Shown here: piece after piece, positions 1-64,000 of the stretch
How positions within the stretch are numbered: the stretch's first letter is position 1
How the letters are laid out: each line of letters begins with the position of its first letter
Origin: Adineta ricciae
Lineage: Eukaryota; Rotifera; Eurotatoria; Adinetida; Adinetidae
Reading direction: 5' to 3'
Length of the DNA: 64,000 nucleotides
Assembly: GCA_905250025.1 (NCBI GenBank)
Contig: CAJNOJ010000378.1
Span: 1 to 64,000, forward strand
The notes under the pieces: model-generated
What the model saw: the letters and a program-made list of their open reading frames with translations, nothing else
Database searches by the model: none
Told to the model about the DNA's origin: nothing
Made by a program: the position numbers and the translations under genes

Positions 1-11
1 CTCGATAAAAT

Positions 12-2093
12 ATGGCTACAGCCGCTACATCTCTTGCTGATTTTCATCAAATGATAAAACTATTTGGTGCTGATACGGATGAAATCACCAATGGTGGGAT
101 AGCACCAACGATACCAACAGCTGCCACGTTTGTATCAACGAATGAACTTGATGACGATGACGACGAGGATGATGATGATGATAATGAAGCTGAATTACAA
201 CTAGATGAAGAATCGCCGAATTCAAGTGGCGGGGAAGAAACTATGTCACACTCATCAATGGCAACTTCGTCAGTTCAAATCAATAAGGATGATTTATCAT
301 TAACAAAACCAATCTCGTCAGCAGCAGCCGCTGCACGTCTATCACGTTTAGCTAACCAGCGTATCGATTCAAATCGATTTTTAATCTGTTCCGGAACGAA
401 TTCATACAACACAATCCGTAAAACCAAACACGAAGTACGACGTTTTGCCTTATACTTAGAAGACACATTTGGTGAAACCTGTCCTATCGATGAGTTAAAA
501 CCTGAACAACTATGCACGTATCTCAAACACTATTTTGGCAACGTTCGAAAAGCGGATAATACTGAATACGAACCAGATACATTACGAAGTTTCATGTTGT
601 CAATTGAACGTTATTTAAAATCTCGAAAGTATCCGTGTAATATACTTGAATCACCTGTTTTTGCACCGTGCCGAGAAGTGATTCAAGAAAAACGCGACAC
701 ATGGGCGAAACCAAATAAAAATGTGTGCAATTCCAAAGTCGAAGCATTTACATCTCAACACGAGGCGTTACTACGAAAAATGAACATCATCACACGTGAT
801 ACACCCGAAGGTCTCCTATTAGAACTGTTAATCAACAATTCGAAATATTTCGATCAGCGTGGTTATGAATCAACAATTAATCGGTCATTGTTATGGGGTG
901 ATTTAGAAATCAAAGTAGATTCGACTAATTCACTAGAATATATCGAATACAAACGAACACCACAAATATCAACAAACAAAGATTCGATAGCAAATGATCT
1001 CCAAACTAATCTCCGCGCTTATGCAATACCGTCACATTCGCATGAATGTCCAGTTGTTGGTTTACGTCTTTTGTCCTATCATCGTCCACCACAATGTTCG
1101 AATGCAGATGCACCTTTTTATCTCGTACCACGTACATCAGCTGATCAACGTGTTTGGTACAAAACAATTCGTGCTGGTCGCCATCGGTTAGATTTATTAC
1201 TTCAACAAGCTATGCAAAAAGCGGGTGTCAACGGTAAATTCTCATGTATGAGTTTACGCAAGGGCAAAATCAAAGGATTACTTGTTCCAACAACTTCCTC
1301 AACTATGGCTTCCGTTACAACTTCAGATAATTCATCGTCTTCTTCGTCACCAATAACAATGCCTATAGATGAAAAACCCAAGACGAATGGAACATCATCG
1401 AATGGTCACCAATCGTTATCAAATAATCATAAACGGTCAACAAGTTCAACATCCAATTCTAATTGTTCCGAATTACTCGACTTATCATCACATAATAGTA
1501 ATCATACGGCTGTCAATCTAGCGAAAAAAGTTAAACGAGAATCGAACTCACCAGCAGCTCTCTTACCAATGCCATCTTCCGTTTTGGTAAGAGAAAAACT
1601 TCTACTACAATGTCAAAAAGAAAAACAAAATCCTTTTTTCATACTTCTCTAGAACAATAGTACACATTCCAATCACCAACATTTAACATCGATGCTTCCA
1701 CTTCAACAACAACTTCAAAATCATCAACAACGTTCGCTTGGGACTGTCGATGATCTACCATCATTGGTTGTTCAAACACCAACATCCGTTTCGATATCAT
1801 CATCAACAACATCAAACAATAATGATAATCATAATCATAATAAACGTAAATTAACCTCACATGATACATTCACTGCACTTTACTCAGCAGCACATTCGAA
1901 ATCGTCTCGACAAGCGAAAATGAATGTTTTACGTAAATATCTCGAAGAAACACTTGGTTTAGTCGAGTTTTTGACACTCTACGAATACTTACGACGGAAT
2001 TCACATATTAAACTGCAAGGTACTCCAATTGAACACTACGAACATGTGTTGCCCGTTTTACTCACATTGTTAATGCTTGAAAATACTGCATAG
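12..2093 (+). CDS. DUF3504 (Crypton-derived) domain protein, QRICH1/ZMYM-like
   Basis: Two exons, 12-1586 and 1653-2093, joined in frame across a 66-bp GT-AG intron, give 671 residues. An in-frame TAA just before the ATG supports this start, although an upstream exon outside the window is possible. Residues about 115-420 resemble the DUF3504 domain of QRICH1, ZMYM2-4 and KIAA1958, which derives from the tyrosine recombinase of Crypton DNA transposons; the segment around YFDQRGYESTINRSLLWGD matches the usual block where a catalytic arginine sat in the ancestor. An acidic D/E tract (residues about 46-60) and Ser/Asn/Gln-rich linkers flank the domain. The last about 70 residues form a helical module (LEETLGLVEFLTLYEYL) that vaguely recalls NEK kinase tails. 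A nuclear regulatory role is inferred from the family. The family call is from memory of motifs, so moderate. Confidence 0.6.
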
Positions 2094-2512
2094 AATCAAT
2101 CGAGTTCATCATTGTATAAAAATTTTCGTTCAAACAACAAATTTCATTCCATTCAGTCAATAATTCTCAAGTGAAATGATCATGCATGTATGTGTCCTTC
2201 TAGTCGTTCGTTTTCCGCTTTTCTTGATTCGTTCTCCTGTTGTTTTTTTAATTAAGAAATCCTAATCTCGTTTTCTGATTTCATTCCGCTGTTGTCATGT
2301 GTTCCAATTTGTTTTTGTCATTCCAAAGAATTCTCTTTTCTCGTGTTTTATGTCAATCGTGTTTCGTTTCCATTTTCTCATTTTCCGAGCGGTGTGTATG
2401 CGCGTCAAACATAACGAAAGAGGGAGAGAGCGCGAAGGAGAATGATGTGATTTGTATAGAAGAAATGAATTTTCTGAGACGTGTGGAGAATGAATTTTAA
2501 AAATACACATAC

Positions 2513-4182
2513 CGTTGACAAAACCAATTACTGCACTGCCGGCATTACGACCATCCATTTCGCCGATTTCGATAGGAACGGAACTGCCTGAAAACAGAGC
2601 GAAATGTTGATAGTTTGACTTTTCTCAAATAATTTACAAAGAATAATATCAGCACCACAATTTAATGCACCAGTTAATAACATTAAAATTGAATTCATTG
2701 TTACGCCTGATTGAGCAAACGCCAAGAAAAGAAGAAGAGTACCAGCACTGAGTAATGTTTCCGCGCCGGCACCAACGCATCCTTCATTATTAAAAAAACT
2801 TCAAAAAGAAAGATTGTATATACATCGATAGATCTGACAAGTAAACTACCGTTTAAGAACAAATCCAATCGTTGCACTTCCAGCAACGCCACCAATGTCA
2901 AACATAGTTGAAAACAAACCAGCATCGGACTTCGAATAATTTAACTGTAACACACAATCGAATGTATCGCTTCTTTAAGTAATATCCATTTCACTTACTT
3001 CTTGTTTTAAATATAAAGGGAGCCACAGGTAAATGGCATATCGAACAACTTTTAAACAGAAAACACCAGCAGCAATTTCTTTGACCATGCTGTGAATACA
3101 AGAGGTGAATTTTAATTGATAATACACTCGATTCAGCTTACGGTAGTCGACATAATTCCATAGGAGTCATTTTCGTACGGAGATCCGTTCCTTTGCTAGC
3201 GGTATCTATGAAAAGACAACTGTCTGTAATCACCAGTGAAAATAGACGTAAATACCTTTCCCAGGCACAATCATATTCAATTCTGATGGTTCACGAAAGG
3301 AGAACAAAACCGCAAAGCCAGCAACAATCTGCATAGAAAACACTCATTTTCAACGAATAAATAAAGAGTGTGTTTACACAAAAGATTGACGGTTGGAAAT
3401 GAACGAGACGCCAACCATCCTTTCCTTGAATATAAACCTAATAAATACACGATGTGAGTCAAATAATAATCATAAACACAAAACGCTTACAGCCAAAGCC
3501 GTGCCAATAATACCACCAGCGAAAGGGCATGTTCCAAACAAACCGAAAACAGAATTACGTTGAGCATCGGTTACCCAAGCACCGAGACCTTTGCCTGCTG
3601 CTGCCCAACACAGCGACTAAAGAAATTCATAAAAGCAAAACATACGATAAATATTCCGCTTAGTTCTTACTTGGAATGCACCATTAAAGAAAAGTAGGAG
3701 AAGGAAAAGTCGATAGTCACTCCACCATCCGAATGTAATCTAAATAATTCAATAGTCGATATGTCAATCAATTGATTCTTATGACATACCATAGCAATAC
3801 CAGAACCAATTAAGCCATAACCAAACGTACGTCGAGAACCGTACTTATCGCCAACTGAGCCGAAGAAAGTCTAATGTAATTGAACAAATCATTTGAAATG
3901 ACAATCGATTGAATAATTTTATCTTACTTGAATAAGAGCATAGGGTAATAACAGAGCAGTGTCAAATAGGCCCAATTGAAATTTCGAAAAATTTAGATCA
4001 TGTTCGAGATCGGTTTTGATCTATTGAATTAGATGAATACAAAATAGAATATATCAAATGAACCAGTTACTCACAATTCCTAATGGCTTGCGTAAAAAGT
4101 AAGTCAATGCGTAGGATACCCATGCTACACCAAACGAAATAAAAAGACGATTTCGTATCGCAGTTACGTGATCTTTGCTCAT
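2513..4182 (-). CDS. Major facilitator transporter, sugar-phosphate (SLC37/OPA)-like, 3' end missing
   Basis: Starting at the ATG at 4182, about ten short exons read as a multi-pass transporter. Exon 1 contains FLRKPLGI; the next contain LGLFDTALLLPYALIQ and GSVGDKYGSRRTFG, the loop 2-3 motif of major facilitators. I count TM1 to TM11: TM5 near NSVFGLFGTCPFAGGIIG, TM7 near KVVRYAIYLWLPLYL, TM8 near FDIGGVAGSATIGF. The RKP motif and DTA.LLPYA block fit the organophosphate antiporter/SLC37 group, which exchanges sugar phosphates for phosphate, but another MFS family is possible. The last recognisable exon ends at 2513 with VIGFVNG, within TM11. No TM12 or C-terminal tail is found in the 420 bp before the convergent neighbour's stop codon at 2093; read-through only gives a polar tail to a stop at 2295. 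The gene therefore looks 3'-truncated, or its last exon has been displaced. Confidence 0.6.
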
Positions 4183-6464
4183 TTGTTCGATAGGAATTGA
4201 TAGTGAATATCAATAGAACAATCAAATCTAAAATATCCCATATGAGAAAAGCATGACAGTAACACTAACATGTACATATCGCTTTTATTTTTTAATAACA
4301 GATCGATTTCTATTGACTTTGAGTAATAGGATACGCAGCGAAATTGTATTTTTTCTTCAGACAGTCTATTTTTGTAGGCCGGATCGAAACTACGATTGAT
4401 TTAATTCATCAAGCAAAGTAATTTGTGTACGATTAGGTACTGAAGTCATTTAATTTGCGGAGAACAAACAATTTCAAAGTCGGCTAACAGAATAAGGAAA
4501 AGGTGTTTGCTCTTTTTTCATAATCACTATACGACCGGATAGACGATGATTTACATTTAGTCGATGAAAATGAAACAAAAGTTTCACGCTTGCGCGATAT
4601 TTTTCTCTACTTAACTATTGAAAATCTGTATAATCAAAACATATTATCTCTCAACAATAGAGAGTGATTTTTATGGTCAATCAACGCAATGTGGAAAAGA
4701 CTTCAAGCATTCAAAATCAACGACCTGTACATATTTAAAGAAAATGAAATATAAATCGATAGAAACTACTGAAAACTTCCCAGAGCGTAAATAGCTCCAC
4801 AACAAGAAAAATCTCACGGTTCAAAAGTACAACTCGTATTTTTCTAGAAATGTACTTTCATCAATATTATCATAATTATACATTTTGTGTCATAATACTT
4901 ATCGATATTTGTTGGAATTGACTTGAAAATCAGATCGTACGATGTTTGTCAGCTTCTTGTAGACACAAACATAAAATCAGTTAATTTAACATTGGTCGAG
5001 AATTGTTCTGTACATATCGAGCGATAAATTAGTTCGAATCGTAATTTAAGTAACTAGTAGGAAAAAAACAGAACTAAGCAGGAGAAGTAATCAATTGGTC
5101 AATAAGTCGGATGGACATAAAATTCTATTCAAAGATGGCGCTAGAGGATATGCCAGTGAAACCGGTCAACATATGAGTGAATTGCAAATTCATATTACCG
5201 TTGTATAATACTATACAAAAAAAAACACAGGACCATCGTGAAATCTATCCTGAGATATTAACTACATATAGTTAAATATGCTGATTTTTACCGCCATTCC
5301 TTGGTTAGTCATTTGAAGTTCGACGGTTATTGATAGTTCTCATGTAGTGTGGCTACGCTTTGAATATAATGATCATTCGCCTGTTTGACGCGTATTTTTC
5401 CGTAATTTTTTGAAATCTTATGATTACGGACGCTTCTCAATTTTTGTGTCATGCGAGATTAAGTTTCGTATTACAGCCCAACGATTCGTCTAAGATAGGC
5501 GCGTGGGTAGTTTCAAATGAAAGACAAGTGGTCATGTATAAAACCGAAAAAGATAACGAGGGAATTGTCCTACTGCGCTCCTTGAGAACAAATGGAAAGT
5601 CAATTTTGAAAACCTCATTGTCAGACAAAATGTCAGGTGAGATTGTTATGCGTGTAAACATCTCATGCATAAGATTAAAATAAATAATTTTAACATCAAA
5701 CAATGCACGAGATTTTGAATTGGACAAATACGAAGAATAGCAAGAAATTGCTATAGTCAAATGGATGCTTTGAAATTTCCCGTGTATTTTCAACTTTTGA
5801 GTGTATCTACGCAAAAATCAAATATAATTGAGGGTGAGGGATGGGTGTTGACAGAACGAGGGGAATAACTGAATTCAACTTTTCAGTTCAACACTATTGT
5901 AAATTGCATTCGTAACCGATGATGGACCACTATAATTAGCGTGAACATAATGTTCAATATTTCGATCTCAGTATCACAAAATCTAAGCGAATATTTTATG
6001 AAGTCAGTCAAATCCTTACATTTATTTGTGCTTCAAAAACGAATCGATTGCATAATACAAAAATTAAAGTAATCACAAGCAGTCGAATCTTCCGCCATTC
6101 CCCTCATTATTGTTGTCGAAAAAAAAAAATCGGGATACTTCAAATTATATTTACTGATATATAGAACTGAAAAGCAGTTCAAAGGTTATTAAACAAGATA
6201 AAGACAGAATTCTTTTCGAACGCAATGCCAGAACGTGTCTGGATATTGATAGTGCATACAGAACAATAGACATAGAAGTAATCAAAGTACTATTTAGTAT
6301 TTTTCATCGACAAATCAGTCATATCTACACCTTCATGAATACGATGTGTACTGTATTATCGTGTTACGTTTTTAATGACTAATACGTATTTTACGAGTCG
6401 AACAAGTGCAAAACCGTATTTGAAATAGTGTTTGACTCATTCATTGACGTAAAAGAGACTCAAC
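4183..6464. other. Intergenic region, no gene seen
   Basis: AT-rich spacer between the transporter and the first phospholipase. Two overlapping opposite-strand open frames near 5420-5814 have no recognisable domain, no intron structure and no support for coding, so I do not call them. I saw no tRNA, repeat array or transposon protein. Confidence 0.5.
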
Positions 6465-6502
6465 CATGACTTACCGTACTACTTAGCACTCTCCATATAA
6501 AT
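6445..6502 (+). promoter_or_regulatory. Core promoter of phospholipase A2 copy 1
   Basis: A TGACGT box (6445-6450), the 13-mer CATGACTTACCGT (6465-6477) and a TATAAAT box (6496-6502) lie in this order about 90-145 bp before the ATG at 6588. The same boxes recur before copy 2, with the same 20-nt step between the first two. The match in sequence, order and spacing is visible directly; that it is a promoter is inference. Confidence 0.6.
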
Positions 6503-6587
6503 ACAATGCAACGGATAGAATTGTTTTCATAAACAATATTTCAAGTACAGTTTCTTGTATAATTCTTGCTATACCGATCGAACTACA

Positions 6588-7019
6588 ATGATGAAAATTT
6601 GTTTGATTATCTTCACAATTCTGTCTATGATCCATTTAACATTGTCCAATCCTGTTGAGGGTGGTAATACATATGGATGTGGACCGATGGGTATCAATAT
6701 TGACCAAGGTCTCAATCAAATTGATCGAGAAGAGATCATACCATGCTGTGTTGCTCACGACATATGCTATCGTAACTGTTCAATGTCTCGATTTCAGTGC
6801 GATTGTGATTTCTACAAATGCATTAAAAACCAATGTGAAAACAAGTTACCTCATGATTGCGCAGTATTTGCAATAAAGTTTTATACATTAGTCCGAATTG
6901 GAGGCATATCATCGTACCAACGTGATCAAAGAAGTAACTGTCCATCAAACTCTTTTTTCGAGACCTTTTGGAACAAAGAAAACATTGAAAAAGAACTAAA
7001 ATCATGTCTATTTTCATAA
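6588..7019 (+). CDS. Secreted phospholipase A2, copy 1
   Basis: Single exon, 143 residues. The first ATG is at 6588 (a second follows at once), and it begins a clear signal peptide (residues 1-20, MMKICLIIFTILSMIHLTLS). After a GCGPMG calcium-loop-like segment (residues 30-35) comes CCVAHDICY (residues 53-61), the active-site block of secreted PLA2: His57 is the catalytic base and Asp58 the calcium ligand. Many paired cysteines follow (CSMSRFQCDCDFYKC). The enzyme should hydrolyse the sn-2 acyl bond of phospholipids outside the cell. The short form and CCxxHD spacing fit small animal sPLA2s such as group XII-like types, but I cannot assign a group. A tandem paralogue lies 1.2 kb downstream on the same strand with a matching promoter. 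Confidence 0.85.
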   Translation: MMKICLIIFTILSMIHLTLSNPVEGGNTYGCGPMGINIDQGLNQIDREEIIPCCVAHDICYRNCSMSRFQCDCDFYKCIKNQCENKLPHDCAVFAIKFYTLVRIGGISSYQRDQRSNCPSNSFFETFWNKENIEKELKSCLFS

Positions 7020-8063
7020 ACAATGCTTATCATTCGTTTTTCTTATTCGTTCTCAAAAATAAATGATAATGTTTGATCATTTCGGATAATCAGCGCTTCT
7101 AGTATATTCAGTCTACTGTTAGATATGGAACACTATAAACTGTAGTGAAGGACAGCATTAGAAAGATATGACACATCGAGAAATATTATCTCGTAAAATG
7201 TACATATCCGTGTGCATCATTTATTTAGTCTTCAGAATTCTCGGAGAATTTTGATCATTTGATGTGAACAAATCATCTGTGGTTACCAGCATCACTTATT
7301 CATATCTGATTTTTCACAATAGTTTTGTTGGAGAAATGTGTTATTTTCCATGCAGATTTCTTCACTTGTCGCTGAACAAAAGATCTATTCTTAGACTAGA
7401 AATTAGAAAAAATCTTCTTCTTGCCCTCTCTCTGTCTCTTGAATATATATCACTCATTTCGAAATGGAAATTTCTTCTTTATGGCATCATAAGCACAAAC
7501 TAATAATACAACTCAAACTAAAGCAATCAAGTTGTTCGCCATTGTTTTAACTATCCTTCGGTCATTTATCACTACCCAGAAAAGTATCAACAAGGCTTTT
7601 TATCCAATTTCAATGTTTATATCGACAGCTGAGAGAGGGAAGAGAGAAGTATATATTGAACCATGAATGATAACTGGTCCCTTCACCATTTAAAATTAAC
7701 TTAAATAATGCTTTGACAAAAACCACTTCCAATGTTCCATTTGACTGTAATTATAATTGAACACGAGTATAGCTAATACTTGTACAATAAATATAATATC
7801 AAGAATGAAGATATCGATGATGGTTCTTCATATAGACTAATTTCCATTCGATTCTTCTCCGCTTTGTGATTTGTCGCTTCGCTAGATTTCCTGAGGTTTG
7901 GTATTATCATAATGATGTAAATCATCATCTTTCGCGATTATTCTCGTTCATCATGTATTACTTACAATCGATTCTTATGTATTATTCATCGTAAAACAAA
8001 ACAACGAGCATGATAAATTATCAACATGGTGAGTTATTAGAAACTTCGACTTGAATCACTTAC
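7020..8063. other. Spacer between phospholipase copies
   Basis: About 1 kb of AT-rich DNA. AATAAA-like poly(A) signals follow the copy 1 stop within 50 bp. A frame at 7264-7503 is hydrophobic and low-complexity with no family resemblance and is not called. Confidence 0.5.
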
Positions 8064-8116
8064 TGACGTTAGACATACCCAAGCATGACTTACCGTTCGA
8101 TCTGACCACTATATAA
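8064..8116 (+). promoter_or_regulatory. Core promoter of phospholipase A2 copy 2
   Basis: TGACGT at 8064-8069, CATGACTTACCGT at 8084-8096 (identical to copy 1) and TATATAA at 8110-8116. The spacing from box 1 to box 2 is 20 nt in both copies, and box 2 to TATA differs by a few nt. The surrounding spacer has diverged, so the boxes look selectively kept. Confidence 0.6.
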
Positions 8117-8220
8117 CTAAAGCACAGCGTACACCTTATCGCCTACTTCGTGTCAAATATTTTCTACTTGAAATCAACTATATAGCGTTGTTGTCATTGC
8201 CAGTCTTCTGCAAAGTCACG

Positions 8221-8658
8221 TTGAAAACATACTCGCTCATCGTCAAAACTCTATCGCTGATTAGTCTGGCGTCATCTGTTTCTATCATCAGTGAGAATTC
8301 ACTCGGATGCGGACCCATGGGTGTGAATATAGATTTGGCTCTCAACAAAATCGATCGGAGTGAAATCATTCCATGCTGTGTCAGCCATGATGCATGTTAT
8401 CGCAATTGTTCGATGAGTCGACTGACATGCGACTGCACGTTCTATACATATATCAAGAATCGATGTGAAAATCACCTGCCAAACGACTGTAAAGTATTTG
8501 CTACGAATCTTTTCGCGATGGTTCGAATTGAAGGTGTACCATCATACAAACGTGACCAAGAAAGTAGCAAATGTCTTTCGAAAAACTATCAACGCGAATT
8601 AGATAAAATACTAATGCAACAAGAAACAGAACAGTATGTGAAATCATGTCCAAAATAA
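8221..8658 (+). CDS. Secreted phospholipase A2, copy 2 (start codon unclear)
   Basis: An open frame parallel to copy 1 encodes GCGPMGVNID, CCVSHDACY (the His/Asp active-site pair is kept) and CSMSRLTCDC, then the same cysteine pattern and a lysine-rich tail ending at 8658. The frame also covers a hydrophobic stretch matching the copy 1 signal peptide, but there is no in-frame ATG before the PMG of the calcium loop. The start given is the position that aligns with the copy 1 ATG. Either a non-ATG codon is used, a short upstream exon supplies the start, or the copy is losing function. The catalytic core and promoter boxes look intact. Substitutions fall evenly between the copies, suggesting an old duplication. 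Confidence 0.65.
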   Translation: MKTYSLIVKTLSLISLASSVSIISENSLGCGPMGVNIDLALNKIDRSEIIPCCVSHDACYRNCSMSRLTCDCTFYTYIKNRCENHLPNDCKVFATNLFAMVRIEGVPSYKRDQESSKCLSKNYQRELDKILMQQETEQYVKSCPK

Positions 8659-8880
8659 TGATCAATTCAACACATCAGAATGCTTTTCAAAATTTCGTTT
8701 AATTCTCACAATACAAAAAAAGAATTAATTGAATCTGCTAAATTATACAATTTTTTTATAAGATAACGCTTTTTATTAACAAAATCAAAGATGATTCCAT
8801 ACACAACAAGGAGAGATATTGTAACTACACAATTATTTCTGAAGGCAATTGAGTGAAAAACTACTTTTGCATTGATCAGT

Positions 8881-10929
8881 CTAAATAAGATTTGGAATTA
8901 ATAACTCATAACTGACAAATCGTCTTCCTTCTTTGTGTTTTTTGCCGCTTTCTAACCACAGTCGAGTTTTCAATGGTTTTGTTCCGATTTCTTCTTCTCC
9001 AACTTCTCTCTTCGCTGAACAAGAACCACGATGAGAATGTCGATGTATTGGAGATCTCGATCCTCCCTGTCCGTCCTCCGTTGATGTTGGACCTAAATCT
9101 GTCGCAGCTGCATTTTGGTCTTTCGATTTCGAATGACGACGGAAAAGGTCAGTGGTCGCATTGTCATAAACTGTTGAATTGGTTTCTTCGCATATTTCGA
9201 AATAACACCAGTTTCGATTGGAAAGTAACTTTTTGTGTGCTATCTTTCTTCCTGTTTCAGGTAAACGTGGGAAAAAATCAATTAGTTCTTCATCGGTATT
9301 ATCGATTGGATGCCATTTTGTCTTAACATAATGAGCGACACGAAGTGCTCGTCGGGATGGTGGAATATTCACGATGGCCGAAGAAATAACTTGATACATC
9401 AATTTACTATCATGAATTGGTATCAATCCTGTTTGGTTTCTTGTTTGAAATCGACTTATTCCACAGCAATGTACGTCACCACTGAAGAACGTGATTCTGA
9501 TTCGTTTGTTTTCAGCTAATTCTTGAAATTGTGCTAAGGCACGATTGCGTTCATCGATATGCGCTTTATGGGTCCATTCATCGAGAAGATCATCGTACAA
9601 TTCGGGTAAACCAAATATTGAGTTCGTCTGTTTAACAACGGGAAGATGTCGGTATTTGTTAGGAAGATTTTTGAGATGCTCGAATATTGTCTCAGCTAAT
9701 TTAAATCGAACAAACGAAAATGGAACAGGAAATAAAACGATCAAATGTGCAATGTCTGATGTTTGTTCTTCTAATTTATTAAATATTAATTTCCAACTTT
9801 GTGCGTGTTGAACTGTCTCTGTATTGCGTTCTGTACGTCCATCACAGCCAACCAGAAGTAAATCTGGTCCACATCGAGAAAGAAAATTGTATCCTTGATA
9901 GCCGAATAAGCCGTGATCTCGAGCTTTTTCTTTTGTTGTTTGATGTTGAAACAGTAGACGAAGTTTTTGTGCTGCATTAAATAGACCCGTCATCATTGGA
10001 CTATCATGAAGTAGAGGAGGATATGATCCTGCTCCATCGAATATATCATGATCATCCCACATCATCACACTTGGAATTGACGCTAAAGCATTTTTAACTT
10101 CTGGTCGTTCCCAGTTTTGTACATAAGAATTGAAATAATATTCCTCAACTTGTTCACGTAAATCATCTCGATAATCACAGGTCCACTTCGAATTCCATTC
10201 CATTTCCACCCATTCTTTGAGGTACGGGATATCTTCAAACATAAAATCAATATAATTTTGATCCCCACCCCATATTAAGATATGCAGAGGTGTTTCATTG
10301 TGAACAGAATTTAAATGTTCCCAAACGTCACCGAACGTCAAATCGGATTTTGTTTGTTCAGGTACCGTGGCATCGAAGCCATTGCAAGAGAAAAATCCAC
10401 CACGCCATTTTTGATTGTAGCGTGGTATATGAAATACGCCTTCGGTTACTCGATCACCCCAATTCATTTTCCAGTGAATTTTATCATCACCTTCACCATC
10501 ACGTAATTCTACGGAGATGTTTACACGATAAGCACGCATGTTAAAAATATTCTCATATAAAACTTCCCAACTATAGTCTAACTTTGGTTCACAGAAGAAA
10601 TCAATTGTTGGCTGATCGAATGAAATTTCACGAAATATCAGTGCACTTCCGTACCATAGCATTTGATTTAAATCAGTAGTTAAAAATTGATAATAAGGTC
10701 CAAGGGCTGGACCGGGTCGTTGAGGTGGACGAGTAATGTGAGGTGATTTCAATGAGACCGGAGTTGGAGCAGGTAAATCTTCTATCGTCGTCGTTGTTGG
10801 TTTTGGTGTAGGACAATCCTCACTATGTTGAGGGTGTGGATTGACAGGATTCGGTGCATTTGCATCTAAATCACCATTTTTATCCTCTACACATCCATGA
10901 ATATCTTTTTCAGATATTTCGTCAGCCAT
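8881..10929 (-). CDS. PhoD-like phosphatase (metallophosphatase), intronless
   Basis: One uninterrupted frame of 682 residues from the ATG at 10929. The N-terminal about 75 residues are Pro/Asp-rich and look disordered. Metal-binding blocks of the PhoD superfamily are visible: GGDQNYID (221-228), WDDHDIFDG (291-299) and SGDVHCCG (483-490). In this family these bind a bimetallic centre that cleaves phosphoesters. No signal peptide is seen, so it is probably cytosolic, like the PhoD-like proteins of fungi, oomycetes and amoebae. It has no introns in 2 kb, while most neighbours have one about every 100-300 bp. That may reflect retroposition or acquisition from elsewhere. The physiological substrate is unknown. 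It is convergent with phospholipase copy 2, with 222 bp between the stop codons. Confidence 0.85.
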   Translation of the reverse strand: MADEISEKDIHGCVEDKNGDLDANAPNPVNPHPQHSEDCPTPKPTTTTIEDLPAPTPVSLKSPHITRPPQRPGPALGPYYQFLTTDLNQMLWYGSALIFREISFDQPTIDFFCEPKLDYSWEVLYENIFNMRAYRVNISVELRDGEGDDKIHWKMNWGDRVTEGVFHIPRYNQKWRGGFFSCNGFDATVPEQTKSDLTFGDVWEHLNSVHNETPLHILIWGGDQNYIDFMFEDIPYLKEWVEMEWNSKWTCDYRDDLREQVEEYYFNSYVQNWERPEVKNALASIPSVMMWDDHDIFDGAGSYPPLLHDSPMMTGLFNAAQKLRLLFQHQTTKEKARDHGLFGYQGYNFLSRCGPDLLLVGCDGRTERNTETVQHAQSWKLIFNKLEEQTSDIAHLIVLFPVPFSFVRFKLAETIFEHLKNLPNKYRHLPVVKQTNSIFGLPELYDDLLDEWTHKAHIDERNRALAQFQELAENKRIRITFFSGDVHCCGISRFQTRNQTGLIPIHDSKLMYQVISSAIVNIPPSRRALRVAHYVKTKWHPIDNTDEELIDFFPRLPETGRKIAHKKLLSNRNWCYFEICEETNSTVYDNATTDLFRRHSKSKDQNAAATDLGPTSTEDGQGGSRSPIHRHSHRGSCSAKREVGEEEIGTKPLKTRLWLESGKKHKEGRRFVSYELLIPNLI

Positions 10930-11862
10930 ATCAATATGCGAATTGACGAAAATTCGAAATATTCTACAAGATAAATCAATTGGGAATTTTTATTTCATCA
11001 CTTATCTGAACAGTAGCAACAACAATTGTAGATTATACTTTACGAACAAATAGATTTAATTTCTCTGTGAACAACTCAATTAACTCTTTCGTATGAAAGA
11101 ATGTTTCTTTTTCGTAGAGTATTTGTTTTGTTCACCGTCGGTTCAAAGAGTATGTTTAAGGATCTGTTAGACACATAACGACTACAATGATTACAACACA
11201 TATATGTAATACTTGTCGAGAATCATTTCGGAACGAGTATTTATTAATCTCTATCCAATGTTAGAACATATCATATGTGTTGGTCTACTGTTGCATTGGA
11301 TTAAAGCTATGTGTACAAATAATGTGAGTGTGAGCAAACAGAGATAAATACATCCATGCGTTCTTTGATTCGTTGTCTGAACGAATAACCGAACAGTATC
11401 TTGTGTGATTATCTATATGAACGTTAGATGGCGTGGATGTACTCCGATATAATCTGGTTATATGAAGAGAGAAGGATGAGAACTTCGAACTTGTGTTCAG
11501 TATGTTTGATTGATCAATCGAATGCGTGATTATTTATTAGCGAAAGTAGAGAATAGGTGCGATATTGAATAATTCAAAGGAAATTCTTATTGTATCGTAC
11601 TTTCTTGACGTATTTATATATGTACATAGTGAATTAGTTGATTTTCTGTAATAGAATAAGAATAAGTTATTGGAACTGTGTCAATGTTATCTTGTATAAG
11701 AAATGTTACTTTTCTTTCCAAAAGTAAATTTGAAACAGTACGGTATCCAAGTGTCTTTAGATGTCAGTGTAGTTTTCTTTTGATTCTTATTGGTTGTTTC
11801 GAGAAAGTCTTTTCATTTCTCCTCCTGATCATTGTTTGTTACTGACAAAAATAAAGGAAAGG
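10930..11862. other. Divergent intergenic region
   Basis: Shared 5' region of the PhoD-like gene and ZMYND12. AT-rich; no open frame, repeat or RNA gene recognised. Confidence 0.5.
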
Positions 11863-13180
11863 ATGGCGACAACAGAAATCGTCTATCCTCTCGCTTTTCC
11901 CAAATCTGTTGCACACAAATGTGAAATCTGTGGCAAAACAGCGTCACGTATGTGTGCCAAATGTCGTGTAACATATTACTGTTCCGAAGAACATCAAGCA
12001 ACTGATAGTAATGGTATCCATGATAAAATTTGTTCGACATTGGCAACAATTCGAGCGAAACAACCATTTCTTCCATCGGAAGAAGAACGTCGTGATCGTG
12101 ATCGAGAAATCCGTGAGAAGAAACTTCGTTTAATCGAAGTTACACGAATGATTGGCGAAAGACACGTAATAAAGAACGAAAAGTTCGTCTTCTGTTTCCA
12201 AAATCTCTTTGTTTATCGTAGGTTTTTCAAAGCCGTTACGATGCTGCCATACCAGCTGCACTTGCTTCCTTAAAATTAGCTATCGAGGTTCATGGTCCAC
12301 GAAGTGTCGAACTTATTCCATCATATTTAGTCTTAGCTGAAGCAAGTCTAGGCTTGAAACAATTAAATCAATGTTGGGAATACTTATCTCAAGCACAGTA
12401 TACAGTTTTACAACAACAAGATCACGCTCCACCCGCAATCACATCACAAGTTGCACGAAATATGGCACAATTAAGTATTGCCAGAAGAGATTATGACGAA
12501 GCAGCGAGACATTTAGCGAATGATGTTTGTATTATCAAACGCTCAATTGACTTCATTCATTTCTTGTCCATTTAGATTTACGATGCTTCGTTGTTTTACG
12601 GTACAGAGCATTATAAAGTAGCCGGAGGTTATTTTCTTTTGGGTAAAGTCTTTAAACTAATGAACCGTTTGGAAGTCACTGAATCATTATACACTCAAGT
12701 AACACAAATGTGGTACAATCATTTACGTCGTCTTCTTCAATCACGAGTTGTTTTCTCGGACATGGAAGCCGTTTTAGGAAAACAAGACAACGATGAAGAT
12801 GACGAAGAAAACACAACAAATCCGTCCAAACTTGGTAAATCAAATGTCATTTGTTTTTCTGACTTCAACTAAATCTCTCTTCTTCTCTCCAAGACTTAGC
12901 CACAGAAGCCGAAGCACATAATACACTTCAAACATTATTAGCTTATCGTCACGAAACGTCCCACGGTCCAACAACCCTCCAAGAATTGAACAAAATTTAC
13001 CATTGTTTTACGATATTGTATTTTCTTGCACGTGATTACATTCAAGTGCGTGATTCCATGAGGAACATCAAAGATTGTTCGGTACGGGAGATCGACGAAG
13101 ATCAACAGCGTATTCTGAAATTTCTTGACCAACTTAATCGAATGAAAGCGTTGATGAAGCGTCAACAGCAAGAGAATTAA
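11863..13180 (+). CDS. ZMYND12: ZMYND12, MYND zinc finger axonemal protein
   Basis: Exons 11863-12165, 12222-12524, 12576-12834 and 12894-13180 join in frame to 383 residues (human about 365). The N-terminus IVYPLAFPKS is followed by a MYND zinc finger, CEICGKTASRMCAKCRVTYY with CSEEHQ (residues about 24-60). A TPR-like helical region then matches ZMYND12 block by block: VELIPSYLVLAEASLGL, EAARHLAND and FYGTEHYKVAGGYF. In vertebrates and protists ZMYND12 works with TTC29 in ciliary and flagellar axonemes, linked to dynein; that role is from family knowledge. The start is the ATG in the context ggATGGCG. The next gene, CLASRP, starts only 153 bp after the stop on the same strand, so the two may share a primary transcript. 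Confidence 0.9.
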
Positions 13181-13333
13181 TCGTTTCTTTTTAATTCTTA
13201 TAATTTTAATCTTTCTTTTCTTTTCTTTTCCTATGTTTCGAATGAATACAGTGAATGAATCTCTATTCGATCGATCTTCTTTTTCTATTCCACAGTATTT
13301 TTTCTTTTGCTTGCAGATCGAAAAACAATAGTC

Positions 13334-16129
13334 ATGTGGCAAGAAATGCGAAAGCACGAAAAGAAACTTCGCGGAATGATTGTTGATTATAAAAAACGAT
13401 CAGAACGACGGAAAGAATATTACGAAAGAATTGTTCGTTGAATTTCATCATTTCTCTCCTGTCATCTTGTATGTCTTCATATAGAAACGTGATCCAGCAG
13501 AGTTCTTACAAATTTGGGGCCGACCAGCAAAGATTCATCTAGATCCAGCGGTCGCTGCTGCTGCTGAATCGACATTGTAAGTTCGAATTTTCATCACTTC
13601 ACTCAGATCTGATTTTCGTTTCACTTTAGGACACCATGGCGTGATGATGAAAGTACACTAATTGATCGATTTGATGTTCGTTCCCATTTGGATATTATTG
13701 ATGAATATTCTCTAAGAACTCAACAAGGCTCCGAGTCGGTACTTTTTCAATTTTGTTTCGCATACGATCTCCAATGAATCGAACACAGGCCAAAACTGAT
13801 TTCTGTTTTATCCCTAATAGATCGTTAACTGAAACGGAACAAAATGAGGAACGTTTATGTAATTATGAACGTTATCGAGTGTTAATTCATAACGAATCAA
13901 CGGGTGGTAAGTCGATAGACGAAGAAGAAAACACTCGACGATTCTTTTTTGAAAAATTTTAGTTAGCGAAGAACAATGTTTACGTGATATTGAAAATGAT
14001 GAAAAATTCGGTGCACTTCGAGATGAACATCCAGCTTCGCGAGAAGCGAAAAAGAAAAAGTAGGCTGTGACCATAAGAAACTTAGGAAACGAGCGTCCGA
14101 CAAGTAGCACGTTTTGTTCGCAGAATTAAATACATTTATCGTTGTTTTCTTTTTCATTTCAATCTAGATCCATTGGGAAAAAAGCAGAAATCGGTTTCGC
14201 TTATGATGATGCGCCTGCGACAACATCATCGAAGAAATCAATACTTGACGATAGTGACAACGCCGATGATGACGATGATGATTTAGATTTAGACATTGAA
14301 ATCGATGTCGCACAGTTAACCAGTGAAAACAAAGCATCGTTAAATAAAGTCGCTACACATTATGGATTAGCTTTTGGAGATTTTGCACGGTTGTTGATTC
14401 TTGATCGAGAAGAAATGCAAATAATTCGAGAAAATAAATTGGATAGAGAACAAGATGTGCCGGGAAAGGTGAGAAAGAAGTTCGTTTTTTCCTATGCGTT
14501 TTATGAAAGATTTCTTTTCAGGGCCGTCGAGGACGTCGTGAACGTCGTTTAGCAAAGGAGAGACGAATCAAAGAACGAGAATTTTGTCCACCGAAGTAAT
14601 TTTCTTTTCACTTGTCTTTCTTTCTCAATCCATTCGTTCTATAGTTATCTTAATCGTGAAACTCCGATATTACCTGTTGTGCAAGCGAAATCAAAATCTC
14701 GTTCGCCATCGCCTGTGGATAACACACCAGTGAAAGAGAAGATCGAATTTATCACTGCGTTTGGTGAGGATGATGCGTCGAAAGCAAATGAATTGAAACG
14801 CAAACGATCTTTCGAAAAGTCTCTACTCGATGAATGCCGAGAAGCGAAGAAGAAAGCTGATCCACAAGTGATTTCCATTCGCACTCATCGTCTAGCCACA
14901 CCACCACGATTGCCAGAGCCAACGTAAGTTTTACATTAAGATTTCTTATAATCGGAACTTATCCTTCGATTTCCTTAGCACTACATTTGTTCCTTGCCGA
15001 ACAATACAAAGAAAAAGTCAAGTTCTTTTATCAACATTACAGAAATTGAAAGAAGATTCATCACCGTATGCCTGAATTTGTTTTTTTTTCAAATATTTTA
15101 TTTGATTATTATTGAATATTTAGAGAACGACATGCTTTATCTGACGATGAAATTCCAGCAATCAAAATCGTTAAATTAGAGAAGAAAGAAGAAAATCTGA
15201 ATAGTAAAAAAGATAATGAAGATGAAGACGAAGAAGAAGACGACGATAATTATCTTCAACAATACCTCAAACGAAAAGAAGCTCGACAGTAAACTAGCTA
15301 TAGCAAGAAATTGTTTCCATTTAAATTTACTAAATATTTTCCAGACGCAATCAAGATTCAAGTGCAACATCAGTCGCACACAAAGAACAGAATGGTTCTA
15401 ACCCATTATTATCATCATCATCTTCATCTAAGGTAAAACCATATAAGCAAAAACTTGAATCGAAATGGAATATTTCGTTGTGTAGAGTTCGTTGGTTAAA
15501 ACACCTCAAGAGAAACTTCGTCGTCGAATGCAGACACTTCTGAAAAAACAATGTAAATAGTCTTACTGTAGATGAAGATAAATATTCAGTTTTCTTCGAT
15601 TTGTAGTTCAAAAGGACAAAGATCAACAACGTGAACGTGAGGAACGAGAAGAGAGAGAACGCGAGGCTCGAGAATCCGAATTGCGTCAGTCTTTTGGAAA
15701 ACATCGCCATCGTCGTTCACACCATCGTTCAAGTAGTCGATCGAGATCCCGAACAAGATCGAGAAGGTATGCCGCGTACCATATTTTCTTGAATATCGTG
15801 TCGAATGTTCGTTAAATCTATTTAGTCGTTCACCAACACCTCGTCGTCCTCCTCCTCCCTCTCGTCGTCGTTCAACTTCGCGATCTTCCTCGTCGTCGAC
15901 ATCATCGTCGTCTTCATCTTCATCTTCATCATCATCATCTCGACATTCATCAAAAAATCGCAATAAGAAAAGATCGTCAGCAGCTAAATCACGTTCACCG
16001 ACGCCTGAATTTCTACGACAACGTTTTCGTCGCAATCATCGTCGTCGTGAATCGTCGTCTTCGTCATCCTCATCTTCATCTAAATCCAACAGAAATTCAT
16101 CAGGAAGAAAACGAACTGATCATAAATAG
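13334..16129 (+). CDS. CLASRP: CLASRP/SFRS16, SR-type splicing regulator
   Basis: The ATG at 13334 starts MWQEMRKHEKKLRGMIVDYK, the near-universal N-terminus of CLASRP (SWAP N-terminal domain). About twelve exons follow (13334-13432, 13485-13576, 13630-13738, 13789-13906, 13963-14059, 14168-14468, 14522-14595, 14645-14923 and further short ones to 16129). Hallmarks: IDRFDVRSHLDIIDEY, CNYERYRVLIHN, the acidic stretch before YGLAFGDFARLL, EKIEFITAFGEDD, PQEKLRRRMQTLLKKQ and a C-terminal Arg/Ser-rich tail. Human CLASRP binds CLK4 and modulates alternative splicing in the nucleus. One junction is uncertain: the acceptor at 13788 keeps the frame but inserts about 11 residues absent in vertebrates. 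A pyrimidine-rich acceptor ends at 13316, 17 nt before the ATG. AATAAA lies near 16260. Confidence 0.9.
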
Positions 16130-16335
16130 AAGACAACATGTCATTTTGTTATGTATTATTCTCTTTGATTTCTAATCCACTTTGTTTCTTACACACATGA
16201 TAGATTCATTGATCCTATTTTGTACGTTTTGCGGATTCACTCAATGTTTTTGATATTGAAATAAATAGAACACAGAAGTTTTTATTTAACGACTCATTTC
16301 ATTTCTTCGCTTTTAAAATAGTTTGAAAAAGAAAA

Positions 16336-18670
16336 TTAGACCAATGTTCCATAGCATCCCTGATCTTTACATTCTGGAATCGGATAAGTGTTTGGCAAAA
16401 TAAGTGACTCTGTTGTTAATATAAGCGTTGTTGAGTCAGGTCCAGGAAATGAAGCTTGAATATAAGTAGCAGTCCAATATCCGTCGGATGGAATAGGAAC
16501 AACGATTGTGTAGATAGCAGATGTGGCACTTTGACTCTTTTGAATTCATAGATCGAAATGAAGTATTCGTATATTCAGAGAATATAATATTCGATTACCT
16601 CGAGCTGAACGGCGGTGTTTGCCCAAACGATGCCGGAGCTCACAACTTTTCCCGATGAATCGAGTTTTGATTGTCGAAAATCGCGTCTTGAGAAACAGCA
16701 GAAAAGTATGTCACATTCCAATCATCTAATCTTACTTCGATGTATCACTAGTACGAGCTTGATAAGCAGTTACAGCACTGGCTTTTGCCTTCCCATTACT
16801 GAAATCCACAACAGCACGGATAGTACCATGTGTTGCATTCGTCATTCGTGTCCATGTCATTGCTGGTAAAATTGTTCTCTAAAGATTGTAAGTAAACAGC
16901 ATACAGTAAATAAGATGCTAGCTTACATCAGCTACGCTCAGATAGAAACTGTATAAACTATCTTGATATCCACCGGCGTTGTGGCCAGTATTTGGTATTC
17001 GTCTATTAATAGAAGACAAGAAGGAGGATTTTGTTGAGTTTCTTTTTTGTCTGAGCTTTTTCACCTTAAATAAGATCCACCTGTTGCCTTTTGCAAATCA
17101 TTCCAAAAGAATTCCTATGAAAAACGAAAAAGCTTTCTTTCACAATTACATGTTGAAAAGAAGTTGTCTAACTTCGCTATCAGGAAGGAAGAATTCATCA
17201 CCAGCGCCTTGTACTTGATAGATTTTCATTTTGTTATATCGATCAATATAGGCTATAGAAACCGAATGCAGATCAAAATAAAATAAAATGCAAAATTTAT
17301 ACAATACGGATCAACCATTTGAGCTAATTTATCGAAACTAGGACTGTTCATGTAACGTGTTATATTTTGTACATAGTAATCATAAAAAGCGAATGTCCAT
17401 CCTCCGAGAGACTAAAAATAAATTTCGTTTACATACATATTTAACAACACCAGGTCTCACTCGATAATGTGACATCATGTTCTATACATAAATAATAAAG
17501 AGATATGAATGATTAATCTTTTTCAATAATTCTTACGGCTCGAAGATTCAGTAAGTCCATGACGATCGGTGCGGCAGCCACAACTCGTCGATTATCAACA
17601 GCAGCACTTGTCCACGCTAAAATATCGAGCAAATCAAACGAAAACCAATTTCATTGAGCTCAAACTTGTCCATCCACGCTGCAAAACAAAAGTTTCGTTG
17701 AACATACGGAATGTGACAGATGAATTTTACTTTTGAACCACCAGCGAGTACGAATTCTTGTGGCACCGGATAGTTTTCTTGAGCTAAGAATTGTTCGACA
17801 GTGTCCATTGCTCGTATGACTGCCTATTGTCAGTAGAAAAAAAGAAATGTTAGAAAGATCATCCGTTCCGGTGGATTGTTGCTAACTTTGGTCATTGGGA
17901 AACGAAGAAGTATTCGTGGGTCACTACCGTTAGTCTCTAAATATCGTTTCCATGTCCAACCAATTAATGAATCCTCTGAGCGAGAACTACTTGTCGGGTC
18001 ACTCTGAAAAACAAAATGAATCTCCCTATACTGCCAAAAGGTAAAGAACTCACGTACCAGAAATCGAATATTTTGATTGGGAATTTGTCGAATAGTAGCA
18101 ATGACACTACCTGAAGAACTGGCCATTGATGCTATTCCACTACTAGTAGGTGGTCTAAGTACACATAACAAACATATAAAATTACGCAGTAGGTGGTTAT
18201 TTTCTGTGAAATATGAGGACTATTCCTTGAAATCGAATATGTTCTGCTGTAGAAGATGAGAAATAGATTAGTTTTCTGAAAAATTTGCTCCTTCATTAGC
18301 AATAAAACAACTGAAACGTACGAATCGGAATTGGAGCCCCCATCAATAAGTAAAAAAGCTGTCTTGGGACGACGGAACGTTTTCGGAACCACGATAATGA
18401 CATAATGCCACCAAATCGGTCGTGTTGAGAATGAACCTATGATCGACATAGAAATTTCTATCATTGACAAAGTATCGTCTTACTATCGAACCATTGTTGT
18501 GATGTCATATTCAATACATAAGTCGTATAAAGTGATTGTGGATACGTACTAATGCGTTTCCATCCGAAGGCGGAGTCTGGAGTATTCACATAGTCATCTA
18601 ATGGCGTTGCCTTGCATTGAATGAAGACGACCAAGAGCCAAGAACCGAGAGCGATATTGAGTAGATTCAT
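16336..18670 (-). CDS. PqaA/AprA-type (PhoPQ-activated pathogenicity-related) secreted protein
   Basis: From the ATG at 18670 the protein opens with a signal peptide (MNLLNIALGSWLLVVF) and then PLDDYVNTPDSAFGWK, the family opening. About a dozen small exons follow, for an estimated 500 residues. Diagnostic blocks: STRPIWWHYVIIVVPK, FLLIDGG, GSVIATIRQIPNQ, GWTWKRYL, FVLAGGSKRGWTTWTSAAV (the GxSxxG-like elbow of an alpha/beta hydrolase), APIVMDLLN, GAGDEFF and NTGHNAGG, ending CKDQGCYGTLV. The family is known from bacteria (PqaA) and Dictyostelium (AprA, a secreted proliferation repressor); the enzymatic substrate is unknown. The many introns show it is long resident in this genome. A ttgtacag acceptor sits about 10 nt before the ATG. 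It is convergent with CLASRP, with about 200 bp between stops. Confidence 0.8.
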
Positions 18671-20122
18671 TAGATTGTATCTGTACAAACTCAGAACAAG
18701 ATTGACATTTTATATCGAGATATAATTTTTGAGTATATCACAAAGAATACATTCCCAAGGTTTATATGATTAAAGTATTAACTCCACGAAATAAAATTGG
18801 AACGGTATTGATTTTTAATTTTCTATTTATTGATTTTTAAAAGTCGAATATATATATATATATTGTGCTCGTTTTTATACCTGTCCCTTTACCACTGAAT
18901 AACAAAACGATGAAAATGTACTTTTTCACGAAAATGAGATTTCATTAACTGTTTATTCCCTATCAACATTAACATTATATCACCACTGTATAGTTTTCTT
19001 TGACGTAGAATGTGCCTGATGGCTAGGTCACAGTCAACCCATCAACGTCGGTAGATCGGGTTATATATAAACACTAATAAATATTGATTACTATTTCACG
19101 ATCGTTGAGGATCTGTTGATCCCATTGAAACTTATCGAACAAAGGTTACTACATTTTTCAAGAACATTATTGAATGACTTAGCCTACTTGTAATTCGATC
19201 AGCCAGCGATGAAGAATTGCGAAACCAATAATATAAAATTTCAATGCCTAGTCATCTTCGCCATTGTTCAATTCCCGTTTCTGTCTAATTTATATGTCAT
19301 ACTCACCGTTCATCATTATCCTTTAATTGTTCTTGAAGAAGCTATTTGAAACTGCAAAAATTATCGTATTAAATATCCGAGAGAAGAGTGTCACTATCAA
19401 ATGAATGTCCGCATGGAATGGTATTAGATCATGAAGACATGATAAGCTCAAATTTTTCTCATTGAAGCTTCATACAATGGTGGACAAAATATTCAATTGA
19501 ATTTCTTCTCAGATTAATCCATCTAAATTTACTTAGACGAATACTTGAACGTAGACGCAGACGAAATATCCTGATTTAACATTCTTTTCTCTATTTGAAT
19601 CCTTCGTCGAAAAAGAAGACATTTATGGAATTCTTTTGTGTGACGCTTGGGGACAAATTGCCGTCGAGATAAATATGTACTAGGAGTGTTTTATTTATAA
19701 ATTCCTCGTGAACCATTATCTTTGAACCGAAGACGAGAGTTCAAAGCAAGAATAGAAAGTCTGAGAATCTTCTCGAGAGAGAATTTCTGCGGACATGTTT
19801 AATAAGACACTTGACGTGATTTTCTCATCATTTACGAAAGAATTGCAAATCTTTCAAAGATCATCGAGAAGATTCGTTAGAGAGTAAGTCAAATGACTGT
19901 GCATGTTCAATAAGCAGATCATTAAGAGAATTGTCTTTACCTCGGCAATGTACTGAGAAAGGAGAGATGTTCTATTGGATAAGGACAAGGTAACAGTTTT
20001 TATTCGGAAGAAAAGAAATGTGCGTACGGTTTTATATACAACTAAATATAATTTATTTGGAACTTCAAGATCTTTTATTTCATAAAAGAAAAACTCTTTG
20101 AAATAAGTCGATATGAATATGA
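18671..20122. other. Intergenic region
   Basis: AT-rich, with a short (TA)n run at about 18848-18863. No reading frame or RNA gene I can support. Confidence 0.5.
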
Positions 20123-20404
20123 TTAGAGAGGTTGTCTAAGAAATCTTTTGCCTCGCATGGCATGAAATGATGAGGCTCGACGTTGAGGATACGGTTTGAA
20201 CAGATGTTCAATGAAATATTCCATAATTTCCCGATCTTTATCTTCAGAGTCATGTAGACGACTTTTCATTGTCTTGCTCTCGATGATTTTGTCAATTGAA
20301 TCCAGTTTCGTTCGTTCATCTTCACAATTGACAAGTGGCAAAACGAATACGAGAAAAACGTTAATAATCAAAATGAATAGAATCAAATGATAAGTGTTAC
20401 TCAT
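20123..20404 (-). CDS. Candidate tachykinin-related neuropeptide precursor
   Basis: A single small exon encodes 93 residues from the first ATG at 20404. Residues 1-27 are a strong signal peptide (LILFILIINVFLVFVLPLVNC). An acidic/basic spacer follows, and near the C-terminus comes QRR-ASSFHAMRG-KR-FLRQPL. Dibasic RR and KR sites bracket one peptide whose terminal glycine is the usual amide donor, predicting ASSFHAMR-amide. The FHAMR-amide end fits the invertebrate tachykinin-related pattern FX(G/A)XR-amide and is very close to FHAVR-amide known from a freshwater mussel. A single copy of the peptide per precursor is unusual for this family. A ttttcttgttttag acceptor lies 10 nt before the ATG, and a TATA-rich stretch near 20525-20536 may mark the promoter. 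Function as a secreted neuropeptide is inferred. Confidence 0.7.
   Translation of the reverse strand: MSNTYHLILFILIINVFLVFVLPLVNCEDERTKLDSIDKIIESKTMKSRLHDSEDKDREIMEYFIEHLFKPYPQRRASSFHAMRGKRFLRQPL
20150..20176 (-). other. Predicted mature amidated peptide ASSFHAMRG
   Basis: Nine codons between an RR site (20177-20182) and a KR site (20144-20149). The final Gly would become the C-terminal amide. Cleavage sites and sequence are read directly; processing is inferred from how invertebrate prohormones are handled. Confidence 0.65.
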
Positions 20405-22435
20405 GGTTTTAATACTAAAACAAGAAAACGAAATGATTTTCAAGCTATGTACACTCTTACTTTGATTAATATGTTCTGTTACATGAATAAAAACACAAGT
20501 AGTTAGAAGATTTCAAATACTGTTGAATATATATATGTCATAGAATTCGTTGCAGTTCTGTCAAATGTTATTATATGCACACTGGAGCTCGATTAATATT
20601 TTTCTCTTTCTTAGTTGAACTTGAATGCACCATCATCTCTCTTTCTCTCTCTCTCTCTCTCTCTGTTTTCCTCCTGCGCTCCTCCAATTAACTAGTTAAC
20701 AAAATCATGCACACAGAAAGGCTCTCATTCGAGCGGAAGCAACGTTTCCTTTGGAGAATCCCTTTGATATTTTTTTTCTCTTTCAAGAAAACAATAGTTA
20801 AGGTAGAACATACATTCCCGAAAACAAAGAAAACGTCATGATGATCACGCTTGATTGCCCATTTGATAGTTCAAGGGATCTATTTCATAAACATCAGTTT
20901 GGAATAATCAGAGCTGCGCTCTTCATCCTCCAACTAACTGTAATTTATTCTTAGAAGGGGAAAAGCAAACCACATGTCAAAAGAAATTTCGACGATAATT
21001 TTTTATTCATTACGTTGATCCTGTTTTAAAGGAAACTAATTGAATAACATATTTCTCAGCGAACCTGGATAAATTACATCGCAGACTTTCCATTTGACGA
21101 ATGAATGAAGATTAAATTAAGAAAAAAGTCGATCAAAGAGCAAAGTTTTTCGAGAAATTCAAGTTCGACGATTCTTTTTTCTTTTGTTTGAGAACAAAAT
21201 GTTTTGTACTATGTTAATGTATTTTCCGAGAACGAAGTATTGTGTGTGAAATAGGAAGTATTTTCTTTTATTGAATCGACTTCCTTCTTCCTAATTTTGA
21301 GAATTTAATCGACTTGAAAAGGTACCAATAAGAAAAATGAAATGTCTGATTTGTCGTGCATGATTTTGTGAATAATTATGTGATGAACGTCCTGTTATTT
21401 CTCACATCGTACTTCTCGAACAACAGACCGGATTAGGAAGTATCAAAAGAAACAATATCAGTATTTGTAAAGAATAAAACTTACCTAATCTACTTCTTCA
21501 GTAGGATAAATCAAGTAGCATGACGAGCTGCATCATAGTTATTTGATGACATTCAATTCGATAAAGTATCTCCATTCAGTGCATCTAATGTGCCATTAGC
21601 AGTTATATTGATCGTTCGCTTTATAGTACTAAATCATTCGTCACTTACGCTCAAGCAAATCTCTGTTTCTGACGTAAATGTTAATGGAATTGATGTACTT
21701 TATCTGCTCTTGTAAGTTACAATCACTCGAAATGAAATGAGCTTAGAAAGGAAATCCTAGGCAAGGAGAGTATATCATTATTTGAGAAGAACACTCATGA
21801 ATACTGTTCAATTGTTTTGAAGAACGAAGACAAGAACTGAGATTTTGCTTCCTGTATGATTACAGACGAAGTTATCAATTGAAATAGAACTGTCACACAG
21901 TACAATCGAAATATTTGCTTTCATTAAAAAAAACATCGATGATGTTCGTAATCAAATCAGTGTGTCGATGCATATTGTGTAAATCTACTTATGCCATAGA
22001 ACAAGCATAAATTTCTCGCAATCAAATCAATGCCAAATGAAACAATAGACATATTGTTGAAGAGAAGATTTTCTCTAACAATAACATTCAAGTATCGATC
22101 AGACAAATGTATTCATTAACTTTTCTACACATCAAACTTCAAAACACATTACACGTTGTATTTGTATGACATCTATTGAAGCAGAATAGTCGCCGTTTAC
22201 CATATGCCTTGAATTGTTTATCTCTGACTTTATCATTGGTTCTTTCCCTATATACCGTTCTGTATATACGTGAAATGTACTATTATCGTTATTGCAAACA
22301 TGTTTTATTAATCAGAATAATATACCTTTTTCTTTCGATTCGTTTTTATCTTGACACGACACATTTGTGCGAAGTTAAAACACACTGACATCGCTTATTT
22401 TTCTCGTAATGCAAATTTGTTTTTTTCGTATTTAG
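20405..22435. other. Intergenic region, 2 kb
   Basis: The upstream region of the peptide gene and of MOCS1A. Contains a (CT)n microsatellite. A frame at 22176-22388 has no ATG-led family match and is left out. Otherwise nothing recognised. Confidence 0.5.
20634..20664. repeat. (CT)n microsatellite
   Basis: About 30 bp of CT dinucleotides with one interruption, about 230 bp upstream of the peptide-precursor start. Simple-sequence repeat; no function claimed. Confidence 0.9.
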
Positions 22436-23674
22436 ATGAGTTCTATCTCTCGTCAATCAACAGTACTTATTGATAGTTTTAATCGCTTGCATAACTATCT
22501 GCGTATATCCCTCACAGAACGATGTAATCTAAGGTAAAAGATCGATTGCTTTCTTTTTTTAACTTCATTAATTTTCTTCGAATGCGAATAGATGCCAATA
22601 TTGTATGCCAGAAAAAGGAGTAGATCTTTCTCCTTCAAGTCATCTATTAAGTACTAATGAGATTCTACATCTAATTCGAATATTTACTACATATGGTGGC
22701 GTTAACAAAATCCGTCTAACCGGAGGAGGTACGTCGTTTAGTCAAAGGTGAGTGAGTCTCTTGCTGTCGAAAAGATATTTTTTATAGAACGAATGTTTCT
22801 TTCTTTCTAAAAACAATCTCCATGTTTTTCTGACATAGAACCAACAATTCGAAAGGACCTTGTTGATATCGTACGTGGAGTACGGTCATATCCGACGATG
22901 AAAACGATTGGAATAACGACCAATGGTGTGCTTCTACATCGTTTACTCGAACCGCTTGCTCAAGCTGGTCTAAATTCATTAAATATTTCATTGGATACTT
23001 TAGTACAACAGAAATTCGAATTTCTCACACGACGTGCAGCGTTTGCCCGAGTTTTGTCGAATATACGCTTAGCATTGGATATGCCGAAATCGTATCCATT
23101 AGTGAAAATCAATTGTGTGGTTATGCAAGGAATTAACACAGATGAATTGAACGATTTTGTTGAATTAGCTCGTGATCAACCGAATTTAGCTGTCCGTTTT
23201 ATTGAATACATGCCGTTCGACGACAATAAATGGAATGAAAAGAAATATTTTCCCTATGAGGAAATGTTGAAAATCATCAAACAAAGATATAATTTGCAAA
23301 AACTTGCTCAGATTGACAAAAATGATACAACAAAATGGTACCGCGTGCAAGACGACTCGTATAAAGGAAGAATCGGCTTTATCACTTCAATGAGCGAACA
23401 CTTCTGTTCAACTTGCAATCGAATTCGAGTAACCGCAGATGGACAACTAAAGGTAACAAGAATGTCTTCGCTTTCAACATTTATCTTTGTGCTTTAGGTA
23501 TGTTTATTCGATAATAAAGAAGTATCTTTACGTGACGTCCTTCGATCCGGTGCCAGTGACGAAGAGATTTACGCGTTGATTCAGCAAACTTTATACAAAA
23601 AAGATAAAGAACATTTACCGGTGGATGTCTTACACACACAGGCGAATCGACCGATGATTTTAATTGGTGGTTAA
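22436..23674 (+). CDS. MOCS1: MOCS1A/MoaA, GTP 3',8-cyclase (molybdenum cofactor)
   Basis: Exons 22436-22533, 22592-22728, 22839-23452 and 23498-23674 join in frame to 341 residues. The radical-SAM cysteines ERCNLRCQYC (C-x3-C-x2-C) lie at the first splice junction. Then come [15 protein letters not shown] (SAM-binding GGE), [14 protein letters not shown], the second-cluster block [18 protein letters not shown], and the C-terminal double glycine ending MILIGG. This is a complete MoaA: it rearranges GTP to 3',8-cyclo-GTP, the first step of molybdopterin synthesis, normally mitochondrial. The N-terminus is short, with no obvious targeting peptide. A tttag acceptor directly abuts the ATG, so an upstream exon or trans-splicing is possible. 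The MOCS1B (MoaC) part that animals usually encode in the same locus is not present downstream. Confidence 0.92.
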
Positions 23675-23846
23675 TCAAATCTATTCCTGCAATCATAGAA
23701 AAAAGCATCTTAGTTTTTGTCTGATTGTTAAATTTTTCATTCTTGTTATTTTTGTTAAATCTGAATAAACTTTGGTTGATTTTTTGCATTCGATTTTGAT
23801 AGCAGTGAAAGTTCTAAGATGATGTTTAACTTCTACTTTTCAGATA

Positions 23847-26800
23847 ATGTCGATTTCAAGTGCAATTCTTCTTATCTCACTTTTATCTCTTCATGGCGTG
23901 TCGAGTGAAACGGAATGCGTAAGTCGAGTCGTAATTCGGAACTGAATTCGTACTAATATCCGCTTCGATAACCAATTATAACTTCTAATTCCAACTATTT
24001 ATCTCTATACAGGAAAGATCTGGTCAGCGAAAGTGAGGATAAAGTTGGCCTAACCTTTTTTGCTTCTAGTATATAGAATTTGGGTTCTGGTGTTTTTTTT
24101 TCTTTTTGATTTATTATTCAATTGATTGTTTGCTACGCTGAGAGATGCTTTCATTGAGAAAGTCATTTGTGTCTGTTCTAGGTGGACACGAAGATCATCG
24201 TATCGAAATGTTATAATCATGGAGAGTATCAATGGCTAATTGAAGTACCACGAAGTAAAGACTCATGCAAGGAACAGACAACTGCTCAGCCTACTCGTGT
24301 CAGTTGCGGTAAGCAAGATTTAGAAAACAATCTCGTATTAATGGAAATCCTTTAGATTTCACTTGTCCGAAAGGACAAACATTTAATAAGGCTAATTTGG
24401 ATTGCAAAAGTTGTTCGAAAGGAACATTTTCTCTTGGTGGTGGTAATCAATACACTTTCAATGAATTGGATGATCTGAAAGTCACCATGCCGGAACTTAC
24501 GTTGAAAACAACTTCATTAGTAGAATCATATGATGGCGATTGTAAGAAGAAAAGGTAAATTGTTTACTGTCCAGCATTGTTTTTCCAATCGATGAATTTC
24601 TCTTTTTTTTCCAAGTAATTGGCGTATTAAAGGAAATCTCTTACAAGGTGAAGTGCAACATAATTGTGTATTAATACTTTCGCTTCAATTCAAACTTCAA
24701 CGTTCTGGATCGATTAGTGTCACATATAATCTACCTACATCTTTTGTTTTTGGATCGGTAAGTGAAATTTTGACAAAATCGATAGGAAAAATTCTCCGTT
24801 TGAAAAATTTCCTTTAGATTTCATCCCGATGTGATTTTAGTATTGATGACAAAGATAAAACCGATGATGCTGATAACAACGATGATGATGATTACAATGG
24901 CAATCCGAAGAAGAAAGCAGAGGTCACGTTCAATCCTACAGGTTATGGTATATGGAAAGAAAAACGAGTAGGATACGAGTTGACGGAGATTGTTCCTTCG
25001 GTACTAAAGTATTTATTTAGATTGTAATCAATGAACCGGGAGAATACGTCCTTTCCTTGCTTAGTTTTGGCGCGAATGCTCTTCATTTTCCGTTTTATAT
25101 TCGATCTATTGTTGTTGAAGGTAAGCAATCGAAAGAAAAAAAATGATGAATTTTAGGTAAATGATCTTTTCTCTTTGTAGGAAATGCTTTTCTTCAAGAT
25201 TGTATTGAATGTCCACCAGGTAAAAAAGCTTTTACAGAAGAAGTCACTTTAGGAAAGATCAGTTGACATGATTCTCTGTTTTGTAGGTACCTTTGCCGAT
25301 ACGAAAGGTGCGAGTAATTGTGCACCTTGCCCGAAAAATACTTATGCTGCAAACAGCCGCTCCACCGAATGCATACCTTGCGGCGAAACACAATATTCGG
25401 GTATAAATATGACTAATTTTTGAATAATATTTCGTATCAGTATGCGTATTTCAGATGAAGGATCGTCCAAATGTATTGAACGACCAAAATGTGAAGAAAA
25501 ACATTATCAAAAAGTATTTACAGGCTGTGTTACATCCAAGATGGTTTGTTTCACCGTCTGCCCCCTCAACTGTATAATATTTATATTTACATTAGGCAAC
25601 AATTACATATCGACCTATTGAACCGAAGATCTGTATCGGTGACGTTACACTGCCAGCTGATAAACAATTACCATGTGGAACATGTAATCCGTACGTATAT
25701 TTTCAAACAAAAGTTCCTTTTTGACTGGAAGAAAATTTTTTAGTGGAATGTTTAAAAATATCAGCAGTGGTAAATGTGAATTTTGTCCACCGAAAACGTA
25801 TTCGAATGGTACATTGAGCGCTTGTCTGCCATGTGCTAATGATCTCTCACTTGTACCGGGTTTGTATTATAAAATTTGGAACGATTTACCTGATTATTTA
25901 AATCGAAGTTACCTTTCATTCGATGATATGGACAGTGGTATGTCGAAAATCGTCTTTCTCATCTCCATCGAATTCCATTCTTTCTTTATTTTAGTCAGTA
26001 AACTTCGTCCAAATCAAAGTTGGGTATGTGTTCATTGTTTCTGTTACATCTGAACTATATTTTCGTTTTGTCTAGATACCAAGTATTGAATATATTTCGT
26101 CTCAATCAATACCCGATACATTATCTGTATTAACGTTAAGTATTACCAAGGGCTTTCGTGCAACAGATATCGCCAGAGCAACAAAAGAATTTGGAACATT
26201 ATATTTTAAATTCTCAACGCGATGTAATTCAAGTTGCACACTGTTTTTAGTTGCTGAAGTAATATTTCTTGCGAATATTTTTCATTGGAATACGAATCTT
26301 TCTGTCGATTAGGATATGTACGATGATGATGATAGCAATTGGCAAGTTATTCACAAATGGCATATTACCAAAAACTCGGAACATAAAGACATAGAAGATT
26401 TTAGGTATGGCGTGTGACTTGACAATTGTCTTTGCATGATAAATATTTCTGTTAATTAGATACACAATTTTGAATCGAAATGAAGTCGTGTTCAACTGGA
26501 TGTTCACCTCCGATAGTGAAGATCAAGGTGGTGATGAAGTTCGTATTTACGAAATTCTTGTTACCAATACAAATTTCGGAGGTTCTGATCGATGTGTTGC
26601 GTGTTTAACTACAAACGATGAAGAAACTGAGTAAAAATCTAGCAATTTTCTAATCCACGAAATCTTCGTTCTTCTTCAACAGATGCAAACAATGCACATC
26701 AGGGTATATTCTCACAAGTAATAATACTTGTACGGCTTGTCCCAATTCAACGATTGCATCTCGTAAACGATCGCGTGATCCTGTTCCGACAATTTGTACG

Positions 26801-28229
26801 CCATGTCCAACTAATACCATCTCCGATGATGGTATTTCTTGTTATGTGCCATGTAAGCAAATGTTTAGTGGAGATATTCCATATGATTTAAATGCAATAT
26901 CAACGTAAGAACTCGAAGAATTCAATGAATACTTCAAAGATTAGTTTTGTAGAATTCAATTTCATGGCTCGAAATTGTTTACACAGAAAGGTAGCGGTTA
27001 TTTTCATGTATTTAATGCGAGCATTTGTGGCAAAGCAAGTGTGACTTGTGTGACGTCGTTGGTAAGTAATAAAATGTTTACAGAGCACAAATTATATTTG
27101 GTAACGTCTGTCTAGGCATCGGCTGACATAAAAAATCGAAAAAGTCAAAAAATTATCGATTCTAAGTTATGCCGACTCGGATCTGTACCTGATCAAAATG
27201 ATAATATTACATCTGTTGCCTATATCGATGAGTAAGTCAGCATATTTTTGCTTTCAGCGTCTCTCCAAATGATGCTTTCGGTCTAGATTCGGTGAAGAAT
27301 TAGTCAGTGTTTCTCTATCCGTATCAAAATACTTTCCGCCTCTTCGTTCGGATTATAATTTAACTGACATTACACTCGTTTATCGAGCAAATGCATCATA
27401 TACAGAATCGACATGTTTACAGCGTACAACCTTTTTATCCTTACGTTGTGATCATATTCTCAATGACGAACAGCAAAAGTCCAACGCCACATACCAATTA
27501 CAGACACCAAGCAATTGCGCAGCGGGCACTTGTGATGGATGCACATTTCATTTTCTTTTACGTACACCATTAGCTTGTCCAATATGTGATAGTAATTCAA
27601 ATGGCTATCGAACATTCATCGGTCCTTGCCGATTTGGACGACAAGAAGTGCGAAAAATTCCTTATCCGTATGTGATCTAGACTACTTTCTTTTAGTGACT
27701 TGATTTCCTCTGTTCTTTAGATACTGCGCAAATAGTTTAGCAGAAAAAGTTGACACTCGCCGATGCTCTGTCTTATCTACTGAAGTTCAAATTGTATTTG
27801 CTGTGTTTCTTCTCGTCGCAGCGATCTTAATCCTAGTTTTGATCAAGTTTTGGAGAAAAAATCGAAAGTAATTTCTTTTTCGAAACTCTACTTGCCACTG
27901 CATGTCTTTCCTATGTTTCTTAGGCTTGAATATCGTTACATGCAATTAGTGGAAAATACAAATCCAGATGATGATACTCCAGTAGACAATGTTTGCGCTC
28001 AGATTAGTGATGAAGAAGATTCGGGTACTGAAGTTCATTTCACGAAACCATCGAAAGCGAAAAAACTGATGAATGTCGTTCGAAATGCTATTCGAAAGGT
28101 AAACGAAAAGAAGTTAATCCGAACAAATCTACGAGTTCTTCTTGTCTTTAGAATCCCAACGATAATCAATCAGACTTTTTTAATGGTGACAGTTTCTTAT
28201 TGACAAGTCAAACGAAGGACGACGCTTAA
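23847..28229 (+). CDS. ELAPOR: ELAPOR (EIG121/KIAA1324 family) type I membrane protein
   Basis: From the ATG at 23847 a signal peptide (SAILLISLLSLHGVSS) is followed by about 17 short exons. Cysteine-rich ephrin-receptor-like repeats recur (CPKGQTFNKANLDCKSC, CPPGTFADTKGASNCAPCP). Then come SNGTLSACLPC, a mannose-6-phosphate-receptor-like region, the signature TCDGCTFHFLLRTPLACPIC, one transmembrane helix (VFAVFLLVAAILILVLI) and KLEYRYMQLVEN in the cytosolic tail, ending at 28229. Order and blocks match human ELAPOR1/2, which act in endosome-lysosome traffic and autophagy. A 173-bp gap to MOCS1A, with AATAAA at 23764 and a ttttcag acceptor 3 nt before the ATG, is operon-like. The exact splicing of some small exons is not verified. 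AATAAA lies near 28450. Confidence 0.88.
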
Positions 28230-29136
28230 CAATTTTCGACATTCCTCACTTTTGTTTTCTTATTTATAAACAATTCTTTTTCACAGTGATATTCTCTTCT
28301 TTTTCTATTCTCTTGCATAGTTCGTCTTTGTTTTTTTTTACATACGTTGACTTCATTCGATCTGTTCTATGCTGAATCTCTGTTGTTGCTCGTTTTCATT
28401 TATCAATATTGTACTCGAGTATTTTGTCTCTTGTTGTGATCTTATCCTCAAATAAAATGCGTGACGTTCGGAATAATTTCAAACAACGATCACAACTATT
28501 TCTTAATCGCACCGAAAGAATGTTATTTATGTGAACATTCTTCTGCGTCCGGTTTTGTTTCTTTTTTTCTGAAGATATTCACGTATTACCATTGCCGTAA
28601 TCATGGATTATTCTTGTCACAGCTGTTCGAACAATAACCGATCGAAAGATCCGTTACTATTTTCATATACCAGATGTTTGTCTGTAAATATGAATCACTG
28701 CTTTTCCTATTGGTTAACATTTTAGCCAATGAGAATCTTTCGTTCTTTCATTTATTTAAAATACAAATGCATTTACTATTGTCCCTATTCTTGTATTTCG
28801 TGATCCAATATTTAACATTTTTGAATGTTAAACTTATTTTCGTTTCTATCTTTCATTCTTGTCTGTTTAAATATTATTTTATTGGTAAGAAAAGGCAAAA
28901 AGGAACTCCGCGTAGCGGCCGAGTTTATCTCGAAAAGGTTGCCTATAACACAAAAGTAGACACGAGTCATCAACATTATTATTATCATCATCCCCATTTT
29001 TCTTTTCTTACCTGCTTTGCATTTCTTTCAGTTAATTTTTGTACTTTGATCCATATCTTTTCTTGTGGATCCGAGATAGATCTCTCGTCCTACCGAATTC
29101 ACTTTCAATTCCAGATACGAATTTGCTTCAAACAAG
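28230..29136. other. Intergenic region
   Basis: AT-rich spacer before Rab1. A T-rich, hydrophobic frame over 28674-29192 is a composition artefact and overlaps the Rab1 start in another frame. Confidence 0.5.
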
Positions 29137-30077
<941 letters not shown>

Positions 30078-30699
30078 AAGGGATAGGAGAACAAGGCGAA
30101 CGGAGAAAATTTTTTTTATAGAAAACACAATCACAGAAATAACGCCGGCTGATATTTATGCACACATAACTAATCTATATTCTACATTTTTTGCGATTCT
30201 TCAAACGTTTTTTCCTCTTCTTTTTTTTAAAATTTGTTCTTCTCGATGTTGTTCTTTCTTTTTCGCACAATAAACCAAACTAACAACATCAACAACAACC
30301 ATACCGACTTGTTTAGTCGAAGTCAAAAATGAACAGAAAACATGACTATTCCTCACGTCAAGACACTTATCAAACCATTAATTCCATTTTCGTTTACCTC
30401 TCGTCTTGTTTGTTTTCTCTTTCGAATTTCTTCTCTATTTTCAATCCCGAGAAAAAGATCCGATCCATACATAAAGAGTGTTTTCATTGTGTCTTCTTTG
30501 AAATCTGTTGGTGATGTTTAATATATCTTTCATCTTTATTCTTGCTCGTTTTAGAATCTTTTTTCCCTTTACATATATATATATTATGCATATATCGTTC
30601 ACTTTCTCTTGGTCGGCAATAAAAAAAAACAAGAAAAGAAACTTTACCCAAATATTCTTTGTTTTTATTTTAGAATATATTTGAACTGACATAGCTCTA
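30078..30699. other. Rab1 3' region and TXNL1 upstream region
   Basis: AT-rich spacer of 622 bp containing the Rab1 poly(A) signal and a (TA)n run near 30575-30590. No separate gene seen. Confidence 0.5.
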
Positions 30700-31965
30700 A
30701 TGCCTGTACGAGAAATTGGCAACGATTGTCTCAATGTTGAATTATCAGTAGCAGGTGATAAACTTGTTATGGTGGATTTCTTCGCCACATGGTTCGTTCG
30801 AATTGTCAGTTGATTTTACAAAGTCATGTGCATATGTTTAGGTGCGGTCCATGTAAAAATATCGCTCCACATATCGAACATTTAAGTAGTCAATATCCAA
30901 ATGCTGTCTTTCTCAAAGCTGATGTAGAGAAATGCACTGTAAGAGAAAGCCTTTGTTTTTACAATGAGATTTGCATCGATTTCATAGAGTGAAGCGGCGA
31001 AATATTCCATTAAAGCTATGCCGACGTTTGTGTTTTTTCAACATGGAAAAGAAGTGGCTCGATTACAAGGCGCAAGCAAAGATCCGATTGAGCAAACGAT
31101 TAAAAAATTCTATAAAGATACACCAACGAAAGATGCTGGATACGTAAGTGATCGAATCGATTGACATTTATGAGTTTTAAAAAAGATCTTTGTTGTCATT
31201 TGCAGACTGATCTGAAACCATTTGTTGAAGAAAAGAGCTGTACGGCTCTGAATGAAATCGATAAATGGCAAAATGCTGTACTTGGAAATCAACCAGGCAT
31301 GTTTAGATCAGATGAAGATGATCCAGAAGTAACCGAATACAATAGAAATCCGTTTTGGAAAGACTTCTATTGACTATTCTAGTTAATTCTTCATGTTGCA
31401 TTTAATCAAGTTGTAAAAATTCATTCAATCGCAATTGAAGCACCCGAAGGTTGGACATATGCAAAGTCAATCGACTTTAATTTGTGTTTCTTTCGTAGAA
31501 AATGGCCCTAAGACAGTGAAATTATTTGTAAATCGACAGGCGATCGATTTCAATGATGCAAAAAGTAACGAAGCTGTGCAAACACTTGAGTAAGGCTAAT
31601 CCGATTAGTATGATTTTGTTTTGTTAAAATCTATTTGAATTCGTTTAGATTCGAGAAAAAACACCTTGTCGACGGTTCACCAGTTGAATTACGATTCGTG
31701 AAATTCCAGAACGTCCAATCACTCTCAGTAATTCTCTTCGTTCTTCTCATCTTAAACACACATTTGATTACTTTAGCTCTTCTTCGCAAATAATCAATCA
31801 GGCTCTGATCAAACAATAATGAAATCTATTACTTTCTATGGAACACCAATCGCAACAACAAATATGAAAGATTTTAAAAAAGTATGTCCATCTATTCCTA
31901 TTGATTCAACAATCTCTTTACACTTTGTAATCTAGGCTGAAGGAATGCCAGTGGCTAATGCATGA
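30700..31965 (+). CDS. TXNL1: TXNL1, thioredoxin-like protein with PITH domain
   Basis: Nine exons (30700-30791, 30842-30938, 30988-31143, 31206-31328, 31383-31449, 31499-31589, 31649-31727, 31777-31881, 31936-31965) join to 279 residues, against 289 in humans. The thioredoxin fold has VDFFATWCGPCK (active-site CGPC, around residues 31-34) and the cis-proline block KAMPTFVFF. The second half is the PITH domain: LILHVAFNQVVKIHSI, KTVKLFVN, VELRFVKFQNVQSLSLFF and GTPIATTNMKDFK. TXNL1 associates with the 26S proteasome in the cytosol and reduces disulfides. The first splice site falls inside the WC of the active site. A tttattttag acceptor lies 26 nt before the ATG. Confidence 0.95.
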
Positions 31966-32374
31966 TATTCATTTGACAGATAGAATCACGCCAATGTTTT
32001 CTTCTTCTTTTTTTTATAATCTTTACGTCATGTTACATGTTTCTGCAATCTTTTGTTCTGAAAAGTTAAAAACAAAAAGGCAAAAGATTGAGGAAATGTC
32101 ATTATAAAAGAAATATAAGACATAGTCACGAGATTTTAAATCTTTCTTCCTTTCTCCTTCTTCATTTGCTATTAATTGGATGAATATGTGCTAAAAGATA
32201 TTTCGAGATTTTGAAGGATCCAATATGGATACAAATTATCTGATAAACAAAGAAAACACAATAGAATACATTGAAGAATGGACGAAGAGAGTCCTATAGT
32301 TTTATTTATCTTAATGGTATTTATATTTATATAAGTGAAAACACACACGCACACACAATATGCAACGAAGAGAA

Positions 32375-32405
<31 letters not shown>

Positions 32406-32451
32406 AGAAAAAGAAGAAGTAGTTTGTTTCCAATAGAAAAATCATCGTTTA
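31966..32451. other. Convergent spacer with simple repeats
   Basis: 3' regions of TXNL1 and the DM-domain gene. Contains (AC)n at about 32341-32355 and (AG)n at about 32379-32404. No gene recognised. Confidence 0.6.
32379..32404. repeat. (AG)n microsatellite
   Basis: About 26 bp of AG dinucleotides just beyond the DM-domain gene stop, next to a short (AC)n run. Confidence 0.9.
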
Positions 32452-33748
32452 TTAATTGGTTGTTGTTGATGATGATGATGATGACGGAGCAACAAGTTTA
32501 CATGTACAGAATGGTAATATGCATCGATGATGTGATGGATGTCTTGGTGCAGCGGCAAGTGATGTTGCCCGTGAGAGAATACTCATTGAAGCTGGTGATG
32601 GGATGGGCGGTGGTGGATGGTGAAAATAAAGGGGATGAGGTGGTGGATAAGGGGAAGTAAAAAGACGGTTTTGTTGATGGTGATGATGATTCAAATAGGT
32701 TGATGCCATGATTGGACTGAATGCTGATTTAGTGGCTTCGGAATAGACACTGGCGATAACACGTTTAACAGCTTCAGACATATCGTGCTCATTGGATGGG
32801 AGAGGGAAAAGTTGTTGTTGTTGTTGGTGGTGGGCATGTTGATTTGTTACTGCTTCTTTTGTTCGCGGTGATGATGATGGTGAAATAGGCGACGAGGTCC
32901 GCCGTGAAGCTATTTCATCGGATGATCGTACGGCAGCCGGTGAATTTGATGCGCGTTTTATTGAATGATTGTCTGTTGGTGATGATGGATGAGGACTTTT
33001 GCTATTCGTGTCTTCATCGTCATTGTCATTGTCATTCTCGTTACCCTCTTTTCCATTGGTACCATTGTATGTTGAATTTTTTTCAATTGAAACAACTACA
33101 AAATAATTTTCAATTTCTCTTTCTCTTTCTCATTAGATCATTAGAGGTGTATTTACCATCATTCGAGTTCTCTTCGTCGTTGCTCGTATTGCCTTCATCG
33201 TCTTCTAAGACAGTCGATGACGTTGTTGCTAAACCATCAGCCGTAGCATTGAGTGATCGACGTAGAGCTAAAATGGCTTCCGGTGGCGTTCCATAGATCG
33301 CACTCAGTTCTCGTGCATCATTTTCTTCTTGTGCTTGTTGTCGGCGTAGGGCAACCTGATAAACAATGAAAATAAATGATTTGTAATTCGAAAAGAAAGA
33401 CAAATCGTTTGCTTTTTCTCCACTTACTTGTGCAGCCATGACACGTTGTCGTTCAGCAATAAGTGTACATTTAGCACAAATGCAATCTTTCCAATTACAG
33501 TAACGTTTATGACCTTTCAACGCCGAAACAACACCATGATTTCGGCATCGTGCACACTTAGGTGTGCGTTGATAACGTTCAGTAGCACGTAAAAGCAGAG
33601 CATGAGGTAAATAACGTGGGAAAGCGTTCGAATTCGTTGACGATGATGATGAAGATGAGGATTGTTGCTGATGTTTGCTCGCCGAATTCATCGTCGCAGC
33701 CTTATTGAGTTTTTTTGTATTGTGACGCGATGAGGGACTTGTACTCAT
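32452..33748 (-). CDS. DMRT family transcription factor (DM domain)
   Basis: Exons 33748-33428, 33355-33157 and 33095-32452 join to 387 residues. A Ser-rich leader precedes the DM domain (about 61-115): [20 protein letters not shown] then [14 protein letters not shown], with C65, C68, H71, H80, C84, C89, C91 and C94 forming the intertwined zinc sites, then [24 protein letters not shown], the DNA-contacting helix. The first intron falls within that helix. The rest is acidic, Ser-, His- and Pro-rich, with no DMA motif that I can see. DMRT proteins bind DNA and control sex determination and neural or germline fate in animals. In a parthenogenetic bdelloid a sex role would not be expected, so a developmental role is more likely (inference). 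The exact subfamily is not assigned. Confidence 0.9.
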
Positions 33749-36405
33749 ACTTCAATCGATATGTCTATATGTGTGTGTCGTGTATGCGCTCTATATAACT
33801 GATGAAAAATTGTGATTAATCTATCAAATTGTAGACACAATCGATGAGAGAAAAATGAGAGAAGACGAAAGAGAAAAAAGTCATCCGATCGACGAATCAA
33901 AATATCTCTCTCGAGCAATCGGACAGATCATTGATTGGTGCCAAACGGTCGTTTCTCTTTTTCTTTTTCTGTATTCTCTTCTTCATATCAGCATTACTTG
34001 TCAATAAAAAAAATACAATGACGGTCTCCCCAACAACTACGTGTGTGTATAACAACAACAATACTCATCGATAAAAAGATCGATTACGCACAGATTGATG
34101 AAATACCATCAGTAAACTTACGCAGAAATAAGAGAATACAGACTACACACACACACTCTCTCTCTTTAATATAAGAACATGCTAATACTGCTGTTCTCGT
34201 TTCTTTTGCAGTGTAGGCAACGTATCAATTTTCGTATACTTTACAACAACGTTTCATCTCTGATTCTTTTTTTGCGCTGATTTTTTTCATTTGATCACCT
34301 CGACGAGAAAAATGATTGATACGAAAAACTGACAAAAAATATGTGATATGAGATGAAATAAATATGACTTGATTCAATAAATCTGCCCGGCAGTCAAACG
34401 GAAATAATTTCGGATTTGTGCTTTGCTTTTTTCAACAAGTGGATCAAGATAAGATATACTTGATCTTTTTTTCTACACAAAGAAAAAAAAGAAGCCAAAA
34501 ATGAATTTCTCTTTCTTCTCGAATAAGACAAACGACTCGAGAACATCAAGCAAGAGATTATTGTACTTGTCAAATTAACAACATGTCGGAAGATGCTTGT
34601 TGTAGTCAAATCGATAGATACGCGGAGGCGTACACATACCGGAAATCATTACTAATGTAAGAGAACATCTAACCATTAATGGACACAAGAAAATAATATA
34701 CAAGACCAACAAATGGTTGATATTTTCTATCGTGCACAGTGGTTGGTATTTAGAAAATAATGGTATACATAAGCCGAAGAAGAAAAATGTTCTTGTAAGC
34801 TAATCAGATTGATTGTTATGTTTGACGAAGATCATTATTTGTTGTTTTAGTCTAATGTATGAAAGTGCATCTCTACACGCGTCTGTCACAAATGAGAATA
34901 TCGAAACGAAATCCAACAGTGCAAGAGATGTGAAAACTAAGAACAAAGTACGAGAAGATAGAACAAAAAGAAAAGAGTTTTGATCAATGGATCAGTGAAA
35001 TGTAAATAATGTAACAAAAGAAAGGTGTATCTAATTGGCCCTTGTGTAGCAGATGGTTTGTTTCTTTGCGCTTAATTCGTTTGATTTCGTCAGATAGAAC
35101 AACAAATACTTCTTCTCTAGTTGCCTTCTTAATGACGACATCTCCTTTCTTTCGTTTTCTCTTTCACATCTCTTCTACACACATCCCGTCTTGATATGAT
35201 AGATCAATACGATATGTTGAACAAGTGGAATTTTAAGCCGTGTCATGCCGAATAAAGAGTAGTCGAAATTATCATCGTCGGCGACAACGAGAGAAAAAAG
35301 TAATTTGAGATTGGTCAAACTCTCTTCAGGCATTAACTTTGATAAGTCACAAAGAATCAAAACGACAACAATACAACGAACACGAATGGATATATTGATC
35401 TTTAATTTTTTGTATACATGTCACTCGAAATCACACCTACACAAATAGAATTAGAAAGAGAGGTCAAAGAGACACCGCGGTTTGCCTTTTTTTTCTGCGA
35501 TATACTTGACATCGTGTTTTCTTTCGAAATCAATTATTTGATGTAATCCACTGAACAACAGATCATCAAGTGGATCATGATGCAAGCGCGCGGCATGACT
35601 AAATTGTATACTTGAGTACATTGAGAGAGAGAGAGAAAGATATTCACTAGATTTGAAATTGTCATTGGTCGACGTAAAGTCAATTTTTTCCTATTGAAAC
35701 TATATATGATCTATTTATTTAAATGAAATTACTCGTATGAGAACACATCCATTACTTTCTGCGTGATTTTTTTCTTTCTATTTGTTTAGTATCAGATAAT
35801 ATAGGGGGGCACTGTTTCTTTACTATTTGTATTTACACCAAAACATACTAATTTTGTTCACGAACGTCATTCTATCTACTATTCAATCATTTGATACATG
35901 ATTCGATCGAGTCAACGATTGTACATTTTTACTTCTGTCTATCGTCCACCGAACCGATTCATTTTCTCCTTGCTAAATCGATTTAAATCCAGTCAAATTT
36001 GACAACATTAGAACGACCGGATCAGTCGCAATTATAAGCAGATTTGTACTTGATGATCGCGTTCGAAGTACAACAGAATTGTTTCTAAACAAACATTTCA
36101 ATCATCTGCAGCTGTTCAGATATCATGATTCTCTGCAGAGAGTAAATCACGAATAATTAATTCTAGTGTTTCATAATGCCATAAATAAATATTTGGTATA
36201 AAATGATCGCGGATGAAAGAAAATTGTGAGGAAGATGTCGCTATGCAGCACGAGATATTCGCTGTGTTCATTGAAATTCTGGAGGTTGAAACCAACGAGA
36301 AGCCCAACAACCTATTGAATAATGTCTGTTTTGTAACTATCAACCTTCGATATTTCTTTTCTCATCGTTTATGTTCTATTTTCACTCAGTAAAATATCAA
36401 AACGA
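33749..36405. other. Divergent intergenic region, 2.6 kb
   Basis: The longest spacer next to a transcription-factor gene. It carries an (AC)n/(TC)n run near 34143-34165 and a G-rich run near 35802. I find no supported reading frame, and large regulatory content is possible but unproven. Confidence 0.5.
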
Positions 36406-38571
36406 ATGGCAACTACTTCATTAAATGACTATTACAATTCGCGTACAAGTCTTGAAAAAATCAATCCGTTAATACGTTCAGCATATAACACATCATCTGA
36501 TTTCGCTGAGTATAAAGAAAAACTACTTGCTAAAGTCGATACTGGAATTCCAAATGACAATACAGCATTTCTTGATTCACTCGAAGAACTTCGTCGTGAA
36601 CAACGCGCGAAATTAGTTCAAATTGAACATGATTACTACAATTTAAAAGACACACGACCCTTCGATGTTCCATTCTATTCTCATGAAGTCGAACAAAAAT
36701 ATGAACCGATTGTGACATCCAAGCCACCCTTGCCTACCGCATCTCGACGTTCACCTTCACCTGTATTGATAGCACAAGAACAAGCGCATCACATTTATCA
36801 TCGGCCCATATCGACGAATGTAACTCGACGACATAGTATTGACGAGAATTTAGGTTTGAGTCCGCATAGAACATCGGTCGACGATACAATGACAAGTGAC
36901 CGAGATGTGGCAACAAATGACGTACAAAGACACATACATCATCTCTGGAACGAATTTGAATTGGAAGATTATCTTGAAGAGAAGAAGTAAGATCAACTAA
37001 ATTGTCTGATCGTAGATCTCAATCCTTTCTTTTCTTAAAGAGCTCGTCGTCGGCCGAGTTTACCTTTAAATGACAATTGGGCAGGTCGTGTCACTGTACC
37101 ACAACCATTCGATTTAACAAATAGCGTATCCGTGGATAATGTTCATCGAAGAAAATGCATGCATGAAATAGAAGCGGCAAAAATACAAAAGGAAGTCGAC
37201 GACGAACTTATGATAAATCGTTCATTCAAAGGTACCCGTGAAATTCGTTGATAATTCACTTAGAAATCGCTTTATTTAGCCACTCCTGTTCCGGCTCATG
37301 TTCGCATGCCTTTATATGAACAATTACAAGAAGAACAACGTATGCGGCGTGAACAAGTCCGGCATATGACAAAAGAATATTTAAATTCAATTTCAAAACC
37401 ATTTGGATTTGAATCACGTGACCGAGCAAGAACAGCCTACCGACGACATTCATTTTCCGATGGGGACACTGCACGACGTCAACCACAATTCAGAGCTAAG
37501 CCAATACCTGACTTTTACTATCGAACCAGCAAAGATATCGAACAGTACGGCATGTTGTCTTTCCGTGTCAGTAAATGTATACCTTGATTTCTGTTTAGAA
37601 TGAAGGAAAATTCTCTCTATCGTTCAATAAAGAAACAAGTTCGAGCGAAAGAATTACTTCGTCAATCACGTCTTCCGTCTAGTATGCAACGACGCGAACA
37701 TCATACGAAACAAACACGTCGCTGTCGAAGTGCTACTGATCTAGCTCGTGTCGGTCTTGAAGAATGCACGTTCAAACCCAAAACAAATGGATATTATATA
37801 CCAAATTATGATAAACTACATTCGAGATTTCTACGCGAAACTGAAGAAGCGAAGCGTTCGCGACCACCAACAGAATGTAAACCATTTTTATTATATACAA
37901 GTATGATTCCGTCAAGACAAGAGCGTGTACTGAGTGATATTCGCGCTGAAGAAGAAATGCGATATTTACAATCGTTTCAAATCAAGGGCAAACAACTTCC
38001 CACTCGATCAACATCGGGAATGAATTTATCAGCTAGTCTTCAACAACCGGAAGCAATACCAATAAAGAAAACTGATGTACAACAGTTACGTGAATCGATG
38101 GGAAAGAAAAAACGACGAGAGCATGAAGTTCGAAGTAAATTCGAAGAAAGATTTCAACGAGCAAGATCAGCGAGAGAAAAACGATTGAAAGAGGGCATTC
38201 ATGAACGAGCGAAATTGAACGATAAATCAGCGATATACAAAGCGAGAAAAGAAGAGAGTGTAAGTGAACGTTTAATGAAATTATTCTCTCATTTTTTCCC
38301 ATCAAATTCTTCTTAGACTCGCAAAGTTCGACAATCCATTCAAGATGTAGAAGACGATTATGCGAGAGAGCTGAATACAATACACAATCGAGTCGATCGA
38401 CGTCCATTACAACTTGAACAACAACCAAAAACGAAAGCTACACGAGATTTAGAACGGACGATTCAACATGCAATGAGTGTAGCAAAAATAACTGACAAAG
38501 ATCTGATGAGAGAACGATTTAATCCACCAAATGTAAAAGTGTCACAAACGCGTTCGGATTATTATTCTTAA
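36406..38571 (+). CDS. FAM161A: FAM161A-like ciliary basal-body protein
   Basis: Exons 36406-36986, 37041-37231, 37280-37544, 37599-38259 and 38317-38571 join to 650 residues. N-terminal coiled-coil text FLDSLEELRREQRAKLVQIE resembles the FAM161 start. The UPF0564 region has VTVPQPFDL, VPAHVRMPLYEQLQEEQRMR, PFGFESRDR and FKPKTNGYYIPNYDKLHSRF, then Arg/Lys/Glu-rich coiled coil to the end. FAM161A binds microtubules at the connecting cilium, basal body and centriole; its loss causes retinal degeneration in humans. A similar role in rotifer cilia is inferred. FAM161B is an alternative. A ttttcactcag acceptor ends 16 nt before the ATG. Confidence 0.85.
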
Positions 38572-39216
38572 AGATAAAGAAATGAACTCGATCCGTTTGT
38601 TTTCTCTCACTGCAAACGTCTTTTTTTTACTGCACAACTATGTGAAAGCGAATTCTGAACGATGTTGTAGCTTAGTTGATCATTCAAATTGAACGTGTAT
38701 TTATTTTAATACGATTGTACGATGGGCAAATTCTGTTCGACTATGTTGAATGTACACAATGATTCGCTATTTCTAGTAAAAAAAGAAAGACTTCAAACAT
38801 GAAAAGATCATTTTCACATGATTTCATTGTACTCTGTAGCACTGACGAAGGTGATGATGATTACAAGCAAAATGGCTTAGTTAGATATCTTTCATCATGG
38901 CAGATAACTTATCTTTGTCGTTTTATTTGCACGTCCTATAGACTTCGATAATTTCGGTCATATGAAACTTGGGTTTAGTGATCATAATATTGTTGATGTG
39001 CCATGCTTTTTTCGTAGCTATGCGATAAAGGCTCATGTTGTTCTTGTGCAACTCTCCGTATGGAAAGAAGAAGAAGAAGAAAATTCTGCGCTATTTTTCT
39101 TCGAGTAATCTCACATCCGGGCAGATAGATTTTGTTCTGTTCTGTGAATTCATAACAGACGACAGTCATCTTTGTTTCTTTTCCTTTCCTCTTCTTTTTT
39201 TTTCTAGCTGCACACA
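38572..39216. other. Intergenic region
   Basis: Spacer between FAM161A and SLC35A on the same strand; no gene or repeat recognised. It ends in a long pyrimidine tract and tag acceptor at 39207. Confidence 0.5.
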
Positions 39217-40314
39217 ATGTCGATTCATACTAGTGCTAACCTTAGTTCAACTATGTCTGATTCTTCTATTTTGAACAGTAGTAGAGCTCAATCTTCGTCA
39301 ATATCTCTTTTATCATTAACGGACAAATCATCGAATTTTCTACGAACAACAAAACATATTTCACATTCATTGATCTTTCGTGGAATGATCGGTTTTCAGA
39401 TCATGGCCTACGGTTCCTATTCGGTTTTAGTTCATCTTTGCGAAAAAAATGGCCGAATCATGTTTTCATCATCAACAATGAATTTCATGGTTGAATTTTT
39501 GAAATTAATCTTTTCTTTAAATGCTCTTATACTTCTAAAACAATCAACATTCGATGAGAATTCATTGATTTCAGTGATGAAAAAATCGATCCCATATTCA
39601 ATACCTGCTATTCTTTATTTCATCAACAACAATCTCGCTGTACATATGCAACTTTACATGGATCCGACCTCGTATCAAATTCTGTCAAATTTTAAGATTT
39701 TTACCACTGCTCTACTTTACCGTTTAGTCATTAAACAAATCCTATCCAAACGACAATGGTTTGCATTGACATTACTCTTATTCGGTGGATTTATTTATAG
39801 TGTTGGTACATTGAAGAACTCATCCTTTGTTTCGAAAACTCGTGTTGACTCAAGTTTAGTCATACGAGAAATGTATATACGTCCATTAGGTATTCCAATG
39901 ATAATAATCTATTGTACATTGAGTGGCCTTGCTGGTGTCTACAATGAATGGATATTAAAACGAAATTATAATGAATCACTACATTTACAAAATGTTTTTC
40001 TTTATATGTATGGTACTTTGTTCAATTCGATACCAACTTTTCGGTTATTAACAACAAATTTTCAATTCAATCATCTTTTTCATGGTTTTACATTTTATAC
40101 CTGGATAATTGTTTTTACACAAGCATTAAATGGTTTATTTATGTCTGTAGTGATAAAGCATTCTTCGAATATCATTCGATTATTCGTTATCTCATTTTCT
40201 TTAATCGTAACTACTGTGCTTTCGTTTTTCATCTATCATATTAGTTTTAATATGTATTTTTTCATATCGTTCATTACTATGACTTGTGCACTTTCACTTT
40301 ATTATACGAACTAA
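39217..40314 (+). CDS. SLC35A-type nucleotide-sugar transporter, intronless
   Basis: One frame of 365 residues from the ATG at 39217. After a 50-residue Ser-rich leader, about ten transmembrane helices follow. Family blocks: FLKLIFSLNAL, PAILYFINNNLAVHMQLYMD, PTSYQILSNFKIFTTALLYR, GLAGVYNEWILK, QNVFLYMYGTLFN and VVIKHSSNIIRLF. These are the SLC35A1-A5 signatures; the NNN/PTxYQ and K.S.NI.R blocks line the substrate path. These Golgi proteins exchange UDP- or CMP-sugars for the nucleoside monophosphate. The single-exon form recalls SLC35A4, but substrate cannot be told from sequence. A ctttttttttctag acceptor lies 9 nt before the ATG, with no donor exon visible, fitting trans-splicing. AATAAA lies near 40377. 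Confidence 0.9.
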   Translation: MSIHTSANLSSTMSDSSILNSSRAQSSSISLLSLTDKSSNFLRTTKHISHSLIFRGMIGFQIMAYGSYSVLVHLCEKNGRIMFSSSTMNFMVEFLKLIFSLNALILLKQSTFDENSLISVMKKSIPYSIPAILYFINNNLAVHMQLYMDPTSYQILSNFKIFTTALLYRLVIKQILSKRQWFALTLLLFGGFIYSVGTLKNSSFVSKTRVDSSLVIREMYIRPLGIPMIIIYCTLSGLAGVYNEWILKRNYNESLHLQNVFLYMYGTLFNSIPTFRLLTTNFQFNHLFHGFTFYTWIIVFTQALNGLFMSVVIKHSSNIIRLFVISFSLIVTTVLSFFIYHISFNMYFFISFITMTCALSLYYTN

Positions 40315-40614
40315 CAAAACCTTTCTTTTGTTATGACCTGTCTGATATCGAATTTGAAATCTTGATTTGATAAAGTGCAAATAAAAGGGGATAAGATAGT
40401 CTACCACTGAATATTCAATCTAGTCAACAGAACTACATCAAAGACGAAGTTTACATCTCTAAGGAAATCTGTGTTACTTTATTAGAAATATATGCATTAT
40501 CATCATTGATCTAGTTATACTTCAACATGGATAAGGATAAAATGGTAAATATGTCCATCATATTGTTTAGAGGGTTTTACTTTAGATAGATTATAGTCAA
40601 GTTGATTGGAAACA

Positions 40615-42361
40615 TTAATTTCTCCAGATAAAGAGAAATTTCTTCGTTTGAAATCCATTGAAGTTCGAAGCACATGCGTTCGTATAAGAGCCAACATCAG
40701 GAAACCATAGGACATCTCCAATACTTAGCAATGGCAAATCAATTGAATGTGCAATACAATCTATTGAATCACATGTAGGACCAAAAATAACCGATTTAAA
40801 TTGTTTATTGTCAGACTTTTCATTGCTCATTCTGATGTAATGTACAATGAAGATTTTATGATCGAATATGATTGCATTAAACGTTCCATAGATACCATCG
40901 TTAATGTAGTAAATATTCTCAGCACTTTCAATCAATGCTCTTTCAGATGTGTCATTTTCGTCTTTGGTTTCAGATGAACTTGCAGTCAAAGACATTTTTC
41001 GATCAAGTTGAACAACTGGTTCGTTTGATTTATAAGCAAGATTATGAATGCGTCGAGAAGTAATGCGTGTCACGAGTGTCATGCCACCTGAAGAAAAATA
41101 ACGACCAGGTTCTGACATCATGGTTATACCTAGAAGGGAATGAATATGAGGTTTAGTCTAATTAATTCACTGATTTTTCAAACCTTCTGATTCTGGAAAT
41201 AATTTGTCTAATGTGTGATTAATCACTTTTGCTACTTCAGGAAAACTTGGTTTATCCCAATTGTGACCTGAAAATCCACCTCCGATATCTAATACTTTGA
41301 AATTAAATTTAAATTCATCTTGTTGAGCTATATCGAATATTCGCCGTGCTTGTTTCAATGCTTCAGTATAAAGATTAGGATCGAGACATCGACTACCGAC
41401 ATGAAATGAACATCCCACAAGATTGATATTCAATTCGCGAGCTAATCGAAGTAAAGTTATGCATTCACGTTCATTGGCACCAAATTTTGTAGAAAAAGGA
41501 CTCATTGAATGCGTATCATTCGGTTTTAAACGAATAAGGACCTGTACTTATTCGAAACGAAGAAGAATTCTATTGCAACATCAATGATTCTCAATTGACT
41601 TACTCGAGCTTCAGGCCAATGCTGCTTTAATTTATGCAATTCGTCTTCGTTGTCGACAACGGTCATTTGTACACCAGCCTTACGAAACTGTTGAATATGA
41701 GAAAACGGCTTACATGGATGAGCATAGATAATACGCGTTGCAAAATCAAAATCATCACCACAGCTTTTTCGTACTAATTCAAGTTCTTCTGCCGAAGCAC
41801 AATCAAAACCTCCATTTAATTCAGCAAGAACTTTTATGATAAAACTACTCGGATTGCTTTTAACAGCATAGAATGGACGTATACGACCAAGAAAATGCAT
41901 CCATTGTTGATACTGACGTGCATAATGCGAGAGGTTCACAATATAGAACGGCTCATCATTATCTGAAGGTAGTTCTTCACAAAATTTTCTGAATAAATAT
42001 ATAAATATTTCATACATACGCCTACATGTTTGTTAAATACTTACTTGACGATAGATGCTGTAGATTGTCCATAATCAACATGTTTAGCGCCTAATTTTTC
42101 TTCGAATAATTCCCTGAGATGATGAACAAGAAAACGACGTCGTCGTTGATCAACTTTTGTTGCTTGTTCGTCTTCATCATGACCTTGAACGTCTAGAATT
42201 TCATCAGCATCTTGTATGCTGAATTGATGAACTAAATTAGTTCGAACTGGTTGTTCACTAATATCGTCTTCATCGTGTTCATTATCATCAGCTCTACGAG
42301 AGTCACTATTACTTGTTTCTGGTTTAGTCGTTTCTTTTTGATGATGTCGATGATCAGCCAT
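40615..42361 (-). CDS. ODC1: Ornithine decarboxylase (or antizyme-inhibitor-like)
   Basis: Exons 42361-42045, 41988-41604, 41541-41184 and 41129-40615 join to 524 residues. A charged leader of about 100 residues is extra. The PLP-barrel core follows: PFYAVKSNP (Schiff-base lysine), FDCASAEELELV, GCSFHVGS (His stacking on PLP), DIGGGF, SEPGRYF, YYINDGIYGTFNAI and FGPTCDSIDCI with the catalytic Cys-Asp pair. Catalytic residues are kept, so it should make putrescine from ornithine, as an obligate dimer, rather than being a dead antizyme inhibitor. Odd points: the phosphate-binding GSG reads GSR here, and the protein stops soon after NFNGFQ, lacking the C-terminal degron of vertebrate ODC. A gtatttcag acceptor lies 34 nt before the ATG. 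Confidence 0.9.
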
Positions 42362-44102
42362 TCTCTTTTCGATATATGAAGATAAGCGAATGTAACTGAA
42401 ATACAAGGTACGATGTGATAGATAGGACAGTGAGTGTATACTATACTACACTTAACTATGACTCATTTTATCTTTTATACTTAACGAACGCGCGAACGAT
42501 GGTGTTTATCTACGCCCATATTCTCAATTCAAATATAGAATCGCTAAAATTGATTCATAAGCATAGATCGTAGATTTTCACGAAATATTCCAAAATATAT
42601 TGACTTCTAAGTAACGGGATCTTATTAATCAGGACAGATAAATGAGTATATATATTATAAATGTACTAATATCATGAGAAATTTGTTTCCGAAAAGTGTT
42701 AGATGTAAAGTTTCGATAATCGATTCCAAAAAATTGCCAGAGTATACGCTCAAAAAAGTAGATAATAAGGAAAAGATAAAAACAGTTAAGTCTATTTAAA
42801 TATATTTTAAAGAGTGCTGACGTTTCGGCATTTCACATGCTATTATCAAGACGAGACGAACGAAAACCAGTAGCTATTCTAGAAAATGACTCATATAATA
42901 GTATAAATACACCCCTTCTTTCTCTTATCGTGTAATTTCATTTTATCTTGATAATGGTCTGTAAAATACCGAAATGTCGACACTTTTTAAAATAGATAAC
43001 TTCAAATAAGCTTAGTTGCTATCACATTTTCCTTATTATTATCTCCTCAATAATAACCATAACACATTCACAAAGGTAAATGTTGTTCAGACGAACGTAT
43101 GGGGATAGACTGATATGAACTTCGACAGATATCTTTAAATTTGTATATGTGCAATTGATTTTCACATTCATAATGAATGGACACTTACCGATACTAAACG
43201 AAAAACAAAAACTCTTGAGCATTGGTCAATTCTATCCACGAAAGTGGTTGTGCTCAGATGAAAACAGTGAAATCGTAAACTAATTACTGCAATGAAATAA
43301 GATGTTATTTCGTACTGCTTTGTACTATTTTCTATTATACACAGACTTCATATTTATCAACCTTGATGTTCCAACAAGGAAACAAATTAACATCAGGTAT
43401 GAAAAGCATTCCGCAATAAAGAAAGCTTTCTATCCTTCAGAAAAGTGTGCGACAATGAAACCTGGTAAGTCTTTGATTTTATACAAATGTCAGATGAACA
43501 TTCTAAGCAAAAGGTTTTTAAATAGAATTTGTTCCATTTGTATGTCATATTTTCAAATGCAACACAGTTACGCAGCAGCCATCAGAACGAGTTAAATTGA
43601 ATACTCAATCATATAAAGTCTGGAAATTTTAGAGTCTTCCAAACCTACTATGTATTTCTTGTGTTCGAGCCCGAATGCGGAGAAACAATTACTGATTACC
43701 CTCTCTCATGTCAACCGAGTTCACGCTGTTTTTTTTATTTATATTGTTTCATCTCTGTTGCTATTCTTAAATATTTTTAAATAGATCTCACTTCCCTATG
43801 ATAAAAATTATGGTATTTACGATGGTGACAGATGGGCACAAACATGCCTGGCTCCATTACGTTGATTTTATCTTATTAAATTTATACTTTGAAAAATGTA
43901 TTTTCATGCAAATATTAAAATAGGTAATTTATTCAGCCTATGACCATAAATTCTCACCGAAAGTCAATTATATTGAGGCCTTCTTCGTCATTATACTGAA
44001 TCTGAATGATAAGCATAAATAATTATAAGATACAATTGATAAATAAAATAAAATAGAATAGAATGTTCATTTGTTTTTGCTTGTCAGACAAGAATTTGTA
44101 CT
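42362..44102. other. Intergenic region with a foldback repeat
   Basis: Spacer between the ODC start and the polycystin 3' end. Apart from the inverted repeat at 42793-42998 I see no element; a frame at 43302-43595 has no family resemblance. Confidence 0.5.
42793..42998. repeat. Foldback element with hammerhead-like arms
   Basis: Two arms of about 55-60 bp in inverted orientation (42793-42853 and 42943-42998), roughly 80 percent alike, around a spacer of about 90 bp. Read outward to inward on the right arm: TTGATAATGG, a short self-complementary stem, then ACCGAAATGTC and ACTTTTTAAAATA; the left arm read on the minus strand gives TTGATAATAGCAT, ATGCCGAAACGTC, AGCACTC. The order (TGATAA, stem II, GAAA, GTC) is like the hammerhead-ribozyme repeats carried by Penelope-like and related retroelements. 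The inverted repeat is directly visible; the ribozyme relation is inference, since the usual CTGATGA box is altered in both arms. Confidence 0.55.
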
Positions 44103-47100
44103 TCAGTAATCATCTCGATCAAATTTTGCCAATGGAATTTGTTGTTCGTCATCCATTTTCGTCGCTGCATCATCATCTGTCGATCCTTTACGATTATTAA
44201 TTCCAGCAACTTTGCGAAACGTTGACCACATAAAATCCATGATTTCATTTCTATGTTGACTGGCTGCTAATTCTCGTTTCACATGTGCAAACGAATCATT
44301 CAAACTAAAACATACATTCGACACGATAATCGTTCAATGTAAATATTTTGTCCTACTTACATTGTTAAAAAGATACTTAATAGAGCAATAAATACAAGCA
44401 TGACAAATGAAAGAAAATAGAAGATACCTGGGAAAAAAATCAGAAGTTTCCGATGGATTTTTATATGAAAAATGAACATACCATAAGCTCGACTAACAGC
44501 GAACATGTCCGGTGCGTTTATTTCACCCAAAAGCATTCGGAAACATGTTGTTAATGACGTTGCAAATGAGTTAAAGTTGGAAAGCGTGCGACCAAATACA
44601 GCGAAACCCATCAGTGCATATGCAACAATAAAGATAAGAAAAACAAAGCCAAATGAACTTAAATCTGTTCGAGCATAACGAAGTGACTTCGACAGCATGT
44701 CAACACGCTTATTGAATCGAAGTAATTTCAAGAATTTCAGCATTGTAAAGAATGTTATCAATGCAACGATATAGGAATAAACTTCGTCGAAACTGGCAAT
44801 CGCATTGAAATTAACGAATTCGCCTGAAGAAGATATTAAAACAGATCAAATGTCATTATCTTCCTTCCAACTTACCCATTTCAGTCTTTTTCAATGAACG
44901 GATGGCTAATCGTGTTAAAGTTTTCTTTGTTCCATACATAAGAAGCGTTGTGATACTGAACACGACGGTTATGAATGAAATAACATTCCAGAACTTGTAG
45001 AAATATTCTCTTTTCTGCTTGACCAATAATAACACTTCGTGAATTGTTGAATATATCGTGAAAACAACAAACAATAGTTCAAATATGTACACTAACATGC
45101 CGTAACCACCGATATGATCGTAAAGACGAAAGATTTTGATTTGATAATCTTGAATAACTGAACCCATCGATGTCATTTCAAATGAAAGTGTAACAGAAAC
45201 GAATAAATTCACATTGGCATTATACAATGAAAAATCAATAAAAATTGCACGCGTTAATTGATCAAGCCAATTTTGTGAACGAAGTTCTGCAAGAACTGTT
45301 CGACTTTTCTCATATGTTCGACCTAATGAAACAACATAACCGCCGCCTTTATAGGTTTTATAAAGCGCTTTCATAGGTCCACTTTTTGTACGAACGCTAC
45401 TCTAGAAGATTACAAATGAACAAATCTGAAACCTATAAAAAGAAAAAGATTTGCAATTTACTTGATAACACCATGGTGTTCGACAACGTTTTGTTCCGTT
45501 ATTATTTTCATCGCTCATTTTCGCTTCTTCCCGAGTCAAAACTTTCTCCCAACGTGGTGAATAGTCTTTTATATCATCATCAAACCAATTATAATCGTCT
45601 CGACACTGTGTAACAAGATGCTTGACACGACGATGTACTCGGCAACTATTTTCTTTAACGCGCAGTTGTCGAATTCGTGGTGCACCAACACGCATTGAAA
45701 TACGGCTACCAGTTGTTAATTTTTCTCTCCAAGTTAAATTTTTTTCATTGTACCATTTTTGTGCATAGAGTCCTTTTAGTAGAACATTATCACAATAATT
45801 CCACCAGTTTGTTATTGATCCTATTTCATGGAAATCTTTGTTGATAAAAAGATTTTTCGTATCGCGATATAAACCATAAGAATTCGTATCTCGTGATTGA
45901 TATGAGAGAAATAGTAAGACCACTGTGAAGAATATATAAATAACGATTTCACGGATAACGTCACCCATTTTGATCTCGCGTAAACGCTGTTCACGTGCAC
46001 GAACCATCTCATCTGAGTTTATCGGACGTAAATTAAACAAACGAACACGACGTTGACGTGCAATTTCTAAAAGAAAATCTCACTCTCTCGTTTTTCATTT
46101 GCAATTTCATATTAAATAACATTTACCTTTCACATTTGCATCACTGTATACATCTTTTCCATCAATATTCGCAATATTCTTGTTCGAAATTAAAGCTCCG
46201 GTAAACGGATCATTGAAATCCAAAGTTTCATCATCGTATGGTCGACGAATTAGAAAACTTATAATTGCCGTTATGAGAAATACTTTCAAGGGATCGATAA
46301 CGAGTATCGACTGACCGAATGAAAGTACCATTGTAATTAACCATTCATTGGCACGTTTAGCTCCCCATTCCAATGAATAAAGTATGATAAAGAACGAACA
46401 TGTTAGTATACTTAGCATAACCACTAGTGAAAGAGAATATTTAGATCAAGATTAAGATCGTTCAAGATAAACTCACATGCCCAAGCGATGTAGATAGTCC
46501 AATGTGGGAATGATCTGGTTTTATCTTCAATTGATGGAATAGCGCCAATGCGTTCAATGCCTTGTTCGTCACCATCTTCCGATAGTATCAATTGATGTTT
46601 TCGTCGAGAAAAGAAACTAAACAACAAGTTGATTGCATTCTTCTTCTTCTTCTTCTCGAAGAAAAGCCCAAAACATACTTCATTGTTCTTCGATATTGTT
46701 CATCATTTTTACGTGCTTTACTTCGTCGTTGTCGTTCTTGTAAATGATACGTTACCAATGTTTTTTGACTGTATTTTGCTTTACGAAACAATGTGACAAT
46801 CAACAGATTGACTGGTAGTACAACCAAGGTACTAATGAAACTGATCCATAGCTGTGTCAAAGTAAATTCAATTGGTCCGATTTTCATTAAAACTCCAGCT
46901 TTATTTGCTCGTCCTTGCGTATCTTGTCGATAGAACATGGCATTGGATATCATCGTGCAGAAAAGTAACGATATACAACAGGAGATGCGTTGTAATCGAG
47001 TGAAATTACTTCGTACAGGACGTGAAAATACTGAATACCATAGATGACCATCGCTGAATTTCTTCTTGACTGATTGAGTAAATAAATGTGCAAAACTTTT

Positions 47101-50100
47101 CAATTCTTTCGATGAAGCCAACGGTACAACACGATCAACAAGACCATCACCTTTTTCAACCGCAAGCCAATTATCACAAATGAAATAATTCCTATTGAAA
47201 ATTATCACAAAAATATTCATAGAAATACTTTCAGGCAAAACATTACTTTTCGCCTGTTTGTAAATCCATCACATTGATCATGTTTAAGAACCAAGAAGCT
47301 TTGCCTTTATCACCTGAATTATCATGCCAGATACGAAGGTAAAGTAATGGGCCAAGTTGTGATTCCACGCTCATTACAAAATTTCGAACACTACCCGATG
47401 CAAATTCCTGAAAACGAAACGTTACAATCTGCTTTTATCTCATCTAAATTAAAAAGACAAGAATTACATGAATCTTCCCATCAGCTAACTTTCGAACGCC
47501 ACTATCTGCTAATTCACCAGATATAACAAAGTTCACATTGGATGTTGTACCCGATTCTTTACCGATGCCAGTATGAACTGTAACTAGATAATGATAAGTA
47601 TCAATAGGAAGATTATCGATAAGTGGTGCTGCTGTCCACTGAAAAATATGCAATACCAAACTGATTTCTATTCGTTGATTTCAAAATCTATTACTTTCAC
47701 TAAATCATGTTTATCTTTTCTTCTCGACCAAATTGCTGCGATGATATATATAATAAAAATAACAATCACTGTACTGAACACAGCGGCATTTTCATGTAAT
47801 TTTTTGAATTTCGTAAACACTGTTTTGAAGTCAATTGTATTCGGTGGAACATAGAAATCACTTCCGAACGTGGTCAAATGAGTACAAAGACATTCCGTTG
47901 ATTTCAACGTTGTCAGTGATCCAACCTATGCAAATCGAATCTCGATATATCGGTATAATAAAATCGATAAAAACAATTTTACTTCGCATCCATCCGAGCT
48001 CCAGACATATTTTTTCTCGTCCCAATATTGACACTTCGAAACGTACATATTGATTGTGTAACTCGAATGATATTCAGTCAAATTCCTTGTTGTACTTGCA
48101 TCTAAAGTTCATTCAATCGATGTTCGAAAACTAATTCTCACTTTAACAAAATGACTTACTGATTAGTTTTATACCGAAAATGTATGTTCCATTGCCGAAA
48201 TGAATATTCGGTGACATTAAAATCGTATGTCGTAATTCTTCTAGATCATCAGCAATGTTCTCATCCGATGTGACTGCTGTTCGATTCGGTAAAACAAAGA
48301 GTAGATCGAATTTGGATTCTGTCGGGGGTTCTAATAATGTTTCATTGGTTCCGAACGATACGTAAATACCATATGTATCCATTGGTGAGACATTCGAAGC
48401 AACATATAGAGATAACGTCATTTGCTTGTCTGGTAAATTCATTTTGTGGTATCGAAATAATGTTCCGTTTAAGTCATAATGTTCATATTTCGGTCGTTTA
48501 TCAACTGGCCGAGTTAGACGAATGGAGATCGGCTTAGTTGTGTTTTGTACAGCCATTTCCGAGCCATCTGGTCGTGATAAGATGATCGTGACAACACTTC
48601 CTTCGACACTCGAATGCCCATGTGTACTTGCATAGGGGTTTTCTTTTGATTCAAGAATCTTTGTGAAAACTTCCGATGCACCGGGTTCTGAATTAAGATC
48701 TGACAGGCCCGGTAAACGAATACGCGAACCACCAGTTGACAAACTTGATTTACCTAGAAAACGAAACCATGGGAATTGTCAATGATGAGAGAGCATTGGA
48801 TTTTTACCATCGGGGTTCGCTTTTGTCAAAGTCATCGCCATTGTTTTACTTTTGATAGTTTTCGTTTCATTCGTCGATGAACGATTGGCTAGGACGTCAC
48901 CAACCGAGAATAAACCACCTGAGCTTCGCTTAGCAATGCTTGAAGCCTAGAAAATTCTAATTGAAACGATGAGAATGTCAGCGATAAATCAATACCCGTT
49001 CACGTCCTTCAATAATTGCTTTCTTGTCTTCATCCAATTTCTTTCGATACTCTTCCCAACGTTCTTCAGGTAATGTATCACATTCATCACAAGCATCGTA
49101 GAATTGCGTTGGAGCATAGAGAACTGTCGCATCTGTTTCCTCATCTTCTGTTGCTTTCATATCCGATTCCAAATTCTAAACCATTTTTCAATGCTTACGT
49201 CATCGATCGATTGAATTCTTTTCACTTACTTCGATAATTGCATCCGGATAATTCTCTTTATCTCTCGACACAGTTCTTGATGCAGCTTGTAAAACATTAC
49301 TACCCACATCCAATAACGCTAAAAGAGAAAACATCTTTTTTTTTCGAGAAGAAAGTTCTCATAATGAATTACGAACATGAAGCAAGACCAGTGACGGTAT
49401 TTTCATCAGCTGATTCCATTTCTTTTACTTTAGTACCAACTTTCTCTATAATATTCGCTCCTTTTTCCTATAACAATCAATCCAAAGTTCGTGAACAAAT
49501 TCGAAGAAAATGATCATGCACAAACCTGATTATTCAACGGCATTTGATCACTATTAGCTGTAACCGTCGCACTCGCTTTCAACGCTCGTCCAACGATACT
49601 CGGATCACTTGCTGAATCAATGACTGTATCCATCGACGTTAACATTTTCGCTCGCATCTACAAAATCTCTACATTCATCTTTCGAAACATGTCATCAAGA
49701 TCACATACAGCTGCCATCCGTTCATTCATTGCCTTTACATCTGCTTCACTTGTTTCTCCCGTAGTCTACACGAACAAACAAGTCAATTTTTTCAAAATCA
49801 AAAAAATCTCTTCACTCACCGAATTGTCGCTCATTTCGTTCAATTTATCCGCTAGACCAGTAATAAATTCCACTGCTTTCTTTGGATTTGTTGCAGCTAG
49901 ATCATCTAGATTTCCCATCACTTCTTCTAATGTACTCAAATCAGCTGTGTCGAAAGTCAGTGTTAACTGTTGATCGACTTCCAAACGCGCGATTAATTGT
50001 CTTCCATCCATTAGATGTCGAACAATGAGCAGAAAATGAAGTGAACCATTGCTAAATACTAGATTACTGTCATCAATACGTAAGGCTTTTGTTTGTTGAT

Positions 50101-53100
50101 CGATCTGAATTTGTTCGGTGGTCTTCTTTTCCACTGAAAGGCATTGGTGTTCATAAAAATGTAAATTAATATCTGCTCGACGAAAGACTAAATTCAAAGT
50201 CGCCCATTTAATTGACCAAGGCTGATGGTTCTGAGGATTTGTTTCTGTTGGTCGTGATGATCCCAATTCAATTGTATCCGGTTGAAAAATATTCGATTGC
50301 AAATATTCAGGATAACAGATTAAAGTAAAGTTAAGTTTTCGTCGATCGAATTCACTATAATCAGGATCGATCGTTGTCGAATAAAAGTCTAAGTTTAACT
50401 CATTCACGTCATTTGTAATTGTAAAATTTCCACCGAATGTTGTCAGTAAATCCGAACGAATGATTTCAATCGGTTGAATAAATTGACGAAAATCAGGTAA
50501 ATTGGAACTTTTCGTTATTGTAAATACTGCTACATAATAACCATGCTGAAGCGCTTTTGGTTCAATTTTCAATGTCGAATTTTCACCGAATTTCGAACAG
50601 TAATTTTCGAGAAATGTGTCTTGAAATGATGGATTAGTAGATGTAGAATACCGTTGTGTTCGAGAATATCGCCAATGGAATGGATCGATGGCAAGAACAT
50701 AAAATGAATATAGAAGATCATGATCAGAACATTGTGTTGTTAAACGTGGTTCGAGTTTATGTTCAAGACTGTAGGGTAGAAAGAGAACAGATGAAGAAAT
50801 TGTGACATTGTTCAGTGAGTTTGGTGAAAATAAATGAAATTCTTTTTCTTGAAAACAAGTTTCCTCTGTTCGATCTAATCCTCTGACGATTGTTACAGTT
50901 GAACATCTCAGATCAACCGGAAGACGTTTCGACGATGGTTGAACAAATGTCACATCAATTCGAAATGTGCCTGGCTTTGTAAATCTAAAATAACCATTAG
51001 AAAATCAGTCTAAATTTATCTAAAGAAAAAAAGAAGGAATTTTCATACTTATAGCCAACTTGTAATCGTTGTTGTGCAACTCTCTTCCATTGTATTTCAT
51101 GAATTCCATCGTTTCGTTTTACTGTACGATTTGATGAACCCGACGTGAATTGTCCATACCGAACACGAAAATGCTTTTCTTGGTCATAGTTGATTTCAAC
51201 GTCGAAACCAATTCCATCAATCCATTGAATATCGACCCAAATGAACTCTTGATTAACATGACCAATTTGATTGACAATATAAACTTGCGGTTTGATTGTG
51301 ATATCCGTTCCGATAATAAACGTTGCTTGTGATTCACGAATTGTTGGATAATCTCCGCCTTGAATGTGCAGAACTTGTTTACCATAAGATGTAATATTCA
51401 TATATAAATTTTCAGTGAAATTATTCGATCTTAACAATTGAACATGTTCGGTTCTTGTATAGTTATTTTCAAGATACGGATCCAGGATTGTAAGTAGAAA
51501 ATTTCCTTCGAATGGGCTTTGCTCTTTTGCACGTATGGTAACCAATGTGAGTTGGTTGATATCCACTTGACTTTCGATTTCCACTTTAATGGGTGATAGT
51601 GGTGGTTCAACAAAGATCACTGCCGATTGTTTGTCTTCATTGATACGGTTCATGGCACTAATCGTCGGATTGTACTGACCGGTTGTTGAATAAGTACAAT
51701 TACCGATTGGTATTGGTGAAAGATCGATAACTTTTTCGATATAAATGATTTCTAATGGTGTGTCACTGATGCCGCAGTCGAAAATGATTGTCACATCGAT
51801 TGTTGGTTCAAGTGTGATGAAAAATTCGGTAGACTGACCACTTCGAATAGTTGTTTTCGATGCCTCGACTTCTAGTGAGCGAATTGCTGGTTGGACATTA
51901 AGAATATATGGTTGTAATGCCATGGAATCACATTGAAGTTGATACAAATGTGTACCAAGTGGCAATGCCTATAGAGAAAAGCAACAAACATGAATGAATA
52001 CGAATGATTTTCTTGGAAATTTTATTTACTTCATTTGGTATGACTTCCAGCGTTTTCTTTCTCCAAATCAACTTCATTGTTTCATTGGTAAGAACATTTT
52101 TCAGATGCAAACAATCGGAATGTCGAAATGAATAATCATTGTGCGTTATAATATTGAATCTTGTTGCTTCGGATGTTTCCATCACATTTGTATGAATAAT
52201 CATTTTCTTGTTCATATTTGCTCGTCGAACAATACGCGTTATTTGCGTTGTATTTATACTCCGTTCATTATAACATTGTACAGAAACATTGTACTCACCA
52301 TAACGTGTATAATTTCGCGCAAAATAGGCGGTATAGTATTGATCACGGCTGGTACCATTTGTCTGCCGATGTCCATCGCCATAATCTAATGTACAATTGA
52401 TTGGAACACTACCTAGAAAAAGACGAATCATCGAATAACAGTGAATGAAAGTCATTTCTCTCTTCTACCGTAAGTTTGAACAGTAAAATTTTGATAACTT
52501 TGATAGTTCGGACTGCCGGGTGAAATGTCAATGAACTTCAGTGGCAGATCAGTTTTGACATAGACAACGTCGACATAGACCGTTCGGTATTCTGCCGTTT
52601 CTTTATGAACCATTCGACGATAGTCAGCACGAAATTGAACTTTTTTTGCACCTTCATTCTTCCAAGACAGATTTACCTTGAAAGAAAAATGATTGATCAC
52701 TTAACGAAAGGAAAAACAAATCGATACTTACAACACCGGCAGTTATGTAAATCTCGTTGGAGCTCGTACCTTCACTTGCTGGCTCTTGACCTTCGATATC
52801 ACCATAGACAGTCAACGACGCCAGATTTCGATCGTTTTTAACCGAGACAATAATTTCCACACCTTCATTTCGTTGGACTCGCGTTCGACTGTGCGTCAAG
52901 AAACTTGCATCAGCCATACGAATTTCCAAACCTGTCAAAGTATCTCATGAGTATTCATAAAGTAGTTCATTTTCGATACCTACCAACTTCCGCATCAACC
53001 AGATCAATAATGTGTGATACCGTAAAAATGTGCCATTCATTCGCACTTGAACATGGCGGATTAAATGAACAAACGCAATTCTTATCATATTGAAATGACA

Positions 53101-54125
53101 AGTCTAACTCATATGAACTTGGTACACATCCACATCGACCATTGCTCGCTGAATACAAAGCAATCTAATCAACATAAGCATAGATTAGAAGGCAAATGTA
53201 AAAAGCAAAAGATGAATTTCAATCTAACCTTCATTTTTCGTGCCTGACAATCATCACGGCATAGTCGCCAATAATCGTACGTTTGCGGAGTGATATATTG
53301 ATGAATATGATCGTTTTCATTCACACATCCTAAAGATACATCACCCGGTGTAACTAAACGAAAAAGAAAAGCGTTTCGTAGGAGGTAAATACTAAGCAAA
53401 TTATTTACTGTTTGCAATTTCAACGTCGAGTAAAACTCGTTCGTAATAGATAATTTCTTTGAAAGAAGCAACTTCAGTATCATTTCCATAAATAATCGCC
53501 GAGTGTGCATGTATTTTATCGTATTTAAAAACGAATAATTCTGTGTATTTTTCCAATTCTGTCTTTCTGTACAAATAACCATCGACATAGATCGACAGTT
53601 GATGATGTTCAGTCGAGTTTTTGCTTGTCAATTGAATAACAGTGACTACATCAACCCATCGATTCAGTTCGAAGTCAGCTTCGACTTGCCAATAGAAAGC
53701 GACATGATCATTGTGAAACTCTTTCAAACCAAACTCGAGATACGAAGTGTTTTTCGACTGATAGAGATGAATTAACATTCCATCACTATATGGTTCATGT
53801 GCACCAGTACTGAAGAGCAGATATTTACGTTCTCGGTCGAAACTATTCAATGAGTTTAGACGTATTTTAAAGCGAAGTGACCAACCATGCGTTGAACATG
53901 TTGATAGCTGTTGAAAACACTTGAATTCATAATTCGAAACACGGTAATTACCATCGGCATCAGGAAATACTTTTGATCGATCCAAAACAACGTGTCCATC
54001 TTCGATATGATAGAAAATTTTCGAAATATTCAGCATGAAAAGATCTTTCACTTACCGTCGTATTGAGCGAAGATAATCGTACTGATAGGAAAGAAGATTA
54101 TACTTAGAACTAGAGGAGTTCTCAT
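44103..54125 (-). CDS. Polycystin-1-like receptor-channel (LamG-WSC-PKD-REJ-GPS-PLAT-PKD channel)
   Basis: A 10-kb gene with some 25-30 small introns, roughly 2,700-2,800 residues by estimate. It begins at the ATG at 54125 with a signal peptide (MRTPLVLSIIFFPIST). In order: a concanavalin/LamG-like domain (about 53990-53405), a cysteine-rich WSC domain (about 53345-52985), PKD-type beta domains (LDYGDGHRQTNG near 52390), a REJ-type region (about 51965-49800), a GPS autoproteolysis site (CLCTHLTTF near 47895), TM1, a PLAT domain (about 47650-47180), further helices, and the polycystin channel (46040-44357; TRLQRISCC, WWNYCDNVLLKGLY, LLRFNKRVDMLSKSL). Polycystins sense mechanical or chemical cues in cilia and sperm and conduct cations. 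The layout matches PKD1/PKD1L/LOV-1. Exon ends are not all verified, so fine structure is approximate. Confidence 0.9.
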
Positions 54126-56274
54126 GATGTGAAAACGAGGAGTTCTAGTTGCAATCAAATATCGTCTGTTTACAATTGAAGTTTTTGTGCGAATGAATCG
54201 AATTAGAAGTACAAATCTTTTTCATCGTGGTGTTCGAAACTCTTGGGATATGATAGAGCCAATTTTTAATCATATCAACGTGCAATATGAAAAATAAAAC
54301 TGGTCTTTGGAGAAATATTACTGACGTATACGGCTTTCGTATAATATCAATAATTTATTATGTAAGAAAAAAGAAATATTGATTTTTTTTCATTAATGTG
54401 TTTGGGGAAATTGTTTTGCTGAAAAATAAATATGTTCTATTTATGAATTATGGATGAGTACCGAGAAACAGTAGACCCTCTACAGACGATAATGACGTAC
54501 ATTCGTAGTGATTTCCCATTTGTGTATTTACAACAACACTTGAAGATTTACAGTGATATAATTTCTATTTATATGGCTTCTAGAAGGAAGGACTGGAAGT
54601 TCTTCAAGAAACTTCACGAAATAACGTGTAAGATTTGTATACGAAATCATTTTTAGTCGATAAAAAGATTTCGTTCTGCCAATATGTGATAAATAATCAA
54701 ATCCAATTAAGATATGCCATTGAAATTATCGGATAACTCAAACACACTTACTCGATCTAGAATATATGTTCCTTTGAATAATTTATTTATTTTAAATCAC
54801 TTATCTGCTTCATTTTGTTGCGCTTTCATAAAAAATACAGACTGAATTCACACTTATATGATTTCTTTGTAATCCATTGGAAATTTTCAACAGATATTTT
54901 TGCTTTAACATTAATATTCGTGCATATATTTCGATGATTTTGCCAATACTCTCATTGTCGTATTAGATCTCACATCACAAAATGCTTCATGAATTAATAA
55001 ACGAATCGTTTGATGTCATTGTCATAATCATGCCATTGATTCTTATATAAAGTTGAAGAACAACATTACTGTGAGCAAAGAATGATTCAGTTCGTTGTCA
55101 TTTAACCAACTATTGCAATGAATCAATTCCCTACTCACACTTCCATCGTTCAATATCTTATGTATGAGTAAATGTATAAGTCGCGTAAATCTTCATTCGA
55201 ATATAACATTTAAACAAACGATACGCAGTAGGATTCAAAATACTTCGCGAAATTTTTGTTTACATGTTATATTTGGCGTTTATTGAAATGCTTCTTCATG
55301 TAGATCATTGTAACAAGAATGGTAATAGAATAGCTTGTCGTATAATTGTATTCGTTTGAGTTCTGTCACTCGATTCAAAAGTATGAATCCAATATGGATC
55401 AATAAATGACACATTTGATGGGTATGGCATAGAGGCAGTATGATTTAGCCACATTTTGTATTGATCAAAACTTGAAATATGTTGTTATTTTGAGCAGCTA
55501 AATGAGACATGACTGTTGATTAAACACTACCATACTGTATGTGGTTATTCCCTTGAAACAATTGGTAGATGAGTAATTGAGAAGAAAGTTCAACAGAAAG
55601 GAAGATTTAAACAAGATGATCGCGCATGATGTGTATTCAACTATTCTAACGCGTAGAATATCACAACTATTGAATACAAAACAATGCAGATTGTTTGATC
55701 ACTGGTAAACAGCTCACATGATATTTAAATTCAAATATCCTACCGTGAAAGTTATATAGTAGAGTATATATAAATGAATGATTATAGTTATATTCAGATA
55801 CGTTCGATGATAATATACGTATATTGAAAACAAAGAAGTTACAGATATCAGTGTGTTTAAAATGTGATTGTGACGAATTATGAGAGTGAATGTCTATGAC
55901 TTGCGACATGATGGTGTGTTGTGACATCTACACACTCATAATCGTGTCGTTTCTTTATTGAACACAACTTATATAGGAAATATCGCGCATAGCATAACAA
56001 AGAGAGGGCAAGGTCAATATCTATGAACAGGTCGCATAGGTGAACTATAGATATACCCTGACCGTTACAGTGATGACTTTCAAAATTTACAAAACCAAAA
56101 TTATTTATATTAGGAAACATAGTTGGTTAGTCCAGCGATCGAAAATATCAGATATTTATCGTTATCACTATTTCGACAACGATTGAATGTAAGGTCATTA
56201 ACAATTAATCAAAAATATATTATTGTCATTTCGATATGATCGTGATTTATGCGAAATATTCTGAAAAAAGCTAT
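54126..56274. other. Intergenic region
   Basis: Upstream of the polycystin gene; very AT-rich. A 68-codon frame at 54450-54656 is unrecognised and has no exon partners. No repeat family or RNA gene identified. Confidence 0.5.
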
Positions 56275-57565
56275 TCCTAGGACGAACGTTCCGGCCTCCG
56301 GATCCACCAGGAAAGCACCCCTTTTCCGGCTCATTCCGACCCGTTCTGGCCATATCCGACAGATTCCTCACGGAAAACCGTAGGAATGTTGAAGCAGTGT
56401 TCCAGACCGGAATACCCCGGAAACGGATCCTCGATGTTCCCACTCATTCCATTACCCGGTTTCCTACAATATCCGCACGGAAAACAGCCAGGCCGCCTAC
56501 ATCCGATAAGACAGACCACCCAATAAAACAACCGGATCCCGCCATAAGCCTACGGAAACCAAAAAAATGCAAACCTGCAAAAAGTTGCCCGCATATTTCC
56601 AACAAAAAACGCAATATTCCCGCAGCAGTACACGTATACGGCCGTTTCCGAAAACCAAACTCCGCCAATAACCAACGGGAACCCATCTAAACCCAGGAAA
56701 CGTAAACCACCGGGAGAACACATAAACGCCCAATTCCCACCATTTCCATCGTTCTTTCACCAGCAATATCCAATTTCTGCCATAAAAATCACATAAAAAA
56801 CACCATCCTACGCCACAGTCTTACCAAACAACTCATCCCAAATACCAAAGGCAACACAGAACTCCACGCACAAGCCACTTATAAATGCAGAAAGCAAACT
56901 TCGCGATTACAATCCACGTTTCAGCTTAAAACAAAACAAGCATAATCAACACACATAAGCTATCTTATAGCATTCCCAAAGCGATCACAATCATCATTCC
57001 AATTCAAAGCATATAAATCATAAATCATTCGGATGGATTGTAAATCCGATTACAATCCTGCAATCCGCTGTGTAATTCTGCAATCTGCTGTGCAATCCGC
57101 TGTGCAATCCATTGTGGAATCTTGCAATCCTCCGTGTAATCCACTTGTATGCGTGGGATTGGAGTGTAGTTCGATGAACAGGAGCGTTTGTGTTTCAGCT
57201 ATTGGGGCTGGGATTGTTTGAAATGCAGTGAAGGCTGTTTGGAGTTGCTCTGGTTGGCCTTAGGAGAATGGGTATGGACAGCATTGTGTTATGGGTTTTC
57301 GGTAGTATGGGAAGATGCGTTTTATTGGTTTTCGATAGGTGTGTTGTAGGATTTCGTCGGATTGGTTCGGTTTTCGTAGGTTCCGAGAGATCACGGTTCG
57401 TTGGGATTTTTCGGAAGTTGTTGATGGGATTCCTGACTTTTCCGTTTGGGTAGTGCTGGAACCGGACGGATTTTAACCGGTTGAATCCGATCTGGAATCT
57501 TGCTTCCATGAAATGTTCGGAAAAAACCGGCACCGGTCGGTTCCGGACCGGGTTTTTCGACATGG
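56275..57565. repeat. GC-richer, strand-asymmetric island (possible decayed inverted repeat)
   Basis: The base composition changes sharply at both edges. On the + strand the left part (to about 57020) is rich in A and C with many CCGGAA/TTCCGG words, and the right part (from about 57130) is rich in G and T with the complementary words (AACCGG, TTCGG). This is what two old arms of an inverted repeat would look like, although I could not align them base by base. The long open frames here on several strands come from the composition. No protein domain is recognised. Confidence 0.45.
57055..57150. repeat. Minisatellite, about 12-13 bp unit (TGCAATCCGCTG)
   Basis: Six to seven degenerate head-to-tail copies of TGCAATCCGCTG (variants TGCAATCTGCTG, TGCAATCCATTG, TGTAATCCACTTG). 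It lies at the point where the surrounding island switches strand composition. Confidence 0.7.
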
Positions 57566-58315
57566 GTAATACTATCCTTTCAGTAGAGGGTTTAGCGGCT
57601 ACTAGGCCGCGTTACTTGTTGATAACGACGAGAGAAGGAAACAAGAAAACGACTTATGTCGATCACAGTTCAAAGACAACTGCCTCTGCCAGATCTTACA
57701 AGTTCAAAGAGCGGTCAGACAGGCAGCATAGAGAGAAACCAGAGAGAAAGAGATCTATATATCATGGCATCGAACCGCACATAGGACATATAGATCTGAA
57801 CAAGAAGAAAGAAAGAAAGTTGACGATAACAATGTACTATCTGTTATCGCTAACACTAGGGCATGCTAGAAGGCATAAGCACGTCTAGTAAACTACGGCT
57901 TCAGAATATCTCGCTCAGGCCACTTTTGATGGAAACCCCGAAATATCTTCCAAATCCATCTCAGAATCAATCGGTTTTACAAAGTTCAGAATATTCTGTT
58001 GCACATTTTCATGAGGATTCAGAATATTACATTGATATTTAGGTTTGACCCAGTTCCCATAGAGAAAAATCAAGTTTCTGTGAAAGTGACCGTAAAACGT
58101 TGGTAGTATTTTTACTATCTACCATGGAGGATAAAAATAAAACTTCAGCTATATACTACCAGAATGATCAGCATCAAGAACTTGAGCAACGCTGAAGGTC
58201 TTATCAGAATCGGAGTATGTCATCGGATAGGCTGACGATTTTTCTGCAATACAGCGATATACTAATTTTATCGCATTTCTGAGATTTTCAAAATTCCGAC
58301 TCCGACAACCGTATC
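57566..58315. other. Non-coding stretch, nothing assigned
   Basis: Purine-rich from about 57600 to 57890 on the + strand, then ordinary AT-rich DNA. No domain, flanking duplication or second copy that would let me name an element. Confidence 0.4.
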
Positions 58316-58910
58316 CTATCCGAATATCTTGGTAATCCGACAGTCAGATTCCAATGCAATTCCGTCACCAGGAATCCAATCGGATTGGTTGGCCTGGGTA
58401 TAACATTCACCTTGTATTAGATGATTCGTGTGTTCCCAACTGAAAGGCGCTTCATCAGTTGTTTCCATTAAAGGACTCAGTGCCATCATCCACACTTTCA
58501 TCGAATGAACCTTATCATCTGCTACTTCGATAGAAGACTGGGCAAGGATCTTAAAACAATCATGAAAGTCCACTCATCATCTCCGGCCAATCCAAATTCA
58601 ATGAAATAATCTTGGGATTGGTATGCGCTTAGTCTACCCTTCACATTTTCATTAAAAATTGCATTGATTCTAGCAAAGGTTTGCTCTGTCTCTTGGTAGG
58701 TGCGCAAAAAAGAGATGACACAATTGTGGATGAAAAAAGCCATGCAACGCCATGTTAACATCAGTCGGTGTGTATTGTCAGAAAACAATATTTTCTTAAA
58801 ACAAATCATCAGAACGATCTTACGCTTCTGTCCCCAATCATAATAGTGCAAAATATATCTGCAGCCCACGCTATCCACAGTGTGGAAAGCCTTGAAATGT
58901 TAAATTCTTT
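58316..58910 (-). pseudogene. Unrecognised gene remnant
   Basis: Reading on the minus strand, codon-like text AFHTVDSVGCRYILHYYDWG continues to FARINAIFNENVKG and YFIEFGLAGDDEWTF, then shifts by one base near 58570 to a second frame FHDCFKILAQSSIEVADD and on to ESDCRITKIFG with a stop at 58316. The join looks like a frameshift rather than an intron. The text has a balanced, coding-like residue mix but matches no family I know. It sits just beyond the stop of the DYW PPR gene on the same strand. It could be a decayed rotifer-specific gene or an unmodelled gene with a tiny intron. Confidence 0.3.
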
Positions 58911-59020
58911 TCTGGAATATAAGTTATCTATAGCTATCTTTTGACGACAAAAAACAACTTTTTATTTCATTTGTTGTTTCATGAAACATACACCATCTGA
59001 CTGAAAGAAGAAACGACGAT

Positions 59021-61907
59021 TCAGAAATGATCTTGACATGAACACTCTCCATTGGAAAAATGATGAATTCGATTTGCATCTCGGATGATGATTTCACACC
59101 GACGCAGTTTCGTTATGAGTTTCGTAGCAGCATCTAAGAAAAGCACAACTATGACTGAATTTCAGTGCCAATATCGTTCACTTACGACAATCACCACAAA
59201 TACGAAGATTTTTACTGATTTGTATGATGGAAGGAGGTGGTTGTTGAATGAAGTTGAATGCGATCGCCAACTTTTCACTATGACCACACAACACACTTTC
59301 CACTGTTTCATCCTCTTTCACTGGACGAGTGATCCAACTGCTGTCGAATGTGTGACCATGTTCACGGAGCTCACACGATAAACGTTGCAGTTCTTCATAG
59401 ATCTCCTCTGACTGAGGATGAGAATGATCATGAGCTTTGAATCGCTAAAAAGAAGAATAACGCAACGAAGATCAACTTCAGCTCTCAGCTCCGTAACGTT
59501 TTCAAACAAATCCTACCACCAGTTGGTTGTTCACCGAAGTCCAAGATAAGCCAACTTTCACATTGTATCCAAACTGTTTGATTCTATTGGTTCGGATATC
59601 TCCCGCACGATGATGATCACCAATGGACGAATAAATATTTGACAAGAGAACGGAACCAGCTATGAGTGTGTTTTTCTCATCAGGGAACAATTGTTGCATT
59701 TTCTTGTAGATTCGATTAGACAGATTCGAGTCACGAACATTGCGTGCTCCAGACAACAATGTCGCTAAAATGAAACGTGAATGAAGAGATTGATCAAGAG
59801 TTTTCTCTACATTGGTAATGCTCACTGTACATAGCGGAGGAAGGTGGATTTGTCTTTTCATAATCTTCGATGATTGATTCTGCTTCATCAAACATTGCCA
59901 AACGACTCAAACAATCAACCTAACACATCAACATATATGGTCTCATTGAGATGAGGTCGAACAAAGAAACAAACCATTGTGGTCACAATCTTCTCTGTTT
60001 TCTTATGTATCTGGTCGAATATATGACGACATTCGTTCAGCAAACCTGTATGGGAGCAGGCATTCAACGCACATACGTGTACTACTTCGTTACACAAATC
60101 AGAAGAAATTCTTCTATACAGTTCCACAGCCTCAACACCCATCCCATTCAATCCGTATGCATTTACTAAAGAATCAAATATACAATTATTCGTTCATAAA
60201 ACATATATGTTCAGCTAAACATACTCATTGAACTATATGTCACCATATCTGGATCATCCAGTGATTCAAATATTTCCTTACTTTTTTCTATCGAACTACT
60301 TTTGCCCTAAACAAAATCAAAACAAACATACTTTCATTAGTTGTCACTAGAACGATGTTTTCTACTCGATCAACAACACTTACCCACATCGAAATCAGTG
60401 CATTTTGAATATTTCGACTACTTTTCATATGACTAGGTAACTGATCAACAATTGACTGAGATACTGAGCGTATGGCAATTTTTGCACAAACACCGATCAT
60501 TGAAAGACACACAACTTCATTTGGAAGAATTTGATCACTTTTCATTTGATCAAACAGCTGAAAACACTTGTCCAACTCGTCTAGTTGACTGTATCCATTG
60601 ATCATTGCATGATAAGTGAGAGCACTTTTTGATTTGACTTGACGAAACAAGCGTTCAGCATCATTGACCAGATCGAATTTCATCAACATGCGAATGGCTG
60701 ATGTGATAATGATATCATCGTTATAATAGGACTTGTTCATCTTGCGCAGAAGTTCTTTTCCTGTTTGTAATGCTCGATCATTAAACAGATGTGTACATGT
60801 GTTGAAGATGATAGTTAGTATGTTTCCATTAGGAGCCAGATCTATTTGATAAAATAAATCCAGTGCTTTTTCAAACATCTGGTTGTGATTGTAACCTAAC
60901 CAAATTCAATCGAATACTTCTGGTTAAGTGAAGCGGATGGCTCACCTTTCATCATGGCACCATAAGTGTAGATAGTTTTGTGTTTCATCTGGCGAAAGAG
61001 TTGCTCAGCTTCAACGACGTTTCCAAATTTCATCAACATAAAGATCGTCGAGTTCATCACTTTTCCAGAACCTTTCAAATCTTCAAGTAAATTAACGATT
61101 AACTGTTTTCCAATTCTTCTCGCACGATCATCACATATTTCAGAACATGCCTTTGATACCATCACAAATACACCTTCGTCCAACTTCAATTTGTTCTGTT
61201 CGTACAAGTTCAACACTTCTTTCGACTTTTTCATCGATATCAGCCCTAAACATCAGAACAGATTTATTTTTCAATCAGTTAAATAAAAATCTACCTTTGA
61301 ACAAAGTTGTATAAAGTGGATTCGTCTTCACCGGAATTGAGTTGAACAAACCGATTGCACTCTTCAAGTCGCCGGATTTCACTTCAAATAGAAACAACTT
61401 CTTATTGTCATTGTCGTTCGGCCATATGAGAGTGTCACACAAACGATAACCTTTGAGAATGTTCTCTTCGAAAAGTATGGGAAATGGATCATGAAACAGT
61501 CACAAGAGATGAGAAAATTGTTTCATTCTGATCTTTGCCACGAGTCAGCACGTCTCTCCTTCGCATCCTGTCGTTTGTTTTCACTCACTGTAGAAATGAA
61601 CAAGTGATGTTTGAATGAAAGGATTGTTGAGAGATTTGGGAGAGAGTTGTCGAACGATTCCAAGTCCACGTCGATAGTCTGGCAAATTACTGCACGCTTT
61701 GAGTGCCATGTTCAGAGCGAAATCATCAGCAGCGTGTGACTGCTTATCAAAAATGTCGAGAGCATGTCGAAATTGTTTGGAATCAATGAGTTTCTTCATT
61801 TGTGCATTTAACGTAGTTGAGGCATGACGAGCAGTAACGACGGTTGATATTTCATACAAGGGTAGAACGACACACCGAACTGTCAGTGAGCATTTACCAC
61901 AAAACAT
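59021..61907 (-). CDS. DYW-type PLS-class pentatricopeptide repeat protein (organelle RNA-editing-factor type)
   Basis: Ten exons (61907-61589, 61381-61295, 61245-60946, 60895-60384, 60306-60225, 60165-59975, 59919-59826, 59764-59520, 59444-59186, 59133-59021) sum to 2202 nt, exactly 733 codons. The N-terminus is Arg-rich with few acids, like a mitochondrial targeting peptide. PPR repeats of P/L/S type follow (FGNVVEAEQLFRQMKHKTIY, TYHAMINGYSQLDELDKCFQ, ALISMWGKSSSIEKSKEIFE), then E motifs (TTLLSGARNV, VLLSNIYSSIGDHHRAGDIR), a PG box (GLSWTSVNNQL, HPQSEEIYEEL) and a DYW cytidine-deaminase domain: HSEKLAIAF (H665, E667), CGDCH (C693, C696), IHHFSNGECSC and terminal DHF in place of DYW. In plants such proteins bind organelle RNA and convert C to U. 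The many small introns and upstream ctag acceptor (19 nt before the ATG) show adaptation to this genome. Confidence 0.92.
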
Positions 61908-63301
61908 CGTGCAAGTTGAATTTAATCTAGAAAAGTGAGAATCAGTAAATGACTTGTGCTGAATTGTTGTCAAAGAAGAAGAGAGTTTGAATGTTGATCA
62001 GTGAACGGAGATCATGAATTAGAAGAGCTTTTCTTCTTTTTTCGACTTGATTATTAAGTAATACACCTCTATTTAGATCGTCTTTAGATACGAAACAGTT
62101 TGATACACTATCTGATTTGATATTCTGTCTGAGGTGAAATATCATTACATATATCTACAAGAGATATGCGATGAGACTAATTGAAGCTTATCAGAACACC
62201 TCAACTGATTTCAGTCCATGTTTTATCTATGTATTTCGTTTGGTTTGTATGTGCAGTGCAGAGAAATGAGTTTCGAAAGATGCCGCTGCTAACTGTATTG
62301 GAGCTCACGAATAGTTGATTTCAATTGAACGTCTAGTATACAAATTGAATTGTTCGTCTAGGCTTGACGAGATCTATATCATAACTAATCAAAGAATCTA
62401 TCCCGGGCAGACGACAAAACGGTAATAACACCGTTTTAACATCTACGCAAATCAACTATTTAAACAGTGTGATTAGTCGCCAAAAAATCGTTTAAACAGT
62501 TTTCACATTTGAGTTGCTGAAATGAAAACTATTTTACGTGTCAAATTCGCATTTTGTTTAAACAGTTAGAATCACATTATCAAAACGATATTCACGAGAA
62601 CTGTTTCAACGATGAGAAAGACAACAATTTGTGTACACTTCTCAGCATCCTTTAAACGTTGCACCACGAACGGAAAATACGTTTGCTGTATGAGTATAAT
62701 TAATCATTTGACTTCGTACTACTTACAACATTTTTCCATTTCATGTTTTATTTTACAATAAATGCATTTTTTAAATAGCTGTCTTGTTCTTAATTTGTTT
62801 TATTGTACCAATATCGTAAAAATTGCTTTATTAGTCTTTTTATCGAACCAGTTTCAATTGATTACGGCATTATTTACATCAATAAGTGCTAATTCGTGCT
62901 TTCTCACAGTTGATTATTATAAAAGCAAAAGCGAAGAAAACTGATCTGAACTAATCGAGGTGTCGATGAATTCGTCCAGTACGTCTGTGCGACACGTGTG
63001 TGTATATATTCTTTCTGTCGAGTATACTGCATAACCCTATAAGTGGACAAAAAAAACGAATTTGTTCTCGGTGTCGATTGCAACTGAACTCTATGACTTA
63101 CGAATACAAAAACAGAGGTGTCTATACTTTGTCTAATCGTCCGTCTTGCTTCGATGCCAATCATATAAATAGTTAATCTCTAACATAGTATCTGAAACAT
63201 ATCTTTTTCATCCCACTCCTGACTTGCTCTGCGCATTATTAACGTTTACTCCGATAACTTACAAGCTCGGTTCTGCCCATTCGGTTTTCGCCTTCATAAA
63301 A
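61908..63301. other. Intergenic region with a TTTAAACAGT motif cluster
   Basis: Shared 5' region of the PPR gene and the right-edge gene. Holds a perfect 8-bp hairpin (62416-62437), several TTTAAACAGT boxes (62459-62566), and a TATAAATAG box near 63165 that probably serves the right-edge gene. No reading frame is supported. Confidence 0.5.
62416..62566. repeat. Cluster of TTTAAACAGT boxes with a hairpin
   Basis: TTTAAACAGT occurs exactly at 62459-62468, 62491-62500 and 62557-62566. A perfect inverted repeat AAAACGGT/ACCGTTTT (62416-62423 and 62430-62437, 6-nt loop) precedes them, and a diverged reverse-strand copy (AACTGTTTCAACG) lies near 62600. Three exact 10-mers in 110 bp is more than expected by chance even in AT-rich DNA. 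Confidence 0.55.
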
Positions 63302-63833
63302 ATGCCTTCGACTCGAGCAGCTTTAAAACGTAAATCTTTGAACAATCTAGTAACGCCCGAAAAGAAAAGCCAATCTCGATCCTCGTCAACTAAACGATCA
63401 ACGGCAATTTCGAAACCAAAGCAAGCTGCACGCTTCCCGAGTGTCAAACATACTAATTACGAGAATACGAATGAAGAAAGCTCTTCGGAAAAAGATTCCT
63501 TAGCTCTCGATTGCCAAGATGAGTCCTTACGCGGTAATTGTTTTCGATAATGGGAAAAAACTAGTCTCTCTTCCTTTTGAATTCCTGCACACTTCCAAGA
63601 TTGATGTTGTTACAAGTCACGATGCGCATGCCCTAATTCGCCCACTTAACTCCTCAGTTATGGCGAAGAACTCAACTACACCTTCAGATCTTCGCACAGA
63701 ACGCGCATATAAACAGCTTGAAGCTGCAATATCGAGCTATAGTCCTATAATTGCACAAGCGCAACCAACCATTACTTCTGGTGCATTAACTTTCGAAAAT
63801 AATGATGAAGTAACTTACATCTCTCGCAACTAG
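63302..63833 (+). CDS. Unknown small basic protein, two overlapping frames
   Basis: The ATG at 63302 starts MPSTRAALKRKSLNNLVTPE, a Lys/Arg/Ser-rich, nuclear-looking leader. The frame closes at 63550, but a GT-AG intron at 63534-63657 (cgcG|GTAATT ... cctcag) joins it in frame to MAKNSTTPSDLRTERAYKQL and a stop at 63833, giving 135 residues. A second frame starts at an internal ATG (63519) and reads through that intron with sensible text (MSPYAVIVFDNGKKLVSLPF) into the same 3' frame, so intron retention could give a different N-terminus. This second start loosely recalls N-termini of BEN-domain-type proteins, a weak impression. A TATAAATAG box lies about 135 bp upstream. The gene may continue to the right of the window. 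Function unknown. Confidence 0.45.
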
Positions 63834-64000
63834 CATTACCTCCGATCACACCAGTGCTAACGCGAACGAATACCTCTACTTTTTCGTACGTACTTCATAT
63901 AAGAATATCCGACTATCTTACAGTGTCATTTTTAGTCGATCGGAGCCGCGACGAAAGCCGTTTTTTTTCGCAATCAACTACGCAACGATGCGTGCAAAAG
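63834..64000. other. Right edge, unassigned
   Basis: 167 bp after the last stop. It may include a further exon or 3' untranslated sequence of the preceding gene; too short to judge. Confidence 0.4.

What the first reader, a model, noticed from the sequence alone, without database searches (positions are those of the whole stretch)
59021..61907. A land-plant-type DYW RNA-editing factor gene in an animal genome
The gene encodes PLS repeats, E and PG motifs and a DYW deaminase with both zinc-site signatures (HSE...CGDC and HH...CSC). Animals normally have only P-type PPR proteins. DYW proteins outside land plants are known in some protists and have been reported from bdelloid rotifers as likely horizontal transfers. 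My ten-exon model keeps frame to 733 codons and no residue of the deaminase signature is lost, which suggests selection for activity. The end reads DHF rather than DYW, so it could have an altered site preference.
Basis: partly seen in the sequence, partly recalled or inferred. Interest (0 to 1): 0.87.

Follow-up and report, generated by a model that had tools for sequence, protein, structure and literature searches.

The report
Plant-type RNA-editing gene in an animal
An animal genome, most likely that of a bdelloid rotifer, carries an intact-looking gene for a plant-style protein that in plants changes single letters of organelle RNA; such genes have been reported from rotifers before, but what they do in an animal appears untested.

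Summary
On the minus strand, 61907..59021, ten exons joined by nine GT-AG introns encode 734 residues: five P-L-S triplets of PPR motifs, E1, E2, an eroded PG box and a full-length DYW deaminase (Pfam E 1.7e-33). The zinc ligands of both sites, the catalytic glutamate and the gating lysine of the solved Arabidopsis OTP86 DYW domain are all kept. The end reads DHF; structural work points to an effect on stability or efficiency, not on site choice. Neighbouring genes look animal (DM domain, polycystin, ornithine decarboxylase), and two verified introns of a neighbour are equally short, so contamination is unlikely. A bdelloid rotifer host is inferred, not shown. DYW proteins are already reported from the rotifers Adineta ricciae and Philodina roseola, so this is a new, complete genomic member of a known kind. 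The likeliest role is site-specific C-to-U editing of one or a few mitochondrial transcripts. Activity, target, transcript and phylogeny could not be tested. Against full plant-like function: 4 of 10 P/S motifs fit the PPR code, the PG box keeps 5 of 10 consensus residues, and the gene has the highest GC3 of 13 sequences compared.

The parts
59021..61907 (-). whole gene, 10 exons, 734-residue PLS-E1-E2-DYW protein
   Evidence: splice model without internal stop; Pfam PPR and DYW
61589..61907 (-). exon 1: N-terminal leader (5 K/R, 1 D/E in first 40 residues), motifs P-15, L-14 and start of S-13
61295..61381 (-). exon 2: rest of S-13 and start of P-12; preceded by the one long intron (207 nt)
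   Evidence: the join gives a 31-residue S motif like three others
60946..61245 (-). exon 3: P-12, L-11, S-10 and start of P-9
60384..60895 (-). exon 4: P-9 to S-4
60225..60306 (-). exon 5: rest of S-4 and start of P2
59975..60165 (-). exon 6: P2, L2, start of S2
59826..59919 (-). exon 7: S2 and start of E1
59517..59764 (-). exon 8: E1, E2 and most of the PG box
59186..59444 (-). exon 9: end of PG box, E+ motif, gating region, HSE and CGDC
59021..59133 (-). exon 10: end of the deaminase, HH...CSC second zinc site, DHF terminus and stop
59274..59282 (-). HSE, residues 666-668: zinc ligand H and catalytic E
   Evidence: aligned to H892 and E894 of OTP86
59187..59198 (-). CGDC, residues 694-697: two cysteine ligands of the catalytic zinc
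   Evidence: aligned to C920 and C923 of OTP86
59036..59044 (-). CSC, residues 728-730: two ligands of the structural zinc
   Evidence: aligned to C954 and C956 of OTP86

Best explanation
[quoted passage not shown] It was probably gained by horizontal transfer (from a land plant, or from a protist that carries such genes) and is now a settled host gene with short introns. Shown: the gene structure, the domain order and the complete metal and catalytic residues. Inferred: import into mitochondria, binding of one or a few transcripts by the PPR array with the target C four bases downstream of the base read by the last S motif, and deamination of that C to U by the protein alone.
For: Open 10-exon model; Pfam PPR, E+ and DYW above cut-offs; 72 of 134 residues identical to a synthetic PPR-DYW protein and 61 of 134 to OTP86, 47 of 108 to DYW1; 13 of 15 named OTP86 positions identical, among them the three protein ligands of zinc 1, the four of zinc 2, the catalytic E and K915 (residue roles from PMC7611903 passages); five PLS triplets plus E1 and E2. 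Host: 12 of 20 neighbouring ORFs scanned reach a Pfam cut-off, among them DM, polycystin, FAM161 and ELAPOR1-like domains. Precedents: single moss DYW proteins edit in E. coli (PMC6397227 abstract in listing); in Naegleria the DYW genes were found first and the editing later (PMC4758236 passage); Acrasis has 12 DYW ORFs and 2 confirmed sites out of 6 candidates tested (PMC4202320 section 21).
Against: No transcript, mitochondrial DNA or RNA of the host was available, so activity, location and target are untested. Only 4 of 10 P/S motifs carry a standard code pair. PG box keeps 5 of 10 consensus residues (consensus, counted by eye). R895 is K, H837 is V; W960 reads F and K823 reads V with a K next to it (and reading on from its ends). 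In columns where the three plant-derived references agree the window matches 33 of 48, against 33 of 34, 33 of 41 and 33 of 43 for each reference left out in turn. A codon-only gene finder trained on neighbours did not recover the gene (score 5.6, no introns); its synonymous-codon score was the lowest of 13 and its GC3 (0.351) the highest (neighbours 0.209-0.297, pooled 0.249, z 5.6).
Confidence: 0.6

Rival explanations
1. A PLS-DYW protein that is expressed and binds mitochondrial RNA but no longer deaminates, or does so only marginally; it would serve in RNA stability, processing or translation like P-class PPR proteins.
For: Eroded PG box (5 of 10), W960 to F, K823 position not kept, weak code fit. 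W960A and the K823-equivalent mutant reduce editing in the assays of PMC7611903 (section 7).
Against: All seven zinc ligands, the catalytic E and K915 are kept, which is not expected if catalysis were dispensable for long. F is not A, and OTP86 itself lacks the P of the PG box.
Confidence: 0.2
2. A recent, non-functional horizontal acquisition or a young pseudogene whose frame happens to be intact.
For: GC3 and synonymous-codon use differ from 12 neighbouring ORFs; no transcript data; only one sequence, so no test of selection.
Against: 734 codons open across ten exons with nine host-like introns; a recent copy would not be expected to have nine short host-like introns unless the donor had them.
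Confidence: 0.1
3. Contaminant or chimeric contig: the gene belongs to a plant or protist and was joined to animal DNA by assembly.
For: The last ORF with a Pfam match at cut-off before the gene lies at 45.4-46.1 kb and only 2 kb follow it, so a false join between about 54 and 59 kb is not formally excluded; the chunk 54401-57600 is joint most deviant of 20 in tetranucleotides (0.268).
Against: Eight of nine introns are 49-77 nt, and two neighbour introns verified against ornithine decarboxylase are 56 and 62 nt; the two chunks holding the gene deviate by 0.216 and 0.189, inside the range 0.153-0.268; DYW proteins are independently reported from rotifers.
Confidence: 0.05
4. An active DYW deaminase acting on nuclear or cytosolic RNA, or on foreign RNA as a defence, instead of mitochondrial RNA.
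For: No targeting predictor was run and the leader is short and only moderately basic; relatives of the DYW clade in bacteria are toxins (PMC3482391 passages).
Against: The PLS-E-DYW order is that of organelle editing factors, and the leader has 5 K/R against 1 D/E in 40 residues.
Confidence: 0.05

Closest known systems
Rotifer DYW-type PPR proteins (Adineta ricciae, Philodina roseola), reported in 2013 and used in the tree of PMC4202320
   Same: DYW domain of land-plant type in an animal nuclear gene; very likely the same family
   Different: The published sequences could not be compared (the 2013 paper is not held). Here the whole genomic gene with introns and PPR array is described.
Land-plant PLS-E1-E2-DYW editing factors (OTP86, DYW1, moss PPR56/PPR65)
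   Same: PLS triplets, E1, E2, E+ and full DYW domain with all zinc ligands, catalytic E and gate lysine
   Different: Eroded PG box, DHF end, weak code fit, host with animal genes, nine short introns
DYW proteins of Naegleria, Acrasis and Physarum
   Same: Plant-type DYW factors outside plants, with C-to-U editing known in these protists
   Different: Most Physarum members have LS-type arrays, whereas this one has PLS triplets; no editing shown here
Animal P-class PPR proteins (PTCD3/mS39, PRORP)
   Same: PPR repeats; weak overlapping Pfam matches (mS39 E 2.2e-8, PRORP region E 3.1e-7)
   Different: These have no L and S motifs and no deaminase (recalled)

Membership tests
PLS-class DYW-type PPR editing factors | tandem P-L-S triplets ending in P2-L2-S2 | tested here: met
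   15 motifs in five PLS triplets, four S motifs of 31 residues and S2 of 34 (hand-placed anchors); PDB alignment to a synthetic PLS-DYW protein
PLS-class DYW-type PPR editing factors | E1, E2 and E+ motifs | tested here: met
   E+ Pfam 25.6 bits against cut-off 24; E1 and E2 aligned to the synthetic protein
PLS-class DYW-type PPR editing factors | PG box PGxSWIEVxGxxHxF | tested here: inconclusive
   window VGLSWTSVNNQLVRF: 5 of 10 specified residues match (consensus; counted by eye)
PLS-class DYW-type PPR editing factors | DYW deaminase with HxE...CxxC catalytic zinc site | tested here: met
   Pfam E 1.7e-33; H666, E668, C694, C697 align to OTP86 H892, E894, C920, C923
PLS-class DYW-type PPR editing factors | second zinc site and gate lysine | tested here: met
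   H698, H721, C728, C730 and K689 align to OTP86 H924, H947, C954, C956 and K915
PLS-class DYW-type PPR editing factors | C-terminal D-[YFS]-W triplet | tested here: not met
   ends D-H-F; D kept, W replaced by F. The triplet names the family but OTP86 ends DSW, and the domain-level criteria are met
PLS-class DYW-type PPR editing factors | P and S motifs with standard code pairs | tested here: inconclusive
   4 of 10 P/S motifs (code from PMC10482289 passages)
PLS-class DYW-type PPR editing factors | C-to-U editing activity on an organelle transcript | not testable with these tools
   no host mitochondrial DNA, RNA or protein assay
Rotifer DYW clade | groups with Adineta and Philodina DYW domains in a tree | not testable with these tools
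   their sequences are not held; the viral, GTDB and plasmid searches gave no relatives
Rotifer DYW clade | host is a rotifer | tested here: inconclusive
   animal neighbours; no marker of rotifers tested positive, and the telomere-like repeat recalled for bdelloids is absent
Bacterial DYW-clade toxins | toxin architecture, no PPR or gating region | tested here: not met
   PPR array and E motifs present; no bacterial relative found

The most novel reading that the evidence does not exclude
An animal uses a plant-type, single-protein C-to-U editing enzyme in its mitochondria, so that at least one mitochondrial codon of this animal is correct only after editing; and if the host proves not to be a rotifer, a second animal lineage has acquired this machinery independently.
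Probability: 0.4. Interest if true: 0.85.

Novelty: new member of a known kind. Interest (0 to 1): 0.5.

Why it matters
Plant organelle editing and animal RNA editing are usually taken as separate worlds. A complete animal gene with an intact deaminase makes the question whether any animal edits its mitochondrial RNA by the plant mechanism directly testable: by DNA/RNA comparison in the host, and by expressing the gene in E. coli, where single moss DYW factors work. In Naegleria the same reasoning led from DYW genes to the discovery of editing sites.

Tried and rejected
Relatives in other collections: none confirmed in IMG/VR with one sequence (5 stretches matched a pattern, 0 confirmed) or with an alignment (22 stretches, 0 confirmed), in GTDB genomes (65 stretches, 0 confirmed), or in plasmids; the phage and E. 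coli collections were not searched. NCBIfam gave no family for the DYW domain. No tRNA or Rfam family in the window. No bdelloid-type telomere repeat (TGTGGG, recalled) in the window.

Gene finding with neighbour codon usage did not recover the gene and gave ten neighbour introns of 40-350 nt, of which only the two in ornithine decarboxylase were checked against a homologue; the other eight were not used. A suspected foldback element at 56.2-57.7 kb was not supported (best inverted match E 0.18).

No tree was built: only three DYW sequences (one synthetic, two of Arabidopsis) could be obtained. DHF as a sign of altered site preference was considered and rejected.

Literature: nine searches of an open-licence library showed no report of C-to-U editing in a rotifer; for only 25 of 151 and 30 of 162 papers were listed, so this is not proof that none is in print. 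The 2013 survey that first reported the rotifer proteins was not held and is known to me only through citations and recall.

Full report
Observation. On the minus strand between 61907 and 59021 ten exons (319, 87, 300, 512, 82, 191, 94, 248, 259 and 113 nt) joined by nine GT-AG introns (207, 49, 50, 77, 59, 55, 61, 72 and 52 nt) give an open reading frame of 734 residues and a stop. Pfam finds PPR (E 5.2e-37), the E+ motif (E 9.9e-6) and DYW_deaminase (E 1.7e-33, residues 641-733, profile 1-92 of 93), all above the curated cut-offs. The best PDB match is a synthetic PPR-DYW protein (9kfx, E 2e-106), followed among deaminases by OTP86 (7o4e, E 6e-35) and DYW1 (7w86, E 9.7e-26).

Anatomy. With anchors placed by hand, the array reads P-L-S five times, ending in P2-L2-S2, then E1, E2, PG box and DYW. 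Four S motifs have exactly 31 residues, one of them created by the join over the long first intron, which supports that splice. The first 40 residues hold 5 K/R and 1 D/E, compatible with a mitochondrial leader; no targeting predictor was available.

Deaminase. Identity is 72 of 134 aligned residues to the synthetic protein, 61 of 134 to OTP86 and 47 of 108 to DYW1. Of 15 OTP86 positions mapped, 13 are identical: S828, G891, H892, S893, E894, K915, C920, C923, H924, H947, C954, C956 and D958; H837 is V and R895 is K. The roles come from passages of PMC7611903 and its section 7. Read on beyond the alignment ends, W960 is F, and K823 is V with a K as the next residue. In columns where the three plant-derived references agree, the window matches 33 of 48; each reference, left out in turn, matches 33 of 34, 33 of 41 and 33 of 43. 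So the domain is more divergent than these references, but the divergence spares the zinc ligands and the catalytic centre.

The ending. In OTP86 the residue before the last points to solvent and W960 packs on the zinc ligand H924; W960A and D958A reduce activity, and changing the middle residue had no effect in OTP86 and DYW1 but a severe one in moss PPR65 (PMC7611903 section 7). DHF keeps D and an aromatic last residue. The reading of DHF as altered site preference is not supported.

Target. By the code T/S+N:A, T/S+D:G, N+D:U, N+S:C, N+N:Y for P and S motifs (PMC10482289 passages), 4 of 10 P/S motifs are standard: U at -18, G at -15, U at -7, A at -6; the other six pairs (TT, NT, GN, TS, HN, TS) are not. 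This is too weak to name a target, and no host mitochondrial DNA was at hand.

Host. No genome is held for the window. Of 20 neighbouring ORFs scanned, 14 gave a Pfam match at E 0.01 or better and 12 reached the curated cut-off, among them DM, polycystin (two ORFs), FAM161, ELAPOR1-like, nucleotide-sugar transporter, molybdenum cofactor synthesis, DUF3504 and ornithine decarboxylase (two ORFs). The DM domain is, from recall, an animal feature. The spliced ornithine decarboxylase aligns to animal enzymes (human 1d7k, E 6.6e-57) across two introns of 56 and 62 nt, the size of eight of the nine DYW introns. The two 3.2-kb chunks that hold the gene are not outliers in tetranucleotides (0.216 and 0.189; range of 20 chunks 0.153-0.268). 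On the other side, GC3 of the gene is 0.351 against 0.209-0.297 in 12 neighbouring ORFs (pooled 0.249, z 5.6) and its synonymous-codon score is the lowest of 13, and a codon-only gene finder trained on neighbours missed it. This fits a gene of foreign origin that has taken on host introns but not fully host codon use; it could also reflect low expression or the GC-richer end of the window (0.37-0.43 from 56 kb on). That the host is a bdelloid rotifer is inferred from the reports below, not tested.

Known or new. Passages of PMC4202320 name DYW-type PPR proteins in Adineta ricciae and Philodina roseola, place the rotifer clade with Naegleria (0.93), and favour horizontal transfer from early land plants; PMC5295000 also names rotifers (passage). 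The original 2013 survey is not held. Nine searches of the open-licence library gave no paper showing C-to-U editing in a rotifer (two of the listings were capped). No relatives were confirmed in IMG/VR, GTDB genomes or plasmids. The gene is therefore a new member of a known kind.

Mechanism. Most likely the protein enters mitochondria, its PLS array binds one or a few transcripts so that the last S motif sits four bases before a cytidine, and the DYW domain deaminates that C to U without partners, as single moss DYW factors do in E. coli (PMC6397227, abstract in listing). Shown here: gene, domains, complete active-site residues. Inferred: origin by transfer, location, target, activity. Precedents for the inference: in Naegleria the DYW genes were found before the editing (PMC4758236 passage), and Acrasis has 12 DYW ORFs and 2 of 6 tested candidate sites confirmed (PMC4202320 section 21). 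Most Physarum DYW proteins have LS-type arrays, so the present PLS array is closer to land plants in that respect.

Verdict. Real, intact-looking, of a kind reported before, with an open and now easily tested question about its function.

Noticed in passing
window 8881-10989 (-): Single-exon-like ORF with a strong PhoD_2 phosphatase match (E 9.8e-65); from recall this family is mainly fungal and protist, so it may be a second foreign gene.
   Followed up: no
window 56260-57600: GC-richer stretch (0.431 for 56001-58000), C-rich in its first half and G-rich in its second, with short imperfect repeats at 57053-57142; a foldback element was not supported (best inverted match E 0.18).
   Followed up: partly
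window 6519-7019 and 8089-8658 (+): Two similar secreted phospholipase A2-like ORFs in tandem; the first matches PLA2G12 below the cut-off (E 1.7e-6), the second was compared by eye only.
   Followed up: no
window 59021-61907 (-): GC3 of the DYW gene (0.351) lies above that of 12 neighbouring ORFs (0.209-0.297), and its synonymous-codon score is the lowest of 13.
   Followed up: partly
window 59186 / 59133: The last intron splits the codon of the second-zinc histidine directly after CGDC, so that a gene finder without this splice would lose the second zinc site.
   Followed up: yes
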